Assembly (NCBI GenBank): GCA_905612335.1
Contig: CAJQRT010000026.1
Span: forward strand, 18,503 to 82,502
Direction: 5' to 3'
Source: an uncultured Candidatus Pelagibacter sp.
GTDB taxonomy: Bacteria; Pseudomonadota; Alphaproteobacteria; Pelagibacterales; Pelagibacteraceae
Length of the DNA stretch: 64,000 nt
This document shows, piece after piece, positions 1 through 64,000 of this stretch. A model generated the notes under the pieces. That model searched no databases and had not been told where the DNA came from. It saw nothing but the letters and a program-made list of their open reading frames with translations. Numbering within the stretch: the first letter of the stretch is position 1; every line of letters begins with the position of its first letter. A program made the translations under genes and the position numbers.

Positions 1-227
1 TCATCAACAGTTTCTTTAACATTTTTATAATTAGAAACATCGACAACGTTATAAAATAGATTTGGATTGTTTAACTCTTGAGTTGCTTTTTTAAGTTCAT
101 TTTCATCAATATCCCAAATAATAGTTTTAACTCCTGACTTTAAAAATCTTTTTGCTATATCAAGACCAAAACCCTGTGCCCCTCCTGTAATAATTGCAGT
201 TCTATTATTCAAATCAAACTGATGCAC
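1..227 (-). CDS. SDR family oxidoreductase, 3' part cut off by the window edge
   Basis: Only the N-terminal 75 codons are present; the gene runs off the left edge. Reading from a GTG at 227 it gives VHQFDLNNRTAIITGGAQGFG, the start of a Rossmann fold with the TGGxxGxG nucleotide-binding motif of short-chain dehydrogenases, followed by a second beta strand ending in an acidic residue (IIWDID), which suggests NAD(H) rather than NADP(H). No ATG is available in this frame, so GTG is the likely start. It lies 4 bases downstream of the NCS1 permease stop and is probably the last gene seen of the dctP-dctQ-dctM-permease operon. The substrate cannot be told from the fragment. Confidence 0.85.
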   Translation of the reverse strand, partial: MHQFDLNNRTAIITGGAQGFGLDIAKRFLKSGVKTIIWDIDENELKKATQELNNPNLFYNVVDVSNYKNVKETVD

Positions 228-231
228 AGGT

Positions 232-1689
232 TTATTTACTAGTTAAAAGATAATAAGTTAAAGATGAAATTAAGGCACCAATGATCCAGGAAAAAGAGTG
301 GAAGCTCATTAAACTTTCGTTCCAGATAGTTGAAGCTGCAAAAACAAATCCTAAAACTAATGAGTAGATTGCTTTTAAATGCCAGCCATTAGAATAAAAA
401 TATATACCCTTCACATCTAAAGAGAAGATATCATTATTATTTAAGTTTGTTTTTTTTAATAAATAATAATCAACAATCATAATACCAAACAATGGACCAA
501 AAAAAGAACCAAGAGTATCTACAAATGCTAATATTCCAATCTGACTTAATAATGGCAACCAAAATATACCAACAATAAAACCAATAATAGTAATAACAAT
601 AGCAGATTTTTTTAAATTAAGTGTTTGAGGAAAAAAATTCAACAGTGAGTTTTGAGCTGGGATATAATTTGCTATTAAATTTGTTGATGCAGATGCAAAA
701 ACTATAAAAAATAATACAATCACAGTTAACTCAGAATTATCAATTTTCCCAATAATATCTGTAGGGCTTGTTAAAATTCTTTCCATGAGTTCTAAATTTT
801 TGTTAAGGAAAATATCCGACCCAATTACTATAAAAACTGCAAAAAAAGAAAAGATTATCAAATTTAGTATTAAGCTTAGGTTTCCTTTTTTTAATTCACT
901 CTCATTTTTTACATATCTACTAAAGTCACCATAATTAACTATAACTACTGAAAAATAAGCAAATAAAGTTCCTACTACTGTAATCAATGGTGCAATATTG
1001 TTACTATTTAAAACATTTTGTATTGAAAAAATATCAACAAATGCAGCGGAAGTAACTTTAACATCGTAAAGCAAGACTGTTAAAAAAAATATAAGCATTC
1101 CCGAATAAACAGTAATTGCAGAAACTTTAATTATAGATCTATTAAACTGATGACTTTTACTAAATAAAAAAACCTGTAATAAAATTGCAAAAATAAATGC
1201 TATCCAGTCAATTAAATTTAAACCAAAAACAAATACTAAAAATATATCCTGATCCAAGAATGAATTTTCAATAGAGTATAATATTATTCTAATTAAGTAG
1301 CTAAAAAGTTTTGATAAAAAATATGTTTGAATTCCAAACATGAAAACTCCCACCATTCCTCTTAAAAGGGCAAAATATTTAGCTCCTTTTATACCAATTG
1401 AACTTCTTAGAATTACCGGAAAAGGAAGTCCATATTTTTGAGACGGTTTACCAATTAAATTTGCAAAGAAATAAACAAATATTGAAGCAATTAAACTTCC
1501 AGCCAAAACTACAAAAACATTTAATTCATAAACTAGATAAAGTGAGGCAATTAAAGAAAAGGCAATCAAACTTTGGATATTGTTTGCCCAAAAGTAAAAT
1601 AAATCTTTCCAATTCCAATTTTTATCATTTGGATTAACAGCAACTAGCTCCCAATTAATTAGAGTATTTTTTGATTTGATCTGATTCAC
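232..1689 (-). CDS. NCS1 family permease (cytosine/purine, uracil, hydantoin or thiamine type)
   Basis: A 485-residue polytopic membrane protein, the usual length for NCS1 secondary transporters, with about 12 hydrophobic segments. The N-terminal part carries family hallmarks: a WNWKDLFYFW segment before the first helix, the stretch KYGLPFPVILRSSIGIKGAK, and RGMVGVFMFGIQTYF, which correspond to the conserved helix 2-3 region of Mhp1/CodB-like proteins. NCS1 proteins import nucleobases, hydantoins, allantoin or related N-heterocycles by cation symport; the substrate is not deducible here. It sits 25 bases downstream of TRAP dctM and just upstream of an SDR gene, so it is probably co-transcribed with the TRAP transporter, an unusual pairing of two importers. 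Confidence 0.85.
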   Translation of the reverse strand: MNQIKSKNTLINWELVAVNPNDKNWNWKDLFYFWANNIQSLIAFSLIASLYLVYELNVFVVLAGSLIASIFVYFFANLIGKPSQKYGLPFPVILRSSIGIKGAKYFALLRGMVGVFMFGIQTYFLSKLFSYLIRIILYSIENSFLDQDIFLVFVFGLNLIDWIAFIFAILLQVFLFSKSHQFNRSIIKVSAITVYSGMLIFFLTVLLYDVKVTSAAFVDIFSIQNVLNSNNIAPLITVVGTLFAYFSVVIVNYGDFSRYVKNESELKKGNLSLILNLIIFSFFAVFIVIGSDIFLNKNLELMERILTSPTDIIGKIDNSELTVIVLFFIVFASASTNLIANYIPAQNSLLNFFPQTLNLKKSAIVITIIGFIVGIFWLPLLSQIGILAFVDTLGSFFGPLFGIMIVDYYLLKKTNLNNNDIFSLDVKGIYFYSNGWHLKAIYSLVLGFVFAASTIWNESLMSFHSFSWIIGALISSLTYYLLTSK

Positions 1690-1714
1690 TAAAACTATAA
1701 TAAACTAATAAGTT

Positions 1715-3049
1715 CTACTGTCCATATAGATAGGCTGGAAGCCACAAAGCAATCTGTGGAAATACTATGATTAAAATTAAACCAATAACTTGAATAACCA
1801 TAAACTGCATCATTCCGTGATAAATATCTTTAAGATCCCATTCTGGAACTACACCTTTTAAAAAATAAGCTGATAGAGCAACAGGTGGTGAGAGCCAAGC
1901 AGTCTGGAGGTTTACGGCTACAAGGATTGCAAACCAAGTTAAATTAAAGCCAAGTGCTTCAACTAATGGCAATATAATTGGCACTATAATCATAACAATA
2001 GGCACCCACTCTAAAGGCCACCCTAAAAGAAAAATCATAACCATAATCATTCCAAGAATTAAATATCTATTCATCTCTAAACCAAGCAAGAAATCAGTTA
2101 GTAACATTGGTGTTCCTAGTCTTGAAAATACAGCTCCAAAAAAGTTTGATGCTGCAACTAAAACCATAATTAATGCAGAAATTTCTAGAGTTTTAACTAG
2201 GGCTTCTTGTAATCTTCCAAATGTTAATTTTCTATAAGCTATAGCTAATAACAAAGAGCCCATTGCACCACAACCAGCTGCCTCTGTTGGAGTAGCAAAA
2301 CCAAACAAGATACTTCCAAGTGAAGCAAACACTAAGGCTGCTGGTGGAACTAAACCAATAAAAAATTCTTTCCAAACAGCTAACATACTAGTGGCTCTTA
2401 ACTCGACTGGCAGTACTGGTCCTAAACTTGGATCAATCCAACATCTAATAGTTGTATAGGCCGCATAAAGTGTTGCTAGTAATATTCCTGGAATAATCGC
2501 TGCAGCAAATAAATCTGTAACTGGTATTTCCATTATTGGTCCCATTACAACAAGCATAATACTCGGTGGAATTAAAATACCCAAGGTTCCACCTGCAGTA
2601 ATTGTTCCAGCTGCTAAACGAACATTGTAGCCTGATTTGTTCATAGATTTTGCCGCCATAATTCCTAAAATTGTTACTGATGCCCCAACAATTCCTGTTG
2701 CTGCTGCAAAAATAACTGAAACAAATAATACAGCGTAATATAAAGAGCCTCTTACTTTTGCTAGCATTAATTGAAATGCTGAAAATAATCTTTCCATTAA
2801 CCCTGCTTGTTCCATCATAATTCCCATAAAGACAAAGAGTGGAACGGCTGCAAGAGTTTGTTCGGTCATGACCATTGAAAACTGTAAGGTCATTAAATAA
2901 AATACCAATTTACCAAATCCTAAATACCCAAAGGAAAAACCTAGAAATATTAACGTAAATGATATTGGAAAACCTACAAATATAGAAAATAACATTACTC
3001 CTATAAGGATGAAACCTAGAATGGCTGGATCCATGAATTCAGCTAACAT
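1715..3049 (-). CDS. dctM: TRAP transporter large permease subunit (DctM)
   Basis: The large, about 12-helix membrane subunit of a tripartite ATP-independent periplasmic transporter, which drives uptake with an ion gradient. Recognisable DctM features include the glycine-rich GTLGILIPPSIMLVVMGP segment near residue 165 and a second internal copy of the fold (SPPVALSAYFL) near the C terminus. I place the start at the ATG at 3049, giving MLAEFMDPAIL, because it overlaps the dctQ stop as TAATG and has a perfect GGAGGAG just upstream inside dctQ; a seven-codon-longer start lies within dctQ and is less likely. It works with DctQ and the binding protein encoded upstream. Confidence 0.92.
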   Translation of the reverse strand: MLAEFMDPAILGFILIGVMLFSIFVGFPISFTLIFLGFSFGYLGFGKLVFYLMTLQFSMVMTEQTLAAVPLFVFMGIMMEQAGLMERLFSAFQLMLAKVRGSLYYAVLFVSVIFAAATGIVGASVTILGIMAAKSMNKSGYNVRLAAGTITAGGTLGILIPPSIMLVVMGPIMEIPVTDLFAAAIIPGILLATLYAAYTTIRCWIDPSLGPVLPVELRATSMLAVWKEFFIGLVPPAALVFASLGSILFGFATPTEAAGCGAMGSLLLAIAYRKLTFGRLQEALVKTLEISALIMVLVAASNFFGAVFSRLGTPMLLTDFLLGLEMNRYLILGMIMVMIFLLGWPLEWVPIVMIIVPIILPLVEALGFNLTWFAILVAVNLQTAWLSPPVALSAYFLKGVVPEWDLKDIYHGMMQFMVIQVIGLILIIVFPQIALWLPAYLYGQ

Positions 3050-3696
3050 TACTCTCCTCCTCCTGGCCACACACCTTTAGTGGCTGCCCAATAACTTTTA
3101 AATATTTCTGATACTCCTTGGACAAGTAAAAATACTATTCCTAACCATAAAGATGATTTTATTGGCCACATGTATGGCATCCAAGCTGTATCCATGCCTC
3201 TTTCACCTCTCATAATTGACTCCTGAACAAAGCCAGTAGTCATATATAAAAAGACAATTAATCCTGGGAAATAAAATAATAGATACAACCAAAAATCTAC
3301 TTTGCCTTGTGTGGTGGTTTTAAAATTTCTATATAAAAAATCTGCCCTTATATGAACTCCCTTTGATAAAGCGTAACCCGCACCAAGCATAAATAGTGCA
3401 CCATAAAAAAACCTACTCATATCGTACACCCACATCGTTGGAGCATTAAAAAGTTTTCTAGCTAAAACCTCATAAACCATTGCAAATATCAAGGGTATAA
3501 TAATCCAACAAACCACGTTGCCGATACACTTGTTGGCAAAATCAATTTTTGTAATAGTTAATGCCATCCATTTAGGCATATCTTTAGGCATTGGACCTGA
3601 ACCACCTCTTCTTTCAGCAATCATTTCATCTGAAATATCGAGCTTCATAGACTTGATTTCTTTTTTTGGTTTTTGGGAGTCGTGGTTTCTTGGCAT
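3049..3696 (-). CDS. dctQ: TRAP transporter small permease subunit (DctQ)
   Basis: A 215-residue protein with four hydrophobic segments, as in the small TRAP membrane subunit that bridges the binding protein and DctM. The central stretch with FFYGALFMLGAGYALSKGVH and RADFLYRNF matches the DctQ core, in which a conserved Arg-Ala-Asp follows the second helix. It has an N-terminal cytosolic extension of about 50 residues that is charged and longer than in typical DctQ proteins; the exact start is therefore less certain. It lies between dctP, from which it is separated by a terminator-like hairpin, and dctM, with which it overlaps by one base. Confidence 0.88.
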   Translation of the reverse strand: MPRNHDSQKPKKEIKSMKLDISDEMIAERRGGSGPMPKDMPKWMALTITKIDFANKCIGNVVCWIIIPLIFAMVYEVLARKLFNAPTMWVYDMSRFFYGALFMLGAGYALSKGVHIRADFLYRNFKTTTQGKVDFWLYLLFYFPGLIVFLYMTTGFVQESIMRGERGMDTAWMPYMWPIKSSLWLGIVFLLVQGVSEIFKSYWAATKGVWPGGGE

Positions 3697-3709
3697 AAAT
3701 AAATTCTGT

Positions 3710-3748
3710 AAAAAAAAACTAAAGCGAACAATTAAGTCCGCTTCAGTT
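3710..3748 (-). terminator. Intrinsic terminator-like hairpin between dctP and dctQ
   Basis: On the minus strand a 13-bp stem (AACTGAAGCGGAC pairing with GTTCGCTTTAGTT, two G-U pairs) closes a 6-base loop and is followed by nine U residues. It stands between the binding-protein gene and the permease genes of the same transporter, where it would terminate most transcripts and raise the binding protein relative to the membrane subunits. Confidence 0.8.
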
Positions 3749-3770
3749 ATGATTATTTTTTATCTAAATA

Positions 3771-4865
3771 CTACTTTAATGTTGCTGCGTGAGCCATTCC
3801 TAGCTTAGCATTTGACATTTGAGATCCAGACCAAAAAGGTACAGCGATATCGGCAAAGTCTTTTTGAGACTGCCAAACTTCAGCAAAGAATGGGTTTTTA
3901 GCCGCATTTTTTTCTAAAGCTGCTTTTGCTGCAGCCATATACGCTGGGAAGTAGTCAGCTGGTGTATCATGTAAAATAACACCATGCTTCGTAGTCAACG
4001 TATGTAGAGCTTTTCCATTTTCGTATATTCTGTAACTCATTGATTTTGATAAAGATGCATTTGCAGCAACTTCTAAAGCTTTTTTCTCTAAAGCAGACAT
4101 CTTTTTATATTTAGATCCTGTAATGTAGAAATCAGCATTTACTACTACTTGGTGAAGACCTTGTAGGTAGTAATGTTTTAGAACTTTCTGGAAACCAAAT
4201 GTCATATCCGGCTTAGGACAACACCATTCAGCAGCATCAATTGTTCCTGCTTCAAGAGCTGGTAAAATATCTCCACCACCCATTGCAACAGAAGCTACAC
4301 CAATATCTTTATAAGTTTGGCCAGGAATTCCCGGAGGAGTTCTGAACTTGTACTTTCTAAAGTCAGCCATGCTATTAATTGGTTCTTTGAACCAACCTAA
4401 AGCTTCAGGGCCTACTGGTTGTAACATAAATCCTTTGATGTCTCTTCCCATCTCAGACCATAGTTGGTCGTAAAGTTCTTTACCACCACCGTATTGAAAC
4501 CAAGATAAAAATGCGATGTTATCGATACCAACACCTGCACCTGCTACTGGCGAACCAAATAACATAGCAGCTGGATGATCGCCTGACCAATAGTGAGTCC
4601 AAGCAAAACCACAATCGATTAATCCTTTATCAACTGCATCTAAAGTTTCTTTTACACCTACCACAGATCCAGCTGGCATAATTTCGAATTTAAGTGATCC
4701 ACTAGTTAGTTCAGTTACTGTATCAGTGAAATCTTTTAACATTACCACTTCATCAGCTTTTGCACTAATTACTGTTTGACACTTAAGAGTTTGCGCAGAT
4801 GCACCTGTTACTGTCATTACAGTAAGTAGAAGCGATCCAACAAACAATGATATGATTTTTTTCAT
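3771..4865 (-). CDS. dctP: TRAP transporter substrate-binding protein, DctP/TakP-like
   Basis: A periplasmic binding protein with a clear Sec signal peptide (MKKIISLFVGSLLLTVMTV, cleavage after GASA-Q). The mature protein resembles the TakP/2-oxoacid and related branch of DctP proteins: WTHYWSG, FGSPVAGAGVG, and EWCCPKPDMTFGFQKVLKHY followed by a YYLQGLHQ-type helix; the Arg of YKFRTPPG is at the usual carboxylate-binding position. The start at 4865 is chosen because AGAGGGAAA lies at good spacing before that ATG; an upstream ATG reads through this ribosome-binding site. The likely ligand is a small organic acid, but this is inference from the family. Confidence 0.9.
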   Translation of the reverse strand: MKKIISLFVGSLLLTVMTVTGASAQTLKCQTVISAKADEVVMLKDFTDTVTELTSGSLKFEIMPAGSVVGVKETLDAVDKGLIDCGFAWTHYWSGDHPAAMLFGSPVAGAGVGIDNIAFLSWFQYGGGKELYDQLWSEMGRDIKGFMLQPVGPEALGWFKEPINSMADFRKYKFRTPPGIPGQTYKDIGVASVAMGGGDILPALEAGTIDAAEWCCPKPDMTFGFQKVLKHYYLQGLHQVVVNADFYITGSKYKKMSALEKKALEVAANASLSKSMSYRIYENGKALHTLTTKHGVILHDTPADYFPAYMAAAKAALEKNAAKNPFFAEVWQSQKDFADIAVPFWSGSQMSNAKLGMAHAATLK

Positions 4866-5015
4866 ATTTATTTTCCCTCTCATTGTGTTTTTTTATAAAA
4901 AAGAACTCTCTCAAAAAAATAAATCTAAAACAAGAGCTAATATCATTATTAACAACCTAAAATTACCGTGAACACTAGTATTTATAATTTTACAGATTAT
5001 AAACTCTCTATTCTT

Positions 5016-6611
5016 ATGGATAATTTTGATTATATAATTATTGGTGCTGGTTCAGCTGGTTGTGTTTTGGCTAATAGACTTTCAGAAAACCCAAATAACA
5101 AAGTACTTTTAATTGAAGCTGGTGGAAACGATTCTTACCCATGGATTCATATTCCAGTTGGATATTATAAAACAATGCATAATCCAAAAACTGATTGGTG
5201 TTATAGAACAGAGCCTGATGAAACAATGGAAAATAGATCTATACCCTACCCTAGAGGAAAAACTCTTGGTGGAAGCTCATCAATAAACGGTCTACTTTAT
5301 ATAAGAGGACAAGAACAAGATTATAATATTTGGAGGCAATTAGGAAATAAGGGTTGGAGCTGGAATGATGTTTTGCCTTACTTTTTAAAAGCTGAAAATC
5401 AAGAGCGAGGTCAAAGTCAATTTCATGGTGTTGGTGGACCATTATCTGTTTCAGATCAAAGAATAAAATTACCTATATTAGATGCTTTCATGAATGCAGC
5501 TGAAGAAATTGGTATTCCTAAAGTGAATGATTTTAACAAAGGTGATAACTTTGGATGTGGTTATTTTCAAGTAACAGAACAGAATGGCTTAAGATGTAGC
5601 ACAGCTGTAGGGTATTTAAATCCAATTAAGAATAGAAAAAATTTAAAAATTGAAACAAAGTGTCATGTTGAAAAGGTAAACTTTAAAAACAAAAAAGCTG
5701 TAAGTGTTTCTTACTGGAAAGATAATCAATCTTTTATAACTAAAGCAAATAAGGAAATAATTTTAAGTGCTGGTTCAATTGGTTCTGCACAAATTCTTCA
5801 AACTTCTGGTATTGGTGATAGTGAAAAATTATCTAAACTTGGAATTGATGTTGTAAAAAATTCTATTGGCGTAGGTAAGAACTTACAAGACCATTTAATG
5901 TTTAGACCTGTTTATAAAGTTAAAAATATTAAAACTTTAAATAAAAAAATTAACAGTCTGATTGGTAAATTAATGATTGGAATGGAATATGTTTTTTTAA
6001 GAAGTGGTCCAATGACTATGGGTGCTAGTCAACTTTGTGGATTTGCAAAAAGTGACTCCTCTAAAGAAACTCCTAATTTACAATTTCATGTTCAGCCAAT
6101 TAGTACAGATAAGTTAGGTGGTTCAAATTTACATGGTTTTGCTGCATTCACCCCTACTGTTGCAAACATCAGACCGACGAGTAAAGGTGAAATTAATATT
6201 ATAAGTAAAGACAGTAGAGAAAATCCAAAGATTAAGATGAATTATCTTTCAAGTGATGAGGATCGGATAGTTGCTGCTAAAGGTTTAAGATTAATTAGAA
6301 AAATTGTTTTAGAAAGCAATGAATTCAAACAATATGAACCTGAAGAATTTAGACCTGGTGCAAACATTCAAGATGACGAAGAGCTAGTGAAAGCCGCAAG
6401 TAATTACGCACAAACAATATTTCATCCAGTTGGGACTTGTAAAATGGGTAATGATGAAAATTCTGTAGTGTCAGATGAATTAAAGGTTCATGGAATTGAA
6501 AACTTAAGAGTAATTGATGCTTCTGTTATGCCTAATATCACTTCTGGAAATACTAATGCACCAACAATAATGATTGCTGAAAAAGGTGCAGATATGATAC
6601 TAAACAGCTAA
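5016..6611 (+). CDS. GMC family FAD-dependent oxidoreductase (choline dehydrogenase-like)
   Basis: A glucose-methanol-choline oxidoreductase of about 531 residues from the ATG at 5016. The N terminus has the FAD-binding DYIIIGAGSAGCVLANRL, an acidic end to the second strand (LLIEAGG), and the GMC signature PRGKTLGGSSSINGL. The C terminus holds the catalytic-base motif HPVGTCKMG and the NTNAPTIMIAEK segment. These enzymes oxidise alcohols to aldehydes; betaine-aldehyde-forming choline dehydrogenase is the closest well-known type, but GMC proteins are often misannotated as BetA. A longer GTG start at 4968 is possible but adds an unrelated 16-residue lead. It heads a plus-strand chain of six coupled genes, with its TAA overlapping the next ATG. 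Confidence 0.9.
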   Translation: MDNFDYIIIGAGSAGCVLANRLSENPNNKVLLIEAGGNDSYPWIHIPVGYYKTMHNPKTDWCYRTEPDETMENRSIPYPRGKTLGGSSSINGLLYIRGQEQDYNIWRQLGNKGWSWNDVLPYFLKAENQERGQSQFHGVGGPLSVSDQRIKLPILDAFMNAAEEIGIPKVNDFNKGDNFGCGYFQVTEQNGLRCSTAVGYLNPIKNRKNLKIETKCHVEKVNFKNKKAVSVSYWKDNQSFITKANKEIILSAGSIGSAQILQTSGIGDSEKLSKLGIDVVKNSIGVGKNLQDHLMFRPVYKVKNIKTLNKKINSLIGKLMIGMEYVFLRSGPMTMGASQLCGFAKSDSSKETPNLQFHVQPISTDKLGGSNLHGFAAFTPTVANIRPTSKGEINIISKDSRENPKIKMNYLSSDEDRIVAAKGLRLIRKIVLESNEFKQYEPEEFRPGANIQDDEELVKAASNYAQTIFHPVGTCKMGNDENSVVSDELKVHGIENLRVIDASVMPNITSGNTNAPTIMIAEKGADMILNS

Positions 6612-7201
6612 TGTTTACTGAATTATTTGCTGCTGAACAACTTGTAATCCTAAGTCAAATTATTTTTATAGATTTAATTTTAGCAGGAGATAACGCCATT
6701 GTAATTGGAATGGTTGCTTCAAAATTTCCGGTGGAGCAAAGAAAAAAAGTAATCTTTTGGGGAATAGGTGGTGCAGTAATTTTAAGAATTATTCTTACCA
6801 TGTTAACTGCATACTTACTGCAAATAACAGGCTTAAGACTAATAGGTGGATTACTTCTTCTTTATATAGTCTACAAACTTTACACTGATGTAATCAAAGG
6901 ACAATCAGGTGATGAAGATATTAAAATAGACAATTCAAGTTTCATAAAAGCTATTTGGACAGTGTTACTTGCTGATTTCACAATGAGCTTAGATAATGTT
7001 TTGGGCGTTGCTGGTGCAGCTGGAGATCATTATGTTTTGCTAATTTTTGGATTAGCTTTATCGATAATCCTTATGGCAACAGCCGCTACTGTAATATCAA
7101 GATGGATTACAGAATATAAATGGATAGCCTGGGTTGGCTTAATTGCTATACTGGTAGTAGCTTTAGAATTAATCTATACTGATTTAAAATTGTTTATTTA
7201 A
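6611..7201 (+). CDS. TerC family integral membrane protein
   Basis: A 196-residue protein with about seven hydrophobic helices. It has the diagnostic TerC acidic-Asn motifs: IDLILAGDNAIVIGM in helix 1 and LLADFTMSLDNVLGVAGAA midway, whose Asp and Asn residues are thought to form the metal path. TerC proteins of the YjbE/YkoY group export manganese or help load metal into secreted enzymes. Start and stop codons overlap with both neighbours (TAATG at each end), so translation is coupled, but no functional link to the adjacent oxidoreductases is evident. Confidence 0.88.
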   Translation: MFTELFAAEQLVILSQIIFIDLILAGDNAIVIGMVASKFPVEQRKKVIFWGIGGAVILRIILTMLTAYLLQITGLRLIGGLLLLYIVYKLYTDVIKGQSGDEDIKIDNSSFIKAIWTVLLADFTMSLDNVLGVAGAAGDHYVLLIFGLALSIILMATAATVISRWITEYKWIAWVGLIAILVVALELIYTDLKLFI

Positions 7202-7959
7202 TGTACTTACAAAAAATTAATCTCAAGAAAAAATATGCCCTAGTAACAGGTGCTGGTAAAGGCTTGGGCAGAGCCTGCTCTATAGCGTTGGCAGAAGCTG
7301 GAGCAACAATTATTGCATTAAGTAGAACTCAATCAGATCTTGATAAACTTGAAAAAGAAATAAAAAAGATAAAAGGTAAAGTTATCAAAGTTAATTGCGA
7401 TGTAATGAATTACAAAGATTTAAAAGAAAATTTAGATAAGATTAAAATTATAGATATTTTAGTTAATAATGCTGGCACAAATATCCCAGAACCCTTTGAA
7501 AAAATTAAACAAGAAAACATGAACTACTTGGTGGATTTAAACCTCAAAGCAGCTTTTAATGTTGCTCAGTTAGTTGTAAAAAAAATGTTAAAAAATAAAA
7601 AAAGAAGTGGCTCTATAATCAATATGTCTTCTCAACTTGGTCATGTTGGAATGGCAGGTAGAAATGTTTATAATATGACTAAATTTGGAATAGAAGGTTT
7701 AACAAAAGGAATGGGTGTAGAGCTTGCTAAATATAATATAAGAGTAAATACAGTGGCCCCTACTTTTGTTGCAACACCAATGGTTAAAAGATTTTTTAAA
7801 AATAAAGAATTCAAAAAACTAGCATTAAGCAACATTCCTATGGGAAAATTAGCAACTGAAAGTGATGTTGCAACAAGTGTTTGTTTTTTAGCCTCATCGG
7901 CATCATCAATGATTACAGCAACATCAATCCTAGTAGACGGTGGATGGACTGCAAAGTAA
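7201..7959 (+). CDS. SDR family oxidoreductase (gluconate 5-dehydrogenase / 3-oxoacyl reductase-like)
   Basis: A full-length 252-residue classical short-chain dehydrogenase. It shows the cofactor motif TGAGKGLGRA, NNAG in strand 4, the catalytic Ser (INMSSQLG), Tyr and Lys (YNMTKFG) in the right order, and the C-terminal ILVDGGW found in nearly all classical SDRs. The substrate is not predictable; with a GMC dehydrogenase, a FAH-family hydratase and an ectoine-hydrolase-like enzyme in the same operon a role in catabolism of an imported compound is plausible. Its start overlaps the TerC stop, and its end overlaps the next gene by 16 bases. Confidence 0.9.
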   Translation: MYLQKINLKKKYALVTGAGKGLGRACSIALAEAGATIIALSRTQSDLDKLEKEIKKIKGKVIKVNCDVMNYKDLKENLDKIKIIDILVNNAGTNIPEPFEKIKQENMNYLVDLNLKAAFNVAQLVVKKMLKNKKRSGSIINMSSQLGHVGMAGRNVYNMTKFGIEGLTKGMGVELAKYNIRVNTVAPTFVATPMVKRFFKNKEFKKLALSNIPMGKLATESDVATSVCFLASSASSMITATSILVDGGWTAK

Positions 7960-8744
7960 TACATAGATTACTTTTATTAGTAGCATTATTTTTTTCAACT
8001 CAATCTTTTGCAGTAGAATTTCAGGGAAAATTTATTCAAGGACATTTCATTATTGGTAAAACTGATCCAGGTACTTCAATATTGGTAGATAAAAAAAAAG
8101 TTAAAGTCTCAAAGGATGGTTATTTTGCATTTGGGATTGAAAAAGATAGAAAATTCGACATTACAATCACTGAAAACAATAACAAAATTGTAAAAAGAAT
8201 TAAAAAGAGAAAATATAATATTCAAAAAATTGAAGGGCTGCCTAAAAAAAAAGTTACACCACCTGAAGAATTTTATGCAAGGATTAAAAAAGAAAACAAA
8301 TTAATAGCTGATGCAAGAGAGATTGAAAGTGACTTACAGTTTTTTAAAGAAAAGTTTATTATCCCAGTAGATGATGCGGTAATTACAGGTGTTTATGGAA
8401 GTCAAAGAATTTTAAATGGTATACCCAAATGGCCACACTACGGTTTAGATTTTGCTCAAAAAAAAGGCACACCTGTTAAAGCAATGAATAATGGTATTGT
8501 CACTCTAGCTGAAAAAGATTTGTTTTATACGGGTGCTACTTTAATATTTGATCACGGTCATGGAATTTCAACTCTCTATATGCATATGGATAAAATTTTT
8601 GTAAATGTAGGTGATCACGTTAAAAAAGGAGATATTATTGCAACTGTTGGTTCATCAGGTAGGTCAACAGGACCTCATCTTGATGTAAGGCTTAATTGGT
8701 TTGGTACTAGACTGGATCCTGCAACTATACTAAACATTCAATAA
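7944..8744 (+). CDS. Secreted M23 family (LytM-like) peptidase
   Basis: From the ATG at 7944, overlapping the SDR gene by 16 bases, the protein has an N-terminal signal sequence (HRLLLLVALFFSTQSFA), a beta-rich middle domain, and a C-terminal M23 domain with the zinc motif HYGLDFA (HxxxD) and YMHM. The domain is typical of periplasmic murein hydrolases or their activators. The last motif, normally GxHLHxE, reads GPHLDVRLNW: the second His of HxH is replaced by Asp. This HLD form recurs in alphaproteobacterial M23 proteins as far as I know, so it may be a lineage variant, but it leaves catalytic status open. The gene is coupled to the next by TAATG. Confidence 0.88.
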   Translation: MDCKVIHRLLLLVALFFSTQSFAVEFQGKFIQGHFIIGKTDPGTSILVDKKKVKVSKDGYFAFGIEKDRKFDITITENNNKIVKRIKKRKYNIQKIEGLPKKKVTPPEEFYARIKKENKLIADAREIESDLQFFKEKFIIPVDDAVITGVYGSQRILNGIPKWPHYGLDFAQKKGTPVKAMNNGIVTLAEKDLFYTGATLIFDHGHGISTLYMHMDKIFVNVGDHVKKGDIIATVGSSGRSTGPHLDVRLNWFGTRLDPATILNIQ

Positions 8745-9520
8745 TGAAAAAAACCTTATTAGAAAAAACAGCAGATAAATTAGTTAATGCATTTATTAAT
8801 AATAAAACAATTGCTCCACTTCCATTAAAATTTACAAAAAAACTAAGTGAAGCAGAAAAATTAAGAAAACTTTGTGAAAGTAAAATTTCTGATCCCATAA
8901 TTGGATTTAAAGCTGCAGGAACAGGTATACCTGTCATGAAAAAGCTTAAAGAAAAAAAGCCTTTTTATGCATCAATTTTTAAAAATAATTTTATCAAAAG
9001 TGGTCAAAAAGTAAAAATTAATAAATCTACTTTAGGGATTGAATTAGAGGTTTGTTACCTTGTTAAAAAATCTTTTTTTTCCTCAAAAGGCTTAATTACC
9101 ATGAGTAATGTTACTAAATACATCTCTCATATGGCTCCTTGCATAGAGGTTATTGGTTATAGACAAAGAAAAAAAGGGATAACAAGTTTTGGAGATTTGT
9201 GTAGTGATTTTGGAGCTAATGTTAAGTTTCTTATCGGAAAAAAACAGAAATATAAAAAAATTAATATTGGAAATTTAAAAACAAATATATCTAACAAAAA
9301 AATTAAGCAAAGTGTAGATGGGAATACGAACACTGTTTATATAAATCCTTTAAATGCACTCCGTTTTGTTCTTAATGAGCTGAAGAAAGATAAGATCAAT
9401 CTTAATGAAGATTTTTATATTTTCACTGGTTCAACTGTGGGTGTTGTTCCTATTTTAGGAAAAGGACTATATACAGGTAAAATAGAAAGTTTGGGATCAG
9501 CTAAAGCTATTATTAACTAA
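8744..9520 (+). CDS. Fumarylacetoacetate hydrolase family, 2-keto-4-pentenoate hydratase-like
   Basis: A 258-residue protein of the MhpD-type branch of the FAH family, which hydrates or decarboxylates 2-oxo-enoic acids. Visible landmarks are the IIGFKAAGTG segment near residue 50, the acidic metal-binding pattern GIELEVCYLV near residue 105, PCIEVIGYR near 140, and FTGSTVGVVPI plus a glycine-rich C-terminal turn. Length fits the family. It sits between an M23 peptidase and the M24 creatinase-like gene with one-base TAATG overlaps on both sides. The substrate is unknown. Confidence 0.8.
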   Translation: MKKTLLEKTADKLVNAFINNKTIAPLPLKFTKKLSEAEKLRKLCESKISDPIIGFKAAGTGIPVMKKLKEKKPFYASIFKNNFIKSGQKVKINKSTLGIELEVCYLVKKSFFSSKGLITMSNVTKYISHMAPCIEVIGYRQRKKGITSFGDLCSDFGANVKFLIGKKQKYKKINIGNLKTNISNKKIKQSVDGNTNTVYINPLNALRFVLNELKKDKINLNEDFYIFTGSTVGVVPILGKGLYTGKIESLGSAKAIIN

Positions 9521-10671
9521 TGGCGCTTCACTTTAGCAAAGAAGAGTTTGAAAAAAGAAAGTTAAAAACTTTACAATCTATGAAAGAGCAAAATCTTGAT
9601 GCTCTATTAATGTTTAGACAGGAGTCAATGTTCTGGCTTACAGGCTACGATACTTTTGGTTATGTTTTTTTTCAAACTTTAATATTAGATCAAAAAGGAA
9701 AAGTTATTCTTTTAACAAGGGCTCCAGATTTAAGACAAGCACAAAACACTTCAAATATTGAAGATATAAGAATTTGGGTTGATAAAGATCAGTCAAACCC
9801 AACTGAAGATCTTAAGGGTATTTTAAATGAACTTAATTTAAAGGATAAGAAAGTTGGTATTGAATATGAAGCTTACGGCATGACAGGTCGTAATGCTTTA
9901 AGACTTAATAAATCACTAGAAGGTTATTGTAAAGTGGAAGATCAATCAGAATTAATAACCAAACATAGAGTTATTAAATCTGCTGAAGAAATTATTTATG
10001 TAAAAAAAGCTGCAGAACTTGCAGATAAAGCTCTAGATGAGGCTTGGAAATATACAAAAGCTGGAGCCTCTGAAGCAAAAATTCTAGCTGAAATGCAAAG
10101 AGTAGTTCTTGAAAATGGTGGTGATTATCCTGCTAATGAATATATAATTGGTTCAGGACCTAATGCATTACTTTGCAGATACCAAGCAGAAAAAAGAAAT
10201 TTATCAAATACAGATCAATTAAGTTTGGAATGGGCAGGAACTTTTAAACATTATCATTCTGCAATGTTTAGAACTATTCCTATTGGAAAGACTGACCCAA
10301 AACATATTAAAATGCATGAAGCATGTGTTGAAGCTTTAAATAATTGTGCAAAAACTTTAATACCCGGAAAAACAGCAGGAGATGTCTTTGATATTCACGC
10401 TAAGACTTTTGATGATCTTGGCTATAATAAAGCAAGAATGAATGCATGTGGTTATTCTTTAGGCTCAACTTTTTCACCTAATTGGATGGACTGGCCAATG
10501 CTATACACAGGTAATCCGTATGTCATAACACCGGGTAATGTCTTCTTCATGCACATGATATTGATGGATTCAGACAGTGGTTTAGCCATGAATTTGGGTG
10601 AGACGTACCTTGTAACAGAGAATGGTAACGAAAGATTAGGTAAGCAAAAACTGGATTTAGTAGTCTTATAG
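9520..10671 (+). CDS. M24 family hydrolase, creatinase / ectoine hydrolase (DoeA)-like
   Basis: A 383-residue protein with the two-domain pita-bread architecture: an N-terminal creatinase domain (MFRQESMFWLTGYDTFG) and a C-terminal M24 domain. The metal ligands of aminopeptidases are mostly absent: the His of GHGxG reads GYSLG, and the aspartate strand reads SLEWAG...HSAMFRT. This matches metal-independent creatinase and ectoine-hydrolase (DoeA) relatives, as does the tail WMDWPML, FFMHMILMDSDSG and MNLGETYLVT. Ectoine or another N-acyl or cyclic amidine compound is the best guess; no doeB is nearby. The last 186 bases are duplicated at 12818-13003. Final gene of the six-gene chain. Confidence 0.85.
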   Translation: MALHFSKEEFEKRKLKTLQSMKEQNLDALLMFRQESMFWLTGYDTFGYVFFQTLILDQKGKVILLTRAPDLRQAQNTSNIEDIRIWVDKDQSNPTEDLKGILNELNLKDKKVGIEYEAYGMTGRNALRLNKSLEGYCKVEDQSELITKHRVIKSAEEIIYVKKAAELADKALDEAWKYTKAGASEAKILAEMQRVVLENGGDYPANEYIIGSGPNALLCRYQAEKRNLSNTDQLSLEWAGTFKHYHSAMFRTIPIGKTDPKHIKMHEACVEALNNCAKTLIPGKTAGDVFDIHAKTFDDLGYNKARMNACGYSLGSTFSPNWMDWPMLYTGNPYVITPGNVFFMHMILMDSDSGLAMNLGETYLVTENGNERLGKQKLDLVVL

Positions 10672-10676
10672 GCCTC

Positions 10677-10690
10677 CAGTCTCTAGTCTG
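10677..10690. repeat. 14-bp direct repeat, left copy
   Basis: The sequence cagtctctagtctg occurs here, 5 bases after the M24 stop, and again at 12659-12672, immediately beyond the upstream module of the TPR-methyltransferase gene. A diverged relative (gtttctagttagtttctag) follows the duplicated M24 tail near 13011. The pair brackets the TPR gene like a junction footprint. Confidence 0.7.
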
Positions 10691-10702
10691 TCTCTAGTCA
10701 TC

Positions 10703-10750
10703 CTATAAAATCCTATAACCCAGAACCAATATCGATAGAAGTTTTTTCAT
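10703..10750 (-). pseudogene. Signal-peptide-like gene-start remnant (copy 1)
   Basis: A minus-strand ATG opens MKKLLSILVLGYRIL and then a stop, 15 codons in all. It is related to the intact start of the hydrolase gene at 14144 (MKKILGIVVLGLL) and to two further remnants at 13045-13086 and 14819-14854. Interpreted as a decayed 5' end of a secreted-protein gene; a functional micropeptide is not excluded. Confidence 0.5.
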
Positions 10751-10795
10751 TAATCTTTAATATAATAATTGCAAATTTTTAAATCAGATTTTAAA

Positions 10796-10835
10796 TGTGA
10801 GCTAGTGTCAGGAAGTGTGAGGTAGTGTGATCCTC
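10796..10835. repeat. Four imperfect 10-bp tandem repeats
   Basis: Four consecutive units: tgtgagctag, tgtcaggaag, tgtgaggtag, tgtgatcctc. The period equals about one DNA helical turn. The third unit plus following bases also form TGTGAGG...CCTCACA, a 7-bp inverted repeat (10816-10838). Could be a protein-binding site or simple slippage. Confidence 0.7.
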
Positions 10836-10987
10836 ACATGCCTAATTTAAGCGCCTTTTTTCCCTTATTGAATTCAGGAATACCAACGCTTATTCAATGA
10901 CACTCTCACTCAAAACTTGTTTTATCTCTCTAGGTTCGAGTTGTCCCACATAATCCTTTACTTATTTCACTACTTGAGTCAAAAAAA

Positions 10988-12601
10988 TTAAAAATCAAGA
11001 AAATACAAACCACCAATTATAAACTTGTTATTATCCTTTCGAAGATTGGTTGTTTCAAAATGAGATAATTTGTAACCAAATTTATTACATAAACTCTCTA
11101 TATATTTTTTAGAATGAGAATAACGTCCAGATTTTTCAAGAAAAAATCCATCCCTATCAGTATGCTCTGTTGAAAATACAAATTTTCCCTTTGATTTATT
11201 GCGTGACTTTATTAGTTTAAATATTTCAGATAATTCCCCAACATAAGTAAAAACATCGGTTGAGATGAAATAATTAAAGTCTAGATCTTGTGTTGATAAA
11301 TATTCTACAATATCTTTATGTTCTAATTTATCATAAATATTCTTTGCACCTGCCTTTTCAAGCATTGATTTAGATAAATCAATACCTTCAAGATTCGAAC
11401 AATATTTTTTAATCTCATCACCTATTAAACCTGTACCACAACCCAAATCTAAAACTGATCCTAATTGAATATTAGGATTTTTTGCAACAATCAATTCAGT
11501 AATTAAATTGGGAGTTTTATATTTAAGTGTATTGAGCAAGGAATTTTCAAAATTTATAGCATATTTATTAAATAAAGTTTCAACGTATTTTCTTGGTGCA
11601 GAATTAGTTGTTTTTCCAATTAATGCTGAGAGCAAATGTTTAGCCTCAGCATAATCAGGTTTAATTTCTATTGCTTTTTTATAACATATTTTAGCTTCTT
11701 CTATTTTGTTAAGTTTAATTAACAATCCACCCAGATTGTTATGGGCTTCAGCTAAGTTAGGTTTTAATGTTATCGCTTTCCTGCAGCTTGCTTCAGCGTC
11801 ATCTAATTTGCCACGTTCTTTGAGTGTGTTACCCAAGTTATTGTAGGCTTCGGCATAATCAGGTTTTAATGTTATCGCTTTTCTGTAGCTTGCTTCAGAC
11901 TCATCTAATTTGCCAAGTTCTTTGAGTATAACACCCAAGTTACTGTGGGCTTCGGCATAATCTGGCTTTAATGTTATCGCTTTTCTGTAACTTACTTCAG
12001 CTTCATCTAATTTTCCAAGCTCTTGCAGCGTGACACCCAAGTTACTGTGGGCTTTGACATAATCTGGTTTTAATTCTATAACTTTTCTGTAACTAGTTTC
12101 AGCTTCATCTAATTTTCCAAGCTCTTTAAATATAACACCCAAGTTACTGTGAGCTTCGATAAAGTCAGGTTTTAATGTTATTGCTTGTGTATAGCTTGCT
12201 TCAGCTTCATCTAATCTTTCTAATGTTTTGAGTGTGATACCCAAGTTGTTGTGGGCTTCGGCATAGTCAGGTTTTAATGTTATCGCTTGTCTATAGCTTG
12301 CTTCAGCCTCATCTAATCTTCCGAGTTCTTTTAGCGTGTTACCCAAGTTATTGTGAGCTATTGCATCCTGTGGTCCAAATTCTATAGATTTTTGACTAGC
12401 AATTAGCGATCTATTTATCCTACCGTTTTTTTTTAATATAACGGCAAGTACTTTCCATGAAAATGGATGTTCAGGAAATTCTTGAGTGATGGATAGCGAT
12501 AGTTTTTCAGCATTAACATATCGTCCTGCTTGATAGTACTCTAGGAGATTATTTAATTGCTGCTTAGATGGTTCTAAAGAATTAACATAGATTTTTTTCA
12601 T
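10988..12601 (-). CDS. TPR-repeat protein with C-terminal SAM-dependent methyltransferase domain
   Basis: A 537-residue two-part protein. Residues about 1-79 contain degenerate helical repeats, then seven near-identical 34-residue TPR units follow to about residue 317 (consensus AEAHNNLGxxLKELGKLDEA). The C-terminal part is a class I methyltransferase with motif I VLDLGCGTGLIG near residue 388, an acidic strand-2 end (GIDLSKSML), and a DVFTYVG motif-IV region. TPRs usually mediate protein contacts and here may recruit the methylation target, which is unknown. No signal peptide. The gene is a single transcription unit, convergent with the M24 gene, inserted between the M24 gene and a partial copy of its 3' end, and carries an upstream module shared with the hydrolase gene at 14144. 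Confidence 0.88.
   Translation of the reverse strand: MKKIYVNSLEPSKQQLNNLLEYYQAGRYVNAEKLSLSITQEFPEHPFSWKVLAVILKKNGRINRSLIASQKSIEFGPQDAIAHNNLGNTLKELGRLDEAEASYRQAITLKPDYAEAHNNLGITLKTLERLDEAEASYTQAITLKPDFIEAHSNLGVIFKELGKLDEAETSYRKVIELKPDYVKAHSNLGVTLQELGKLDEAEVSYRKAITLKPDYAEAHSNLGVILKELGKLDESEASYRKAITLKPDYAEAYNNLGNTLKERGKLDDAEASCRKAITLKPNLAEAHNNLGGLLIKLNKIEEAKICYKKAIEIKPDYAEAKHLLSALIGKTTNSAPRKYVETLFNKYAINFENSLLNTLKYKTPNLITELIVAKNPNIQLGSVLDLGCGTGLIGDEIKKYCSNLEGIDLSKSMLEKAGAKNIYDKLEHKDIVEYLSTQDLDFNYFISTDVFTYVGELSEIFKLIKSRNKSKGKFVFSTEHTDRDGFFLEKSGRYSHSKKYIESLCNKFGYKLSHFETTNLRKDNNKFIIGGLYFLDF
11650..12364. repeat. 102-bp tandem coding repeats (seven TPR units)
   Basis: Within the TPR-methyltransferase gene, seven consecutive 102-bp units remain very similar at the DNA level, including synonymous positions (phrases such as ggttttaatgttatcgcttt recur). 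This indicates recent expansion or gene conversion among the units. Confidence 0.8.
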
Positions 12602-12658
12602 TAACTCAACCTACCAAACCTTAAATCATGTGTCTAGGTGATGGAAAAAGAGCACCTT
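12592..12658 (-). promoter_or_regulatory. Upstream module shared with the hydrolase gene (copy at TPR gene)
   Basis: The 60 or so bases before the TPR-methyltransferase start, plus its first four codons (MKKI), closely resemble 14133-14202 before the hydrolase gene. The best block, tgtctaggtgatggaaaaag followed by agca on the plus strand, differs at two positions from its partner. Both copies lie directly upstream of a minus-strand gene, so a conserved promoter/leader is likely; no canonical -10/-35 pair stands out. Confidence 0.6.
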
Positions 12659-12672
12659 CAGTCTCTAGTCTG
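12659..12672. repeat. 14-bp direct repeat, right copy
   Basis: Perfect second copy of cagtctctagtctg (first at 10677-10690), located just outside the upstream module of the TPR gene. The two copies enclose 1.97 kb containing that gene. Confidence 0.7.
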
Positions 12673-12817
12673 ATACCTAGTTTGCTCAAGGTCTTAGTAG
12701 TTATATGGGCCTTTATTTCTAAACAAATTTATTTTGAAAATCAAAAATTACTACTGTTGCAACAATTATAGAGACACAGTGAGTCTTGATGGGATTTAAA
12801 AAATGAATACAGAATGC

Positions 12818-13003
12818 ATGGACTGGCCAATGCTATACACTGATAATCCGTATGTCATAACACCAGGCAACGTGTTCTTCATGCACATGATATTAATGGA
12901 TTCAGACAATGAATTAGCCATGAATTTGGGTGAGACCTATCTTGTAACCGATAATGGTAACGAAAGATTAGGTAAGCAAAAACTGGATTTAGTGGTCTTA
13001 TAG
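12818..13003 (+). pseudogene. Duplicated 3' end of the M24 (DoeA-like) gene
   Basis: These 186 bases align without gaps to 10486-10671, the last 61 codons and stop of the intact M24 gene, with about 15 mismatches by eye (roughly 92% identity). The open frame from an ATG at 12803 reads MNTECMDWPMLYTDNPYV and ends identically (GKQKLDLVVL). It lacks the whole N-terminal domain and most of the M24 fold, so it cannot be an enzyme. The six bases before 12818 match those before a second ATG at 10446 in the parent, consistent with an additional 40-base deletion between two ATGs. Most changes are synonymous or conservative, suggesting decay began recently or that gene conversion occurs. Confidence 0.85.
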
Positions 13004-13044
13004 GGCTGTGGTTTCTAGTTAGTTTCTAGTCATCCTATAAAACC

Positions 13045-13086
13045 CTACAACAAACCCAGAACCACGATCCCTAAAAAATTTTTCAT
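13045..13086 (-). pseudogene. Signal-peptide-like gene-start remnant (copy 2)
   Basis: A minus-strand ATG at 13086 opens MKNFLGIVVLGLL and stops at once. The DNA block cccagaaccacgatccctaa is identical to the start region of the hydrolase gene (14112-14131). It follows the duplicated M24 tail at the same relative place where copy 1 follows the intact M24 gene. Confidence 0.6.
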
Positions 13087-13091
13087 ACTTC

Positions 13092-13247
13092 ATGATACCT
13101 GATATCGGATACAGAGTCCTAGGGATATTAGGGTTGGTTTTTATAGGTCAACTGTCTGTAATTCCAGTTGCCTGTTGCTTGTGGTGGTGGCCAAGTTCAG
13201 TGAACACGACTGACGGAACGACACTAGAAAATTTATTTCTAAAATAA
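13092..13247 (+). CDS. Possible 51-residue membrane peptide
   Basis: An open frame of 52 codons with ATG start reads MIPDIGYRVLGILGLVFIGQ, one likely membrane helix, then a Cys/Trp-rich turn (VACCLWWWP). The stretch is visibly richer in G and C than the surroundings and overlaps the end of the convergent hydrolase gene by 9 bases. No ribosome-binding site is clear and I recognise no family. It may be a small gene brought in with the repeats or a chance frame. Confidence 0.25.
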   Translation: MIPDIGYRVLGILGLVFIGQLSVIPVACCLWWWPSSVNTTDGTTLENLFLK

Positions 13248-14144
13248 ACTTTCTATATATTTGATTATATCATTATTTTTGAGATCAAGCGCTGCATAAC
13301 ACTTATGCAGAACTATCGCGTGATAACCACCCTCTTTGTGATTTGGTTTACAGTCTGATTTAGTTAAGTTTACAAATTTAACATTACTTGAGTTTGAAAA
13401 TAATAAATAATCTTTTGGCGCATTAAATTCATCTTTATCATGTGTAATAATAATTGCATTTAATTTAGAGGTATTTCCAAAGCCATAATATCTTATATCT
13501 TCCCACCAAGGCCATTCTTTTCTATTTTTAACTGTGCCACCAGCTCCTGGCTGAAGGCCTATAACTCCATCTATTAATTCAGGAAAATTTGTTTTTATTT
13601 TAAATGATTGCCAGCCTCCAGATGAATGTCCTGCAAGAACAATATTTCCAAATCCTTGTTCTACAAAACTATCAATTTTTTCTTTAATAATTTTTAATTT
13701 TTGATTTTGTTTTTGTTTTTTAATTAAAAAATTACCCTTTTTGTCAGATAAACTTAAATCTAATGTTCCAGATTTCTCGTAAGCCTTCCACATTTTGTTT
13801 TGCTCTTTTTCAGACCATCCCCTTACACCTGAACAAAGACGATAAATTTTTATACTAAATTCTTTAATTTTTTGGTCATGCAGATTACGTATAACTGGAG
13901 GAACCTTATTCTCACCAGCTAAACATTTATCAATTTTTTGATCGTAATCAGAGCCATGGGTATAAATAATTAAGATAGTATTTTTTTTTTCAGTTATTTT
14001 TTCAACAGCATAAGCTTTACCTTTGCGATCAATGAAGCTGCTATTTTTTGAAACCTTCTTTAAATCTTTATCAAATTGAGAAGCTGCATAAACTTCACTG
14101 CTGAATAACAAACCCAGAACCACGATCCCTAAAATCTTTTTCAT
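13239..14144 (-). CDS. Secreted alpha/beta hydrolase-like protein
   Basis: About 301 residues from the ATG at 14144. A clear signal peptide (MKKILGIVVLGLLFSSEVYA, cleavage before ASQ) sends it to the periplasm. The strand-turn-helix LAGHSSGGW near residue 170 is the nucleophile elbow GxSxG of alpha/beta hydrolases; IIITHDKDEFNAP supplies a plausible acid and GGYHAIVLHKC the late histidine. IIYTHGSDYD forms the oxyanion region. It is an esterase/lipase-like enzyme of unknown substrate. Its signal-peptide coding bases and its upstream 60 bases are both repeated elsewhere in the region, marking it as part of a cassette-like cluster. A TTG start two codons upstream is less likely. Confidence 0.75.
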   Translation of the reverse strand: MKKILGIVVLGLLFSSEVYAASQFDKDLKKVSKNSSFIDRKGKAYAVEKITEKKNTILIIYTHGSDYDQKIDKCLAGENKVPPVIRNLHDQKIKEFSIKIYRLCSGVRGWSEKEQNKMWKAYEKSGTLDLSLSDKKGNFLIKKQKQNQKLKIIKEKIDSFVEQGFGNIVLAGHSSGGWQSFKIKTNFPELIDGVIGLQPGAGGTVKNRKEWPWWEDIRYYGFGNTSKLNAIIITHDKDEFNAPKDYLLFSNSSNVKFVNLTKSDCKPNHKEGGYHAIVLHKCYAALDLKNNDIIKYIESLF

Positions 14145-14202
14145 AATCAAACCCTAGCAAACCTTTAATCAGATGTCTATGTAATGGAAAAAGAGCAATT
14201 GA
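14133..14202 (-). promoter_or_regulatory. Upstream module shared with the TPR gene (copy at hydrolase gene)
   Basis: Partner of 12592-12658. The plus-strand block tgtctatgtaatggaaaaag plus agca is shared with two substitutions, and weaker similarity extends to the ATG and first codons. The shared position relative to two unrelated genes argues for a transcriptional or translational leader. Confidence 0.6.
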
Positions 14203-14333
14203 GTTTTTATTCAATTAAATAATTTAATTAATGTCTAATTGAGAAATAACGTCTACTTTTTTAAAATTTCTACTATTAAAATATTCCACCCAAAGTTCTT
14301 GCACCAAATGCCTAGATAAATTAAACTTACAAT

Positions 14334-14804
14334 ATGGGCATCGCTGACAAGAAATATTCAAACGTAGACAAAAAGACAGCAGAAATACTTGAAGAAGCTA
14401 AATTATTATTAGAGGAAGAGGTATACGAAGCTTCTAAGCCAAGAGAAAAATCTATAGCCCGAGAGTTAATGAATGCTGCGTATGGTAACGCATTTAAAAC
14501 AATGTCCAAAGATCCTGATTTAACGGTTAGAAAAATATGTTTGAAAGCTATTGAAAATAAATTTTTTGATACCTGCTTAGATACTTTGATTAAGGGACCT
14601 AAAAAAAGAGCTGCATTCGATAACGAAAGTCCAAAAACATGGACTGAGAAAACAGTTACACAAGATATTAAAACAAAAGGTCATTTTAAAAGATTCAAAC
14701 TTATAGAACAATATATCAAGACAGATATGAATGCGACTAGGACTTTATTAGATCCTGATTACAGACCTTACGGTGATAAAGTTGCCATAAAAAAAATTAA
14801 ATAA
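14334..14804 (+). CDS. Uncharacterised 156-residue protein
   Basis: I do not recognise this protein. It is soluble, rich in Lys and Glu, largely predicted alpha-helical, starting MGIADKKYSNVDKKTAEILE, with no signal peptide, no Cys pairs and a basic tail (VAIKKIK). The only Cys residues are scattered. It stands alone on the plus strand between two minus-strand units in the accessory region, so it is probably lineage-restricted. The antisense frame at 14327-14509 is its shadow. The frame is long and uninterrupted, supporting a real gene, but no function can be offered. Confidence 0.6.
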   Translation: MGIADKKYSNVDKKTAEILEEAKLLLEEEVYEASKPREKSIARELMNAAYGNAFKTMSKDPDLTVRKICLKAIENKFFDTCLDTLIKGPKKRAAFDNESPKTWTEKTVTQDIKTKGHFKRFKLIEQYIKTDMNATRTLLDPDYRPYGDKVAIKKIK

Positions 14805-14818
14805 TCCCAAATTAAATC

Positions 14819-14854
14819 CTAACTCAGAACCACAATCACTAAAAGTTTTTTCAT
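14819..14854 (-). pseudogene. Signal-peptide-like gene-start remnant (copy 3), coupled to upstream gene
   Basis: A minus-strand ATG at 14854 overlaps the stop of the 50-residue gene as TAATG and reads MKKLLVIVVLS then stop. Same family as the remnants at 10703-10750 and 13045-13086 and the intact start at 14144. It would be translated by coupling, yielding an 11-residue hydrophobic peptide. Confidence 0.45.
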
Positions 14855-15006
14855 TAATCTATAATCCCTGCTAAATTTTTAGCAGCTTTTTTTTTGGAGC
14901 CTGCAGTTAAACCTTTGACATAGGCTGTTGCTATTCTTTCTGGATTTTTAATATTTCTTTTTTTAAATTTTTTTAATAAATCTTTGTAATTAGGTTTTCT
15001 AGGCAT
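14854..15006 (-). CDS. Small basic protein, 50 residues
   Basis: An uninterrupted 51-codon frame starts at an ATG that overlaps the stop of the preceding membrane-protein gene (TAATG at 15006). It reads MPRKPNYKDLLKKFKKRNIK and continues with Lys/Ala-rich sequence to GIID. The overlap geometry at both ends and the coherent basic composition support expression. No family recognised; it could bind nucleic acid or an acidic partner, but this is only suggested by charge. Confidence 0.55.
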   Translation of the reverse strand: MPRKPNYKDLLKKFKKRNIKNPERIATAYVKGLTAGSKKKAAKNLAGIID

Positions 15007-15407
15007 TACTTAGGATCTTTTTTTATAATAGGTTTTTCGAAATCCTCTGTCATCTCAGCAATCAGTGGTCGCAAGAAACTTGTAGCAATAATTATGAGTG
15101 CAGAAATTATTAGTAAGGCATCAAACTTGACTACATCTACAATAACTCTTGTAGTGCCTAAAATAACATGAACTAGCATTGTTAAAAACATTGCACCTAG
15201 CCACAAATATATTACTGAAAATTTATATGGTTTAGCTGCTAATCCAGCACCTAACAAAGCACCTAGAATAAGAATAATAGGATCAGTTCCGATAGCCATT
15301 AAACCACCCAAGTATGAACCAATGAAAGCTATGTTAGCTACATAACCAACAGACAAAATTAAAAAATTTGCAACCATGATTAAGTAGGAGAAATATAATA
15401 AGACCAT
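15006..15407 (-). CDS. Small polytopic membrane protein, unknown function
   Basis: 133 residues with four hydrophobic stretches (about 5-30, 40-58, 65-88, 95-112) and a charged C-terminal tail rich in Asp, Glu and Lys (EMTEDFEKPIIKKDPK), likely cytosolic. Glycine-rich helix 2 (ILGALLGAGLAAK) suggests tight packing. I do not recognise a family. It is preceded by a 60-residue membrane protein gene 5 bases away and overlaps the 50-residue basic protein gene downstream, so three small genes form one unit. An internal ATG at 15377 is an alternative start. Confidence 0.6.
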   Translation of the reverse strand: MVLLYFSYLIMVANFLILSVGYVANIAFIGSYLGGLMAIGTDPIILILGALLGAGLAAKPYKFSVIYLWLGAMFLTMLVHVILGTTRVIVDVVKFDALLIISALIIIATSFLRPLIAEMTEDFEKPIIKKDPK

Positions 15408-15412
15408 TGAAT

Positions 15413-15595
15413 TTAAAAATTGATTAATAAAATTATTATAGCAATAATTATTAACACAGCACTCACAATAATATAATTCAGCCTAATATTAAATTTTTTG
15501 AATACTATTTCGGTAATTTTTTCCCAGCATACTACAATGAAGAGGGCAATTATAGCTGGCAGAATAAATTTAATCATTAACCAAGACCATAACAA
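15413..15595 (-). CDS. Two-helix small membrane protein
   Basis: Up to 60 residues, with two hydrophobic helices (FILPAIIALFIVVCW and YIIVSAVLIIIAIIILL) separated by a short basic loop (FKKFNIRLNY). An internal ATG at 15577 would give 54 residues starting MIKFILP and may be the true start. First gene of the three-gene minus-strand unit. No family recognised. Confidence 0.5.
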   Translation of the reverse strand: MLWSWLMIKFILPAIIALFIVVCWEKITEIVFKKFNIRLNYIIVSAVLIIIAIIILLINF

Positions 15596-15669
15596 AACTT
15601 TCTAGTGGATAAAACAGTTAAAATTAATCTTTACTGTGAAAAATATTATAAAAATCCATTACAAAAATT

Positions 15670-15867
15670 ATGTCTTGGTCCAGAGGTCACTCATCACTTA
15701 CAGAAAATTCTACAACACCTGTTGTTGATCGCTGCATTAATTGTGGAGATCATGAGGAGGTTCAAGCTACAATTACAATGGAGTTTGGAGAGGGCAATTA
15801 CAACACAGGACCTATTTGTAGGAGGTGTTATTCAAGCTGCAAAGGCCCAAGGATCGCTGAATTCTAA
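15670..15867 (+). CDS. Small protein with paired CxxC motifs (zinc-ribbon-like)
   Basis: 65 residues from the ATG at 15670. RCINCGDHEE and ICRRCYSSCKG give two CxxC knuckles about 24 residues apart, the spacing of a treble-clef or ribbon zinc site, around a short beta-rich middle (QATITMEFGEGNY). The charge balance and Cys placement favour this frame over the longer overlapping frame at 15605-15871, which has no recognisable pattern. The function is unknown; such proteins often bind nucleic acid or act as adaptors. Confidence 0.5.
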   Translation: MSWSRGHSSLTENSTTPVVDRCINCGDHEEVQATITMEFGEGNYNTGPICRRCYSSCKGPRIAEF

Positions 15868-15920
15868 CTAGCGACTATCCTGCCTATAGCCACTCAATTT
15901 AAGATTTAGTATAATTTATT

Positions 15921-16097
15921 ATGGCTACATTAGATGGAATTATTGAACCAATATATTTTTTTATTACCTCAATATTATTTATATTATTAAGTGTAATCCA
16001 ATATAAAAAATTTGGGAAAACTAGGGAAACAAAATATCTTGCAGGTTTGTCAATTTTTTTCTTATGTAGTTACATTGCTATAATTTTAAAAAATTAG
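15921..16097 (+). CDS. Small membrane protein, 58 residues
   Basis: A 59-codon frame starting at an ATG at 15921 reads MATLDGIIEPIYFFITSILF, then a short basic loop (YKKFGKTRETK) and a second helix (AGLSIFFLCSYIAIIL). Two transmembrane segments with positively charged loop are typical of a real small membrane protein. It stands alone; no ribosome-binding site stands out and a leaderless mRNA is possible. Confidence 0.5.
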   Translation: MATLDGIIEPIYFFITSILFILLSVIQYKKFGKTRETKYLAGLSIFFLCSYIAIILKN

Positions 16098-16193
16098 ATT
16101 CGGCAAAAAAACGGAAATAAATAATTCACTTATAGATTTAATCTTATTTTTAAGAGCAGTTGATTTTATTCAAAAACATTTGTTTACGGTTTA

Positions 16194-16808
16194 CTATTTT
16201 TTTATAAAACTAATGATACTTTTTGTAAGTGCGTCACTTACAATTAAAGTTCCTTTTTCATTTGGGTGTATGCCATCATCCTGATTAAGCTCAGGTTTTA
16301 AAGCTACTCCTTCTAATAAAAAAGGTATCAAATTTAAATCATACTTTTTAGCAAGTTTTGGATAAATATTATCAAATTTTTTTTTATAACTAAATCCATG
16401 AGTTGTTGGTGCAATCATCCCTGCTAAAATTATTTCTATATTTTTTAGCTTTGCTACTTGAATAATTTTTTCTAAATTTTTTTTAGTCTCAATGGGGGTT
16501 ATTCCTCTCAACATATCATTAGCACCCAGTCCTAAGATCATCAGATCAATATCAGGTTGAGATAAAGACCACTCAGCTCGGTTTAATCCACCAGCAGATG
16601 TGCTTCCAGATACACTTCCATCAATAACCTCAACGTTATAACCACTGTCATTAAGATTATTTTGAAGAACAATGGCTAAATGTTTTTCCTGTGGAAGGCC
16701 ATAACCAGCCATTAAGCTATCACCGAATAAGATAATATTCTCTATAGCATTGACATTTAAAGTCACTAGACAGAAGGCAATAATTTTAATAATAAATCTT
16801 TGAATCAT
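16194..16808 (-). CDS. tesA: SGNH/GDSL arylesterase, TesA-like
   Basis: From the ATG at 16808 the protein has 204 residues, a short signal peptide (MIQRFIIKIIAFCLVTLNVNA) and all SGNH blocks: FGDSLMAGYG (Ser), DGSVSGSTSAGG (Gly), LGLGANDMLRG (Asn) and DGIHPNEKG (Asp-His). This is the TesA group of periplasmic lysophospholipase/thioesterases. It is divergent from ybbA, the same neighbourhood as in Escherichia coli. The two start codons overlap in the tetranucleotide CATG, so neither mRNA can carry a 5' leader unless it starts inside the other gene. The longer upstream frame lies antisense to ybbA and is rejected. Confidence 0.92.
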   Translation of the reverse strand: MIQRFIIKIIAFCLVTLNVNAIENIILFGDSLMAGYGLPQEKHLAIVLQNNLNDSGYNVEVIDGSVSGSTSAGGLNRAEWSLSQPDIDLMILGLGANDMLRGITPIETKKNLEKIIQVAKLKNIEIILAGMIAPTTHGFSYKKKFDNIYPKLAKKYDLNLIPFLLEGVALKPELNQDDGIHPNEKGTLIVSDALTKSIISFIKK

Positions 16809-17472
16809 GGATAGTCTTCTTAAGCTAAAAAACGTTAATCTTAAATACCAAACTGGTAATGATACTATAAAGGTTTTAAAGAATATTAATTTAGAGACTA
16901 AAAAAAATGAGTCTATTTCAATAGTTGGTGAAAGTGGATCTGGTAAAACAAGCTTAATCATGCTTGCTGGAGGGCTGGAGAAAGTAACCTCTGGTAAGAT
17001 ATTTTTTGAAGATCAAGAAATATCTAAAATGAGTGAAGATGAAGTTTCTAAAATTAGAAGGAAAAATATTGGTATTGTTTTTCAATCTTTCTATCTTATT
17101 CCAAATTACACAGCTGTTGAGAATGTTGCTCTAACTTTAGAGTTAAATAATTTAAAAAACCCTAACGAACGAGCTAAAGAGTTGTTGGATCGATTTGGGT
17201 TAAAAAATAGGTTTAATAATTTACCAAGTCAACTTTCAGGTGGTGAACAGCAGCGTGTAGCAATTGCAAGGGCTATAGCCATGAAGCCTAAGCTAATATT
17301 GGCAGATGAGCCTACTGGAAATTTAGATAGTGAAAATTCACAAATGATTGCAGACATTTTGTTTAAATATATTAAGGAAGAAAAATCATCTTTAATTATG
17401 GTCACCCACGATCCAAAACTTGCAAATAAAGCAAAAAGAAAAATCAAAATTAAAGATGGAAAAATTGTCTAA
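16807..17472 (+). CDS. ybbA: ABC transporter ATP-binding protein, YbbA/LolD-like
   Basis: 221 residues of the MacB/LolD/YbbA class. Walker A is GESGSGKTS, the Q-loop sits in GIVFQSFYLIP, the signature is LSGGEQQR, Walker B is LILADEPTGNLD and the H-loop is MVTHD. It pairs with the large permease encoded immediately downstream, whose start overlaps its last 17 bases. YbbA-YbbP systems act in the inner membrane on lipoprotein- or lysophospholipid-related substrates, though their job is unsettled. The divergent tesA neighbour fits the conserved ybbA-tesA arrangement. Confidence 0.92.
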   Translation: MDSLLKLKNVNLKYQTGNDTIKVLKNINLETKKNESISIVGESGSGKTSLIMLAGGLEKVTSGKIFFEDQEISKMSEDEVSKIRRKNIGIVFQSFYLIPNYTAVENVALTLELNNLKNPNERAKELLDRFGLKNRFNNLPSQLSGGEQQRVAIARAIAMKPKLILADEPTGNLDSENSQMIADILFKYIKEEKSSLIMVTHDPKLANKAKRKIKIKDGKIV

Positions 17473-19993
17473 GCTTTCAGAATACAAGTTAACTTTGATA
17501 TATGCCTTAAGAGACTTGAGTAGAAATTATAAAAAAATTTCTAGTATTATTTTAACACTTTTTATAAGTTTATTTATCTTAAGTTCAATTTTCACAATTG
17601 AGGATAGTTTGAACAAAGAACTAAATAATAACTCGAGAGCACTTTTGGGTGGTGATATAGAAATTGATTACAATCGTAATGTTGTGAATTTAGATTTAAT
17701 TAACCAAGTTAAAGAATTTGCTACTGTTTCTCAAATGGTGGAGTTTAGCACCATGATCTCAACTACTGATAAGACTAAAAATAAATCAATATTTTCTAGA
17801 ATTAAAACAGTAGATGAAAATTATCCATTATTTGGCAAAGTGGGTTATGAACCAAGTGGTGCATTTGAAAAGTTACAAACTACAGAAAATACAATACTTG
17901 TTAATGAAAATATTTTTAAAAACCTTAATTTAAAAATAAATGATAAAATTAAAGTTCAAGATAAACTCTTTACTGTAATTGGTATTGTAAAATCTGTACC
18001 TGATATCGGGGGTGCTTTTGTATTTGGTGATTTTGCTTTAGCTGGAAAACAAACATTAGAACTACTAAAACTTAACAACCTAGGCAGCTTTTTAAATTAT
18101 GAATATAAGGTAAGATTTAATGAGGGAGATAATCCAAAGGCTTTATCTAAAAAAATTGAGCAATTATTCAAAGATGAAAAAAAAGTAAGACTTAGATATC
18201 ACGAAAAATCTGACGGTCCTTTAAAGAGAATAATTGATAATTTCTCTCAGTTTTTGTCGCTTGTATCAATTAGTGCAATGTTAATTGCTGGAATTGGAAT
18301 TGCTAACACCCTACTTTCATTCATTAATCAAAACAATATGTCTATAGCAGTTAAGAAGTCTTTAGGCTTTTTTTCAAAGGACATTAAAATAGTCTACTAT
18401 CTACAATTACTCATTCTATTATTCATAATATCTACTGCTGCCTATTCTTTTAGTTTCTTTTTAGTCCCAATTGTTGATGTTTATTTGTCAGCTGGTCTTG
18501 GGTTAAATATTCAAGGTAGTTTTTCTATTCTTAATTATTTCAAAGTTTTTTCAGTAGGTTTATTAGTGTTAATCATATTTTCTATACCAACTATTAATGC
18601 AATTGATCAAGTTAAAGCTTCAAACTTATTTAGAAATGTATTTCAAAACCTTCAATTTTATTATTCAAAGAAATCAATTGTTTTAAGTCTATTTTTATTA
18701 TCAGTTTTAATTTCTTTATTTACTATTGGTTCAGCTCGACCCATTTATAGCTTGGGTTATTTTGGAGCATTCTTTATTTGTCTATTAGTTTTTTATTTAT
18801 TATCAAACTTGATTATTAAATTATTTAAAGGTCTTAAAGAGCACCCAAATATTTCAATTAAAGTATCTGTTAAAAATATTACTCAAACTAAAAGTATTAC
18901 TCCTATAACTATTATGTCCTTGGGTTTAGGGGTCACCCTATTATTAACTTTAGCTTTTGTTGGCTCAAACTTTAAAAGAGAAATTGCAAAATCAATACCA
19001 GAACTTGCTCCTGATTATTTTTTTATTGGCATTCAAAGTGATGAAAGGCAAATATTTGAAGATTTAATATTTGATATGGATAAAGAAGCTAACCTTGAAA
19101 TTGTGCCGATGGTCTCAACAGGTATTGTAAAAATTAATGGAATAGATCCGAAAACTTATACCGCTTCAAGTAATGATAGCAACTGGGCGATTAGAAATGA
19201 CAGAAGGTCTTCTTGGACTGATAAAGTTTTAAAAGATAATCCGATTGTAGAAGGTAAGTGGTGGGATTTAAGCAGGCCTGATAAACTTCAAATTTCGCTT
19301 GATAGTAAAGTTGCTAAAGATCTTAATATTAAAATTGGTGATATTTTTACTTTAAATATCTATGGTCGTGAAATTGAAGGTGAGATTGTAAACTTTAGAT
19401 TGGTAGACTACAGGGATTTTACCATTAATTTTGCAATGTTATTAAATCCTCAATTTGCAAAAAATATACCCCATGAATATTTGGCCACTGCAAAATTTAA
19501 AAGTTTAGAAAATTTTAATGAAATTACTTTGTTGGATAAAATGCCCAGTCTTTCTATTATAAAAATTACTGATTACTTGGAAAAAGTAACCGATCTATTA
19601 AATAAAGTGTTTATTGCTGTAACTGTTATATCGGCTATAACTATAGTCATTGGTTTAATTGTCATATCAAGCGCAATTATAGTTCAGGGAAAAATTAAAG
19701 AATTTCAAAACTTAATATTTAAAATTCTAGGCTTTTCTAAGGTTGAGGTTGTGCTCTCTTCAATCATTGAGTTTTTTATTATATTCACATCCATAATTCT
19801 AATAGCTCTATTTTTTGCAGTTATAGGTTCGCAATTTATCATCGAAAATATTTTCCAAATTACTTGGATGTTTGATTTGGTGATATTTTTAAAGGTAACT
19901 ATTGGTATTGGACTTGCTACTTTAGTCTTAATTATGATTACTAATTTTAAGTATTTAAGCCCTAAAGTTTACCCACTTATAAGAAATCAATAG
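17456..19993 (+). CDS. ybbP: ABC transporter permease, YbbP/FtsX-like
   Basis: About 845 residues from the ATG at 17456, which overlaps ybbA by 17 bases. It has two FtsX/MacB-type halves: an N-terminal helix (SSIILTLFISLFILSSIF), a large periplasmic domain, a three-helix bundle (residues about 270-390), more helices, a second periplasmic domain, and a C-terminal three-helix bundle ending near KYLSPKVYPLIRNQ. This long double-domain design is that of YbbP. It presumably forms a complex with YbbA. Its last bases overlap the remnant of an oxidoreductase gene on the other strand. Confidence 0.88.
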   Translation: MEKLSKLSEYKLTLIYALRDLSRNYKKISSIILTLFISLFILSSIFTIEDSLNKELNNNSRALLGGDIEIDYNRNVVNLDLINQVKEFATVSQMVEFSTMISTTDKTKNKSIFSRIKTVDENYPLFGKVGYEPSGAFEKLQTTENTILVNENIFKNLNLKINDKIKVQDKLFTVIGIVKSVPDIGGAFVFGDFALAGKQTLELLKLNNLGSFLNYEYKVRFNEGDNPKALSKKIEQLFKDEKKVRLRYHEKSDGPLKRIIDNFSQFLSLVSISAMLIAGIGIANTLLSFINQNNMSIAVKKSLGFFSKDIKIVYYLQLLILLFIISTAAYSFSFFLVPIVDVYLSAGLGLNIQGSFSILNYFKVFSVGLLVLIIFSIPTINAIDQVKASNLFRNVFQNLQFYYSKKSIVLSLFLLSVLISLFTIGSARPIYSLGYFGAFFICLLVFYLLSNLIIKLFKGLKEHPNISIKVSVKNITQTKSITPITIMSLGLGVTLLLTLAFVGSNFKREIAKSIPELAPDYFFIGIQSDERQIFEDLIFDMDKEANLEIVPMVSTGIVKINGIDPKTYTASSNDSNWAIRNDRRSSWTDKVLKDNPIVEGKWWDLSRPDKLQISLDSKVAKDLNIKIGDIFTLNIYGREIEGEIVNFRLVDYRDFTINFAMLLNPQFAKNIPHEYLATAKFKSLENFNEITLLDKMPSLSIIKITDYLEKVTDLLNKVFIAVTVISAITIVIGLIVISSAIIVQGKIKEFQNLIFKILGFSKVEVVLSSIIEFFIIFTSIILIALFFAVIGSQFIIENIFQITWMFDLVIFLKVTIGIGLATLVLIMITNFKYLSPKVYPLIRNQ

Positions 19994-20162
19994 TTTTTTG
20001 ATTTGGATGAAGTTCTGATAATTTTCTAGCAGCAGATACACCTGCGTAACCAGCACCTACTATTAGCCAGTCACAGAATTCATCTTTATCTAAAGTTTTT
20101 ATATTAGATCAAGCATCAGGGTCATTAATCCAACCACAACTATTATCATTAACTACATTCAT
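19977..20162 (-). pseudogene. 5' fragment of an FAD-dependent (DAO-type) oxidoreductase gene
   Basis: On the minus strand an ATG at 20162 opens MNVVNDNSCGWINDPDA, is interrupted by TGA at 20109-20111, and continues in the same frame as SNIKTLDKDEFCDWLIVGAG followed by YAGVSAARKLSELHP, then stops at 19977 inside the ybbP end. The GxGxxG FAD-binding motif (GAGYAG) and leading segment match the N terminus of D-amino-acid-oxidase-like flavoproteins. The rest of a roughly 400-residue enzyme is missing, so this is a remnant left after a deletion whose other end coincides with ybbP. It lies next to xsc. Confidence 0.7.
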
Positions 20163-20201
20163 GTAGTTAGATTATGACAGATAAAATATTTTAAAAATAT
20201 C

Positions 20202-21986
20202 TTAAGATACCAAAGAAGGTTGCTTAATCATGTCTTCTTTATTGATCCCAGCAACTTTAACAGGAGCTTTCATTGCATCTCTTCTGAAAGGCTCACCGAG
20301 TTCTTGGTTTAGAATTACTTCAATAAATGTTGTAATTCCTTTCTTTTGATCTTCACATGATTGTTTAATAGCAGCTGTAGTCTCTTCCATTGTACGAACA
20401 GTAACTCCTTTTAATCCACAAGCATCAGCAACTTTTGCATAACTTAAATTAGGATCAAGCTCTGTTCCAATAAAATTATCATCATACCATAAAGTAGTAT
20501 TTCTTTTTTCTGCTCCCCACTGATAATTTCTGAAAATTACCATTGAAATTGCTGGCCATTCAGGTCTCGCTACAGAACTCATTTCGTTCATACTTATTCC
20601 AAATGCACCATCACCTGCAAAACCTATTACTGGTGTATCAGGACATCCAATTTTTGCCCCAAGAATTGATGGAAAACCATAACCACATGGACCAAATAGT
20701 CCTGGTGCTAAATATTTTCTACCTTTTTCAAATGTAGGATAAGCATTTCCAATTGCACAGTTGTTACCAATATCACTTGATATAATTACATCATCAGGCA
20801 TTCCTGCTTGAATACCTCTCCAAGCTTCTCTAGGAGACATTCTGTCTGCATCTCTTTTTCTAGCTTCAGCATTCCAAACTGTACCTTCATCATCATCTTC
20901 GTGATCTAAACTTGATAATTCTTGTAACCATGCTGATTTAGTTTGATGAATAGTATTTTTTCTCTCTTCTCTATTCGTATCTCCTGCTGTTGGAGAGAGT
21001 TGAGCTAAAATTTGCTGAGCTACTAATTTTGCATCCCCACAAATACCAACTGATACTTTTTTGGTTAAACCAATTCTATCTGAATTCATATCAACTTGAA
21101 TAATGCTTGCATCTTTTGGCCAATAGTCCATTCCATAACCTGGTAAAGTTGAGAAAGGATTTAGTCTTGTACCAAGTGCAAGAACAACATCTGCTTTACT
21201 AATTAATTCCATTCCAGCTTTTGATCCATTATATCCTAATGGTCCTGCAGCTAGCGGGTGACTTCCTGGAAAACTATCATTATGTTGATACCCAGAACAA
21301 ACTGGCGCATCTAGTTTTTCAGCTAATTTTTTACAATCTTCAATCGCTCCACCAATTACAACACCAGCACCAGATAATATCACTGGAAATTTAGCATTTG
21401 ATAATAAGTCTGCTGCTTTTTTAATTGCTTCAACACCACCTGCTTGTTTTTCTAATCTTACAATTGGAGGAAGATCAATATCAATAACTTGTGTCCAATA
21501 ATCTCTTGGAACATTTATTTGTGCAGGAGCCGATCCTCTGATTGCTTTTTCAATTACTCTGTTCAATACTTCTGCCATTCTTGAAGGATCTCTAACTTCT
21601 TCTTGATAACAAACCATATCTTTAAATAAATTCATTTGCTCTACTTCTTGAAAGCCACCCTGACCCATAGTTTTATTTGCAGCTTGTGGTGATACTAAAA
21701 GTAACGGTGTATGATTCCAGTATGCAGTTTTAATTGGTGTAACAAGACCGGTAATTCCAGGACCATTCTGCGCAATAACCATTGACATTTTACCAGTAGA
21801 TCTTGTGTAACCATCCGCAATTAATCCACCATTAGTTTCGTGTGCTACATCCCAAAAAGTTATTCCTGCATCAGGAAAAATGTCTGAGATGGGCATAAAG
21901 GCTGAACCAATTATTCCGAATGCGTGTTCAATTCCATGCATTTGTAAAACTTTTACAAAAGCTTCTTCAGTTGTCATTTTAGTCAT
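20202..21986 (-). CDS. xsc: Sulfoacetaldehyde acetyltransferase (Xsc)
   Basis: A 594-residue thiamine-diphosphate enzyme that converts sulfoacetaldehyde and phosphate to acetyl phosphate and sulfite, the key C-S cleavage of taurine catabolism. The full pyruvate-oxidase-like fold is present: N-terminal TPP domain with the activating Glu in DVAHETNGG, central domain (VILSGAGVVIGG), and C-terminal TPP-binding motif from GDGAFGISMNE to RNYQWGAEKRN. Xsc-typical features include FWDVAHE, SPQAANKTMGQGGFQEVEQM and the WGAEKRNT stretch. It is divergent from suyAB, with which it shares the sulfite-producing role. The start at 21986 is preceded by a weak GAAAGG. Confidence 0.95.
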   Translation of the reverse strand: MTKMTTEEAFVKVLQMHGIEHAFGIIGSAFMPISDIFPDAGITFWDVAHETNGGLIADGYTRSTGKMSMVIAQNGPGITGLVTPIKTAYWNHTPLLLVSPQAANKTMGQGGFQEVEQMNLFKDMVCYQEEVRDPSRMAEVLNRVIEKAIRGSAPAQINVPRDYWTQVIDIDLPPIVRLEKQAGGVEAIKKAADLLSNAKFPVILSGAGVVIGGAIEDCKKLAEKLDAPVCSGYQHNDSFPGSHPLAAGPLGYNGSKAGMELISKADVVLALGTRLNPFSTLPGYGMDYWPKDASIIQVDMNSDRIGLTKKVSVGICGDAKLVAQQILAQLSPTAGDTNREERKNTIHQTKSAWLQELSSLDHEDDDEGTVWNAEARKRDADRMSPREAWRGIQAGMPDDVIISSDIGNNCAIGNAYPTFEKGRKYLAPGLFGPCGYGFPSILGAKIGCPDTPVIGFAGDGAFGISMNEMSSVARPEWPAISMVIFRNYQWGAEKRNTTLWYDDNFIGTELDPNLSYAKVADACGLKGVTVRTMEETTAAIKQSCEDQKKGITTFIEVILNQELGEPFRRDAMKAPVKVAGINKEDMIKQPSLVS

Positions 21987-22099
21987 AATAATTGGGCCTT
22001 TCTGTCAGTGTTGTTTATAAATTTTATTAATTAAATTGTTAATTTAAAGGATTAATATATAAGAATTAGAAAATTTCAAACAAACAAATCGACACAATT
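21987..22099. promoter_or_regulatory. Divergent promoter region between xsc and suyA
   Basis: 113 bases separate the two start codons and must hold both promoters. The sequence is AT-rich around 22020-22080 with several TATA-like candidates; no palindromic operator or riboswitch fold was recognised. No regulator gene is adjacent. Confidence 0.5.
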
Positions 22100-22384
22100 A
22101 TGGCTACAGAAATCATTATACATGACGAAAAAGACAACGTAGGAGTGGTTGTTATTGATAAAATTACTCCAAAACAAGATTGTGCTTGTTGGATTATGGA
22201 AAATGATAAAACAATCCAGATTCAGTCAGTAGATGAAATTCAATTAGGACATAAAATTGCAATGATTGACCTTAATGAGGGAGACACTATTTTAAAATAT
22301 GGTCATGACATTGGAAAAGTAGTTAAATCAATCAAAAAAGGCGAACATGTTCATGTTCATAATGTAAAAACTAAGAAGTGGTAA
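22100..22384 (+). CDS. suyA: (2R)-sulfolactate sulfo-lyase small subunit (SuyA)
   Basis: 94 residues with the SAF-like fold of the UxaA N-terminal domain. The pattern [21 protein letters not shown] followed by HVHVHNV is the conserved end of this domain. In the altronate dehydratase family this domain is a separate subunit in SuyA. Together with the downstream large subunit it cleaves (R)-sulfolactate to pyruvate and sulfite. The context beside xsc, tauE and apr genes is what makes sulfolactate more likely than altronate. Confidence 0.85.
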
Positions 22385-22389
22385 AAAAT

Positions 22390-23556
22390 ATGGAAATTCC
22401 AAAAAATTTTTTAGGTTATAAAAGAGAAAATGGCAGAGTTGGTACTAGAAACCATGTAATTATCTTACCTGTAGATGATATTTCAAATGCATGTGCTGAA
22501 GCTGTAGCAAACAATATTAAAGGTACAATGGCTCTTCCTCATTCATATGGAAGACTGCAATTTGGTGCTGACTTAGATTTGCATTTTAGAACAATGATTG
22601 GGACTGGGAAAAACCCTAATGTTGCTGCTGTAATTGTTATTGGAATTGAACCCAAGTGGACAAAAAGAATTGTTGATGAGATAGCTAAAACTGGAAAACC
22701 AGTTGAAGGTTTTCACATTGAAAGAACTGGTGACATTGGAACTATAATGAAGGCTTCTAAAAAAGCTCAAGAATTTGCAATGTGGGCTTCTGAAAAACAA
22801 AGAGAAGAGTGTCCTTTAAGCGATTTATGGATTTCAGTTAAATGTGGTGAATCTGATACAACATCAGGTCTTGCTGCTAACCCTACAGTTGGAAACTTAA
22901 TGGATAAATTAGAGCCATTAGGAGTTCATTTATGTTTTGGTGAAACGTCTGAGTTAACTGGTGCTGAAAAAGTTTGTGCCACAAGAGGCGCAACACCTGA
23001 AGCTTCAGAAAAATTCATGAAAACTTGGAGTGATTATAACGATTTTATTTTAAAAGAAGCAACTGATGATCTTTCTGATAGTCAACCAACTGCAGGAAAT
23101 ATTGCAGGTGGACTAACAACTATTGAGGAAAAAGCATTTGGAAACTTTCAAAAGATTGGAAATTGTAAATTTATTGATGTTTTAGAACCAGCTGAAGAAC
23201 CTACTAAAGGAAAAGGTTTATACTTTATGGATACTTCATCTGCAGCAGCTGAGTGTATTACACTTCAAGCAGCAGCTGGATTTAATATTCACTTATTTCC
23301 AACAGGCCAAGGTAATATTGTAGGTAACCCTATTGAACCTGTTGTAAAATTAACTGCTAACCCACTAACTGTAAAAGGTATGGGTGAACATATTGATTGC
23401 GATGTATCAAAAATACTATCACGTGAGATGACTATGTCTGAAGCAGGTGATGAGTTAATTAAATCTATGATTAGGGTAGCAAATGGTAGATTAACATGTG
23501 CAGAAAGTTTAGGACATAAAGAGTTTGTTATGACTAAGCTCTATAGAAGCGCTTAG
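22390..23556 (+). CDS. suyB: (2R)-sulfolactate sulfo-lyase large subunit (SuyB)
   Basis: About 388 residues of the UxaA C-terminal-domain family. Landmarks are [21 protein letters not shown] at the start, a [10 protein letters not shown] block near residue 150 that contributes an iron or Fe-S ligand, and [20 protein letters not shown] toward the end. Start at the ATG at 22390, six bases past the suyA stop; a GTG at 22378 overlapping suyA is an alternative. Forms the catalytic partner of SuyA. The choice of sulfolactate over altronate or galactarate rests on the neighbours. Confidence 0.85.
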
Positions 23557-23582
23557 TTTTTAAAGTTCCTTACTCTGTAAAT

Positions 23583-24662
23583 ATGGCTTATCAAAAAATT
23601 ATTAACATACTTCCTGGTGTAGTACTTGCTTTAGTCTTCTGTTTATTTTCACAAGGGATAAACAATGTCATTGGTATAGAGATGTTTGGAACCACTAAAA
23701 GTCCTATTTCAACTGTGATGATTGCAATATTACTTGGAATTATTATGGGAAATGCATTTACACCAAGACCAGGCATGATGATTGGTTTGGATTTTACTCA
23801 AAAATATATTCTTAAATTAGGAATAATTTTTTTAGGAATAAGATTAAGCTTTGAGGAGTTTCTTAAATTTGGAACAGTTGCTATTCCCTTAATCATTGTA
23901 TGTATATTAAGTGTTCTTATTCTTATTAAATTATTAATTAAAAAAGTTCCAATCTCATCTAAAATGTCTTACTTGATAGCAATTGGTACAAGTGTTTGTG
24001 GTGCAACAGCAATAGTGGCAGTAGCCCCCGTTATAGAAGCAAAAAAAACTGAGGTTGCTTATGCAATAGCAAATATTACGTTGTTCGGTGTTATAGCTAT
24101 GCTTGTTTATCCTTATTTTGCAGAATGGTATTTTTATGGAGAGCCTATAATGGCAGGCTTGTTTTTAGGAACAGCTATTCATGAAACTTCACAAGTGGCA
24201 GCAGCTGGGTTAATTTATGACCAACAATTTAATAGCCCTGAAACTCTGAATGTAGCTACAGTTACAAAACTTATAAGAAATACATTTTTAGTAATCATGG
24301 TCCCACTATTTGGTTTTTTATATAATAGGGGTAAAGTTAAAGATAAAAACTATTCAATATTCAGTATTTTCCCATATTTTGTACTTGGTTTCATTGGGAT
24401 GATTGTTGTGAGGAATATTGGAGATCAAATATTTACTTTAGAAAATGGTAATTATGAACTTTGGAAAACTTTAATTAACTATATTAAAAGCTTGGCTACT
24501 GTCTTTCTTACCATGGCTATGGCTGCAGTCGGTATATCTATTAACTTGAATGAATTAAAATCTATGGGATACAAACCATTTGTTGTCGGATTAATTGCTG
24601 CTGTGACAGTGGGGATAGTTAGCATTGTAAGTCTTGAGACTTTTCTTAAAGTTTTTTTATAA
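23583..24662 (+). CDS. YeiH family putative sulfate/anion exporter
   Basis: A 359-residue membrane protein with ten or so helices of the YeiH/Cons_hypoth698 family. Diagnostic segments include the GIIFLGIRLSFEEF stretch, the conserved TSVCGATAIVAVAPVI loop and GTAIHETSQVAAAG. Family members occur with taurine, cysteate and sulfolactate genes and have been proposed as sulfate or sulfite exporters; transport has not been firmly shown. It lies 26 bases after suyB and converges with tauE on the other strand with one base between the stops. Confidence 0.88.
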   Translation: MAYQKIINILPGVVLALVFCLFSQGINNVIGIEMFGTTKSPISTVMIAILLGIIMGNAFTPRPGMMIGLDFTQKYILKLGIIFLGIRLSFEEFLKFGTVAIPLIIVCILSVLILIKLLIKKVPISSKMSYLIAIGTSVCGATAIVAVAPVIEAKKTEVAYAIANITLFGVIAMLVYPYFAEWYFYGEPIMAGLFLGTAIHETSQVAAAGLIYDQQFNSPETLNVATVTKLIRNTFLVIMVPLFGFLYNRGKVKDKNYSIFSIFPYFVLGFIGMIVVRNIGDQIFTLENGNYELWKTLINYIKSLATVFLTMAMAAVGISINLNELKSMGYKPFVVGLIAAVTVGIVSIVSLETFLKVFL

Positions 24663-24663
24663 A

Positions 24664-25746
24664 TTATTTTGCCTTTAAAGCGTATTTCTTTCTTAAGGTT
24701 GAAAAAAACTTTCTAATAAGAGCAGCACCCACTCCTAAAGAAATTGCAAACATAATTGAAAACAATCCATAAAAAAATGGCATATCTTCAGAAAATTCTA
24801 AGATAAATAATGAGAAAAAATTTAAATCTGAAGTTAATACTTGTATTATTTCTTGTTCGGTCTGATCAGTAAAAAAAGTTTCATAAGCAATAGCTATTCC
24901 AACTATTAATAGTAAAATTGCTAATAATGCTTTTAAACCAGAACTATCAATTTTTTCACCAAGTTTTTGTCCTACTTGAACACCTATAATTGATCCAATA
25001 ACTAACATGACTACTAACATTAAATCTATGGAACCAAAATTAAATGAATGCAAAAAAGTAACTATGACACTTACAAAAATAGTTACAAACAAAGAAGTTC
25101 CTGGAACTAATTTTGTTGGCATTTTAATTATATAAATCATCGCTGGTACTAATATAAAGGCGCCACCTATTCCCATTATAGCAGCAATAAATCCTACAAT
25201 TAAACCAATTATAATTGGAGTAAATGCACTTTCATATAACTTTGATTTTGGAAACCTCATTCTTAATGGAAGACCGTGTATCCAATAATGAACGTGTAAC
25301 TTTTTTTTAACTAAAAGGTTTCTTTTTGCTCTGTCTATTTCACTAAGACTTTCGACTAACATTAGCGTACCAATTATTGCAAGTATATACATGTAAGCTA
25401 AAGAAATAACTGTATCAATTTTTCCAATACCTTTAAAATATGTAAAAGTATAAATACCTAATGCGGTACCAACTGTTCCACCAATAACAATCATAAGACC
25501 CATTTTATAATCTAAAGTATTTTTTAAATAATGAGTTGTTGATCCTGATACTGATGTTGCAAGAATATTGTTAGCTTCATTTGCAACAGCATATGCAGGT
25601 GGTACACCTAAAAAAATTAAGAAAGGTGTCATTAAAAAACCACCACCTACTCCAAATAAACCTGAAAGTACTCCAACGATTGCACTCAATAAAAGTATTT
25701 CAATAGGGTTAACAAAGACTTGAGCTATTGGTAAAAATACATCCAT
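24664..25746 (-). CDS. tauE: Sulfite exporter TauE/SafE family protein
   Basis: A 360-residue protein with two TauE repeats: VGVLSGLFGVGGGFLMTPFL near the N terminus and VGFIAAIMGIGGAFILVPAM in the middle, each a Gly-rich loop between helices, plus eight to nine membrane segments. A charged linker of about 40 residues separates the halves and a further helix with a basic tail (ALIRKFFSTLRKKYALKAK) closes the protein, longer than the minimal family. Sulfite export detoxifies the product of Xsc and SuyAB. A 44-residue membrane protein gene precedes it in the same operon. Confidence 0.9.
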   Translation of the reverse strand: MDVFLPIAQVFVNPIEILLLSAIVGVLSGLFGVGGGFLMTPFLIFLGVPPAYAVANEANNILATSVSGSTTHYLKNTLDYKMGLMIVIGGTVGTALGIYTFTYFKGIGKIDTVISLAYMYILAIIGTLMLVESLSEIDRAKRNLLVKKKLHVHYWIHGLPLRMRFPKSKLYESAFTPIIIGLIVGFIAAIMGIGGAFILVPAMIYIIKMPTKLVPGTSLFVTIFVSVIVTFLHSFNFGSIDLMLVVMLVIGSIIGVQVGQKLGEKIDSSGLKALLAILLLIVGIAIAYETFFTDQTEQEIIQVLTSDLNFFSLFILEFSEDMPFFYGLFSIMFAISLGVGAALIRKFFSTLRKKYALKAK

Positions 25747-25773
25747 AAAAATTAACAGTTGTTAAAAAACAAC

Positions 25774-25908
25774 TTAACCAAATGTGATAAAAGTTCCAAC
25801 TAGTATAACACCCCAATAAGCAGCTAGACTAACAAAGATCCCAGTTTTTATGAAAGTTACTTTAAAATTTGAAAGATTTTTTACTATTTTTACGTTGGAA
25901 AATGACAT
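25774..25908 (-). CDS. Small membrane protein preceding tauE
   Basis: A 45-codon frame starting at an ATG at 25908 reads MSFSNVKIVKNLSNFKVTFI and continues KTGIFVSLAAYWGVILVGTF plus a short tail: a basic amphipathic start and one membrane helix with an AYWG motif. It ends 27 bases before tauE on the same strand. My recollection is that similar short helices precede tauE in other alphaproteobacteria, so it may be a TauE partner, but this needs comparison. Too short for routine calling. Confidence 0.6.
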   Translation of the reverse strand: MSFSNVKIVKNLSNFKVTFIKTGIFVSLAAYWGVILVGTFITFG

Positions 25909-25975
25909 TGCAACCGTCAATACACCCAGTTAATTATTTGTCAAATAAATAGTTAATATAAAATGATTTTTTTTA

Positions 25976-26326
25976 TTAGTAGATGGTTGCTCCAAAAACT
26001 TTGACATCCTCGCCCTCAACTCCGAGAACTAATCTCCCAAGAAACTCTCCCTCAATTTCTTTACTCTTTTGTTTGAATAATACAGTGATGTTCAAACCTC
26101 TTCTAAGACATCCAAATGCCTCATAATCCTCAGATAAACTGGTTAATAGCTTGTTGTTAGCCCACTGTTTTCCAAGCTCAACTTCATTAGCTCCAAATAA
26201 CATTTGAGTTCCAAAATCTTTAGTAAAACCACCATAATCTTTCATATTTGAGGTTTTAACAAGATTGTTCCAAATAGGAATAGCAATTGCTATAATCTCA
26301 TCGTCAGATTTCTCTAAAAGATTCAT
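25976..26326 (-). CDS. Conserved small soluble protein downstream of aprA
   Basis: 116 residues from the ATG at 26326, 19 bases after the aprA stop, so it is the last gene of aprM-aprB-aprA. The sequence (EIIAIAIPIWNNLVKTSNMKDYGGFTKDF, split by loops, then FGCLRRGLNITVLFKQKS and a beta-rich tail) suggests an alpha+beta fold perhaps of the NTF2/SnoaL kind, but no motif is decisive. The longer frame back to 26377 overlaps aprA and starts at TTG. The position suggests a role in APS reductase function or sulfite handling. Confidence 0.65.
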   Translation of the reverse strand: MNLLEKSDDEIIAIAIPIWNNLVKTSNMKDYGGFTKDFGTQMLFGANEVELGKQWANNKLLTSLSEDYEAFGCLRRGLNITVLFKQKSKEIEGEFLGRLVLGVEGEDVKVFGATIY

Positions 26327-26345
26327 AATTTTAAGTTTAATTTTT

Positions 26346-28205
26346 TTAAGAAGCTTTTCTCTTCTCGTTCTCGTCAACTATATGGTAAACCGGCACTTTT
26401 TCCAGGGTAAATTTTCCAGTTTTTGGATCACGTCTTGAAACTGTTAAGCAGTGCCAATTGTCATCATCTAGTTTCATATGGTCACCTCTATAGTAATAAC
26501 CAGGCCAACGAGTTTCTTCTCGGAACATTGTGTGTTCTGTTACACACTGAGAAGTTAAAGCTCTGTGCTTTAATTCCCATGCTCTCATAAGTTGGTGTAA
26601 GTCTTCTGCTCCAACTTTTTCTAAATCTTCCTCTAACCAAGCCAAAAGCTCTAAAGCTCTTTTAAGCATATTGCCATTTGTCATGTAGTTGGTTGCAATA
26701 CCACCAACATACTCATCCATAATTCTTTGTAGACGTTGAAGACCTTGAATAGGTGAAATGTAACTAGGTGAAACTGTTCCACCTGTAATTTCATTTTGAG
26801 CAACTTGATAAGTCTCAAGAGGTTTAAATATAGCAGTTTTAAAGTCTTCACACTGTTTGTCTGTAACTTTAATATCTTCTGCTTTTTTATCCTCAATGTA
26901 TTTAACTGCAGCTTTTGCAGCTAAACGACCTTCAGTAAATGATCCTGACGAAAATTTATGAGCACTTCCACCTACAGTATCACCTGCACCAAAAAGACCA
27001 TCAATTGTTAACATTCTGTTATAACCCCAGAAATATTCTGGTGGAGATAAATCTTCAGGTCCACTAACCCAAGCTCCAGAACAAGTTGCATGAGAACCCA
27101 TAACATAAGGTTCAGATGTAGTTAGCTCAGGGTTTGTGTATTTAGGATCAATATTTTGAGAAGCCCAAACAACCGCTTGACCAACGGTCATACCAAGGAA
27201 ATTTTCCCAACCAACAGTTTCTAAGTGTGGGTCTTGGAATGCTTCAGTAGTTACCATGTGAATTGGTCCACCGCCTGCAATAGTTTCTTGAATAAATGCG
27301 TGGTTTCTTAAACAAGTAGGAGTTGGGTGGTGATCAATATACTCGCCAACTAATTCTTTAGTTTGATCATACCACTTCTTCTCATAATTTTCTCCGTTAG
27401 CATTTTGAGTGTATGTTTTAAGGTGCAAGAAATATGCTCCAACTGGACCATATCCATCTTTAAATCTACATAACACAATTCTATTTTCCATTTGTGTCAT
27501 TTTAGCTCCAACAGCAATAGGTAATGCGTAGGCAGAACCATTACTCCAAGGTGCATACCAGGTTCTTCCCATTCCCTCACCAACTGCTCGTGGCTTAAAT
27601 ATATGTGATGCTCCACCTGCTGCAACAATTACAGTTTTTGATCTAAATACATGGTAATCTCCTGTTCTCATATTAAAACCAACAGCTCCACCTACTCTAT
27701 TTTCTTGAGCCTCATCCATTAAAAGATGAGTAATCATTATTCTATTATAAATTTTATCAGCTGATTTTTTAGCAGCTTCTGCAACAATAGGTTTATAACT
27801 TTCGCCATGAATCATGATCTGCCACTTACCCTCTCTAAGGTAACGACCAGTTTTTTCATTTTTCATCATTGGTAAGCCCCACTCATCAAACATATGAACT
27901 GTTGAATCAACGTGACGAGCCATGTCATAACCTAAATCTTCTCTAACCATTCCCATTAGGTCATTACGAGCATATCTCACATGATCTTCTGGTTGGTTTT
28001 CACCCCATTGCATACCCATGTAACAGTTAATAGCGTACAGACCTTGAGCAACTGCTCCACTTCTGTCTATATTGGCTTTCTCAACACAAATGATTTTCAT
28101 ATCTCTGCCCCAGTGCCTAGCTTCAAAAGTAGCACCAGTTCCAGCCATTCCTCCACCAACAACTAAAACATCACAATCTTCATAATGCGTTTTATGCTTA
28201 GCCAT
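26346..28205 (-). CDS. aprA: Adenylylsulfate reductase alpha subunit (AprA)
   Basis: A 619-residue FAD protein of the AprA family, homologous to fumarate-reductase flavoproteins. It has the N-terminal VLVVGGGMAGTGATFEAR nucleotide motif, the AprA-characteristic ANIDRSGAVAQGLYAINCYMG, and GAGDTVGGSAHKFSSGSFTEG near residue 400 that closes the FAD site; PGYYYRGDHMKLDD near the C terminus is also typical. The enzyme interconverts sulfite + AMP and adenylylsulfate. SAR11 Apr belongs to the sulfur-oxidiser lineage, so here it probably oxidises sulfite released by Xsc and SuyAB. Start overlaps the aprB stop (TAATG). Confidence 0.95.
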   Translation of the reverse strand: MAKHKTHYEDCDVLVVGGGMAGTGATFEARHWGRDMKIICVEKANIDRSGAVAQGLYAINCYMGMQWGENQPEDHVRYARNDLMGMVREDLGYDMARHVDSTVHMFDEWGLPMMKNEKTGRYLREGKWQIMIHGESYKPIVAEAAKKSADKIYNRIMITHLLMDEAQENRVGGAVGFNMRTGDYHVFRSKTVIVAAGGASHIFKPRAVGEGMGRTWYAPWSNGSAYALPIAVGAKMTQMENRIVLCRFKDGYGPVGAYFLHLKTYTQNANGENYEKKWYDQTKELVGEYIDHHPTPTCLRNHAFIQETIAGGGPIHMVTTEAFQDPHLETVGWENFLGMTVGQAVVWASQNIDPKYTNPELTTSEPYVMGSHATCSGAWVSGPEDLSPPEYFWGYNRMLTIDGLFGAGDTVGGSAHKFSSGSFTEGRLAAKAAVKYIEDKKAEDIKVTDKQCEDFKTAIFKPLETYQVAQNEITGGTVSPSYISPIQGLQRLQRIMDEYVGGIATNYMTNGNMLKRALELLAWLEEDLEKVGAEDLHQLMRAWELKHRALTSQCVTEHTMFREETRWPGYYYRGDHMKLDDDNWHCLTVSRRDPKTGKFTLEKVPVYHIVDENEKRKAS

Positions 28206-28675
28206 TAGTAGTAAACTCCTTTTTTAAATGTATCTTTTGGAATAGATGGTAACTTACCATCAATATTTAAACCATTAGGTTCGGTATAAAGCATTTGGGA
28301 ATTAATCTCAGCTTCATCTGGCTTTTCACCTTCAGCTAATTTTGGAATAAATTTACCCCATGGTTTTGTTGTAATTGGAGAAACAAAATCTTTAGTTGTT
28401 CCGTTTCTAAATTTAATTTTCCAAGAGATAGTTCCTTTTTCCTCTTCACGTCTAACTCTAACACTGTGACCCATAGGAGCAAAGTCTGCATAACCACGAA
28501 CATCAATTGCATGGTTGGGGCAAGCTTTTACACACGAATAACATTCCCAACAAAAATTTGGTTCTATGTTTACTGCTCTTCTAATATTCTCATCTATGTG
28601 CATGATATCTGAAGGACAAATATCCACACAGTGACCACATCCATCACATCTCGTCATATATACAAAAGTTGACAT
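28205..28675 (-). CDS. aprB: Adenylylsulfate reductase beta subunit (AprB)
   Basis: 156 residues with two [4Fe-4S] clusters: CDGCGHCVDICPSD near the N terminus and CWECYSCVKACPNHAI about 30 residues later, the exact AprB arrangement, followed by the AprB-specific beta-rich tail that wraps AprA (SWKIKFRNGTTKDF). It passes electrons between AprA flavin and the membrane partner. One-base overlap with aprA downstream and 18 bases to aprM upstream. Confidence 0.95.
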   Translation of the reverse strand: MSTFVYMTRCDGCGHCVDICPSDIMHIDENIRRAVNIEPNFCWECYSCVKACPNHAIDVRGYADFAPMGHSVRVRREEEKGTISWKIKFRNGTTKDFVSPITTKPWGKFIPKLAEGEKPDEAEINSQMLYTEPNGLNIDGKLPSIPKDTFKKGVYY

Positions 28676-28693
28676 ATTATATTACCTCTTTCT

Positions 28694-29488
28694 TTAATAG
28701 TGTTTTGGTTGTTCTCTTTTAATTCCTAGTCCAAATTGTTTTGGAGCATCAGCTAGAGGAGGAAGATTGTCCCTTGATCCATCTGCTTCTGCTAAGTTTT
28801 TTTGGATTGCTGCACCAGGCTTGTAAATCATGTGTGCAAATTTTGACCAATAAACTCCCCCAAATAAAACAATGTTTGAGGTAATAAATAAAACTAAAAA
28901 TAAATATCCCAATCCAGTTGATCCTGAAGATTGAAAATAAGACCAAGCAAGTCCAGTAGTAGCGCACGCTAAAAGTGCAAGGACAAACAAGTCTGCTTTA
29001 ATAATTCTGTACCATGGGTGAGCTTCAGCTAAAACATCAACTCTCAAAAATAACCAAAACCAATAACCACCAACACAAGTCATTATTGCTCCAACATGCC
29101 AAATTATGGGCCAAATTGCTGGTGAAGCCATTCCTGTTCCTGTGTAACCAAAAACTAATACGACTGATGCAACCCAAAATAAAATAGTTCCATACATTCC
29201 CATAACGTGGGCAACTCTTCTTTTGCCAGCACCTAACTCTGCAGTAGTTGCAATATCATGCACTACAGTTTTTAAAATAACTGATGTTTTTTCTCCAATA
29301 CCAAGCTCTCTTTCAGCAGCTAATTTTGCTTTTTTGGCATTGTTAAAAAAATAAGTAACATTTTTGTGATGTATCATTTGAACAACTGTTCCAATAACGA
29401 TTAAAGCTAACATCGCTAAAATAAAACCTTGAATTACAGATGGAGAAATGGATTCTGCTAATACAGAAAATGGACTAATTGACATCAT
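28694..29488 (-). CDS. aprM: APS-reductase membrane anchor (AprM)
   Basis: A 264-residue membrane protein with about six helices, first gene of aprM-B-A. Four to five histidines within helices (HVMGMYGTILFW, WHVGAIMTCVGG, EAHPWYR) could bind haem or face quinone, resembling NarI-like or HdrE-like cytochrome subunits. AprM is the alternative to QmoABC known next to aprBA in SAR11 and some sulfur oxidisers, linking AprBA to the quinone pool. Assignment rests mostly on the position upstream of aprB and topology. Confidence 0.85.
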   Translation of the reverse strand: MMSISPFSVLAESISPSVIQGFILAMLALIVIGTVVQMIHHKNVTYFFNNAKKAKLAAERELGIGEKTSVILKTVVHDIATTAELGAGKRRVAHVMGMYGTILFWVASVVLVFGYTGTGMASPAIWPIIWHVGAIMTCVGGYWFWLFLRVDVLAEAHPWYRIIKADLFVLALLACATTGLAWSYFQSSGSTGLGYLFLVLFITSNIVLFGGVYWSKFAHMIYKPGAAIQKNLAEADGSRDNLPPLADAPKQFGLGIKREQPKHY

Positions 29489-29602
29489 ATAGAATATTAC
29501 CCTTTATTACTATTTTGTTGAATCTTAATTTTGAGTTTTTAATATAGTTGAAATGATAGATCAACCGTTATTAGGTGTTATATTTGTCGTTAAATATACA
29601 AC

Positions 29603-30001
29603 TTATACTTTACGCTTATAGTGCTGTTTTAAGGGAATAACTGATCTTACACCACCTTGTGGATTTTCAACATCGCCCTCTCTCCGTGGAATTAAATGAA
29701 TATGACAATGCAAAACTGATTGACCAGCAATCTTTCCAACATTTGATCCAATATTAAAGCCCATAACAGATGGGTCTTTCAATAAAATTTCTTCTTTAAT
29801 CTTTTTTATTAAATCATTACATGCAATGACTTCGTTATTAGTTAATTCAAAATAATCCTTAACATGACGCTTTGGAATTACTAAACAGTGCAACTCTGAA
29901 ACTGGATAACTGTCATAGCTTGCGTAAGCTAATGTATTTTCATCAGCCAGGCCACTTTCTTTAATATTACAAAATAAACATGGATTATTTGGGTCTCTCA
30001 T
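29603..30001 (-). CDS. HIT family nucleotide-binding protein
   Basis: 132 residues ending the metC-MFS-pabBAC-HIT minus-strand operon. The catalytic histidine triad is in SVLHCHIHLIPRRE, with the substrate-binding NIGSNVGKIAGQS upstream and an N-terminal CLFCNIKE zinc-type Cys pair. HIT proteins hydrolyse nucleoside phosphoramidates or dinucleotides such as adenosine-5'-monophosphoramidate or Ap4A. It starts 9 bases after pabC. Confidence 0.9.
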   Translation of the reverse strand: MRDPNNPCLFCNIKESGLADENTLAYASYDSYPVSELHCLVIPKRHVKDYFELTNNEVIACNDLIKKIKEEILLKDPSVMGFNIGSNVGKIAGQSVLHCHIHLIPRREGDVENPQGGVRSVIPLKQHYKRKV

Positions 30002-30010
30002 AATTAAGTT

Positions 30011-30781
30011 CTATCTATAAATAGGACACTTTGAAATTTCTTTTTTGTAAATATTAGAAAGTATTTTATAAAATTTTAAACCTTTTCTTTTCCAATTGAT
30101 CTCTTTAATAGTTTGAACAGAAGTAACTGCTTTTCCAGAGCCTATGAGTAAAATTTCATCATAATCATTTAAAGAGTTAACCAATATCTCTTTGTTAATA
30201 ATTTTATCTAATTTTTTTTTAAAAAAACTATAAGTAACACCTCTATAAATATGCGCTGAAGGAGAGAATACTTTATTCTCCTTTATAAAAAAGAAATTTG
30301 AAGTTCCACTTTCTAATATCTTTTTTTTAAAGCATAAACCTACATCTGAACTAGTATTATCCATTTTGGATAAGTGCTTTAATATTAAATTATATTTTAA
30401 ATTTTTAAATTCTGGATCAATTCTTTTGTAATTAATTAATTTTAAATCAAATTCTAACTTAGGAGTTTTTCTATCTCTCAAAGAAATAGAGATCATTTTA
30501 TTATTTATAGCAACTCTAAGAAGGTGATTATAAGATTTGGTCTTATCGATATTTAATTTAATCAACTTAAGAATATCTTTTTTAATATTTACTTTATCTA
30601 ATTTGTAAATTTTTAATGATTTAATTAAATTTTTAATATGCTCTTTAAAAAAAATGATTTTAGTTGGTTTACCTAAAATCCTCATTGTAGTGAACATACC
30701 TTTGTCCCCCCAAAGATCTCTAAAAGTAATTTCTTTGAGCGTTTTATGCTGATAAGATTTTTTTAATAAGTAAGTTACCAT
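30011..30781 (-). CDS. pabC: Class IV PLP aminotransferase, aminodeoxychorismate lyase (PabC)-like
   Basis: 256 residues of the class IV aminotransferase/4-amino-4-deoxychorismate lyase family. The N-terminal WGDKGMFTTMRI corresponds to the family GDGVFETIR; the region GLCFKKKILESGTSNFFFIK with ESGTSN matches the conserved cofactor-phosphate motif; the PLP lysine is less obvious from the reading. It overlaps pabA by 38 bases, more than its neighbours, so the start could be further in. With PabA and PabB next to it, it completes synthesis of p-aminobenzoate for folate. Confidence 0.75.
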   Translation of the reverse strand: MVTYLLKKSYQHKTLKEITFRDLWGDKGMFTTMRILGKPTKIIFFKEHIKNLIKSLKIYKLDKVNIKKDILKLIKLNIDKTKSYNHLLRVAINNKMISISLRDRKTPKLEFDLKLINYKRIDPEFKNLKYNLILKHLSKMDNTSSDVGLCFKKKILESGTSNFFFIKENKVFSPSAHIYRGVTYSFFKKKLDKIINKEILVNSLNDYDEILLIGSGKAVTSVQTIKEINWKRKGLKFYKILSNIYKKEISKCPIYR

Positions 30782-31301
30782 TTTCAGTTAAAAAAGATTC
30801 TGGGTGAAATTGAAATCCATATATTTTATCTATATTGTTTTCTATTGCCATTGCAGTATGTGAAATATCACACCTCATAGTAATTTCAAAATTTTTTGCA
30901 GCAAACGGTTCTTGTAATTTAAGTGAATGGTACCTCCCCACTGTGAACTTTTGATTTTTTTTAAATAATGAATTATTACCAGTAACTTTAACTTTTGATT
31001 GATATCCATGATAAATCTTATTTTGCTGTACAATCTTACCTTTTTCACAATATAAAATTTGTTGGAAACCAAGACAAATGCCAATAATCTTTTTTTTTCC
31101 TTTAAGTTCCTTATAAATTTTTGAGCTATTGGGGTAGTCTTTTGGTGACCCTGGGCCTGGTGAAAAAACAACTACCTTAGCTTTATTAAGCTTACTCTGC
31201 TTGATATCATTAAAGTTATCACAATAAACATCATCAAAATTTTCAAATTGATGCACTACGTTATGAGTGAATGAGTCTTTATGATCTATAATATAAATCA
31301 T
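30744..31301 (-). CDS. pabA: Aminodeoxychorismate/anthranilate synthase glutamine amidotransferase (PabA)
   Basis: 185-residue class I glutamine amidotransferase. Catalytic Cys in KKIIGICLGFQQI, the oxyanion segment VFSPGPGSPKDYP, and the His-Glu pair in FQFHPESFLT are all present. It provides ammonia to the chorismate-binding subunit encoded just upstream, with which it overlaps by 4 bases (ATGA). Adjacent pabC argues for folate rather than tryptophan synthesis. Confidence 0.88.
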   Translation of the reverse strand: MIYIIDHKDSFTHNVVHQFENFDDVYCDNFNDIKQSKLNKAKVVVFSPGPGSPKDYPNSSKIYKELKGKKKIIGICLGFQQILYCEKGKIVQQNKIYHGYQSKVKVTGNNSLFKKNQKFTVGRYHSLKLQEPFAAKNFEITMRCDISHTAMAIENNIDKIYGFQFHPESFLTENGNLLIKKILSA

Positions 31302-32461
31302 TTATAAAGATCCATTAATGCTTTAGCTTTAATATAATTTTCATTAAACTCGTGTTTTGCATTGCTGTCTATGACAACACCGGATGCAACTGAAATTTCT
31401 GAATAATTTTGATAATTTAAAATAGATCTAATAATAATATTAAATCTCATATCTCCGTTAAAATTGATATATCCAAAGCTTCCAGTATAAATATTTCTTC
31501 CTTCTTTTTCTTGGGCGTTAAGAAGGTTAAGCGTATTGATTTTAGGACAACCAATAACAGAACCACCAGGCATCATTGCCTTAATAATCTCTAATGATGA
31601 GACTTTTTTCTTCAGTTTGCCACCTATCAAGCTTACATAGTGATAGAGATCCTTATACTCTTCTACTGTTTTCTTTTTGATAATTTTTACAGAACCTGGT
31701 CTACAAACTTTTGATAGGTCACTTCTTTCCATGTCAACTATCATATTATGTTCTTTAGTTTCTTTAATATTTTTTTTAAAAAATGATAAAGCTTTAGCTT
31801 TGTTTAGTTTTTTAGTTTTTTTTAAAGTGCCTGCTATGGGCTTTGTTGTTATAAAATTATTTTTTTTTGTTATCAAATTTTCAGGTGAACAACTTATTAT
31901 TGAATAGTTTTTATCTTTAATCATAAAAGCTTCTGGAGCTATATTAGTTTTTGTAAGTCTGCAAAAAAAGTCTAGAGCATCTATTTGTGTAGCATTTTTA
32001 TATTTTGTACAAATCTTTATTTGATATGTTTCACCAGATTTAATTTTTTTCTTAAATTTATTAAAAATATTTGAATAAGAATCTTGGTTTAAATTGACTT
32101 TAAAATTCTTATTAAATTTTATTAGTTTTATTGGTTTATAATTAAGCCTGGTAGAAAGTTTTATTCTTTTTTCTGGTTTATAAAATATTCCTTTAGGAAA
32201 TTTTATAGCATTTTGCTTCTTAATTTTAACTCCTATTAAATTATTTAAAATTTCATATCCAAAAAACCCAATAAATAAGTCAGTATTTTTTCTTTTAGAT
32301 TTATTTTTACTTACATTGTTAATAAAATTTTGAATATTTTTATTTGTTAAAATAATTTTTTTTGAAAAATTTGTAAAAAGGTCGAACCCTTCATCTGATT
32401 TATAAATAATAAAAGGTTTTTTTGATTCAGTTATTTCTTTTAAATGATCTAATTTAGTCAA
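31298..32461 (-). CDS. pabB: Aminodeoxychorismate synthase component I (PabB)
   Basis: 387 residues of the chorismate-binding family. The C-terminal half has typical blocks: SGETYQIKICTKY, PEAFMIKDKNYSIISCSPENLI, TKPIAGTLKKTKK, DMERSDLSKVCRPGSVK, and MMPGGSVIGCPKINTLNLL followed by GRNIYTGSFGYI. The N-terminal lobe is short and diverged. PabB aminates chorismate to aminodeoxychorismate using ammonia from PabA. The PIAGT segment (rather than TIAGT) is seen in PabB-type proteins. Begins 4 bases after the MFS stop. Confidence 0.88.
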   Translation of the reverse strand: MTKLDHLKEITESKKPFIIYKSDEGFDLFTNFSKKIILTNKNIQNFINNVSKNKSKRKNTDLFIGFFGYEILNNLIGVKIKKQNAIKFPKGIFYKPEKRIKLSTRLNYKPIKLIKFNKNFKVNLNQDSYSNIFNKFKKKIKSGETYQIKICTKYKNATQIDALDFFCRLTKTNIAPEAFMIKDKNYSIISCSPENLITKKNNFITTKPIAGTLKKTKKLNKAKALSFFKKNIKETKEHNMIVDMERSDLSKVCRPGSVKIIKKKTVEEYKDLYHYVSLIGGKLKKKVSSLEIIKAMMPGGSVIGCPKINTLNLLNAQEKEGRNIYTGSFGYINFNGDMRFNIIIRSILNYQNYSEISVASGVVIDSNAKHEFNENYIKAKALMDLYK

Positions 32462-32465
32462 TTTT

Positions 32466-33686
32466 TTAAACAGTTTGTAATCGTTGAACTTTTTTTTCGA
32501 TTATTGGTAAATGTATCAAACCTGCAAAAATTGATAATGCGATAGAAACGTACCATGCATAATCATAAGATCCATAAACCTCTTTAAATACTCCACCAAG
32601 ATAGGCACCAAAAAATGAACCTACTTGGTGACTTAAAAAAACAATTCCATAGAGTAAGCCCATATATTTTGTTCCAAATATAGAAGAAACTATTCCTGCA
32701 GTTGGAGGTACTGTTGCTAACCATAAAAACCCAAAAGTGACTCCAAATAATACCGCTAAAGTTGGACTAGGTGGTAGAAATATAAATAATGCTATTACAA
32801 CTCCTCTCATTAAATATATTGCACTAAGAACTAGTTTCTTTGGAAACTTGGTTGAAAGATATCCCGATGTAAGTGTTCCAAAAATATTAAATAGACCAAT
32901 CATTGATAAAAGTGTTGCTGCATACCAATCTGGTAAGCCTCTATCATTTAAATAAGCAGGGATATGAGTTGCAATTAAAGTTATATGCCAACCACATACA
33001 AAGAAACCTAATGTCAGATAAATGAAACTCTTATTTTTAAAAGCTTCTTTAATTGCTTCCCCTGCTGTTTGTTTGTCTTCAATTGTTCCACCTACAACAT
33101 TTTTTGGAGTAGTTAGTAAAAAAGCTAAAAATAAACCAACAACAAGAAAAATAGAAAAAAATAATAAAGTATTTGACCAGCCATATTCAGCTAAAGACAT
33201 TCTAGTAAATAATGGAGAGACAAAATACCCAAATGAACCCGCTGCTGTAACTATTCCAGTTGCTATTGTTCTATTGGAAGATGGAAAATGTTTTGATACT
33301 ACGGATACTGGGATACTAACAGCCGTAGCTCCGAGGCCAATGCCAATTAGAATTCCCATATTTATAATAAAATAAAAATCTTTATTAAAACCAGAGTACA
33401 AAAGCAAAATACCTAAAAGATAAAATATAAAACCTATAAATACAGCAATATGACCACCATACTTATCTGTAACAATTCCAAACAATGGACCAAATAAGCC
33501 CCACATAAACATTTGCAATCCAATTGCAAAACTAAATTGTCTTAATGTAATTCCCAAATCTAATTCAAAATCCAAATAAAACATTCCAAAAGTTTGTCTT
33601 ATTCCAAGAGATATAATTACAATTAAGCAGGCTGTAATTAACGTTACTAATGTTGATTTATTTTTGATGAATTTTTCAGAGCTCAT
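32466..33686 (-). CDS. MFS transporter (12 transmembrane helices)
   Basis: 406 residues. Helix 1-3 region LGIRQTFGMFYLDFELDLGI and the loop GIVTDKYGGH (MFS motif A-like) identify the major facilitator superfamily, close to monocarboxylate/oxalate-formate-type carriers. Twelve hydrophobic helices with a central charged loop (EDKQTAGEAIKEAFKNKSF). Substrate unknown. It overlaps metC by 4 bases and precedes pabB by 4. Confidence 0.85.
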   Translation of the reverse strand: MSSEKFIKNKSTLVTLITACLIVIISLGIRQTFGMFYLDFELDLGITLRQFSFAIGLQMFMWGLFGPLFGIVTDKYGGHIAVFIGFIFYLLGILLLYSGFNKDFYFIINMGILIGIGLGATAVSIPVSVVSKHFPSSNRTIATGIVTAAGSFGYFVSPLFTRMSLAEYGWSNTLLFFSIFLVVGLFLAFLLTTPKNVVGGTIEDKQTAGEAIKEAFKNKSFIYLTLGFFVCGWHITLIATHIPAYLNDRGLPDWYAATLLSMIGLFNIFGTLTSGYLSTKFPKKLVLSAIYLMRGVVIALFIFLPPSPTLAVLFGVTFGFLWLATVPPTAGIVSSIFGTKYMGLLYGIVFLSHQVGSFFGAYLGGVFKEVYGSYDYAWYVSIALSIFAGLIHLPIIEKKVQRLQTV

Positions 33687-34858
33687 TTGATAAATTTAAG
33701 GGATTTCCTTAAATCTTCAATCAAGTCCTTAGGATCCTCTAAACCTATATGTAATCTTACAAGGTGCTCATCTTTAGGTAAATTTAAAAATTGTCTGTTA
33801 CCTTGTTCTCTTTTATCTTGATATAAAGCTAAACTTTCAAATCCTCCCCAACTATATCCATAGCCAAATAATTTTAAAGAGTTAACAAATTTAATTACAG
33901 AATTTTTATTTTTTGATTTTATCTTAAGGCCCATTAGACCTGATGAACCGGAATAATACTTTTTCCACATCCTAAAATTAAATGAATCTTTTTTATGTGG
34001 ATATAAAAGTTTTATATTTTTATATCCAGACAAAAATTCAGCTACTGCTTTTGAACTCTTCTCATGTTTGTCTAATCGAACATCAAGAGTTCTTAACCCT
34101 CGTGTTATTAAGTAAGCATCATCTGGACCTAGTCTTAAACCAGTGATCTTATTTGTCTTATCAACATCTTTAAAAACTTTTTTATTAACAGCAAGGCTAC
34201 CACCCATAACATCTGAATGTCCTGAATAATATTTAGTTGCAGATACAATTGACATATCAAAACCCAATGGAATTGGTTTAAGAAAATATGGAGTACCCCA
34301 AGTATTATCTATAGCAGAATAAATTTTATTCTTTTTAGCAATAGAAATTATTTTACCCAAATCCTGAAATTCAAATGAATTACTCCCAGGGTTTTCAACA
34401 AATATTAATTTTGTTTTTTTTGTAATGTTTTTTTCTAAAGTTTTTAAATCATGAGGATTATAAAAAGTTGTTTTAATATTAAACTCTTTTAAGAAATCCT
34501 GTGTTAATAGTCTTGTTGGTGAATATGTTGGATCAGCAACAATAATTTCATCTCCTGGTCTAACAATACTAAAAATTGCTAAAAAAACAGAACCAAACCC
34601 AGTTGGGGTTAGGAATACATGGTAACATTCTTCCATTTCTTTCAGTATTTGTGAAAGAATATGAGTTGTAGAGGTGCCTTGCCTTCCATAGTCAAAATGA
34701 CCACCTGTTGGGTCTTTTTTGGCTTTATCCTGCATTTTCCTGATATCCTGCATAGATTTGAAAATAATAGTCGACGCTCTTACTACAGGAGGGTTAACTG
34801 ACTGATTATGGTAATCTTTTGCTGTATGTTTAAGAAAAGTCTTAAATGATTTGGTCAT
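33683..34858 (-). CDS. metC: Cystathionine beta-lyase (MetC)-type PLP enzyme
   Basis: 391 residues of the Cys/Met metabolism PLP family. The cofactor lysine is in SIVSATKYYSGHSDVMGG; RQGTSTTH, LTPTGFGSVFLAIF and VENPGSNSFEFQDL match the subfamily in which cystathionine beta-lyase falls (SKY/TKYxxGHSD). It cleaves cystathionine to homocysteine, pyruvate and ammonia. SAR11 lacks assimilatory sulfate reduction, so a role in recycling organic sulfur is plausible. First gene of the operon; a TATAAT is visible upstream on the minus strand near 34914-34919. Confidence 0.85.
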   Translation of the reverse strand: MTKSFKTFLKHTAKDYHNQSVNPPVVRASTIIFKSMQDIRKMQDKAKKDPTGGHFDYGRQGTSTTHILSQILKEMEECYHVFLTPTGFGSVFLAIFSIVRPGDEIIVADPTYSPTRLLTQDFLKEFNIKTTFYNPHDLKTLEKNITKKTKLIFVENPGSNSFEFQDLGKIISIAKKNKIYSAIDNTWGTPYFLKPIPLGFDMSIVSATKYYSGHSDVMGGSLAVNKKVFKDVDKTNKITGLRLGPDDAYLITRGLRTLDVRLDKHEKSSKAVAEFLSGYKNIKLLYPHKKDSFNFRMWKKYYSGSSGLMGLKIKSKNKNSVIKFVNSLKLFGYGYSWGGFESLALYQDKREQGNRQFLNLPKDEHLVRLHIGLEDPKDLIEDLRKSLKFIK

Positions 34859-34929
34859 AAAAAATTTGATAAGTTGTTACTAGGATGCTATATCCTCGGT
34901 TAAACGTCAATAAAATTATACAGGAAAAC

Positions 34930-35013
34930 ATGGGTTACCCAAAAAAGCATCGAGGTCGAAGAAAACAGGGCTCTAAAAAAAGAAGAGCTAAGAGAAAAGC
35001 TAAGAACAAATAA
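34930..35013 (+). CDS. 27-residue highly basic peptide
   Basis: A 28-codon frame with ATG at 34930 and a good AGGAAA 5-6 bases before it. The first twenty residues are MGYPKKHRGRRKQGSKKRRA, followed by RKAKNK: 17 of 27 are Lys, Arg or His. It lies alone between metC and mnmA. Such composition suggests RNA or ribosome binding, in the manner of bTHX or other tiny ribosomal proteins, but I cannot match it to a family. Confidence 0.55.
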   Translation: MGYPKKHRGRRKQGSKKRRAKRKAKNK

Positions 35014-35049
35014 TATCTTAATAATTTTCTCTAGTATTATCAAATCCTA

Positions 35050-36171
35050 CTAAATATCATTTTTAATCCAACCACCACCAAGGACTTTATATCCATTAAT
35101 GTTTTTTGAATAAAACACGCATGCTTGACCAGGTGCAATACCATGTTCCTCTTCCAATAAATTAACATTCGCATTTGTATCATTGATATCTATCTTGGCT
35201 TTAATCAATCTTCCAGTAGACCTTACTTTTACAAATAATTCTTTTTCAAAATCATTTTGATCATTGGTAATAATATTTAAATCTTTTAAATTTATTTTTG
35301 TTTTAACAAGGTGTTCCTTAGCACCAACAATAATTTCATTTTTATCTGCAATTATTTTAACTACATACAGTGGATTTTTATCAGAAATTCCAATTCCTTT
35401 TCTTTGACCAATTGTATAATTGATAATGCCATCATGAACTCCTATCACTTCACCATTCATATTTTTAATATTACCCTTGCTAAAAGAGTTTGGTCTAAAC
35501 TTTTCTATAACTGAAGCATAGTCACCATTTGGAACAAAGCAGATATCTTGACTGTCAGGCTTATCCGCAACATTGAGATCAAGCTCTCTTGCAATATTTC
35601 TAGTTTCATCTTTAAGAAGATTGCCCAAAGGAAATCTTAAAAAATTTAATTGATCTTTTGTGGTATTGAATAAAAAATAACTTTGGTCTCTATTTAAATC
35701 AACTCCTCTATACATATCTGTATTATCTTTTTCAGTAATACTTTTAACATAATGCCCTGTCACTAAAGCATCAGCATTTAGTCTTTTTGATTCTTCAAAT
35801 AAATCTGTAAATTTAACTGTCTTATTACATTGCACACATGGGATAGGTGTTTCTCCATTTAAATAACTATCTATAAAATGATCAATAACCCCTTCTTTAA
35901 ATTTATTTTGATAATATAAAATTTTATGCTCTATCTTTAATTTATCAGCCACTCTTTTGGCATCCATGATATCTTGGCCTGCACAACATTGTTTGGAAGA
36001 AGCTGTCTCTTTACTATCATTATAAAGTTTTAAAGTTATACCAATAACTTTGTATCCCTCATTTTTCATCATAGCTGCGACTGTTGAAGAATCCACACCT
36101 CCTGACATTGCAACAACAACTAAGGTATTTTTTGGTTCTTTAGCTATTCCAATTGAATTCAATTTTGTCAT
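35050..36171 (-). CDS. mnmA: tRNA 2-thiouridylase MnmA
   Basis: 373 residues. PP-loop [15 protein letters not shown] binds ATP; the catalytic Cys pair is in the [16 protein letters not shown] region and in [21 protein letters not shown] and GQRKGIGIS are also conserved in MnmA. It adds sulfur to U34 of Lys, Glu and Gln tRNAs. N-terminal extension of about 15 residues precedes the P-loop strand. Single gene, divergent from the DUF3553-cysQ unit, 41 bases apart. Confidence 0.95.
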
Positions 36172-36212
36172 ATTTAATGATATTTATTAGTATATTAACT
36201 ATAAGTAAATTA

Positions 36213-36383
36213 ATGATTTTAGATTATGAACCAGGCGACAAAGTTACTAACCCTAACAATAAAGATTGGGGTACTGGACAAGTTCAATCAATAATTAATG
36301 GTAAAGTTACTGTAAATTTTGAAAATGTTGGAAAAAAAGTTATTAATTCAAAAATAATTCAATTAGAAAAATTATACAAATGA
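36213..36383 (+). CDS. DUF3553 family small protein
   Basis: 56 residues from the ATG at 36213. The pattern PGDKVTNPNNKDWGTGQVQS and KVTVNFENVGKKVI matches the DUF3553 domain, a small SH3-like beta barrel common in alphaproteobacteria and also found at the ends of RecQ/UvrD-like proteins. A longer frame from 36153 adds a hydrophobic stretch that is not part of the domain and is probably upstream DNA. It overlaps cysQ by 4 bases (ATGA). Confidence 0.8.
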   Translation: MILDYEPGDKVTNPNNKDWGTGQVQSIINGKVTVNFENVGKKVINSKIIQLEKLYK

Positions 36384-37150
36384 ACCTTGAAGAAAAAAAG
36401 AAAATTACCCTTTCGCTTATAGAAACTTTTGATAAAGCAAGTCAGGTAGCGTTGGATTTGAGAGCGGCTGGTTTAAAAAAAGAAATTAAGTCTGACAATA
36501 CCCCTGTGAGTAATGGTGATATTGAAGTTAATAAAATTTTAACCAGCAAGATTCAAGAAATAACCCCAAATATTGCTATTGTTTCAGAAGAGAGCGCCAA
36601 CCATAAAATGGATACTGATTTAAATAATTTTTGGTTAATCGATCCAATTGATGGTACTAGAGATTATATTAATAACCGAGATGAGTTTACTTTAAATGCA
36701 GCACTAATATTAGACAAAAAACCAGCAATTGGAATCATAACAGTTCCTGCTAAGAAAAGAGTTTTTTACTCCTACGGTCTATCTCACAGTTATGAATTAA
36801 TTGATAACCAAGAAATTTCATTAATGAATAAAAAGAAAAACTTTGATGGGCAAACAGCAGTAAGCTATTCAAACGACCTTAAGCCAGAAATTTTAGAAAT
36901 TCATAAAAAATATAAGATAAGTTCTTTTCAAAAAATGAAAAGCTCACTAAAATTTTGCGTAATTGCTGCAGGTGAATTTGACATGTATGTTGCCGAGCCA
37001 AGAGCTTGTGAATGGGATATTGCAGCAGGTCATGCAATCCTTGAGCACTCTGGGGGTAAGGTAACTGATTTTGATTATAATGAAATACTTTATGGAAAAC
37101 CTGAGTTTAAAAACCCAAGTTTAATTTTAAAAAGTAAAAATATATTATAA
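36380..37150 (+). CDS. cysQ: 3'(2'),5'-bisphosphate nucleotidase CysQ
   Basis: 256 residues of the inositol-monophosphatase superfamily. Metal-binding motifs are EESAN, the WLIDPIDGTRDYI signature (DPxDGT) and CEWDIAAGHAILEHSGG near the C terminus. It hydrolyses 3'-phosphoadenosine 5'-phosphate. Assimilatory sulfate genes are not in the window, so here it would serve sulfotransfer or RNA-derived pAp turnover. Overlaps neighbours on both sides (ATGA; TAATG). Confidence 0.88.
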   Translation: MNLEEKKKITLSLIETFDKASQVALDLRAAGLKKEIKSDNTPVSNGDIEVNKILTSKIQEITPNIAIVSEESANHKMDTDLNNFWLIDPIDGTRDYINNRDEFTLNAALILDKKPAIGIITVPAKKRVFYSYGLSHSYELIDNQEISLMNKKKNFDGQTAVSYSNDLKPEILEIHKKYKISSFQKMKSSLKFCVIAAGEFDMYVAEPRACEWDIAAGHAILEHSGGKVTDFDYNEILYGKPEFKNPSLILKSKNIL

Positions 37151-37296
37151 TGGATGAACAATTAAGAATAATTTTGATAATTATAGTTTCTGTTTCTATT
37201 TTTGGTTTATTAGTTTTTGTATTTGTTAAAAACGTTATTAGAAATAGAATTAAGTCTCTTGTTGAAGAAGAGGAGGAAGAAAAGAGATTAAAGTAA
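37150..37296 (+). CDS. Single-helix membrane protein with acidic tail, 48 residues
   Basis: A 49-codon frame begins at an ATG overlapping the cysQ stop as TAATG. It reads MDEQLRIILIIIVSVSIFGL, continues hydrophobic to about residue 27, then a basic turn (KNVIRNRIK) and a run of six glutamates. It ends inside the convergent recX gene (9-base overlap). Translational coupling supports expression; function unknown. Confidence 0.6.
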   Translation: MDEQLRIILIIIVSVSIFGLLVFVFVKNVIRNRIKSLVEEEEEEKRLK

Positions 37297-37842
37297 TCGA
37301 ATTATTTTAACATAGTCTGCTTGGTCGATATCCATGATCCTTTTTGATGTTTCAAAATCAAAACCATTTCTTGCTAGTAAAGCTATATCCTTTTTGTAAA
37401 ATAATACTCTGTTATCTTCTACCCTTGCTGGTCCAATTCTTTTTTTTTTACATATTTTTATTCCTGAAAAAAAATCTTGATCTGAGTTATCTTCTTTAAT
37501 CTTATCTATTGTTTCTTTAATGTAACGATCGTTAATCCCCTTCGTCATTAAATAGTTTCTAATTTTATTAACTGAACTACCTCTTTGAATTAAGCTTCTT
37601 GATTTACTTTCAGAATAGAATTTGTCATTGATAAACTTAGTTTTTTCAAGATCTTGTAAAACAACATCAATTAAGTCTGTAATATCTTTTTTTTTAATAT
37701 TTTCTAAATTAGCTTTTAGATACTTCTTTAATAGATAGGTTCTAAGCTGTTGTTTAGATGGGGCATATCTTTCAATATATGCAAATGAGAAATTTCTCAT
37801 CTCCTCTACCGTAACTTGCAATGTTTTTTTTCTATTTCTCAT
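37288..37842 (-). CDS. recX: Regulatory protein RecX
   Basis: 184 residues, helical throughout, with three-helix repeats as in RecX: YIERYAPSKQQLRTYLLKKY, INDKFYSESKSRSLIQRG and a third repeat around KKDIALLARNGFDFETSKRI. RecX modulates RecA filaments. Its N-terminal basic stretch is alphaproteobacterial. recA itself is not in the window. Convergent with the 48-residue membrane protein gene. Confidence 0.85.
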   Translation of the reverse strand: MRNRKKTLQVTVEEMRNFSFAYIERYAPSKQQLRTYLLKKYLKANLENIKKKDITDLIDVVLQDLEKTKFINDKFYSESKSRSLIQRGSSVNKIRNYLMTKGINDRYIKETIDKIKEDNSDQDFFSGIKICKKKRIGPARVEDNRVLFYKKDIALLARNGFDFETSKRIMDIDQADYVKIIRLL

Positions 37843-37879
37843 ATGAATCCTAATAGCTTATTGTATAATACACTAAAAA

Positions 37880-38353
37880 ATGATCGATCAAATCTATACA
37901 TATTTTACAATTGAAATAATTTTTCTTTGGTTAAATCTAGGTGTATTACCTTTTTGGTTAATATTAGTCTTCTTTCCACAATCTCAGATATGTAGAGTTT
38001 TTATTACATCCATTTTTCCTTTCATCATTTTAAGTTTTGCCTATGGTTATTTAACTTATGTGCTGTTTAATGAGGGTTATGACTTTATTAGAAATTTTGA
38101 ACTATATTTAGGCTTGGATTCAATTGGTTATTTATTTAACGATAAATCCTTCTTAATTCTTTTTTGGACTCATTTTCTGTCTATCAATTTATTTTGTGGA
38201 GGATGGATTGTTAAAGATTCACAAAAATTCGGTATCAATAAAATAATAATGTCTTTTCCTGTATTAATAACTTACTTTATTGGACCGATAGGACTTACTC
38301 TTTATTGGATTATAAGAATTTTTTACGCAAAAAGAATTAATCTATATGACTAA
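37880..38353 (+). CDS. ABA4-like / DUF4281 membrane protein
   Basis: 157 residues with four hydrophobic helices. The start IEIIFLWLNLGVLPFWLILVFFP and the later THFLSINLFCGGWIVKDSQ and LITYFIGPIGLTLYWIIR match the pattern of DUF4281 (ABA4-like) membrane proteins, where an Asn-Pro-Trp helix begins the domain. Plant ABA4 acts in neoxanthin synthesis; the bacterial role is unknown, so no function should be transferred. Overlaps the next gene by 8 bases. Confidence 0.65.
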   Translation: MIDQIYTYFTIEIIFLWLNLGVLPFWLILVFFPQSQICRVFITSIFPFIILSFAYGYLTYVLFNEGYDFIRNFELYLGLDSIGYLFNDKSFLILFWTHFLSINLFCGGWIVKDSQKFGINKIIMSFPVLITYFIGPIGLTLYWIIRIFYAKRINLYD

Positions 38354-38930
38354 GGAGATAGATTTCTATTTTGATTTTATTAGTCCCTATACATATCTAG
38401 CTTACAAAAAAATCCAATCTTTACCAAAGGATATTAATATAAATTATAAACCCATTTTATTGGGTGGTCTTCATAACTTAGAAGGAATAACAGCACCAGC
38501 GTTTGTCAAATCTAAATTAAAACATATGAAAAGTGACTGCTTGTTAATTGCAAAAAAAAATAATTTTGATTTTAAATGGAACTCTAAATTTCCTATAAAC
38601 ACATTAAATATTATGCGTGGTTATCTTGATATCAATTCATCAAATCAGGCACAATATATTAAAATAATGTTTGATGCTTATTGGAGGGATAATCTGGATA
38701 TCTCTAAAGAAGAAATTTTAACACCCCTACTTGCGCAATGTAAAATTGATAAAAAAATTTTTTTTAAAACAATTAAAGATCCTGTTATTAAAGACAAATT
38801 AAAAAATGCCACTAAAAATGCCCATGAAAAAGAAGTTTTTGGAGCACCAACTTTTATTGTTAATAATAAAATATTTTGGGGGCAAGATCGATTGGAATTT
38901 GCCTTAGATGAATATAATAAAATAGATTAA
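38346..38930 (+). CDS. 2-hydroxychromene-2-carboxylate isomerase-like (DsbA family)
   Basis: 194 residues of the kappa-GST/DsbA-like family. It begins IDFYFDFISPYTYLAY, with Ser at the position used by glutathione-dependent HCCA isomerases rather than a CxxC, and has VFGAPTFIVNNKIFWGQDRL, the cis-Pro thioredoxin-fold signature, near the C terminus. Proteins of this group isomerise hydroxychromene carboxylate in naphthalene breakdown, but many marine homologues likely have other substrates. Convergent with the rhodanese gene, 4-base overlap. Confidence 0.82.
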   Translation: MTKEIDFYFDFISPYTYLAYKKIQSLPKDININYKPILLGGLHNLEGITAPAFVKSKLKHMKSDCLLIAKKNNFDFKWNSKFPINTLNIMRGYLDINSSNQAQYIKIMFDAYWRDNLDISKEEILTPLLAQCKIDKKIFFKTIKDPVIKDKLKNATKNAHEKEVFGAPTFIVNNKIFWGQDRLEFALDEYNKID

Positions 38931-39310
38931 ACTATTTTAAAGTCACTTTGACTAATTGCTGCAAAACCACCATCAATGTGAGAAACATTTTCAAAGCCCA
39001 TTTCTTTCAATGATTTAGCTGCAAGTGCAGATCTTAATCCACCAGCACAGAATAAAACCATCTCTTTAGTCATATCAAGCTTTCCACTTTTAAAATAAGG
39101 ACCTTCTGGATCTAACCAAAATTCTAACATTCCACGAGGAATATGGTTTGAATTTTCTACTCTTCCCGTTTTATCTAATTCACCTTTTTCTCTGATATCA
39201 ATTAAGTTACATTTACCTTCATTGAATAAAGTTAAGGCCTCATCTGTATTGATTGTTTTAATTTCTTTAAGCGCTTCTGAAACTAATGTTTGTGATGATT
39301 TTATATTCAT
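38927..39310 (-). CDS. Rhodanese-like domain protein
   Basis: 127 residues, a single rhodanese domain. CNLIDIREKGEL and IPRGMLEFW lead to the catalytic loop LFCAGGLRSALAAK, with Cys and a six-residue loop, and VSHIDGGFAA closes the domain. It probably transfers sulfane sulfur to an unknown acceptor. Single-gene unit divergent from bcp. Confidence 0.9.
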   Translation of the reverse strand: MNIKSSQTLVSEALKEIKTINTDEALTLFNEGKCNLIDIREKGELDKTGRVENSNHIPRGMLEFWLDPEGPYFKSGKLDMTKEMVLFCAGGLRSALAAKSLKEMGFENVSHIDGGFAAISQSDFKIV

Positions 39311-39352
39311 AATTTTTAGTATACATATGTAACAATATAATCAAATAAAATT

Positions 39353-39817
39353 ATGAAAATCAATTCTAAAGCACCTTTGTTTAAATTAAACTCAACTGAT
39401 AATGAGATTTATTCTTTAAAAGATTCACTTGGCAAATATGTAGTTCTTTATTTTTATCCTAAAGATGACACTCCCGGATGTACAATTGAGACTAATGATT
39501 TTAATAAATTATTACCTAAATTTAAAAAACTGAATTGTGATGTATTTGGTATCTCTAAAGATGATCTAAAAAGTCACCATAAATTTAAGGAAAAATATAA
39601 GATCAGATTTGATCTTTTATCTGATGTAGAGCTTAATATTTTAAAAAAATACAAAGTTTGGGCTAAGAAGAAATTCATGGGAAGAGAGTTTATGGGTATA
39701 GTAAGAACAACTTTCTTAATTGATCAAAATGGTAAAATTATAAAAATTTGGAACAATGTAAAAGTTAAAGATCACGCTAAAGAAGTCCTTGATATCTTAA
39801 AAAATCCTCAAAAATAA
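39353..39817 (+). CDS. bcp: Thiol peroxidase, Bcp/PrxQ family
   Basis: 154 residues with the peroxidatic motif DDTPGCTIETNDF (TPxCTxE). The resolving Cys that PrxQ proteins often have five residues later is absent (Asn/Asp there) and the only other Cys is about 36 residues downstream (LNCDVFGIS). KYKVWAKKKFMGREFMG and RTTFLIDQNGKI are family hallmarks. Reduces peroxides using thioredoxin-like donors. Short gap from the divergent rhodanese gene. Confidence 0.92.
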   Translation: MKINSKAPLFKLNSTDNEIYSLKDSLGKYVVLYFYPKDDTPGCTIETNDFNKLLPKFKKLNCDVFGISKDDLKSHHKFKEKYKIRFDLLSDVELNILKKYKVWAKKKFMGREFMGIVRTTFLIDQNGKIIKIWNNVKVKDHAKEVLDILKNPQK

Positions 39818-39823
39818 AAAAGA

Positions 39824-39846
39824 CCCCATTTAGGTGCTTATTTTCT
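39824..39846 (-). terminator. Weak candidate terminator for amtB
   Basis: On the minus strand AAGCACC...GGTCTT forms a short stem with one bulge followed by TTTTTT. It sits between the convergent bcp and amtB genes and might serve amtB. The stem is only six pairs, so this is tentative. Confidence 0.35.
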
Positions 39847-39872
39847 AACTATAAGAAGGAGGTATTTATTTA

Positions 39873-41174
39873 TTAGTCTCTGATTGCGTAAGCTCTAACT
39901 CCTATTTCCGCAACGTCAGTTCCAAGTTTTTCAGCTTCTTTACTGATACGTAAACCAACAGTTGCTTTCAAAGTTTTGAAGATAATAAATGAAAGTATGA
40001 AACTGAAAGAACAAATTGCTAAAACACCTGTAAACTGTATTCCAAAAGTTGTATCTGAGTTAGTAATCGGAGCTATTAATGTTCCAAATATTCCTGAAAA
40101 CATATGAACTGGGATGGCACCAACAACATCATCAAGTCCTCTTCTTTCTAAAAATTTTGTACCAAAATACATTATTAAAGATCCAGTAGAACCAATGGTT
40201 ATTGATAAACCTGGTGTAGGATTAAGAGGCTCAGCAGTGATAGCAACTAAACCAGCTAACGCACCATTCAACATCATGACAACATCTGTTTTACCATCTA
40301 ATAATCTTGTAACAACAGCACCAGTTATAACACCTCCTGCACCAGCAAGGTGAGTGTTTACTGCAATTTTACTAATAGCAGTTACATCATCAAATGTTCC
40401 CATTGCAAGTTGGCTAAAACCATTAAATCCAAACCATCCAAACCATAATAAAAATGTTCCAAGTGTAACTAAAGGAATACTTGAAGCTGCAAAAGGTACC
40501 AATGATTTAGTTTCTCCTTTTTTTCCAAATCTACCTTCTCTAGCACCTAGAACTATCACACCTGCTAAAGCTGCAGAACCACCACAAGCATGTACAAGAG
40601 TTGATCCAGCAAAATCAGAAAATCCTAATGTTGCTAACCAACCACCACCCCACTGCCAACCCATTGAAACTGGGTATATAAATCCACCCATTAATGCTGC
40701 AAAAATAAAGAAAGGCCATATTTTAATTCTTTCAGCTACTGCTCCTGAAACAATTGAGACTGTTGCACAAACAAACATTGCCTGAAAGAACCAGTCTGAA
40801 CTATCTGAATAACCTGTTTCTATACTTGAGTTAGCACTCCAAATTGTAAATGTTCCTATATAGCCACCCTCTGGAATTCCATAAGCTAAATTATAACCAA
40901 ATAAAAAAAATACGATTGAACAGATAGCAAATTTTCCTACATTTTTTGCTGCAATAGTTGATACACTTTTTGTAGTAACCAAACCACATTCAAGCATACA
41001 AAAACCTGCTGCCATTAATGCTACTAAAACTGAACCTATATAAAATGCTAAAGTATTAAAAATATACTGGCCTTCTACTGATATTGTTGTTTCAGCATTA
41101 CTGGCATTACACATGCTAAGTAAAAATATTAGACTAATAATTGGTGATGATATAATTTTAATTTTTTTCGACAT
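39873..41174 (-). CDS. amtB: Ammonium transporter AmtB
   Basis: 433 residues with a signal peptide-like first helix (ISSPIISLIFLLSMCNASNA) and eleven further helices. Family features are GGFIYPVSMGWQWGGG, the first pore His in FAGSTLVHACGGSAAL, FGWFGFNGFSQL, and the second pore His in VGAIPVHMFSGIFGT. The C terminus EKLGTDVAEIGVRAYAIRD is the PII-regulated tail, though no glnK gene is adjacent. It imports ammonium. Its leader contains a hairpin over the ribosome-binding site. Confidence 0.95.
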   Translation of the reverse strand: MSKKIKIISSPIISLIFLLSMCNASNAETTISVEGQYIFNTLAFYIGSVLVALMAAGFCMLECGLVTTKSVSTIAAKNVGKFAICSIVFFLFGYNLAYGIPEGGYIGTFTIWSANSSIETGYSDSSDWFFQAMFVCATVSIVSGAVAERIKIWPFFIFAALMGGFIYPVSMGWQWGGGWLATLGFSDFAGSTLVHACGGSAALAGVIVLGAREGRFGKKGETKSLVPFAASSIPLVTLGTFLLWFGWFGFNGFSQLAMGTFDDVTAISKIAVNTHLAGAGGVITGAVVTRLLDGKTDVVMMLNGALAGLVAITAEPLNPTPGLSITIGSTGSLIMYFGTKFLERRGLDDVVGAIPVHMFSGIFGTLIAPITNSDTTFGIQFTGVLAICSFSFILSFIIFKTLKATVGLRISKEAEKLGTDVAEIGVRAYAIRD

Positions 41175-41177
41175 TAA

Positions 41178-41211
41178 GACCTCCTGATTAAGTAATTACT
41201 TATATTCAGGA
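41178..41211 (-). promoter_or_regulatory. Hairpin occluding the amtB ribosome-binding site
   Basis: The amtB leader on the minus strand carries TCCTGA...TCAGGA (41206-41211 with 41182-41187), and the second arm continues into AGGAGG, the Shine-Dalgarno sequence 6 bases before ATG. Inside lies a perfect 14-bp palindrome, taagtaattactta (41189-41202). The fold would hide the ribosome-binding site; alternatively the palindrome is an operator for a nitrogen regulator. Confidence 0.6.
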
Positions 41212-41268
41212 TCTAGTTTTAATCTAATGCTGATGTGTAAAAAGGGGTATGCTATATTTGCATATACT

Positions 41269-41301
41269 AACAGCCTTATTACATTTCTGTAAAAGGCTGT
41301 T
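41269..41301 (-). terminator. Strong hairpin downstream of the HU gene
   Basis: On the minus strand AACAGCCTT, then TTACA, loop GAAA, TGTAA, one bulged base, and AAGGCTGTT: 14 paired positions and a GNRA loop, 18 bases after the HU stop. No U-tract follows, so it may stabilise the mRNA 3' end or terminate poorly. Confidence 0.65.
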
Positions 41302-41319
41302 AATGAATTTGGTATTTAA

Positions 41320-41595
41320 TTACTTATTAAATATTTCTTTAAGTGCTTTAGCTGGTAAGAACTTAACTTTTTGAGAAGCACCAATTTGGATTTGCTCTCC
41401 AGTTCTAGGATTTCTTCCAACTCTAGCTTTTCTTTTTGCTACTTTGTAAGTTCCAAATCCAGCAATTTTCACTGTATCGTCACCTTTTAAAGCATCTAGA
41501 ATAGTGTTTGTAATAGTATCGAAAGTACGCTCAGCATCAGCTTTACTTAGGTTTAGAGAACCTGAAAGTTGTGCTATTAATTGTTTTTTGTTCAT
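41320..41595 (-). CDS. HU family DNA-binding protein
   Basis: 91 residues, standard HU length. MNKKQLIAQLSGSLNLSKAD begins the dimerisation helices; VKIAGFGTYKVAKRKARVGRNPRTGEQIQIGAS is the beta arm with the conserved RNPRTG tip; ALKEIFNK closes. Small nucleoid protein that bends DNA non-specifically. Ribosome-binding GGAGC lies just before the ATG. Single-gene unit. Confidence 0.95.
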   Translation of the reverse strand: MNKKQLIAQLSGSLNLSKADAERTFDTITNTILDALKGDDTVKIAGFGTYKVAKRKARVGRNPRTGEQIQIGASQKVKFLPAKALKEIFNK

Positions 41596-41734
41596 ATTTT
41601 AGCTCCGGTTTTATTGGTTATTTCCACATAATTGACATTAAAGCCCATAAATCAAGCTTTTTATTAGTGTCTCTTAAAATAAAAACCCCAATATATTGTG
41701 ATTTGTTAAATAAATGTTGATTTTAATGGGTTAT

Positions 41735-42868
41735 TTAAGAAATATAATTATCAAAAAACTTAAATAAACCGACGTCTTTTAGATCATTAAACGTTGTAAA
41801 AAACATCAATGATAGCAATAAAAACATTCCGATTCGAAAAAAACCTTCTTGAGTTTTTTGTGATAATGGGCGCCCTAACACTTTTTCAATACTATAAAAC
41901 ATTAAATGTCCTCCATCTAACATTGGAATTGGGAACAGATTTATCAAACCTAAACTAATAGAAATGTAAGCCATAAGGCTAATAAAAGGTAAAATACCAA
42001 ATTCTGCAACTTGTCCACTAATTTTAGCTATTCGAATTGGCCCACCTAACTGCGAACTATCACCTTTTCCAGTAAGCATACTACCTATATATTTAAGAGA
42101 AGAAGTACTTACATAATAAACTTCATTAACAGCATAAAACAGTGCTTTAGCAGGGCCAAGTTTAACGTGGTTTACTTCGTTATTATAAGCTCCAAGCTTA
42201 ATACCAACCATACGTTTACTAATTTTGTTTCCAAGATTATCTTCTCCATCAACAATATTAGGTTTTACCCTAAAAATTAAATCTTCATCATATCTGTTTA
42301 CTGTAAAATTGATGATTTCATCAGTAGACATCATTATGAATTTTGATACTTCCATGATGCTCTTAACTTTATTGCCGTCAATTGAGACTATAACGTCATT
42401 ATTTTTAAGACCAGCTACCATTGCAGGGCTATCTTTTTGAACTTCGTTGATTACAGCTGGAGTAAAGTCTTTTCCAACAAACATATAAACTGAAAAAAAT
42501 ATTAGAATTGCTAATAAAAAATTAGCTAAAGGGCCACCAAATACAATTAAAGATCGTTGATATAAAGGTTTTAGTACAAATAGCTTATCCTGATCTTCTT
42601 TACTATATTCTTTTATAATTTTATCATTGTCAGCTTGGCTATAAACGTTTCTATCACCAAAAAATTTAACATACCCCCCAAGTGGTATCAAGCAAACTTT
42701 CCATCTAGTACCAGATTTGTCATTCCAACCAAACATCTCTTTACCAAAACCTATTGAAAAATCAGTAACCCCTACTCCAAAACGTTTTGCAAAATAATAA
42801 TGCCCATATTCATGAATAAAAACAACGACAACAATTAAGGCTATAAAGGGTAATATATATGAAAGCAT
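41735..42868 (-). CDS. rseP: Site-2 metalloprotease RseP
   Basis: 377 residues of the M50 family. First helix holds the zinc motif VVFIHEYGHYYFAKRFGVG (HExxH); the second ligand site is LFPIPMLDGGHLMFYSIEK (LDG). A single PDZ domain lies between (VINEVQKDSPAMVAGLKNND). GGYVKFFGD is also conserved. RseP cleaves anti-sigma factors and leftover signal peptides in the membrane. In most alphaproteobacteria it precedes bamA; here it is followed by an HU gene instead. Confidence 0.93.
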   Translation of the reverse strand: MLSYILPFIALIVVVVFIHEYGHYYFAKRFGVGVTDFSIGFGKEMFGWNDKSGTRWKVCLIPLGGYVKFFGDRNVYSQADNDKIIKEYSKEDQDKLFVLKPLYQRSLIVFGGPLANFLLAILIFFSVYMFVGKDFTPAVINEVQKDSPAMVAGLKNNDVIVSIDGNKVKSIMEVSKFIMMSTDEIINFTVNRYDEDLIFRVKPNIVDGEDNLGNKISKRMVGIKLGAYNNEVNHVKLGPAKALFYAVNEVYYVSTSSLKYIGSMLTGKGDSSQLGGPIRIAKISGQVAEFGILPFISLMAYISISLGLINLFPIPMLDGGHLMFYSIEKVLGRPLSQKTQEGFFRIGMFLLLSLMFFTTFNDLKDVGLFKFFDNYIS

Positions 42869-42931
42869 AATTTAATTATTTTAGTTGAATATTTCTTAAT
42901 ACTCAATGTTAATTTAGATATAGACTATTTT

Positions 42932-43828
42932 TTATTTTGCTATCAAAATAAAAATGACACCAATCCCAAATACTATAATTCCAATTATTTCAATAAATCT
43001 AATTTTTTCTTTAAAATAATATCTTGAAGATATGTAGCTAAACAATAATTCAATTTGTCCAACTGCTCTCACAATTGCTGCTTGCGTTAAAGTAAATACA
43101 TAAAACCAAGATAGGGTTGCTATGAATCCGCAAAAGCCCGTTGCTACACATTGTTTTTTGTTTTGGTATATTTTTTTAAACTGTTCTTTTTCGAACAAAA
43201 AAATATAAATTGTTAAAAGAAAAGTTTGAATCAAAACTCCAAAAAACAAGGTGCTTAAAGCCATTTCAAAATTAGACTTTAAGTCTACTAAGCTCAGTGC
43301 TGCTGCTCTGAAAGCCACCACACTTAAAGCTAATAAAAAACCACAGGCTAATCCTACCAAAGTAGCTTTTGATAATAAATTTTTAAAAATAACATTACGA
43401 TCTTTAGTAGAAAATATAAACACTCCAACTGTAGAAATAATGATACCTATAATAGTCAAAAAATTAAATCTATCGTGTAAAATAACAACTTCTAAGATTG
43501 CAATTTGAACTACTTCGGTTTTGCTTAAAGTTGTTCCAATCATAAAATTAGAAAGTTGAAAAGAATACAAAAGAAGAAACGTAAAAAAAATCTGAGAGAC
43601 AGCTGCTAAAAAAATATAAAATAAAAAATTATCTTGTTGAATCGTAAAACGTACCATTTCAAAGTTTTGAAAATAAGAAAAATATAATATGAAAGCAAAC
43701 GGTAAACAAAAAGCAAATCTCACATAAGTAGATGCTACCAAGGATATATCTTTGTTGAGATTTTTTTGTAGACCCGATCTTAAATTTTGAAAAAAAGCAG
43801 CAAATATTGTGAGTAATATCCAGTTCAT
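42932..43828 (-). CDS. DMT superfamily (EamA) transporter
   Basis: 298 residues with ten hydrophobic helices in two EamA repeats. The first begins MNWILLTIFAAFFQNLRSGL and includes LQKNLNKD and YVRFAFCLPFAFI; the second ends ISSRYYFKEKIRFIEIIGI, the RxxFKEK-like pattern before the last helix. Family members export metabolites or amino acids. Substrate unknown. Single-gene unit. Confidence 0.82.
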   Translation of the reverse strand: MNWILLTIFAAFFQNLRSGLQKNLNKDISLVASTYVRFAFCLPFAFILYFSYFQNFEMVRFTIQQDNFLFYIFLAAVSQIFFTFLLLYSFQLSNFMIGTTLSKTEVVQIAILEVVILHDRFNFLTIIGIIISTVGVFIFSTKDRNVIFKNLLSKATLVGLACGFLLALSVVAFRAAALSLVDLKSNFEMALSTLFFGVLIQTFLLTIYIFLFEKEQFKKIYQNKKQCVATGFCGFIATLSWFYVFTLTQAAIVRAVGQIELLFSYISSRYYFKEKIRFIEIIGIIVFGIGVIFILIAK

Positions 43829-43997
43829 CTATTTTGTCTATTTGATTATTATTACTTAAGACTTTAAATTTATTAAAATATATAATCTTTATTTATGAGC
43901 TCTGATATAAAAAATTTTTTGAAATTAATAAATAATCCAACTTGTATTTTTTTTAAAAGTAAGATTAACTTATGGAAATTAATTTAAAGGGGAAATA

Positions 43998-44987
43998 ATG
44001 AAAACAATTAAACAGTTAGTATTAGCTTCTATTTTAGTTTTATTTGCATCTGCAGTTTTTGCAGAGACTAAAATGAGAATCACCCTTCAACTTCCTTTAA
44101 AAGCCCACTTAGGTCAAAACCTTTTGGTGTTTAAAAAAGAATTGGAGAAACGATCAGATATCATAGTTGAAATCTATGATTCCGCGCAACTTTATAAAGA
44201 TAAAGAAGTTCCACAAGCAGTAGGTTCAGGAGCAATCGAAGCGGGTGTGGCATCTCTTACAAGATTTGCTGGTACAAACCCTGAAGTAGATATTTTTTAT
44301 TTGCCCTTCTTATTTGATTCAGAAAAGAAAATTAGAAAAGCAACTAAATCTGGATCTGAAATTAGACAAATATTAGACCCTGCAATTTCAAAATCAGGAG
44401 CTGTACCTTTATACTATCAAGCTTACGGTTCTGCTGTGATGCTATCTAACGGAACTCCAATGAACACTCCAGCTGCTTTTAAAAATAAAAAAATCAGAGT
44501 ATTTGGAAAAACTTTAGGAGCATTTGTTAGCTCTCTTGGTGCAAAGCCTGCTTTAATTTCAGGTTCTGAACAATATTTAGCTTACCAACGAGGAACTGTT
44601 GATGCTGGAATGACGGGTGTGTCTGGAGTTAAATCTAGAAAACTTTATCAAGTGATGGATACTTTAACAGTAACTAATCATGGTGATATTGAATTTGTAC
44701 TTGTGGTTAATGAAAAATGGTTAAGCTCACTAACTATGAAACAAAGAAAAGCAATAACCGAGGCATCAAAAATTGCAGAAAAAGCAGTTAGAGATGATAT
44801 GTCTGGAATAGAAGCCAGAGCTTATAAAGAAGCAAAAGATAATGGAATGAAGATAGTAGAATTATCTGGTGCTGAACTTAAAGTGTTAAAAAAGGCTTCT
44901 TCTTCAGTGATCACTGATTACATCGAAAGAACTGGTGGAAAAGGTGGAGTTGGAGATAAATTAGTTAAAGCAGCTAACAAACTTTAA
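43998..44987 (+). CDS. dctP: TRAP transporter substrate-binding protein (second system)
   Basis: 329 residues with a signal peptide (MKTIKQLVLASILVLFASAVFA). DctP blocks seen are RITLQLPLKAHLGQNLLVF, the QLYKDKEVPQAVGSGAIEAG segment, DIFYLPFLF, and the carboxylate-binding arginine in FKNKKIRVFG. It differs from the first DctP (3771-4865) and is nearer the C4-dicarboxylate/sialic-acid-like branch. AAGGGGAAA precedes the ATG. A terminator-like hairpin follows before the permease genes. Confidence 0.92.
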   Translation: MKTIKQLVLASILVLFASAVFAETKMRITLQLPLKAHLGQNLLVFKKELEKRSDIIVEIYDSAQLYKDKEVPQAVGSGAIEAGVASLTRFAGTNPEVDIFYLPFLFDSEKKIRKATKSGSEIRQILDPAISKSGAVPLYYQAYGSAVMLSNGTPMNTPAAFKNKKIRVFGKTLGAFVSSLGAKPALISGSEQYLAYQRGTVDAGMTGVSGVKSRKLYQVMDTLTVTNHGDIEFVLVVNEKWLSSLTMKQRKAITEASKIAEKAVRDDMSGIEARAYKEAKDNGMKIVELSGAELKVLKKASSSVITDYIERTGGKGGVGDKLVKAANKL

Positions 44988-45001
44988 TATAAAATTAATT
45001 A

Positions 45002-45039
45002 AGCCCTATGTTATTATTAATAGCCTAGGGCTTTTTTTT
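45002..45039 (+). terminator. Intrinsic terminator-like hairpin between dctP and dctQ (second TRAP)
   Basis: Stem AGCCCTA (45002-45008) pairs with TAGGGCT (45026-45032) around a 17-base loop and is followed by eight T. It lies 14 bases after the dctP stop and just before dctQ of the same operon. Confidence 0.8.
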
Positions 45040-45042
45040 AAA

Positions 45043-45516
45043 ATGAATTTAGAAAAAATTATAAAATATTCAGGATATTTATCCTCGGGTTTGTTTATGC
45101 TAATAGGTTTTATAGTTTCATACGAAGTCATATCTCGTTATATTTTTAATTCTCCAACCATATGGGTAAATGAAATATCTAGGTTCTTGCAAATTTGGGC
45201 TACATATTTAGCTCTTACGTACTCTTTTCATAAAAATGATTTTATTAGAATCACAGTCATTTATGATCGAGTTGGACAGTCTGGAAAAAAAATACTAGAT
45301 TTCATATCAATGCTTTTTATTTTGTTCTTTAGTTCATTTGTTGTTTATTATGGATGGCTTATTGCCTACGATTCTTTAAAAGTAGGTAGAACAAGTTCAA
45401 CAATTTTAGATGTTCCATCTTTTTTAACCGAACTCGCAATTCCACTCTGTTTTTTTTTATTAGTCATCAGAGTTTCAATAGAAATTGTTAGAAAGTTAGG
45501 TTTACTTATAAAATAA
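45043..45516 (+). CDS. dctQ: TRAP transporter small permease subunit (second system)
   Basis: 157 residues with four helices. SYEVISRYIFNSPTIWVNEI and the ALTYSFHKNDFIRITVIY segment match the DctQ core. The ATG follows the upstream terminator-like T-tract within 4 bases, so ribosome loading would depend on read-through transcripts. It overlaps dctM by one base (TAATG). Confidence 0.9.
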   Translation: MNLEKIIKYSGYLSSGLFMLIGFIVSYEVISRYIFNSPTIWVNEISRFLQIWATYLALTYSFHKNDFIRITVIYDRVGQSGKKILDFISMLFILFFSSFVVYYGWLIAYDSLKVGRTSSTILDVPSFLTELAIPLCFFLLVIRVSIEIVRKLGLLIK

Positions 45517-46787
45517 TGATTACTGCTTTAATTATTTTTTCACTTTTTTTAATGCTATTTTTAAGCGTTCCTATTGCATTCGGGCTGGGATCTATAGGTT
45601 TAATACTGATGCTACTGGGAGATATCTCACCACTAATGGTTCCTCAAACATTTTATAGTGTGGGTGATAATTTTATACTTCTTGCGGTTCCTATGTTTTT
45701 AATGATGTCAAACATTCTATTAAAAGCTGGAGTTGGAGATGATCTATTTGGCTTTGCACAAGCTTGGGTAGGAAATTTTCCTGGGGGTCTAGCAATTGCT
45801 ACCATTCTTTCTTGCAGTATTTTTGCAGCTATTTCAGGCTCTTCCGTAGCTACTGCAGCAACCATTTCAACTGTTGCTTATCCCGCAATGATTAAAAGAG
45901 GATATCATAAAAATTTTTGCCTAGGTATTTTAGCTGCTGGAGGAACATTGGGAATTTTAATCCCTCCATCAATACCTATGATTGTTTATGCTTTTGTAGT
46001 TGAAGAATCTGTGTTGAGTATGTTTTTAGCAGGAATTGGTCCAGGAATATTGCTGGCATTGCTCTTTATAATATTTTCAGTTTTGTATGTAATTTTCTTC
46101 AATAAGGAAGTTACCAATGTAAAAACTACGCATCAAGAAAAAATAGAATACACTAAAAAAGGACTTCCAATACTTTTGATGGCCTTCATAATGCTTGGAG
46201 GAATTTATGCTGGTATTTATACTCCAACAGAAGCAGGTGGTATAGGTTTTTTAATTTCATTTATATATGTGGTTGCTAAAAAAAGATTAAACTTTAAGGG
46301 ATTTATTCAGGCTGGACTTGAGACGATGAAAACAACAGTTACAATATTTATTATTATAGCTGGAGCTAAAATTTTTGGTAAGGCAATTTCTCTTTATCGA
46401 ATTCCTCAGGATCTATCAGCAATAATTGTAACTAATATTAGCGACCAAGGAATGTTTATATTGGTGGTTTGTGTTACTTTGTTAATTCTTGGATTTATAA
46501 TGGAAACATTATCTTTAATTTTAATTATGATGCCTATTTTTGCAATTTCAATTGCAGCAATGAATATAGATTTAATTTGGTTTGGTATTATTTTTACATT
46601 AATGATTGAGTGTGCTTTAATTACCCCACCAGTTGGGCTTAATATTTATGTATTACAGGCAATATGTGATGCAAAAATGTCAGAAATTGCAAAAGGAGTT
46701 ATTCCGTTTGTTATTATAATGTTGTTTGCAGTTTTTTTAGTTTATTTATTTCCACAAATTGCATTATATATACCTTTTAAACTATGA
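45516..46787 (+). CDS. dctM: TRAP transporter large permease subunit (second system)
   Basis: 423 residues with about 12 helices. AISGSSVATAATISTVAYPA and AGGTLGILIPPSIPMIVYAF are the DctM signature near residue 140, repeated later as ALITPPVGLNIYVLQAI. It overlaps the downstream lyase-family gene by 4 bases (ATGA), tying that enzyme to the imported substrate. Confidence 0.93.
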   Translation: MITALIIFSLFLMLFLSVPIAFGLGSIGLILMLLGDISPLMVPQTFYSVGDNFILLAVPMFLMMSNILLKAGVGDDLFGFAQAWVGNFPGGLAIATILSCSIFAAISGSSVATAATISTVAYPAMIKRGYHKNFCLGILAAGGTLGILIPPSIPMIVYAFVVEESVLSMFLAGIGPGILLALLFIIFSVLYVIFFNKEVTNVKTTHQEKIEYTKKGLPILLMAFIMLGGIYAGIYTPTEAGGIGFLISFIYVVAKKRLNFKGFIQAGLETMKTTVTIFIIIAGAKIFGKAISLYRIPQDLSAIIVTNISDQGMFILVVCVTLLILGFIMETLSLILIMMPIFAISIAAMNIDLIWFGIIFTLMIECALITPPVGLNIYVLQAICDAKMSEIAKGVIPFVIIMLFAVFLVYLFPQIALYIPFKL

Positions 46788-47665
46788 CATTATTTTCATC
46801 GCAAGACTCAAAGCCAAAAGCAGATAAGCTTAAAAATTTATTAGACCAGAAAGATATTATTGTTATGCCTGGTTGTTACGACGCTTTATCAGCAAAATTA
46901 ATTGAAAGAGAAAAACTGAACGCAGGTTTTATGTCTGGGTTTGCAGTTTCTTCGACTAGGCTTGGAATGCCAGACACAGGATTGATTTCTTTTTCAGAAA
47001 TGGCTGAGCAGGTAAGAAATATTTGTAACGTTACTTCGATACCTATTATTTTTGATGGGGATACTGGTTATGGAAATGCCGTAAATGTTTACAGAACAGT
47101 TAGAGGATTTGCGGATGCGGGTGCAGCAGCAATAATGATAGAAGATCAAAAATGGCCAAAAAAATGTGGCCACACTAAAGGAAAAGATGTGGTTGAATTA
47201 GATGAGGCAAATTCCAGAATTAAAGCTGCAGTAGATGCTAGCAAAATGAATAATAAAGATATTTTAGTTATGGCAAGAACAGATGCTATAGCTACCAGAG
47301 GATTGGATGATGCAATTAAACGTATGCAAAAATTTTCAGAACTTGGTGCAGATATTCTTTTTGTAGAAGCGATCAAATCTAAAGAAGACATGAAAAGAGT
47401 GATCAAAGAAGTGCCAGGCCATCATATGATCAATTTAATTGAAGATGGGGAAACACCTTTACTTGAAATGAATGAGCTAGAAGATATCGGATTCAAGATT
47501 GCGGTGTTCCCTTTAACTTTGATGAGTGCTTCCGTTAAGACAATGCAAGAATCTTTAAAAAATATGAAGAACAAAACCTACAATACCAATGTTTCAAAAT
47601 TCTCTGACCTAAGAGATATTGTTGGTTTTAATGAATACTATGAGATCGAAGATAAATATAAATAA
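46784..47665 (+). CDS. Isocitrate lyase / PEP mutase superfamily enzyme (methylisocitrate lyase-like)
   Basis: 293 residues. The magnesium-binding DGDTGYGN, then EDQKWPKKCGHTKGK: the KKCGH catalytic-Cys motif marks C-C lyases (isocitrate, methylisocitrate or dimethylmalate lyase) rather than phosphonate mutases. VMARTDAIATRGLDDAIKR and MINLIEDGETP are further family blocks. The substrate is probably a branched or hydroxylated dicarboxylate; the 4-base overlap with TRAP dctM suggests it acts on what that system imports. The downstream convergent gene ends 11 bases away. Confidence 0.85.
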   Translation: MTLFSSQDSKPKADKLKNLLDQKDIIVMPGCYDALSAKLIEREKLNAGFMSGFAVSSTRLGMPDTGLISFSEMAEQVRNICNVTSIPIIFDGDTGYGNAVNVYRTVRGFADAGAAAIMIEDQKWPKKCGHTKGKDVVELDEANSRIKAAVDASKMNNKDILVMARTDAIATRGLDDAIKRMQKFSELGADILFVEAIKSKEDMKRVIKEVPGHHMINLIEDGETPLLEMNELEDIGFKIAVFPLTLMSASVKTMQESLKNMKNKTYNTNVSKFSDLRDIVGFNEYYEIEDKYK

Positions 47666-47676
47666 TCTATCTAGTT

Positions 47677-48444
47677 CTAACTTTTAATATTATAGCCTTT
47701 TTTAAGTAGTAGTGAGACCAGGATTACACAAATCACTAAAAAAAATAGCATCGATCCTACACTTATCCAAATATTAAAATCAGATACACCGTAGAAAGAA
47801 AATCTTAGTCCATCAATTAGATAAACTACTGGATTAAAATAACTTACCGTTTGCCAAAATGGTGGTAGCATATCAAGGGAGTATAAACTTCCACCCAAAA
47901 ATACCATTGGTGTAATAACTAATGAGGGAACGATAGCCATTTGTTCAAAGTTTGAACTAAGAACACCAATTAAAAAACCGAATAAAGCAAAAGTAAAAGA
48001 AACTAATATTAATAAAAATATCATTAACACTGGATGTTTAACAGTAACATCAGCAAAAAATGAAGCAGTGGCAAAAATTACAGCACCAACTAATAGTGTT
48101 TTGGTAGCTCCCGCCCCAACAAAAGCAAGAACCGTTTCAAGCGTTGAAATAGGTGCTGCTAAAATCTCATTAATAGTTCCATTAAATTTTGGAAAAAAAA
48201 TTCCAAATGAAGTGTTACTTATTGATTGAGTTAATAGAGTTAACATTAATAGACCTGGTACAATGTATGACCCATAACTAACACCATCAATTTTTTCGAT
48301 ATAACCTCCAATAACTGAACCAAAAACAACAAAATATAATGATGTAGATATTACAGGTGAAAGAATAGACTGACCCACAGTTCTTATAAATCTATTCATT
48401 TCATGAACATAAATAGCTTTAAAACCGTAATAATTAAATTTCAT
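47677..48444 (-). CDS. ABC-2 type permease (YadH-like)
   Basis: 255 residues with six helices. An N-terminal amphipathic [20 protein letters not shown], the mid motif [19 protein letters not shown] and the family phrase [20 protein letters not shown], then [14 protein letters not shown], match ABC-2 exporters of the YadH/NodJ/DrrB kind. It overlaps its ATPase partner's gene by 11 bases. Exported substrate unknown. Confidence 0.88.
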
Positions 48445-49369
48445 TATTCTCCTTTACTAAATTAACAAATATCTTCTCCAATGTACTTTGTTCTGTTTTT
48501 AAATCTTTTAACTTTAAGCCAGTATCTTTTAAATCTTGCAATAAATCAGTAATACCAGTTTTTTCAGCTTGAACATTATAAGTATAAATTAAAGACATGT
48601 GCTCCTCACCTATTTCAAGATTATATTTAAGTAAATCCTCAGGAATTTCTGTAATTTTTTTTTGTAATTCAATGGTTAGTTTTTTGTGACCCATTTTTTT
48701 AATCAATTCTTTTTTATCCTCTACAACAATAATTTCACCTTGATTAATAACAGCTACACGGTCAGCGATAGCTTCAGCCTCTTCAATATAATGAGTAGTT
48801 AAAATAATTGTGACCCCTGTTTTTCTTAACTCTTCAACAACCATCCACATGTCTCTTCTAAGTTCAACATCTACACCAGCTGTTGGCTCATCAAGGAATA
48901 ATATTTTTGGTTCATGAGACAAAGCTTTTGCAATTAAAACTCTTCTCTTCATTCCACCAGATAATTCTCTTAGTCTTTGATCTTTTTTATCCCAGAGACT
49001 TAAATCCTTTAAAATTTTCTCAATATGCTCTGGTTTAGGTTGTTTTCCATATAATCCTCTAGAGTAAGACACGGTATCAAAAACAGTTTCAAAAGATTCT
49101 AAGTTTAATTCTTGAGGAACAAGTCCTATTCTTGATCTCGTCTCTCTATAATCTTTTATAATATCAAAATTATCAATTGTAACCGTGCCTGAAGAAGGTT
49201 TGGCAATTCCACAAATTATACTAATCAAAGTTGTTTTTCCTGCACCATTTGGTCCAAGCATTGCAAGGATTTCACCTTGCTTTACTTTAAGACTAACATC
49301 ATTAAGAGCTTTAAAACCATTATCATAAACTTTAGATAGGCTGTTAATGGATATTTGGATTTCAGACAT
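48434..49369 (-). CDS. ABC transporter ATP-binding protein (YadG/CcmA-like)
   Basis: 311 residues. Walker [12 protein letters not shown], signature LSGGMKRR, Walker [14 protein letters not shown]-loop [10 protein letters not shown]; a C-terminal extension of about 95 residues follows the nucleotide domain as in YadG and NatA. Pairs with the ABC-2 permease gene downstream to form an exporter. Gene order ATPase-permease with overlap supports one complex. Confidence 0.92.
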
Positions 49370-49529
49370 TTGTTAAGGTGTATATAGTTGTTAATGAGGT
49401 TAATTCAACAAACCTAATAATTTAGTCTATTATTCCAACACTTAATCTTCATATCTGGAGGTTAAAATTTGACTTAATTTAATTATTTCTTTAATTAACT
49501 TTTATATTCTTTTTTTTTAAGAATATCAG

Positions 49530-49598
49530 TTTCTGGGGTGCTGTAAAAAGCTGAGAATATACCCAAAGAACCTGTTGTATAATCACAACGAAGGGAAA
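49530..49598 (+). promoter_or_regulatory. TPP riboswitch (THI element)
   Basis: The conserved pieces of the thiamine pyrophosphate aptamer occur in order: ctggggtgc (49533-49541), gctgagaata (49550-49559), acccaaagaacctg (49561-49574), a variable P3a-like arm, and cgaagggaaaaa (49589-49600). P1 would pair the 5' ttct region with the 3' agggaa, which is also the Shine-Dalgarno sequence 3-9 bases before the ATG at 49601. TPP binding would thus directly block translation of the downstream SSS transporter and, through coupling, tenA. A T-rich tract with a small hairpin (49507-49525) precedes it. Confidence 0.92.
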
Positions 49599-49600
49599 AA

Positions 49601-51094
49601 ATGAACACAATATATCTAGATCAATCAACTACTATTATTACTCTACTTTTAACTTCATTAGCTTTTGCTGCTATTGGAATAGTTTATTCAAAAGGTAAAC
49701 TTTCAATTAACTCATATTTAAATGCAGATAGATCAATTGGTAAAAGATCTTTAACTGCATCATTAGTTGCATCATGTTTTGGTGTGTGGATTTTAATTGG
49801 CCCATCAGAAGCTGCTACTTGGGGTGGTTTGGGTGCTATAATTGGTTATGGCTTAGGTCAAGCTCTACCCTTCTTGGCCTTTATTACAATTGGTCAGCGG
49901 ATGAGAAAAATTATGCCTAATGGTAATACTCTTACTCAATTTGTTCTAATTAGATTTGGTAAGGCGATGTTTCGTTTAGTTTTATTATTAACAATAATGT
50001 ACATGTTTGTTTATTTTGCAGCTGAAGTTACGGCGATTGCAAAAGTTGTTAATCTAATGTCTGGGTTTCCACTTTGGCAAACCTCTCTTATAATAATTGT
50101 TGCTACGCTGTCGTACACTCTTTATGGGGGACTTAGAGCTTCAATTTTTACAGATAAAATTCAATTTATTATAATCATAATTTTATTAATATTTGCTATC
50201 AATCATATTTTTAATTCTGGAAATAATACTTTTTCAATGGATTTGGTTAATGAAAAAGCTGGAACATTAATGAGTGGTAAATATTTTTATGGTTATACTG
50301 CTGGTTTAACTTTCTTCATTGCTGTTTTTGCAACCAACCTATTTGATCAAGGAGTTTGGCAAAGAGTATTTGCAGCGAAAAGTTCAGATGACTTAAGAAA
50401 AGGGTTTATGTCTGCATTCTTTATTGTAATTCCATTTATGCTTGTTTTGGGTTTCTTTGGAATTCTTGCAGTATCAGTTGATAAAGCAGCAGACCCTAGT
50501 ACTTTATTTTTTACTCTTTTACTTGAACCATTCTCTGGAATTAATTCTTTATTAACTATTTCAATATTAGTTTTAGTCTTAGCTTTAGTAATTAGTAGTA
50601 TGGATACACTTGTTAATGCAATCTCAAGTACAATTATTATTGAAGGAAATAAATTCATTAGCCTAAAAAATAAAAATAGTTATCTTATGCTTTCTAGATA
50701 TTTGATATGCGGTCTATCTGTAATTGTTTTTTTAATAGCCTCAAAAGGATATAGCGTCCTATTCATGTTCTTATTTGCAGATCTACTATGTTGTGCTGCA
50801 GTATTTCCTATTTTTTATGGAATGTTCAAAGGTGATGCAAATGAGAAGCTCTCATTAATTTCTGTGATAATAGGTTTGGTTTCAGGTCTTTTATTATTTC
50901 CAAATCAAACTTTTGATAAAAGCATCTTAATTGGTGGATTAATTCCTGCTGATGCTTTTCCATTATGGGTTTCAACAGCATTATTATTTTGGTCTTTTGT
51001 TTTAGCAACATTCACACCAATGATAACCTTATTAGTCTTTAAAAAAGATGCTAAGTTTGATTTCTCTAAGATTAAAACTTTAATCAAGGATTAG
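49601..51094 (+). CDS. thiV: SSS family sodium/solute symporter under TPP riboswitch control (ThiV-like)
   Basis: 497 residues with about 13 helices of the sodium:solute symporter family: NADRSIGKRSLTASLVASCF (the helix-1 loop), FGVWILIGPSEAATWGG, YTLYGGLRASIFTDKIQF, and LVLALVISSMDTLVNAISS. In SAR11 an SSS transporter behind a TPP riboswitch, called ThiV, is the proposed importer of the thiamine pyrimidine precursor HMP. The riboswitch directly upstream and tenA directly downstream match that description. It overlaps tenA by one base (TAGTG). Confidence 0.88.
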   Translation: MNTIYLDQSTTIITLLLTSLAFAAIGIVYSKGKLSINSYLNADRSIGKRSLTASLVASCFGVWILIGPSEAATWGGLGAIIGYGLGQALPFLAFITIGQRMRKIMPNGNTLTQFVLIRFGKAMFRLVLLLTIMYMFVYFAAEVTAIAKVVNLMSGFPLWQTSLIIIVATLSYTLYGGLRASIFTDKIQFIIIIILLIFAINHIFNSGNNTFSMDLVNEKAGTLMSGKYFYGYTAGLTFFIAVFATNLFDQGVWQRVFAAKSSDDLRKGFMSAFFIVIPFMLVLGFFGILAVSVDKAADPSTLFFTLLLEPFSGINSLLTISILVLVLALVISSMDTLVNAISSTIIIEGNKFISLKNKNSYLMLSRYLICGLSVIVFLIASKGYSVLFMFLFADLLCCAAVFPIFYGMFKGDANEKLSLISVIIGLVSGLLLFPNQTFDKSILIGGLIPADAFPLWVSTALLFWSFVLATFTPMITLLVFKKDAKFDFSKIKTLIKD

Positions 51095-51756
51095 TGGATA
51101 TTTATAATAATAAAAAAACTTATTTTTATAAATTAAAGAGTAGCTGTAATAAGGAATGGTCCCAATATACTGATCATAAGTTTTTGTCTGATTTAGTAAG
51201 TAATAAACTACCTGATAAAAATTTTAAAAAGTATTTAATTCAAGATTATATATTTTTACAACAATTCTTAAAAATTTTAGCTCTTAGTGTTTATAAATCT
51301 AAATCCTTTGAAGAGATTAATAGGTCAGTAAATTTTATTAAAGGGATTGATCACGAAATTAAACTTCACATAAGTTATTGTAAAAAATGGAAGATACCAC
51401 TTAAATCGCTTGCTAACATTAAAGTTGAGAGTGCCAATAGTGCTTACACAGACCATGTATTGAGTGTAGGTAAAAATGGTAACAATCTTGATATATTCTC
51501 AAGTTTATCTCCATGTATTATTGGTTATGGAGAGATTGGATTTAAACTTTCAAAAATTAAAAATTGGAAAAAAAGTAAATATAGCTCTTGGATTAAGATG
51601 TACTCATCAAAAGAATATCAGCAGGTTGCTAAAGACAATATTGATTATTTAGATATTCTTTTTAAGAACAATAAGAATAAAAATTTAAGTAAACTTAAAA
51701 GTAATTTTAAAAAATCAACTATCCTAGAAAGAAATTTTTGGGAATGTTTTGTCTAA
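51094..51756 (+). CDS. tenA: TenA family thiamine-salvage protein
   Basis: 220 residues from a GTG start that overlaps the thiV stop. Helical TenA fold with LPDKNFKKYLIQDYIFLQQF near residue 40, KGIDHEIKLH, and the segment SLSPCIIGYGEIG whose Cys corresponds to the proposed active-site Cys of TenA proteins; the C-terminal ILERNFWECF fits the conserved ER-FW end. TenA releases HMP from degraded thiamine (aminopyrimidine hydrolase). With ThiV it would feed HMP into TPP synthesis. Confidence 0.85.
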   Translation: MDIYNNKKTYFYKLKSSCNKEWSQYTDHKFLSDLVSNKLPDKNFKKYLIQDYIFLQQFLKILALSVYKSKSFEEINRSVNFIKGIDHEIKLHISYCKKWKIPLKSLANIKVESANSAYTDHVLSVGKNGNNLDIFSSLSPCIIGYGEIGFKLSKIKNWKKSKYSSWIKMYSSKEYQQVAKDNIDYLDILFKNNKNKNLSKLKSNFKKSTILERNFWECFV

Positions 51757-51760
51757 ATTT

Positions 51761-52270
51761 CTAATTATCTAAAATTTCCAGTGGTAATGGTGCTTCTGGA
51801 TATTTTTCTTTACACAATTTTTCATAATTTTTACAAAGAGTAGCTATCGTTTCATTTGCTTCATCTTTGGATGTGAGAAATTTAATAAGGGTGTCTCTTT
51901 CTTCTTCTATTTCTTTAACATCTTGACCTTTAAGAAATTCACCAGTTTCAACCTCCCAGTAGGTATCATTCAATTCATCATTTTTTAATTCATTAAGTTT
52001 TTTCTGTAACTCAATAATAATTTTGTCATTAGACTTGCTGTCTCTCATTGGAGAATTAAGTAATTTTCCTAAGCACTTATCTCCTAAATCAGTTAAAAAA
52101 GTATTGTAAGGCTTTCCTTCAGCTAACCCTTTAAAATGATTGCTTTCAAAATATTTATTAATTGCAGCATTAGTGGTTATTTTGTTTTTACCTTTAGCAA
52201 CAGCTACTTGGACATAAACTTCCTGACTAATATATTCATTTAAATAGTCTTTAATTATATCCGACAACAT
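51761..52270 (-). CDS. Uncharacterised 169-residue protein after ald
   Basis: I do not recognise a family. Soluble, acidic and helical, with a likely coiled coil between about residues 80 and 125 (IIELQKKLNELKNDELND) and a proline-rich end (YPEAPLPLEILDN). N-terminal half contains VQVAVAKGKNKITTNAAINK. It starts 11 bases downstream of ald and converges with tenA. Membership in the tpa-ald unit suggests but does not show a link to amino-sulfonate metabolism. Confidence 0.6.
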   Translation of the reverse strand: MLSDIIKDYLNEYISQEVYVQVAVAKGKNKITTNAAINKYFESNHFKGLAEGKPYNTFLTDLGDKCLGKLLNSPMRDSKSNDKIIIELQKKLNELKNDELNDTYWEVETGEFLKGQDVKEIEEERDTLIKFLTSKDEANETIATLCKNYEKLCKEKYPEAPLPLEILDN

Positions 52271-52281
52271 TTTTAAAAAAA

Positions 52282-53394
52282 TTACAGAGTTTTTAATGGA
52301 TCAACGTAGTCATGTCCAAAAACATCAGCAACTGCTTTATATGTTACGTGACCCTTGCAAACATTTAATCCTGCAAGAAGGTGCTTATCTTCACTTAATG
52401 CTTTTGCATAACCATCGTTTGCAATTTTAACTAAGTAAGGAAGTGTTGCATTGTTCAATGCTATTGTTGAAGTTCTTGGAACTCCGCCCGGCATATTTGC
52501 TACACAGTAATGAATAACATCATCAATAATATATGTTGGATCACCATGGGTTGTAGGTCTGCTAGTTTCAACACAACCACCTTGATCAATCGCAACATCA
52601 ACTATTACAGATCCTCTTTTCATTAATTTTAACATTGATTTAGTAACTAGCTTTGGAGCTTCTGCACCGGGAATTAAAACACCTCCAATTAAAAGATCCG
52701 CTTCTGCTACTAATTTATTTAAATCAATTTTATCACTTTGCTCTGGAATAATTTTATCACCAAACATCTCAACTAATTGTTTTAGTCTTGCTTCAGATTT
52801 ATCAACAATATGAACTTTAGCTCTCATACCAGTTGCAATCACTGCAGCATTTTCACCAACAACACCACCACCTAAAATTACAACAGTTCCTCCTTCAACT
52901 CCAGGAGCACCGCCCAATAAAAGACCTCTACCGTTTTGATTTTTTTCTAAGCAATGTGCACCTGCCTGAATAGACATTCGTCCAGCAACCGCACTCATTG
53001 GTGCAAGTAATGGCAATCTTCCATTATCATCTGTCACCGTTTCATAAGCAATACAAACACCTTTAGATTTAATCAAACCTTCGGTTAATTCTTTAGCTGC
53101 TGCTAAATGAAGATAAGTGTAGACGATCTGATTTTCTCTGATCATCTTAACTTCACCTGATTGAGGTTCTTTTACTTTAACAATAATATCTGCATCATTA
53201 AAAATATCTTCAGCTTTATCAATGATTTTAGCACCTACACTTGTGTATTGTTCATTTTCAAAACCAGCTTCAAATCCACCATTATTTTCAACTAAAACCT
53301 CATGACCCTCTGATATTAAAGTTTTAACACTATCGGGGGTTAAGCCAATACGATGTTCTTGAGGTTTAATTTCTTTAGGTACACCTATTTTCAT
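52282..53394 (-). CDS. ald: Alanine dehydrogenase
   Basis: 370 residues, the family length. MKIGVPKEIKPQEHRIGLTP, the catalytic Lys-His positions (VKVKEPQ and YTYLHLA), NAD-binding VVILGGGVVGENAA and the C-terminal MPGGVPRTSTIALNNATLPY are all present. It oxidatively deaminates alanine to pyruvate and ammonium, recycling the acceptor used by the aminotransferase encoded immediately upstream. This pairing (Tpa with Ald) is classic for taurine catabolism. Confidence 0.95.
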   Translation of the reverse strand: MKIGVPKEIKPQEHRIGLTPDSVKTLISEGHEVLVENNGGFEAGFENEQYTSVGAKIIDKAEDIFNDADIIVKVKEPQSGEVKMIRENQIVYTYLHLAAAKELTEGLIKSKGVCIAYETVTDDNGRLPLLAPMSAVAGRMSIQAGAHCLEKNQNGRGLLLGGAPGVEGGTVVILGGGVVGENAAVIATGMRAKVHIVDKSEARLKQLVEMFGDKIIPEQSDKIDLNKLVAEADLLIGGVLIPGAEAPKLVTKSMLKLMKRGSVIVDVAIDQGGCVETSRPTTHGDPTYIIDDVIHYCVANMPGGVPRTSTIALNNATLPYLVKIANDGYAKALSEDKHLLAGLNVCKGHVTYKAVADVFGHDYVDPLKTL

Positions 53395-53429
53395 AGTTAA
53401 CTCTACTTTCTTTGATTAGTTAATTTTAT

Positions 53430-54776
53430 CTAGTTCTTTTGATTTTTTTGGTAATTGGTAATACCAGTTCTTAACTTTTCAATAATTTCATCAATATGTT
53501 TTTCTTCACAGATGAATTGAGGAGCTATAATTAAACAATCTCCTGTAGCTTTAAAGTTAACACCAGCTTCATAACATGCTTTAAAACATTCAAACCCAGC
53601 TTTACCTGGTTTAGTGTTTAGCTTCATGTCTATTCCACCCATCATTCCATATCCTCTAATATTATCTACAGACTCTAGATCTTGAAGAGAGAACAATCCT
53701 TTTTGGAAATAAGGAGCTAAATTTTTTGCTCTATTAAAAATATCATCTTTTTCAAAAATATCCTGCACTGCTAACGCTGCAGCAACTGCTACTGGAATTC
53801 CTGAATAAGTATATCCATGAAATAATTCAACTGCACCTGTTGGTGAAGCATCCATTACTGCATCATAAATAAAATCATTACAAGCAACAACACCCATTGG
53901 TACAACACCATTTGTTGTAGCTTTTGCCATTGTCATAATATCTGGTATTACTCCAAATTCATCAGCACCAAATTTAGAACCTGTTCTACCCCAACCTGTA
54001 ATTACTTCATCAAAAATTAAAAGTATTCCATGTTTGTCACAGATTTGTCTTAATTTTTGTAAATATCCTTTAGGTGGAACTAATGTTCCAGTTGATCCAG
54101 CAATCGGCTCAACAATACAAGCAGCAATATTTTCACCACCAAAGTTTGCACAAATTGTCTCTAGATCGTTTGCTAAATAATCTCCAGTCTCTGGCTGACC
54201 ACTAACAAATTTATGTTCTGGTAAATGAGTATGTCTGATGTGTTGAACACCTGGCATTAGAACACTTGCGAATGTTTTGATATTATTAACCATTCCACCA
54301 ACTGAAATACAGCCAATATTCATTCCATGGTAACCACGTTCACGTCCAACAAATCTAAATCTTTCTGCATGACCTTTGGCTCTATGATAAGCAACGGCAA
54401 TTTTAATTGCTGTCTCTACAGCAGTAGATCCACAAATTGTAAAAAACATTTTATTTAAATCACCTGGAGTATGTTTTGAAATTCTTGTAGCTAATTCAAA
54501 AGAACCACCAAAACCTTGTTGAAACGGTTGAGCGTAATCTAATGTTTCTAATTGTTTGGTAACAGCTTCTGTAATTTCTCTTCTACCATGACCTAGTGGA
54601 TTACAAAATAAACCTGAGCTCGCATCTATTTGGGTTTTTCCATGGTGAGTTTTTAAATAAACACCTTTTGCTTCTGTAATTAATCTGGGGTTTGCTTTAA
54701 AATCTTTATTAGATGTAAAAGGCATCCAATGTTCATTTAGTGAATTAGGTACTGCAGTTCTATTTTCTGAGCTCAT
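53430..54776 (-). CDS. tpa: Class III aminotransferase, probable taurine:pyruvate aminotransferase
   Basis: 448 residues of the omega-aminotransferase family. HWMPFTSNKDFKANPRLITE at the start is shared with beta-alanine/omega-amino-acid:pyruvate aminotransferases; the PLP site is FDEVITGWGRTG (Asp) and TMAKATTNGVVPMG (Lys). The genes around it (ald, tauABC, later phosphotransacetylase) make taurine the most likely amino donor, forming sulfoacetaldehyde for Xsc. Beta-alanine or other omega-amines cannot be excluded. Divergent from tauA. Confidence 0.85.
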   Translation of the reverse strand: MSSENRTAVPNSLNEHWMPFTSNKDFKANPRLITEAKGVYLKTHHGKTQIDASSGLFCNPLGHGRREITEAVTKQLETLDYAQPFQQGFGGSFELATRISKHTPGDLNKMFFTICGSTAVETAIKIAVAYHRAKGHAERFRFVGRERGYHGMNIGCISVGGMVNNIKTFASVLMPGVQHIRHTHLPEHKFVSGQPETGDYLANDLETICANFGGENIAACIVEPIAGSTGTLVPPKGYLQKLRQICDKHGILLIFDEVITGWGRTGSKFGADEFGVIPDIMTMAKATTNGVVPMGVVACNDFIYDAVMDASPTGAVELFHGYTYSGIPVAVAAALAVQDIFEKDDIFNRAKNLAPYFQKGLFSLQDLESVDNIRGYGMMGGIDMKLNTKPGKAGFECFKACYEAGVNFKATGDCLIIAPQFICEEKHIDEIIEKLRTGITNYQKNQKN

Positions 54777-54988
54777 ATTTTTTTTCTCTCTATAAGTAAA
54801 TAATTTAAAGCAAAACTATTAGACTAAATTTACTCGTTTTCTACAATTATTTTTTTACTTAACGTCCCTAAATACCGTGACTTTTAATACTACAACCTGA
54901 AAGTGTATAGTTTTTTTTTGTTTTACATCTAACTTAAATTCGATTTTAATGTCGCTAATTTAATTAAATTAACAATAGAGGGATAATA
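54777..54988. promoter_or_regulatory. Divergent control region between tpa and tauA
   Basis: 212 bases with no open frame of note. Contains long T-runs (54851-54857, 54912-54919) and several TATA-like boxes, e.g. attaaattaaca near 54960-54973 before tauA. A good ribosome-binding AGAGGGAT precedes the tauA ATG. No local regulator gene and no riboswitch fold recognised. Confidence 0.5.
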
Positions 54989-55933
54989 ATGAAAAAAATA
55001 ATTAGTTTTATTCTTGGTACAGTAGTTGCTCTTAACTTATCTATATCAGTTGCAAATGCTGCTGCTAAAGAAGTTAGAGTTGCGTTCTTTTTAGAATGGC
55101 CTACTCCAAATCAGGAAGACAAAGTTAAAGGTATGTTTGAAAAGGCAATGGGTGTTCCAGTTAAATGGACTAACTTTTCAAATGGTGGTGCAATGACTGA
55201 TGCTATGTTAGCAGGAGATATTGATATCTCTTACTCACAAGGTTTAGTGCCATTTATTAATGCTGTTAAATCTAAAGCACCTTTAAAACTTGTAGACGTT
55301 GCTATGGAATACGGAATGGGTGGTACAACTTGTGTTACATCTAAAGCTTCTGGTATTACATCAGCGAACGGTTCTGAGTTAGAAGGCAAAAAAGTTGCAG
55401 TTCCTCTAGGAACTATGGCTGAGTATGTTTTTGATGAAAGTATGAAAGTTGTTGGTGCTGATAAGAGCAAAATGACTGTTATTCAAATGGATCCTGAAGA
55501 AGGTGCTGCTGCACTAGTTTCTGGTGACGTTGCAATGGCTTGTTTATTTGGTGGTAACTCTATTAAAGCAGCTTTAACTGTTGGTACAAGATTGTTAACA
55601 GTTCAAGCAGCTCGTGATGCAGGTATCAAAGGTATCGATATTACATCTGTTACTGATAAATTTATGAAAGAAAACCCAGGAATGTTGAGAACTTTCATAG
55701 AAGTAACTCATGAAGCTAACGCTAGATACGCAGCTGGTAAAAGTGACATGAATGTAATCGCAAAAGATGCTGAAATGAAACTTGGAGATATGAAGGAAAC
55801 TTTAGGTGGATTTGTATTCTTGAATGCTGCAGATACTAAAAAATCTATGGAATCAGGTGGAAATCTTGATGGTTTCTTAAAAGGAATGGGCACTCCTAAC
55901 GGAGCAGTAGATACAAGCTTTTTACCTCTATAA
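54989..55933 (+). CDS. tauA: Taurine ABC transporter substrate-binding protein
   Basis: 314 residues, Sec signal peptide MKKIISFILGTVVALNLSIS (cleavage near VANA-A). The mature protein follows the TauA/SsuA-like periplasmic fold: VAFFLEWPTPNQ, NFSNGGAMTDAMLAGDIDIS, LVPFINAVKS, KKVAVPLGTMAEYVF, and the late NPGMLRTFIEVTHEAN helix. Codon choice is visibly richer in GCT/GGT/ACT codons than its neighbours, as in highly expressed genes. Terminator-like hairpin follows immediately. Confidence 0.9.
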   Translation: MKKIISFILGTVVALNLSISVANAAAKEVRVAFFLEWPTPNQEDKVKGMFEKAMGVPVKWTNFSNGGAMTDAMLAGDIDISYSQGLVPFINAVKSKAPLKLVDVAMEYGMGGTTCVTSKASGITSANGSELEGKKVAVPLGTMAEYVFDESMKVVGADKSKMTVIQMDPEEGAAALVSGDVAMACLFGGNSIKAALTVGTRLLTVQAARDAGIKGIDITSVTDKFMKENPGMLRTFIEVTHEANARYAAGKSDMNVIAKDAEMKLGDMKETLGGFVFLNAADTKKSMESGGNLDGFLKGMGTPNGAVDTSFLPL

Positions 55934-55956
55934 TTTAGAGAGTAAGATAAAATTAG

Positions 55957-55993
55957 ATAGGCGCCAATTTATTAAATTGGTGCCTATTTTTTT
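55957..55993 (+). terminator. Strong terminator hairpin between tauA and tauB
   Basis: A 14-bp stem, ataggcgccaattt (55957-55970) with aaattggtgcctat (55974-55987), one G-U pair, 3-base loop, then seven T. Excellent intrinsic terminator inside the tauABC operon. Confidence 0.88.
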
Positions 55994-56021
55994 AAACAAA
56001 ATTTAATATAACTTTATTTCT

Positions 56022-56819
56022 ATGAGTGATTTAATTTCTCAAAATCTAAACATGATCTTTAAAACTCCAAAGGGAGAAACTGTTCATGCATTAAAAGATG
56101 TAAATTTCACACTTAAAAAAGGAGAACTTTTAACTGTTCTTGGACCTTCTGGATGTGGAAAAACAACTTTATTGAATATTACAGCTGGCTTTCTTAGACC
56201 AACTTCAGGAGTAATTACTCTTAACGGAAATGAAATTAATGGTCCAGGAGTTGAAAGAGGAATGGTTTTTCAGCAAGGTGCTTTATTTGAATGGTTAACG
56301 GTTGCTGAAAATGTCGACTTTGGTTTGAGAATGAAAAAAGAAGATCCAATTAAAACAGCAAAAAAAGTTGATGAATGGTTAAATATAGTTGGTTTACAAG
56401 GCTTTGGAGATACACCAACTTATCAATTATCTGGGGGTATGCAGCAAAGAGTTGCTCTTGCACGATGTTTAATTAATGACCCAGATTTAATTTTGATGGA
56501 TGAGCCTTTGGGAGCACTAGACGCACTAACAAGAGAAAAAATGCAGTCGTTAGTTTTAAAAATTTGGAAAGAAACAGGAAAAACAATTATTTTAATCACC
56601 CACTCAGTTGAAGAAGCTTTGTTACTTGGTGAAAGATTATATGTAATGGCACCAAGACCAGGCCGAATACATAAGGAGTATAAATTACCCTTTGCTTCAA
56701 TGGGAATAGATGGTGATTTAAGAGAGATTAAAAAGACTAAAGATTTTGGAAGTAAAAGAGAAGAAATTCTGACCATGATTTGGGACATGGAAGAAGAAAT
56801 AATGGGTAAAGATATTTAA
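56022..56819 (+). CDS. tauB: Taurine ABC transporter ATP-binding protein
   Basis: 265 residues. Walker A GPSGCGKTTLL, Q-loop GMVFQQGALFEW, signature LSGGMQQR, Walker B LILMDEPLGALD, H-loop ITHSVEEAL, and the TauB/SsuB-type tail VMAPRPGRIHKEYKLPF. It energises import through the permease encoded one base downstream. Confidence 0.93.
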   Translation: MSDLISQNLNMIFKTPKGETVHALKDVNFTLKKGELLTVLGPSGCGKTTLLNITAGFLRPTSGVITLNGNEINGPGVERGMVFQQGALFEWLTVAENVDFGLRMKKEDPIKTAKKVDEWLNIVGLQGFGDTPTYQLSGGMQQRVALARCLINDPDLILMDEPLGALDALTREKMQSLVLKIWKETGKTIILITHSVEEALLLGERLYVMAPRPGRIHKEYKLPFASMGIDGDLREIKKTKDFGSKREEILTMIWDMEEEIMGKDI

Positions 56820-56820
56820 A

Positions 56821-58734
56821 ATGATTACAGGTATTATAACATTTTTAATTATCTTTGCCGTTATAGGTTCTATCCTTTATGGAATAAAATTAGCCAAGAC
56901 TGAAAAAATAGATGCTGTTTTTGGGAACCCTGAAAGAGCCAAAGGTGGAGCTCACTGGATTATTGTTGGAAGTAGTTTTTTATTAATAGCATGGCTTTAT
57001 TATTCATGGGATTTAGCAAAGTCTTTTTACCCTCAGTCTGCTAATGAGCTTTGCCAAGTTGCAAAAGTTAATGACTCGATGCTTTCATTAAAGTATTTGT
57101 TTCCAATAAATGAAAGGGAATTTAAAAGTACTTCAATTATTAAAGCTGAGAATAAAAATATTGAAAAATTAGCTAATGAAATTAGAAATTCATCAGTAAT
57201 AAGAAATCAAGATAAAGATAAGCTTTTAGGTTTTATTCAAAAAACTAAAAGAACGATTCCATTGTTAACTAATGAGGACCTTCTTGAAAATAAAACAAAA
57301 ATTAAGATCAGTGAACTAACTAATAGAATAGCTTGGTTAACAGAGGATTTTCAAAAGATAAGTTATCCACCAATAAAAAGTATTGAAGAAGAAAATGCGA
57401 GAATTGAAGCTTTAAAAATACAAGGTGGATGGGGATCTTCAGGAACAGCTGTAGAAAATACAATAGAAATTCCAACTATTCCTGAAACTAAAAAAGGATT
57501 AAAATTTGACGCTGCTGCAAAAGAATTAACATTTATTAGTGATGATTTTTTTAAATTAAGAAATCATAACACTCAATACAAAACTTTGATTAAAGAGATC
57601 AAAGATGGAATTAAGAAATATAGATCAGAATTAGATGAAACGCATGAAGTGGCATCTATATTAGCAAAAGACGTGCTTAAAATTGCAAGGAGGATTGAGT
57701 ATGCAAGTATATTTCCTCCAAAAACTCTCAATGATATGGAGCAAGCAATTTTAGAATTTGATAAAGTTCAAAAAAAAGAGCAAGGAGGTCTAAGATTAAT
57801 TGATATATTTTTATTTCCTACTGGAACAATAATTTCAAGTGGTCCTAACTGTTCAGAGCAAGGTTCTGGTAGATGGCTACCCAAACCATCAGATACTTTG
57901 AAAAAATTTACACTTTTATTAAGGCCAAGTGTTGGATTTAAAAATATTCCACTGATTTGGTATGAAATGATGGATGTTAGTAGAATTGTTGGCTTTATTT
58001 TACCAGATTGGATTGCGGATATTATCCCAGGTAAGTACCCAGTTCATAGTAATGATGGAACTGTCAAACCAAACTTTAAAAGCAAAGTTTTAAATGTTGT
58101 TACTGGTGAATTTAAATTATTCAAAATACCAGTACCCATGGGTCACATATGGGATTCTTTCCTAAGGGTACTTTTAGGTTTAGTACTTGGAATAATATTT
58201 GGTGTACCACTTGGTTTGTTGATGGGTTTAAATAGATTTGCTAAAGGATTCTTTGATCCATTAATTGAATTATATAGACCTGTACCACCACTAGCTTGGG
58301 CTCCATTAGTTATTACTGTATTTGGGATTGATAATGTCGGAAAAGTATTCTTATTATTTATGGTATCTTTTTCAATTATGATTATCTCAGCTAGAGCTGG
58401 TGCTTCTGGAACTCAGTTATCTAAAATTCATGCTTCCCACTCACTTGGTGCATCGAAATGGCAAATATTAAGATATGTGATTTTTCCAAACTCTTTACCA
58501 GAAATTTTAACAGGCGTTAGAGTTGCAGTTGGAATGTGTTGGGGGACTTTGGTTGCAGCAGAATTTTTAGCTGGAACAACAGGTATTGGATTTGTTGAAA
58601 ATGTTGCTAAAAAATATTTTCAATATGAGGTTATTTGGATAACTATTTTTGTAATGGGGATGCTTGGTCTTTTATTTGACATTGCTTTAAGAAAAATAAT
58701 TACCAAAACAATTCCATGGCACGGTAAAGGTTAA
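56821..58734 (+). CDS. tauC: Taurine ABC transporter permease with a long N-terminal extension
   Basis: 637 residues, more than twice the usual 250-280 of TauC. The C-terminal 200 residues are a standard permease (from GHIWDSFLRVLLGLVLGIIF near residue 440) with the EAA loop LGASKWQILRYVIFPNSLPE and AEFLAGTTGIGF. Residues 1-70 contain two extra helices, and 70-340 form a soluble, charged, probably coiled-coil region (ELTNRIAWLTEDFQKI, DELDETHEV-like helices). Topology suggests this insert is periplasmic, where it could contact TauA. The open frame is uninterrupted and coupled to tauB, so the extension is genuine. Confidence 0.88.
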   Translation: MITGIITFLIIFAVIGSILYGIKLAKTEKIDAVFGNPERAKGGAHWIIVGSSFLLIAWLYYSWDLAKSFYPQSANELCQVAKVNDSMLSLKYLFPINEREFKSTSIIKAENKNIEKLANEIRNSSVIRNQDKDKLLGFIQKTKRTIPLLTNEDLLENKTKIKISELTNRIAWLTEDFQKISYPPIKSIEEENARIEALKIQGGWGSSGTAVENTIEIPTIPETKKGLKFDAAAKELTFISDDFFKLRNHNTQYKTLIKEIKDGIKKYRSELDETHEVASILAKDVLKIARRIEYASIFPPKTLNDMEQAILEFDKVQKKEQGGLRLIDIFLFPTGTIISSGPNCSEQGSGRWLPKPSDTLKKFTLLLRPSVGFKNIPLIWYEMMDVSRIVGFILPDWIADIIPGKYPVHSNDGTVKPNFKSKVLNVVTGEFKLFKIPVPMGHIWDSFLRVLLGLVLGIIFGVPLGLLMGLNRFAKGFFDPLIELYRPVPPLAWAPLVITVFGIDNVGKVFLLFMVSFSIMIISARAGASGTQLSKIHASHSLGASKWQILRYVIFPNSLPEILTGVRVAVGMCWGTLVAAEFLAGTTGIGFVENVAKKYFQYEVIWITIFVMGMLGLLFDIALRKIITKTIPWHGKG

Positions 58735-58752
58735 GTAATCTTTTATTAAATT

Positions 58753-59760
58753 ATGAATTCTTCCAAGTTAAAAACTATTATCAAAAATATTTTTATCCAT
58801 CACAAGTTAAGTAAAGAGCATGCATATATCTGTTCAGAAGCTATAATTAATGCTGAATTAGTTGGTGCTCCATCACATGGTTTATCTAGACTTAAGATGT
58901 ATTGTGATCGGATTTCTAAAAAAATAATTAATCCAAAAGCTAAAATAAAAATTAAAAAAATTTCTCAATCAATTGCTCATGTTGATGCAAATAATAGCAT
59001 TGGTTTTGTTGCAGCAGATATTGCTATCAAAACCGCTATAAGCAATGCCAAAAAAACTGGTATTGGTTTAGTTGCAGTTAAAAATAGCGGACATTATGGT
59101 TTGTCTGGTTATTATGCTGAGCAGGCTGTTAAAAAAAATTTAATGGTTATGATATTTACCAATGCACCTCCAGCTGTTGCACCCCATGGAGCGTTAAAAA
59201 GTTTATTTGGTACAAATCCAATTTGTTTTGGAACACCAACTGGGTCTAAAGTTCCTTTTATTTTGGATACTTCAATATCAGTGATTAATAGAGGAAAAAT
59301 TAGAGTTGCCGCAAGAGAAGGAACAAAAATTCCCGAAGGTGTTGCTTTAGATAAATTTGGTAAACCGACAACAGACCCTAAAAAAGCATTAGAAGGTGTT
59401 CAATTACCTATTGCTGGATTTAGAGGCTCTGGATTAGCTTGGATGGTTGATATTTTAAGTGGTGTTTTAACGGGTGGTAATCATGCTGGTCGAGTTAAAG
59501 ACCCTTTTACAGATTTTAGCGGTCCTCAAAATGTAGGTCATTTATTTTTTGTAATGAAGCCTAATTTGTTTGTAGGAAATTCTTTTAATAAAAGAATAAA
59601 AAACAATATTAAAACAATTAAAAAACTGCCTAAAATTAAAGGTGTTAAGGAAATTCTTTATCCAGGGCAAAGTAAATACCATAGATATAAAGATAATCTT
59701 AAAAAAGAGATTAAAATTACAAAGAATATATTGGAAGATTTAAATAGTTTAATAAAATAA
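58753..59760 (+). CDS. Ldh_2 family malate/L-lactate/sulfolactate dehydrogenase
   Basis: 335 residues of the LDH2/MDH2 family that includes ComC, (R)-sulfolactate dehydrogenase. Typical blocks: PSHGLSRLKMYC, the catalytic His in VAVKNSGHYGLSGYYAEQA, GTNPICFGTPTG, and GSGLAWMVDILSGVLTGG. Placed 18 bases after tauC and before phosphotransacetylase and the HpsN-like gene, so a sulfolactate/sulfopyruvate conversion is the most appealing guess, though malate- or ureidoglycolate-type activity is possible. Confidence 0.85.
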   Translation: MNSSKLKTIIKNIFIHHKLSKEHAYICSEAIINAELVGAPSHGLSRLKMYCDRISKKIINPKAKIKIKKISQSIAHVDANNSIGFVAADIAIKTAISNAKKTGIGLVAVKNSGHYGLSGYYAEQAVKKNLMVMIFTNAPPAVAPHGALKSLFGTNPICFGTPTGSKVPFILDTSISVINRGKIRVAAREGTKIPEGVALDKFGKPTTDPKKALEGVQLPIAGFRGSGLAWMVDILSGVLTGGNHAGRVKDPFTDFSGPQNVGHLFFVMKPNLFVGNSFNKRIKNNIKTIKKLPKIKGVKEILYPGQSKYHRYKDNLKKEIKITKNILEDLNSLIK

Positions 59761-59783
59761 AACTACTATAATATATATGTAAT

Positions 59784-60029
59784 ATGCGTCCAGTATTTAA
59801 AGTTATCATAGTATACGAAATCATTTTTTTTACTTTCTGGAACTTCCTTTATTATTCTAATCCAGGTGTTGAAAGTTGGTTTAAACTAGAAAATCTGACA
59901 GCGATATATACTGTTCTATCAACTATGGCTTTAGGATTTGTTTTTGTGTATGTAGTTTTCATCACTATGAAAATAACAGGCGTACTTAATAAAATTAAAA
60001 CTTTAAAGGATCCTAGAAAAAACTTTTAG
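59784..60029 (+). CDS. Small two-helix membrane protein
   Basis: 81 residues with two helices (FKVIIVYEIIFFTFWNFLYY and TVLSTMALGFVFVYVVFITM) joined by a 25-residue loop with a WFKLENL segment, and a Lys-rich tail. Its stop abuts the stop of the convergent epoxide hydrolase gene with no bases between. No family recognised. Confidence 0.6.
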   Translation: MRPVFKVIIVYEIIFFTFWNFLYYSNPGVESWFKLENLTAIYTVLSTMALGFVFVYVVFITMKITGVLNKIKTLKDPRKNF

Positions 60030-61172
60030 TTAACGAATAGTTCTAGCAAATTTTACAATATCTTTAATTAGTAACTCTGGTTGCTCCATTGCAGCAAAAT
60101 GTCCACCACTTGGCATTTCTGTCCATTGAGTAATATTAAAAATTCTATCTACGTAGGAACGAGGTGGCCATTCCGACATTTCAGCTGGGAAAATTGCAGC
60201 TGCAGTTGGAATTTGCATCTTATGGAAATCTTTTGGAAAAAAACGTCCCCCCTCTTCTCTTCTTCCATAATAAATCCAAGAAGCTGTATTGAAAGTTTTT
60301 GTAACGATATAAACCATAATATTTGCCAACAAGGTATCTTTTGTATAAGCACTTTCAATATCACCATTCTTTAAATCAGACCAAGAATACATTTTTTCAA
60401 TAATCCAAGCTGCAACACCAACTGGACTGTCCATCATTCCATAGCTTAATGTTTGTGGTTTTGTTGCTTGTTGAGTTCTATAACCATCCTGCATAACCTG
60501 ATCTTTATCAAATCTTTTTTGCCACTCTTCTTCTTCTTTAGTTTTAGTGCCTTCTGGGTGACGCATAGTTAAACAATTGATATGAATTGCTTTACAAGTT
60601 TTAGAATGATCATAGCCTATCCAATTAGCAATAGTTGCTCCCCAATCTCCACCTTGCGCCAAATAATTTTTATATTCAAGATTTTCTGTCATTAGTTTAT
60701 TTAAAATAGCTGCCATTTTTCTAGGACCTATTGGCTTAGACGGTCTACCTGAAAACCCAAACCCAGGTAAAGACGGTACTATAACATCAAATGCATCCTC
60801 TACATTTCCACCAAATTTTTCAGGGTGTGCAAGTTTTTCAATTATATGTAAAAATTCTACAACTGATCCAGGCCATCCATGCATAAGAAGTAATGGAGCT
60901 GGGTTAGAACCACTACCTTTTTCATGAATAAAATGAATTTCAATATCATCTACAACAGTTGTAAAATTTGAAAATTTATTTATTTCTACTTCATGTTTTC
61001 TCCAGTCAAAATCTTTAACCCAATAACTTGATATCTTCTTCATGTAATCAAGATTACTTCCATATTTCCAACCACCATCATCTGGCATTTCATGCCATGG
61101 GTAATTTTTTACCTTAGTGTAAATTTCTTGAAGTGTTTTATCGGGAATATTTAGCTTAAAAGGCTTAATCAT
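60030..61172 (-). CDS. Epoxide hydrolase (alpha/beta hydrolase with EHN domain)
   Basis: About 380 residues. N-terminal EHN domain (FKLNIPDKTLQEIYTKVKNY) as in microsomal-type epoxide hydrolases, then the alpha/beta fold with oxyanion HGWPGS, nucleophile Asp in AQGGDWGATIANWIG, and the late His in MPSGGHFAAMEQPE. It likely opens an epoxide with water; natural substrate unknown. ATG at 61172 preferred over a TTG at 61178. Confidence 0.9.
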   Translation of the reverse strand: MIKPFKLNIPDKTLQEIYTKVKNYPWHEMPDDGGWKYGSNLDYMKKISSYWVKDFDWRKHEVEINKFSNFTTVVDDIEIHFIHEKGSGSNPAPLLLMHGWPGSVVEFLHIIEKLAHPEKFGGNVEDAFDVIVPSLPGFGFSGRPSKPIGPRKMAAILNKLMTENLEYKNYLAQGGDWGATIANWIGYDHSKTCKAIHINCLTMRHPEGTKTKEEEEWQKRFDKDQVMQDGYRTQQATKPQTLSYGMMDSPVGVAAWIIEKMYSWSDLKNGDIESAYTKDTLLANIMVYIVTKTFNTASWIYYGRREEGGRFFPKDFHKMQIPTAAAIFPAEMSEWPPRSYVDRIFNITQWTEMPSGGHFAAMEQPELLIKDIVKFARTIR

Positions 61173-61221
61173 TATCAATTTACAGTATATACTTTTTAAA
61201 AATTCATACTAAATATACTTC

Positions 61222-62133
61222 ATGCTTTCAAATAAAGAAATTGTTTGTCCTAATAACCTTCTAGACCACGCACATAAGAAAAAAGGTGTTAATGCTGCTA
61301 TCGTTAATGCAGGTTTACCCTTACCTATGCTTTCAGTCCAGGATGCTGTTAATGAAAACTTAATAACTCCTATTTTTATAGGAGATAAAAAAGAAATCCT
61401 AAAATGTGCAGAACAATTAAAATGGGATATTTCTTCTTTTGAAATAATTGATGAGCCTGTAGAAAATAATACAGCAGCAATAGCAGCAAAACTTGCAAGT
61501 GAAGATAAGGTAAAAATTATTGTCAAAGGTCATATTCATACAGATGTCTTGATGAAAGAAGTTTTAAAAAGAGAATATAATTTACTTGGAAAAACTAGAC
61601 TTAGCCACATTTGGCACATGACTACTGCAAAGGATGATAAACCACTTATAATTACTGATGGTGCTTTAAATGTTTTACCCAATGTAAAAACAAAAATGCA
61701 TATTTTAAGAAATGTAATTGATTTTTCAAATCGTATAGGAATTGAGAGACCTAAAGTTGCTGTGCTTTCTGCAACAGAGGAAGTTTTAGATAGTGTACCA
61801 AGTTCAATTGATGCAAATGAAATTACAAAACTTGCAAAAGACGATAAGTTAAATGCAGATGTTTTTGGTCCTTTAGCATTTGATAATAGTATTTCAAAAA
61901 AATCTGCAGCTATCAAAGGTGTTAAAAACCTTGTTGCTGGTCAAGCGGATGTATTGCTAGTTCCAAGTGTTGAAACTGGAAATAGCTTAGTTAAAATGAT
62001 GATATATTTTATGGGTGCTTGTGCAGCTGGTGTTGTGATAGGTGGAAAAGTTCCAATCGTAATTACCAGTAGATCTGATGAAGCACCAGCAAGATTGGCA
62101 TCAATTGCTGCAGCTGTTGTTGCTTTAGACTAA
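61222..62133 (+). CDS. pta: Phosphate acetyltransferase / butyryltransferase family
   Basis: 303 residues of the PTA_PTB family, standalone. VKGHIHTDVLMKEVLKREY, ITDGALNVLPNV, KVAVLSATEEV, VFGPLAFDNSISKKSA, QADVLLVPSVETGNSLVKMM and a final SRSDEAPARLASI are the family signatures. It is the short form without the N-terminal regulatory domains of enterobacterial Pta. In this context it would convert acetyl phosphate made by Xsc into acetyl-CoA. No ackA is nearby. Confidence 0.9.
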   Translation: MLSNKEIVCPNNLLDHAHKKKGVNAAIVNAGLPLPMLSVQDAVNENLITPIFIGDKKEILKCAEQLKWDISSFEIIDEPVENNTAAIAAKLASEDKVKIIVKGHIHTDVLMKEVLKREYNLLGKTRLSHIWHMTTAKDDKPLIITDGALNVLPNVKTKMHILRNVIDFSNRIGIERPKVAVLSATEEVLDSVPSSIDANEITKLAKDDKLNADVFGPLAFDNSISKKSAAIKGVKNLVAGQADVLLVPSVETGNSLVKMMIYFMGACAAGVVIGGKVPIVITSRSDEAPARLASIAAAVVALD

Positions 62134-62196
62134 TTCTTCATTGAAATAACTTTATTATTGCTTTAAATAAAAGCTTAAAATTAATGAGAGAGAATA

Positions 62197-63483
62197 ATGG
62201 CTATAATTTATTTAAAAAAATCACCTAAGACATCATCAACAGATGATACAAAAACTACAGAAATTGTTAAAGGTTTATTAAAAGATATCGATGAAAATAA
62301 AGAACAGGCTTGCATAGATCTTACAAAAAAATTTGATAAGTATGATGGTGATATTATTGTCTCTAAAGAAAAAATTGAAGAAATTAAAAAAAACTTAGAT
62401 CAAAAAACTAAAGATGATATTCAGTTTTCATACGACAGAGTTAGAACATTTGCTGAAGCACAATTAAAAAATTATGGACAAGATTTTGAAGTTGAGCTTT
62501 CACCAGGTTTATTTGCAGGTCAAAGGCTAATTCCTGTTAATACCGCAGGTTGTTATATACCTGGTGGAAGATATGCTCACATAGCTTCAGCTGTTATGAG
62601 TGTAACAACAGCAAAAGTTGCAGGTGTAAAAAACGTAATTGCGTGTAGCCCTCCCAAAGAAGGTGTTGGTGCTCATCCAACTATAATTTATACGGCTGAT
62701 CTTTGTGGAGCTGATGTAATCTTAAATTTAGGTGGTGTACCTGGTATTGCTTCAATGACTAACGGATTATTTAATAATCCGTCAGCTGATATTATAGTTG
62801 GTCCTGGAAACCAATTTGTTGCAGAAGCAAAAAGAATTTTATTTGGTAAAGTTGGAATTGATTTATTTGCTGGTCCAACAGAAATTGCTGTTATTGCAGA
62901 TGATAAGGCTGATGCAGAAATGGTTGCTGTTGACCTAGTTGGTCAAGCAGAGCATGGTTATAATTCTCCTGCTTGGTTGTACACAACAAGTAAAAGAGTT
63001 GCCGATGAAGTAATGAGAAGAGTTCCAGAATTAATTGCTGATTTACCAGAAGTTCCAAGAACTAGCGCAGAAGCTGCTTGGAGAGATTATGGTGAGGTTA
63101 TTCTTTGTGATACTGATGAGGAAATGGCAACAATCAGTGATGAATATGCTCCAGAACATTTAGAAGTCCAAACCGAAAACTTAGAATGGTTTCACAAAAG
63201 ATTAAAAAATTATGGATCACTATTTATAGGTGAAGAAACAACCGTAGCATATGGAGACAAATGCTCAGGAACTAATCATATCTTACCCACGAAAGGTGCA
63301 GGTCGTTATACTGGTGGATTATTTGTTGGTAAATTCATTAAAACATTAAGTTTCCAAAGAATGACAAAAGAATCTACAAAAACTGTAGGTGCTGCCTGTG
63401 CTAGAATTTCAAGATACGAAGGTATGGAAGCTCACGCTAGAACTGCAGATGTGAGACTTAGAAAATATGGTTTTTCAAACTAA
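62197..63483 (+). CDS. hpsN: Histidinol-dehydrogenase-like enzyme, probable sulfopropanediol 3-dehydrogenase (HpsN)
   Basis: 428 residues of the HisD superfamily. Motifs: TAGCYIPGGRYAHIASAVM, GPGNQFVAEAKRILFGKVGI followed by DLFAGPTEIAVIAD, and zinc/substrate segments VGQAEHGYNSPAWL and YAPEHLEVQ. The RYAHIASAVM and DIQFSYDRVRTFAEAQ phrases are those I associate with HpsN rather than true HisD, and the gene is not in a his operon but beside tau/sulfonate genes. HpsN oxidises (R)-2,3-dihydroxypropane-1-sulfonate to sulfolactate, the substrate of SuyAB encoded at 22 kb. AGAGAG precedes the ATG. Confidence 0.82.
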   Translation: MAIIYLKKSPKTSSTDDTKTTEIVKGLLKDIDENKEQACIDLTKKFDKYDGDIIVSKEKIEEIKKNLDQKTKDDIQFSYDRVRTFAEAQLKNYGQDFEVELSPGLFAGQRLIPVNTAGCYIPGGRYAHIASAVMSVTTAKVAGVKNVIACSPPKEGVGAHPTIIYTADLCGADVILNLGGVPGIASMTNGLFNNPSADIIVGPGNQFVAEAKRILFGKVGIDLFAGPTEIAVIADDKADAEMVAVDLVGQAEHGYNSPAWLYTTSKRVADEVMRRVPELIADLPEVPRTSAEAAWRDYGEVILCDTDEEMATISDEYAPEHLEVQTENLEWFHKRLKNYGSLFIGEETTVAYGDKCSGTNHILPTKGAGRYTGGLFVGKFIKTLSFQRMTKESTKTVGAACARISRYEGMEAHARTADVRLRKYGFSN

Positions 63484-63490
63484 ATTTGAA

Positions 63491-64000
63491 TTAATTTATA
63501 AAATTTTCTATTAAACGATTAAATTCCATTGGCTGCTCAAGATGTAGATTGTGACTGCAATTTTTAAATATTTTTAAACTACTATTTTTAATATTTTTTC
63601 TTAATGTATCAACTTGTTCAAAGTTATATGAGGTATCCTTATCTCCCCATACTATAAGTGTTTTATTTTTAATATTTTTTAAATAATCAATTCCTACCCA
63701 ATTCTTCATAGCTATAAGTGCATTATCGGCACTTTCTAGTGATACATTTTTAACAGCATTTTCACATAAATAATAATTCTTATCTTTGTCACCTTTAACA
63801 AACCATTTTTTTGGTACTCTAGAAAATGTTATCTTGGTTCCATCTTTTTTAATTTTTTCTCGAGTTTCATCCATAGTTTCAAATCTTCCAGGTATTTCCC
63901 CAATTGACCCTGTAGCAAAACAAATTAGTTTATTTATTCTGTTTCCTAAAATTTTAGTCATTTCTTGCACTATCATGCCACCCATTGAATGACCCATTAA
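63491..64000 (-). CDS. Alpha/beta hydrolase, N-terminal part beyond the window
   Basis: The gene continues past the right edge; the visible 170 codons start within L-MGHSMGGMIVQEM, the nucleophile elbow (GHSMGG). The acid is in VWGDKDTSYNFEQV and the catalytic His in NCSHNLHLEQP. Typical of small lactonase/esterase-like hydrolases such as PcaD or RutD relatives. Convergent with the hpsN-like gene, 7 bases apart. Confidence 0.88.
   Translation of the reverse strand, partial: LMGHSMGGMIVQEMTKILGNRINKLICFATGSIGEIPGRFETMDETREKIKKDGTKITFSRVPKKWFVKGDKDKNYYLCENAVKNVSLESADNALIAMKNWVGIDYLKNIKNKTLIVWGDKDTSYNFEQVDTLRKNIKNSSLKIFKNCSHNLHLEQPMEFNRLIENFIN

What the first reader, a model, noticed from the sequence alone, without database searches (positions are those of the whole stretch)
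10486..13003. A second copy of the 3' end of the M24 gene flanks the TPR-methyltransferase gene
The last 186 bases of the DoeA-like gene (10486-10671) recur gap-free at 12818-13003 with about 15 differences, 2.33 kb downstream and in the same orientation. Between them lies one unrelated gene on the opposite strand. Similarity continues past the stop into 'ctagtcatcctataaaa' (10693 and 13027) and into a signal-peptide remnant. This looks like a direct-repeat-bounded cassette: either a tandem duplication later replaced by a new gene, or insertion at the gene's 3' end that carried its own copy of the end, as some integrating elements do. No integrase is present.
Basis: seen in the sequence. Interest (0 to 1): 0.72.

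Follow-up and report, generated by a model that had tools for sequence, protein, structure and literature searches.

The report
Integrase-less gene cassettes in SAR11
The repeated gene end marks the two ends of a small integrated gene cassette in a SAR11-type ocean bacterium; cassettes with the same end signals sit at other sites in its relatives, carry no integrase, and share their end signals with satellite-like elements that do carry one.

Summary
The repeat is real: 237 nt at 89% identity, 15 differences in the 186-nt gene end. It bounds an integrated cassette (10486-12817, 2,332 bp) that entered the M24 gene at codon 323 and brought its own 3' end. The displaced end (12818-13003) carries the left-end signals of an older cassette.

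In genome G346 an independent cassette sits at the same base, and its displaced end still matches its own clade. G182 has the left end without cargo, G001 other cargo.

The end signals (two tags 11 bp apart, then ATCCTATAAAATCCTA) occur in 91 of 300 genomes of the genus; identified sites are tRNA-Leu(UAA), tRNA-Ser(UGA), the 5' end of a small gene, and M24. Left and right tags match in 27 of 36 cassettes, 4.2 expected by shuffling. 95 of 97 cargo ORFs run from right to left end. No cassette ORF matched the integrase profile.

Satellite-like elements with a ~550-aa integrase carry similar attachment sites at three of these targets. I infer mobilisation in trans. No helper for M24 was found; mobility is untested.

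The parts
9520..10671 (+). M24 (creatinase/prolidase-type) gene, target of the insertion; its last 186 nt come from the cassette
   Evidence: Pfam M24 and Creatinase_N; 383 aa in relatives
10486..12817 (+). Younger cassette, 2,332 bp, from crossover to crossover
   Evidence: repeat spacing; same crossover base in G346
10486..10671 (+). M24 3' end brought by the younger cassette
   Evidence: by analogy with G346
10680..10718 (+). Left end of the younger cassette: tags TCTCTAGT at 10680 and 10691, then ATCCTATAAAATCCTATAA from 10700
10988..12601 (-). Cargo gene: TPR repeats plus methyltransferase domain, 537 aa, read from right end to left end
12612..12636 (-). Leader-like sequence shared with other cassettes, upstream of the cargo start
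   Evidence: one mismatch to the pattern
12662..12817 (+). Right end of the younger cassette: tag TCTCTAGT at 12662, a degenerate second tag TACCTAGT at 12674, then about 135 nt to the crossover
   Evidence: 49 of 58 bases match the stretch behind M24 in G359; tags by eye
12818..13003 (+). Displaced M24 3' end, the end of the gene before the younger insertion
13012..13047 (+). Left end of an older cassette: tags TTTCTAGT at 13012 and 13023, then ATCCTATAAAACCCTA
13239..14150 (-). Probable cargo of the older cassette: exported protein of 303 aa, weak hydrolase-like match below cut-off; its right end was not found
   Evidence: absent from G182, replaced in G001

Best explanation
SHOWN by sequence: 10486-12817 is an integrated gene cassette with left and right ends and no integrase. 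It entered M24 at codon 323; the cassette's own M24 3' end now completes the gene and the previous end was pushed to the far side. That previous end carries the left-end signals of an older cassette whose right end was not found, so at least two insertions happened at one site. The same end signals bound cassettes at tRNA-Leu(UAA), tRNA-Ser(UGA) and the 5' end of a small protein gene in other genomes, where the cassette also supplies the gene part it displaces (shown for tRNA-Leu and the small gene). INFERRED: the tags, and the 10-bp repeats near the core at the tRNA-Leu and small-gene sites, are arm-type binding sites of a lambda-type tyrosine integrase; that integrase is supplied in trans by satellite-like elements with similar attachment sites; repeated insertion into the restored target builds arrays; cargo is expressed from a leader next to the right end.
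For: M24 site: G346 has both ends, 2,550 bp from crossover to crossover, the same crossover base and a displaced end; gene body 93-94% and displaced end 88-91% identical to five clade mates, inserted end 78-82% to them and 91% to G114. G182 lacks cargo, G001 has other cargo. Tags: at the four most variable positions the two tags of a left end agree in 87-90% (n=143), 31-47% after shuffling; left and right tags identical in 27 of 36, mean 7.61 of 8, largest of 5,000 shuffles 6.56. 95 of 97 ORFs one way. Displaced gene parts in arrays. Helpers with tag pairs: G160, G208 (tRNA-Leu), G366 (tRNA-Ser, directly before a cassette), the IMG/VR contig L308 (joined site); G610 for the small gene, 91% over 80 nt to a cassette's right end plus core. 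Integrase model: like Tn1549 Int, and N-terminally like the arm-binding domain of HPI integrase, the latter at E 0.069 only.
Against: No helper at M24: integrase hits in 8 of 399 genomes (E 1e-3, some weak or broken) and 4 of 397 (E 1e-20; overlapping sets), none of those examined at M24; no M24 end in viral contigs or phages. In G242 and G198, which carry the integrase, no tag pair of the helper was found, and G610's left tags depart from the common form. The window's right end has no clear 10-bp repeats and its second tag is degenerate. Older right ends are missing in the window, G001 and G182. The end pattern is absent from viral contigs. G016, without end signal, is as close to the G346 inserted end (84%) as several with it. 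Shuffles do not allow for related cassettes counted more than once. Excision, circular cassettes and integrase binding were not tested. G001 and the window differ at a shared signal peptide, so homologous recombination also swaps cargo.
Confidence: 0.8

Rival explanations
1. Tandem duplication of the M24 3' end, with a new gene later placed between the copies.
For: Two copies in direct orientation, 91.9% identical in the 186 nt; the window alone cannot exclude it.
Against: In G346 the copy joined to the gene body is foreign and the displaced one native; end signals behind both window copies; same end signals at tRNA genes and another gene.
Confidence: 0.05
2. Cassettes are moved by homologous recombination between their shared ends, leaders and signal peptides, without any integrase.
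For: G001 and the window switch cargo exactly at a shared signal peptide; G056 and G359 look like deletions between tag pairs.
Against: A fixed crossover base with a displaced native end and helpers bearing an integrase beside the same site layout point to site-specific insertion. Both processes may act.
Confidence: 0.12
3. Cassettes are decayed remains of helper elements that integrated themselves and then lost integrase and primase; they no longer move.
For: Same site layout as helpers; several incomplete right ends.
Against: Matched tags at both ends, one-way cargo and cassettes of one cargo type with one tag in several genomes suggest units kept as such.
Confidence: 0.2

Closest known systems
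Cis-mobilizable elements (CIMEs) and site-specific accretion, e.g. at the 3' end of fda in Streptococcus thermophilus (recalled, from no call)
   Same: Integrase-less stretches between attachment sites, tandem arrays at the 3' end of a protein gene, related to integrase-bearing elements
   Different: Here the integrase-bearing relatives are satellite-like; several targets share one tag system; tags vary together; cargo runs one way
Tycheposons of Prochlorococcus (Hackl et al. 2023, recalled; only citing papers seen)
   Same: tRNA targets, tyrosine recombinase, satellite and cargo forms in streamlined ocean bacteria
   Different: The cassettes lack the recombinase and are 0.7-5.8 kb; two of four targets are protein genes. 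Whether the helpers are tycheposon relatives was not tested
Additive flexible genomic islands with tRNA fragment repeats in Ca. Actinomarinales and Methylophilaceae (PMC7771536, PMC10872708; passages read)
   Same: Small cassettes at tRNA genes, marked by repeats of part of the tRNA
   Different: The passages I saw give no end signals, tags, helper integrase or protein-gene targets
Integron cassettes and CALINs (PMC11389934, passage read)
   Same: Arrays of integrase-less cassettes that depend on an integrase in trans; one gene orientation (recalled)
   Different: attC sites were not searched for; here insertion restores a host gene part
Pelagiphages HTVC105P, HTVC109P and uncultured S35C6
   Same: Core from the tRNA-Leu(UAA) 5' half beside an integrase; the match is 100% over 38 nt in HTVC105P
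   Different: Arms differ; integrase shorter (297 aa in two of them) and only weakly like the helper profile

Membership tests
Genomic island that restores its target gene | Restored gene at one end and displaced fragment at the other mark the ends | tested here: met
   window and G346 at M24; arrays at tRNA-Leu and the small gene. Definition from the abstract of PMC4383910 in a listing
Genomic island that restores its target gene | Encodes its own integrase | tested here: not met
   2,704 ORFs of 100 aa or more: hits only in helpers, the broken G199 copy, two weak integrases (G288, G293), three phages and one weak island integrase
CIME-type element (recalled definition) | Lies between attachment sites related to those of an integrase-bearing element, without integrase | tested here: met
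   for tRNA-Leu, tRNA-Ser and small-gene cassettes; inconclusive for M24, where no helper was found
CIME-type element (recalled definition) | Derived from and mobilised with an ICE or IME | not tested
   the G160 helper has primase and RusA-like genes; conjugation genes were not searched for
Tycheposon (recalled definition) | Hallmark tyrosine recombinase on the element | tested here: not met
   no integrase hit in cassettes; helpers have one, its relation to tycheposon recombinases was not tested
Integron cassette / CALIN | attC sites recombined by IntI | not tested
   no attC or IntI search was made
Insertion sequence or MITE | Terminal inverted repeats and short target duplications | tested here: not met
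   tag pairs are in direct orientation at both ends; the duplicated stretch is a 186-nt gene end with 15 differences

The most novel reading that the evidence does not exclude
SAR11 bacteria host a shared cassette economy: many small integrase-free cassettes, each labelled at both ends with a matching tag, are inserted into four or more host genes by integrases that only rare satellite elements encode. The tag would name which integrase may move a cassette, and the cassettes would be a main route by which exported proteins and phage defences enter these streamlined ocean genomes.
Probability: 0.5. Interest if true: 0.87.

Novelty: new variant of a known kind. Interest (0 to 1): 0.77.

Why it matters
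SAR11 are among the most abundant cells on Earth and are seen as streamlined, with few mobile elements (general knowledge). A tagged, integrase-free cassette family whose end signal occurs in 91 of 300 sampled genomes would be a concrete, testable route for their gene exchange, including phage-defence genes (Zorya II, type I restriction and GmrSD matches in the cargo). If tags set integrase specificity, helper and cassette could be paired from sequence and tested in a laboratory strain.

Tried and rejected
Tandem duplication was rejected on G346. An integrase beside the cassettes was sought with PF00589: 60 of 80 motif genomes have a hit, mostly one protein of about 306-328 aa away from the motif; G242's helper integrase, beside a cassette, was found only later with the G160 protein. 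Other integrase islands (G105 at tRNA-Leu(UAG), G220 and G164 near tRNA-Gly, G011, G255, G329) show no ends: the scan was too narrow (it missed G160 too), and the tag-pair scan found none in them. Pelagiphage integrases share the tRNA-Leu core but not the arms. Viral contigs gave nothing with the end pattern, the G160 integrase or the M24 end; the integrase profile gave one contig. A PDB sequence search with the profile gave two designed repeat proteins only, judged spurious. Rfam found nothing in the window. The search with the TPR cargo hit mainly TPR repeats.

Controls and dropped rows. Tag-pair scan over all 327 sequences held: 322 pairs against 85 in reversed sequences, so single pairs away from a displaced gene part can be chance (loci overlap). 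Of 44 linked pairs, 8 were dropped: five whose second pair is another left end (L061 second, L065, L142, L180, L214) and three unclear (L072 first, L141, L162). With all 44, 30 are identical and the mean is 7.41 against 5.84. One search used 38 stretches: 33 of the 36 pairs (not L115, L152, L229), three left-to-next-left stretches (L061 second, L065, L142), G346 and the window; without those three it is 92 of 94 ORFs. Searches scanned 60 of 67 cargo representatives, show only the first 25 of 85 and 236 families, and do not say which member matched; the loci I name for them rest on my reading of the ORFs. Of 144 left ends, 126 were assigned by flank sequence and 18 not; of these 18, four show the tRNA-Ser flank and one a tRNA-Leu variant by eye.
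Full report
OBSERVATION. The last 186 bases of the M24 gene (10486-10671) recur at 12818-13003 without gaps and with exactly 15 differences; 14 codons differ, 10 synonymously. The similarity extends to 237 nt at 89% and is the longest direct repeat of the window outside the TPR tandem. One gene on the minus strand lies between, 537 aa with TPR repeats and a methyltransferase domain. No ORF of 100 aa or more in the window matches the helper-integrase profile.

THE SITE IN RELATIVES. The window's own assembly is not held. In G182 the M24 end with its end signal is followed, after about 120 unaligned bases, by window position 14290 onward at 97% identity. In G001 the same end is followed by about 4.1 kb of other genes, and colinearity returns at window 14101, inside the signal peptide of the gene at 13239-14150. 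G056 and G359 have an M24 end fused to what is a right-end remainder elsewhere: 68 of 70 bases match the right end in G346, and 49 of 58 match the window's right end. Of 40 M24 loci looked at, window included, nine have end signals behind the stop: window, G001, G182, G346, G359, G103, G114, G056 and, shortened, G373. For 19 of the others this was judged from where the alignment stops, and the genomes were chosen for strong or double matches, so this is no frequency. The 237-base repeat matches 193 of 399 genomes of the genus, some only over the end signal.

A COMPLETE CASE. G346 has gene body, foreign 3' end, left end, two genes, right end and displaced 3' end, 2,550 bp from crossover to crossover, starting at the same base as in the window. 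The gene body is 93-94% identical to five clade mates, the displaced end 88-91%, the inserted end 78-82%; the inserted end is 91% identical to that of G114 and 82-86% to the other M24 genes with end signals, but also 84% to G016, which has none. So the element brought a foreign gene end. Among eight M24 genes with end signals the 3' end is on average 3.5 points more alike than the body (28 pairs), against -0.1 among 18 without (153 pairs): the effect is small. Third-position GC is 0.47 in both window copies and 0.15 in the body, but it is higher in the 3' end than in the body of all M24 genes compared (0.21-0.52), so GC proves little.

THE END SIGNALS. The left end is a tag (8-mer, mostly NNNCNNGT) repeated at 11-bp spacing, followed by ATCCTATAAAATCCTA. 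The pattern occurs in 91 of 300 genomes of the genus at up to 2 mismatches, the reversed pattern in 10. Of 144 distinct left ends in the loci held then, 75 have the tRNA-Leu(UAA) flank, 41 the small-gene flank, 8 the tRNA-Ser(UGA) flank, 2 the M24 flank, 18 none of these (tRNAs identified in a subset). At the four most variable positions the two tags agree in 87-90% of 143 left ends against 31-47% after shuffling. The right end has again a tag pair, about 100 bp further repeats of 10 bp (clear at tRNA-Leu and the small gene), then the core. Left and right tags are identical in 27 of 36 cassettes (mean 4.2 by shuffling, at most 11 in 5,000). The shuffles do not allow for kinship among cassettes.

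HOW THE TARGET IS RESTORED. At tRNA-Leu the core is the anticodon loop and the cassette carries a new 5' half with its upstream region; in arrays the displaced 5' halves lie between cassettes. At the small gene the cassette carries a new 5' end with start codon. At M24 it carries a new 3' end.

CARGO. In 38 stretches (677-5845 bp for the 36 other than G346 and the window) there are 97 ORFs of 80 aa or more; 95 run from right end to left end, the window's gene among them. A crude signal-peptide pattern fits 35 of 97. Sixty of 67 cluster representatives were scanned; matches include restriction and modification proteins, Zorya II components, GmrSD, MORN, Sel1, autotransporter and trypsin-like domains. 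A leader-like sequence recurs just inside a number of right ends upstream of the cargo start, in the window at 12636-12612; of 49 matches at up to 4 errors, 18 have ATGARRA within 70 nt, and many of those with 4 errors look like chance.

HELPERS. No cassette ORF matched the integrase profile. Elements with a 531-570 aa integrase lie at the same targets: G160 and G208 in tRNA-Leu(UAA), with a left tag pair and a right end of the cassette type; G366 in tRNA-Ser(UGA), with a left tag pair, one matching tag at its right end, and a cassette directly behind it; G242 in tRNA-Leu(UAA) beside a cassette, but with no tag pair of its own found; G198 at tRNA-Ser(GCU), no tag pair found; and G610, from another genus of the family, whose joined site matches the right end of one small-gene cassette over 197 nt at 76% (E 6e-34) and of another over 80 nt at 91%, with left tags GGCATAGT that depart from the common form. 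An IMG/VR contig of 9,013 bp with a 99-bp terminal repeat, hence probably circular, holds the joined tRNA-Leu site with a tag pair. Primase and RusA-like matches were obtained for G160; the others have genes of similar size and place, not scanned. The integrase has 138 database relatives at E up to 0.001. Its model (mean pLDDT 79.8) matches tyrosine recombinases, best Tn1549 Int, and in its N-terminal part the arm-binding domain of HPI integrase, the latter only at E 0.069. Integrase hits are rare: 8 of 399 genomes at E up to 0.001, including weak and broken ones, and 4 of 397 at E up to 1e-20 (sets overlap).

WHAT IS SHOWN AND WHAT IS NOT. Shown: insertion at a fixed base, foreign gene end, displaced native end, shared end signals at four targets, matched tags, one-way cargo, no integrase found in cassettes, and integrase elements with a similar site at three of the four targets. 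Inferred: that the integrase binds the tags, acts in trans and is chosen by the tag, and that the leader is a promoter. Open: the helper for M24, the missing older right end, and the lack of clear 10-bp repeats in the window's right end.

LITERATURE. Islands that split and restore a gene are known (PMC4383910, abstract in a listing); small cassettes at tRNA genes with tRNA repeats are described for other streamlined marine bacteria (PMC7771536, PMC10872708; passages). In passages of PMC7318151, PMC11898729 and PMC12416821 I saw no such cassette system in SAR11; PMC12416821 mentions tyrosine recombinases and tRNA genes beside a transferred phn operon in Pelagibacterales. PMC12324425 (abstract and outline) describes a different ocean element. 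Searches whose listings did not show the present system. The library lacks most subscription papers; the tycheposon, VEIME, pelagiphage-integration and CIME originals are only recalled.

CHANGE AFTER CHECKING. Rechecking the helpers showed no tag pair for G242 and G198; confidence in the best explanation went from 0.82 to 0.80.

Noticed in passing
window 14101-14150 versus L073 15265-15314: G001 and the window share promoter and signal peptide of a cargo gene but then differ: cargo swapping inside a conserved signal-peptide sequence.
   Followed up: partly
window 10713-10751, 13049-13087, 14107-14145, 14817-14855: Four copies of a signal-peptide-like sequence on the minus strand, two fused to left ends, one in the gene at 13239-14150 and one downstream without a tag pair.
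   Followed up: partly
cargo ORFs, probably L064, L151, L176, L230 (my reading; the calls do not name the member): Phage-defence matches (Zorya II, type I restriction-modification, GmrSD) among cassette cargo of SAR11 genomes.
   Followed up: partly
L072, L208, L240: Cassettes with rows of pilin-like genes (FTLIELLVVVAIIGILA).
   Followed up: no
L111, L112, L113: Pelagibacter phages HTVC105P, HTVC109P and an uncultured relative use the tRNA-Leu(UAA) core of the cassettes, next to a shorter integrase with different arms.
   Followed up: partly
L256 (G199): Element with an integrase of the helper family broken into two pieces; described only.
   Followed up: no
L296 (G408) 8803-8928: A fragment of the M24 end about 0.8 kb behind an M24 gene that has no end signal, perhaps an old insertion.
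   Followed up: no
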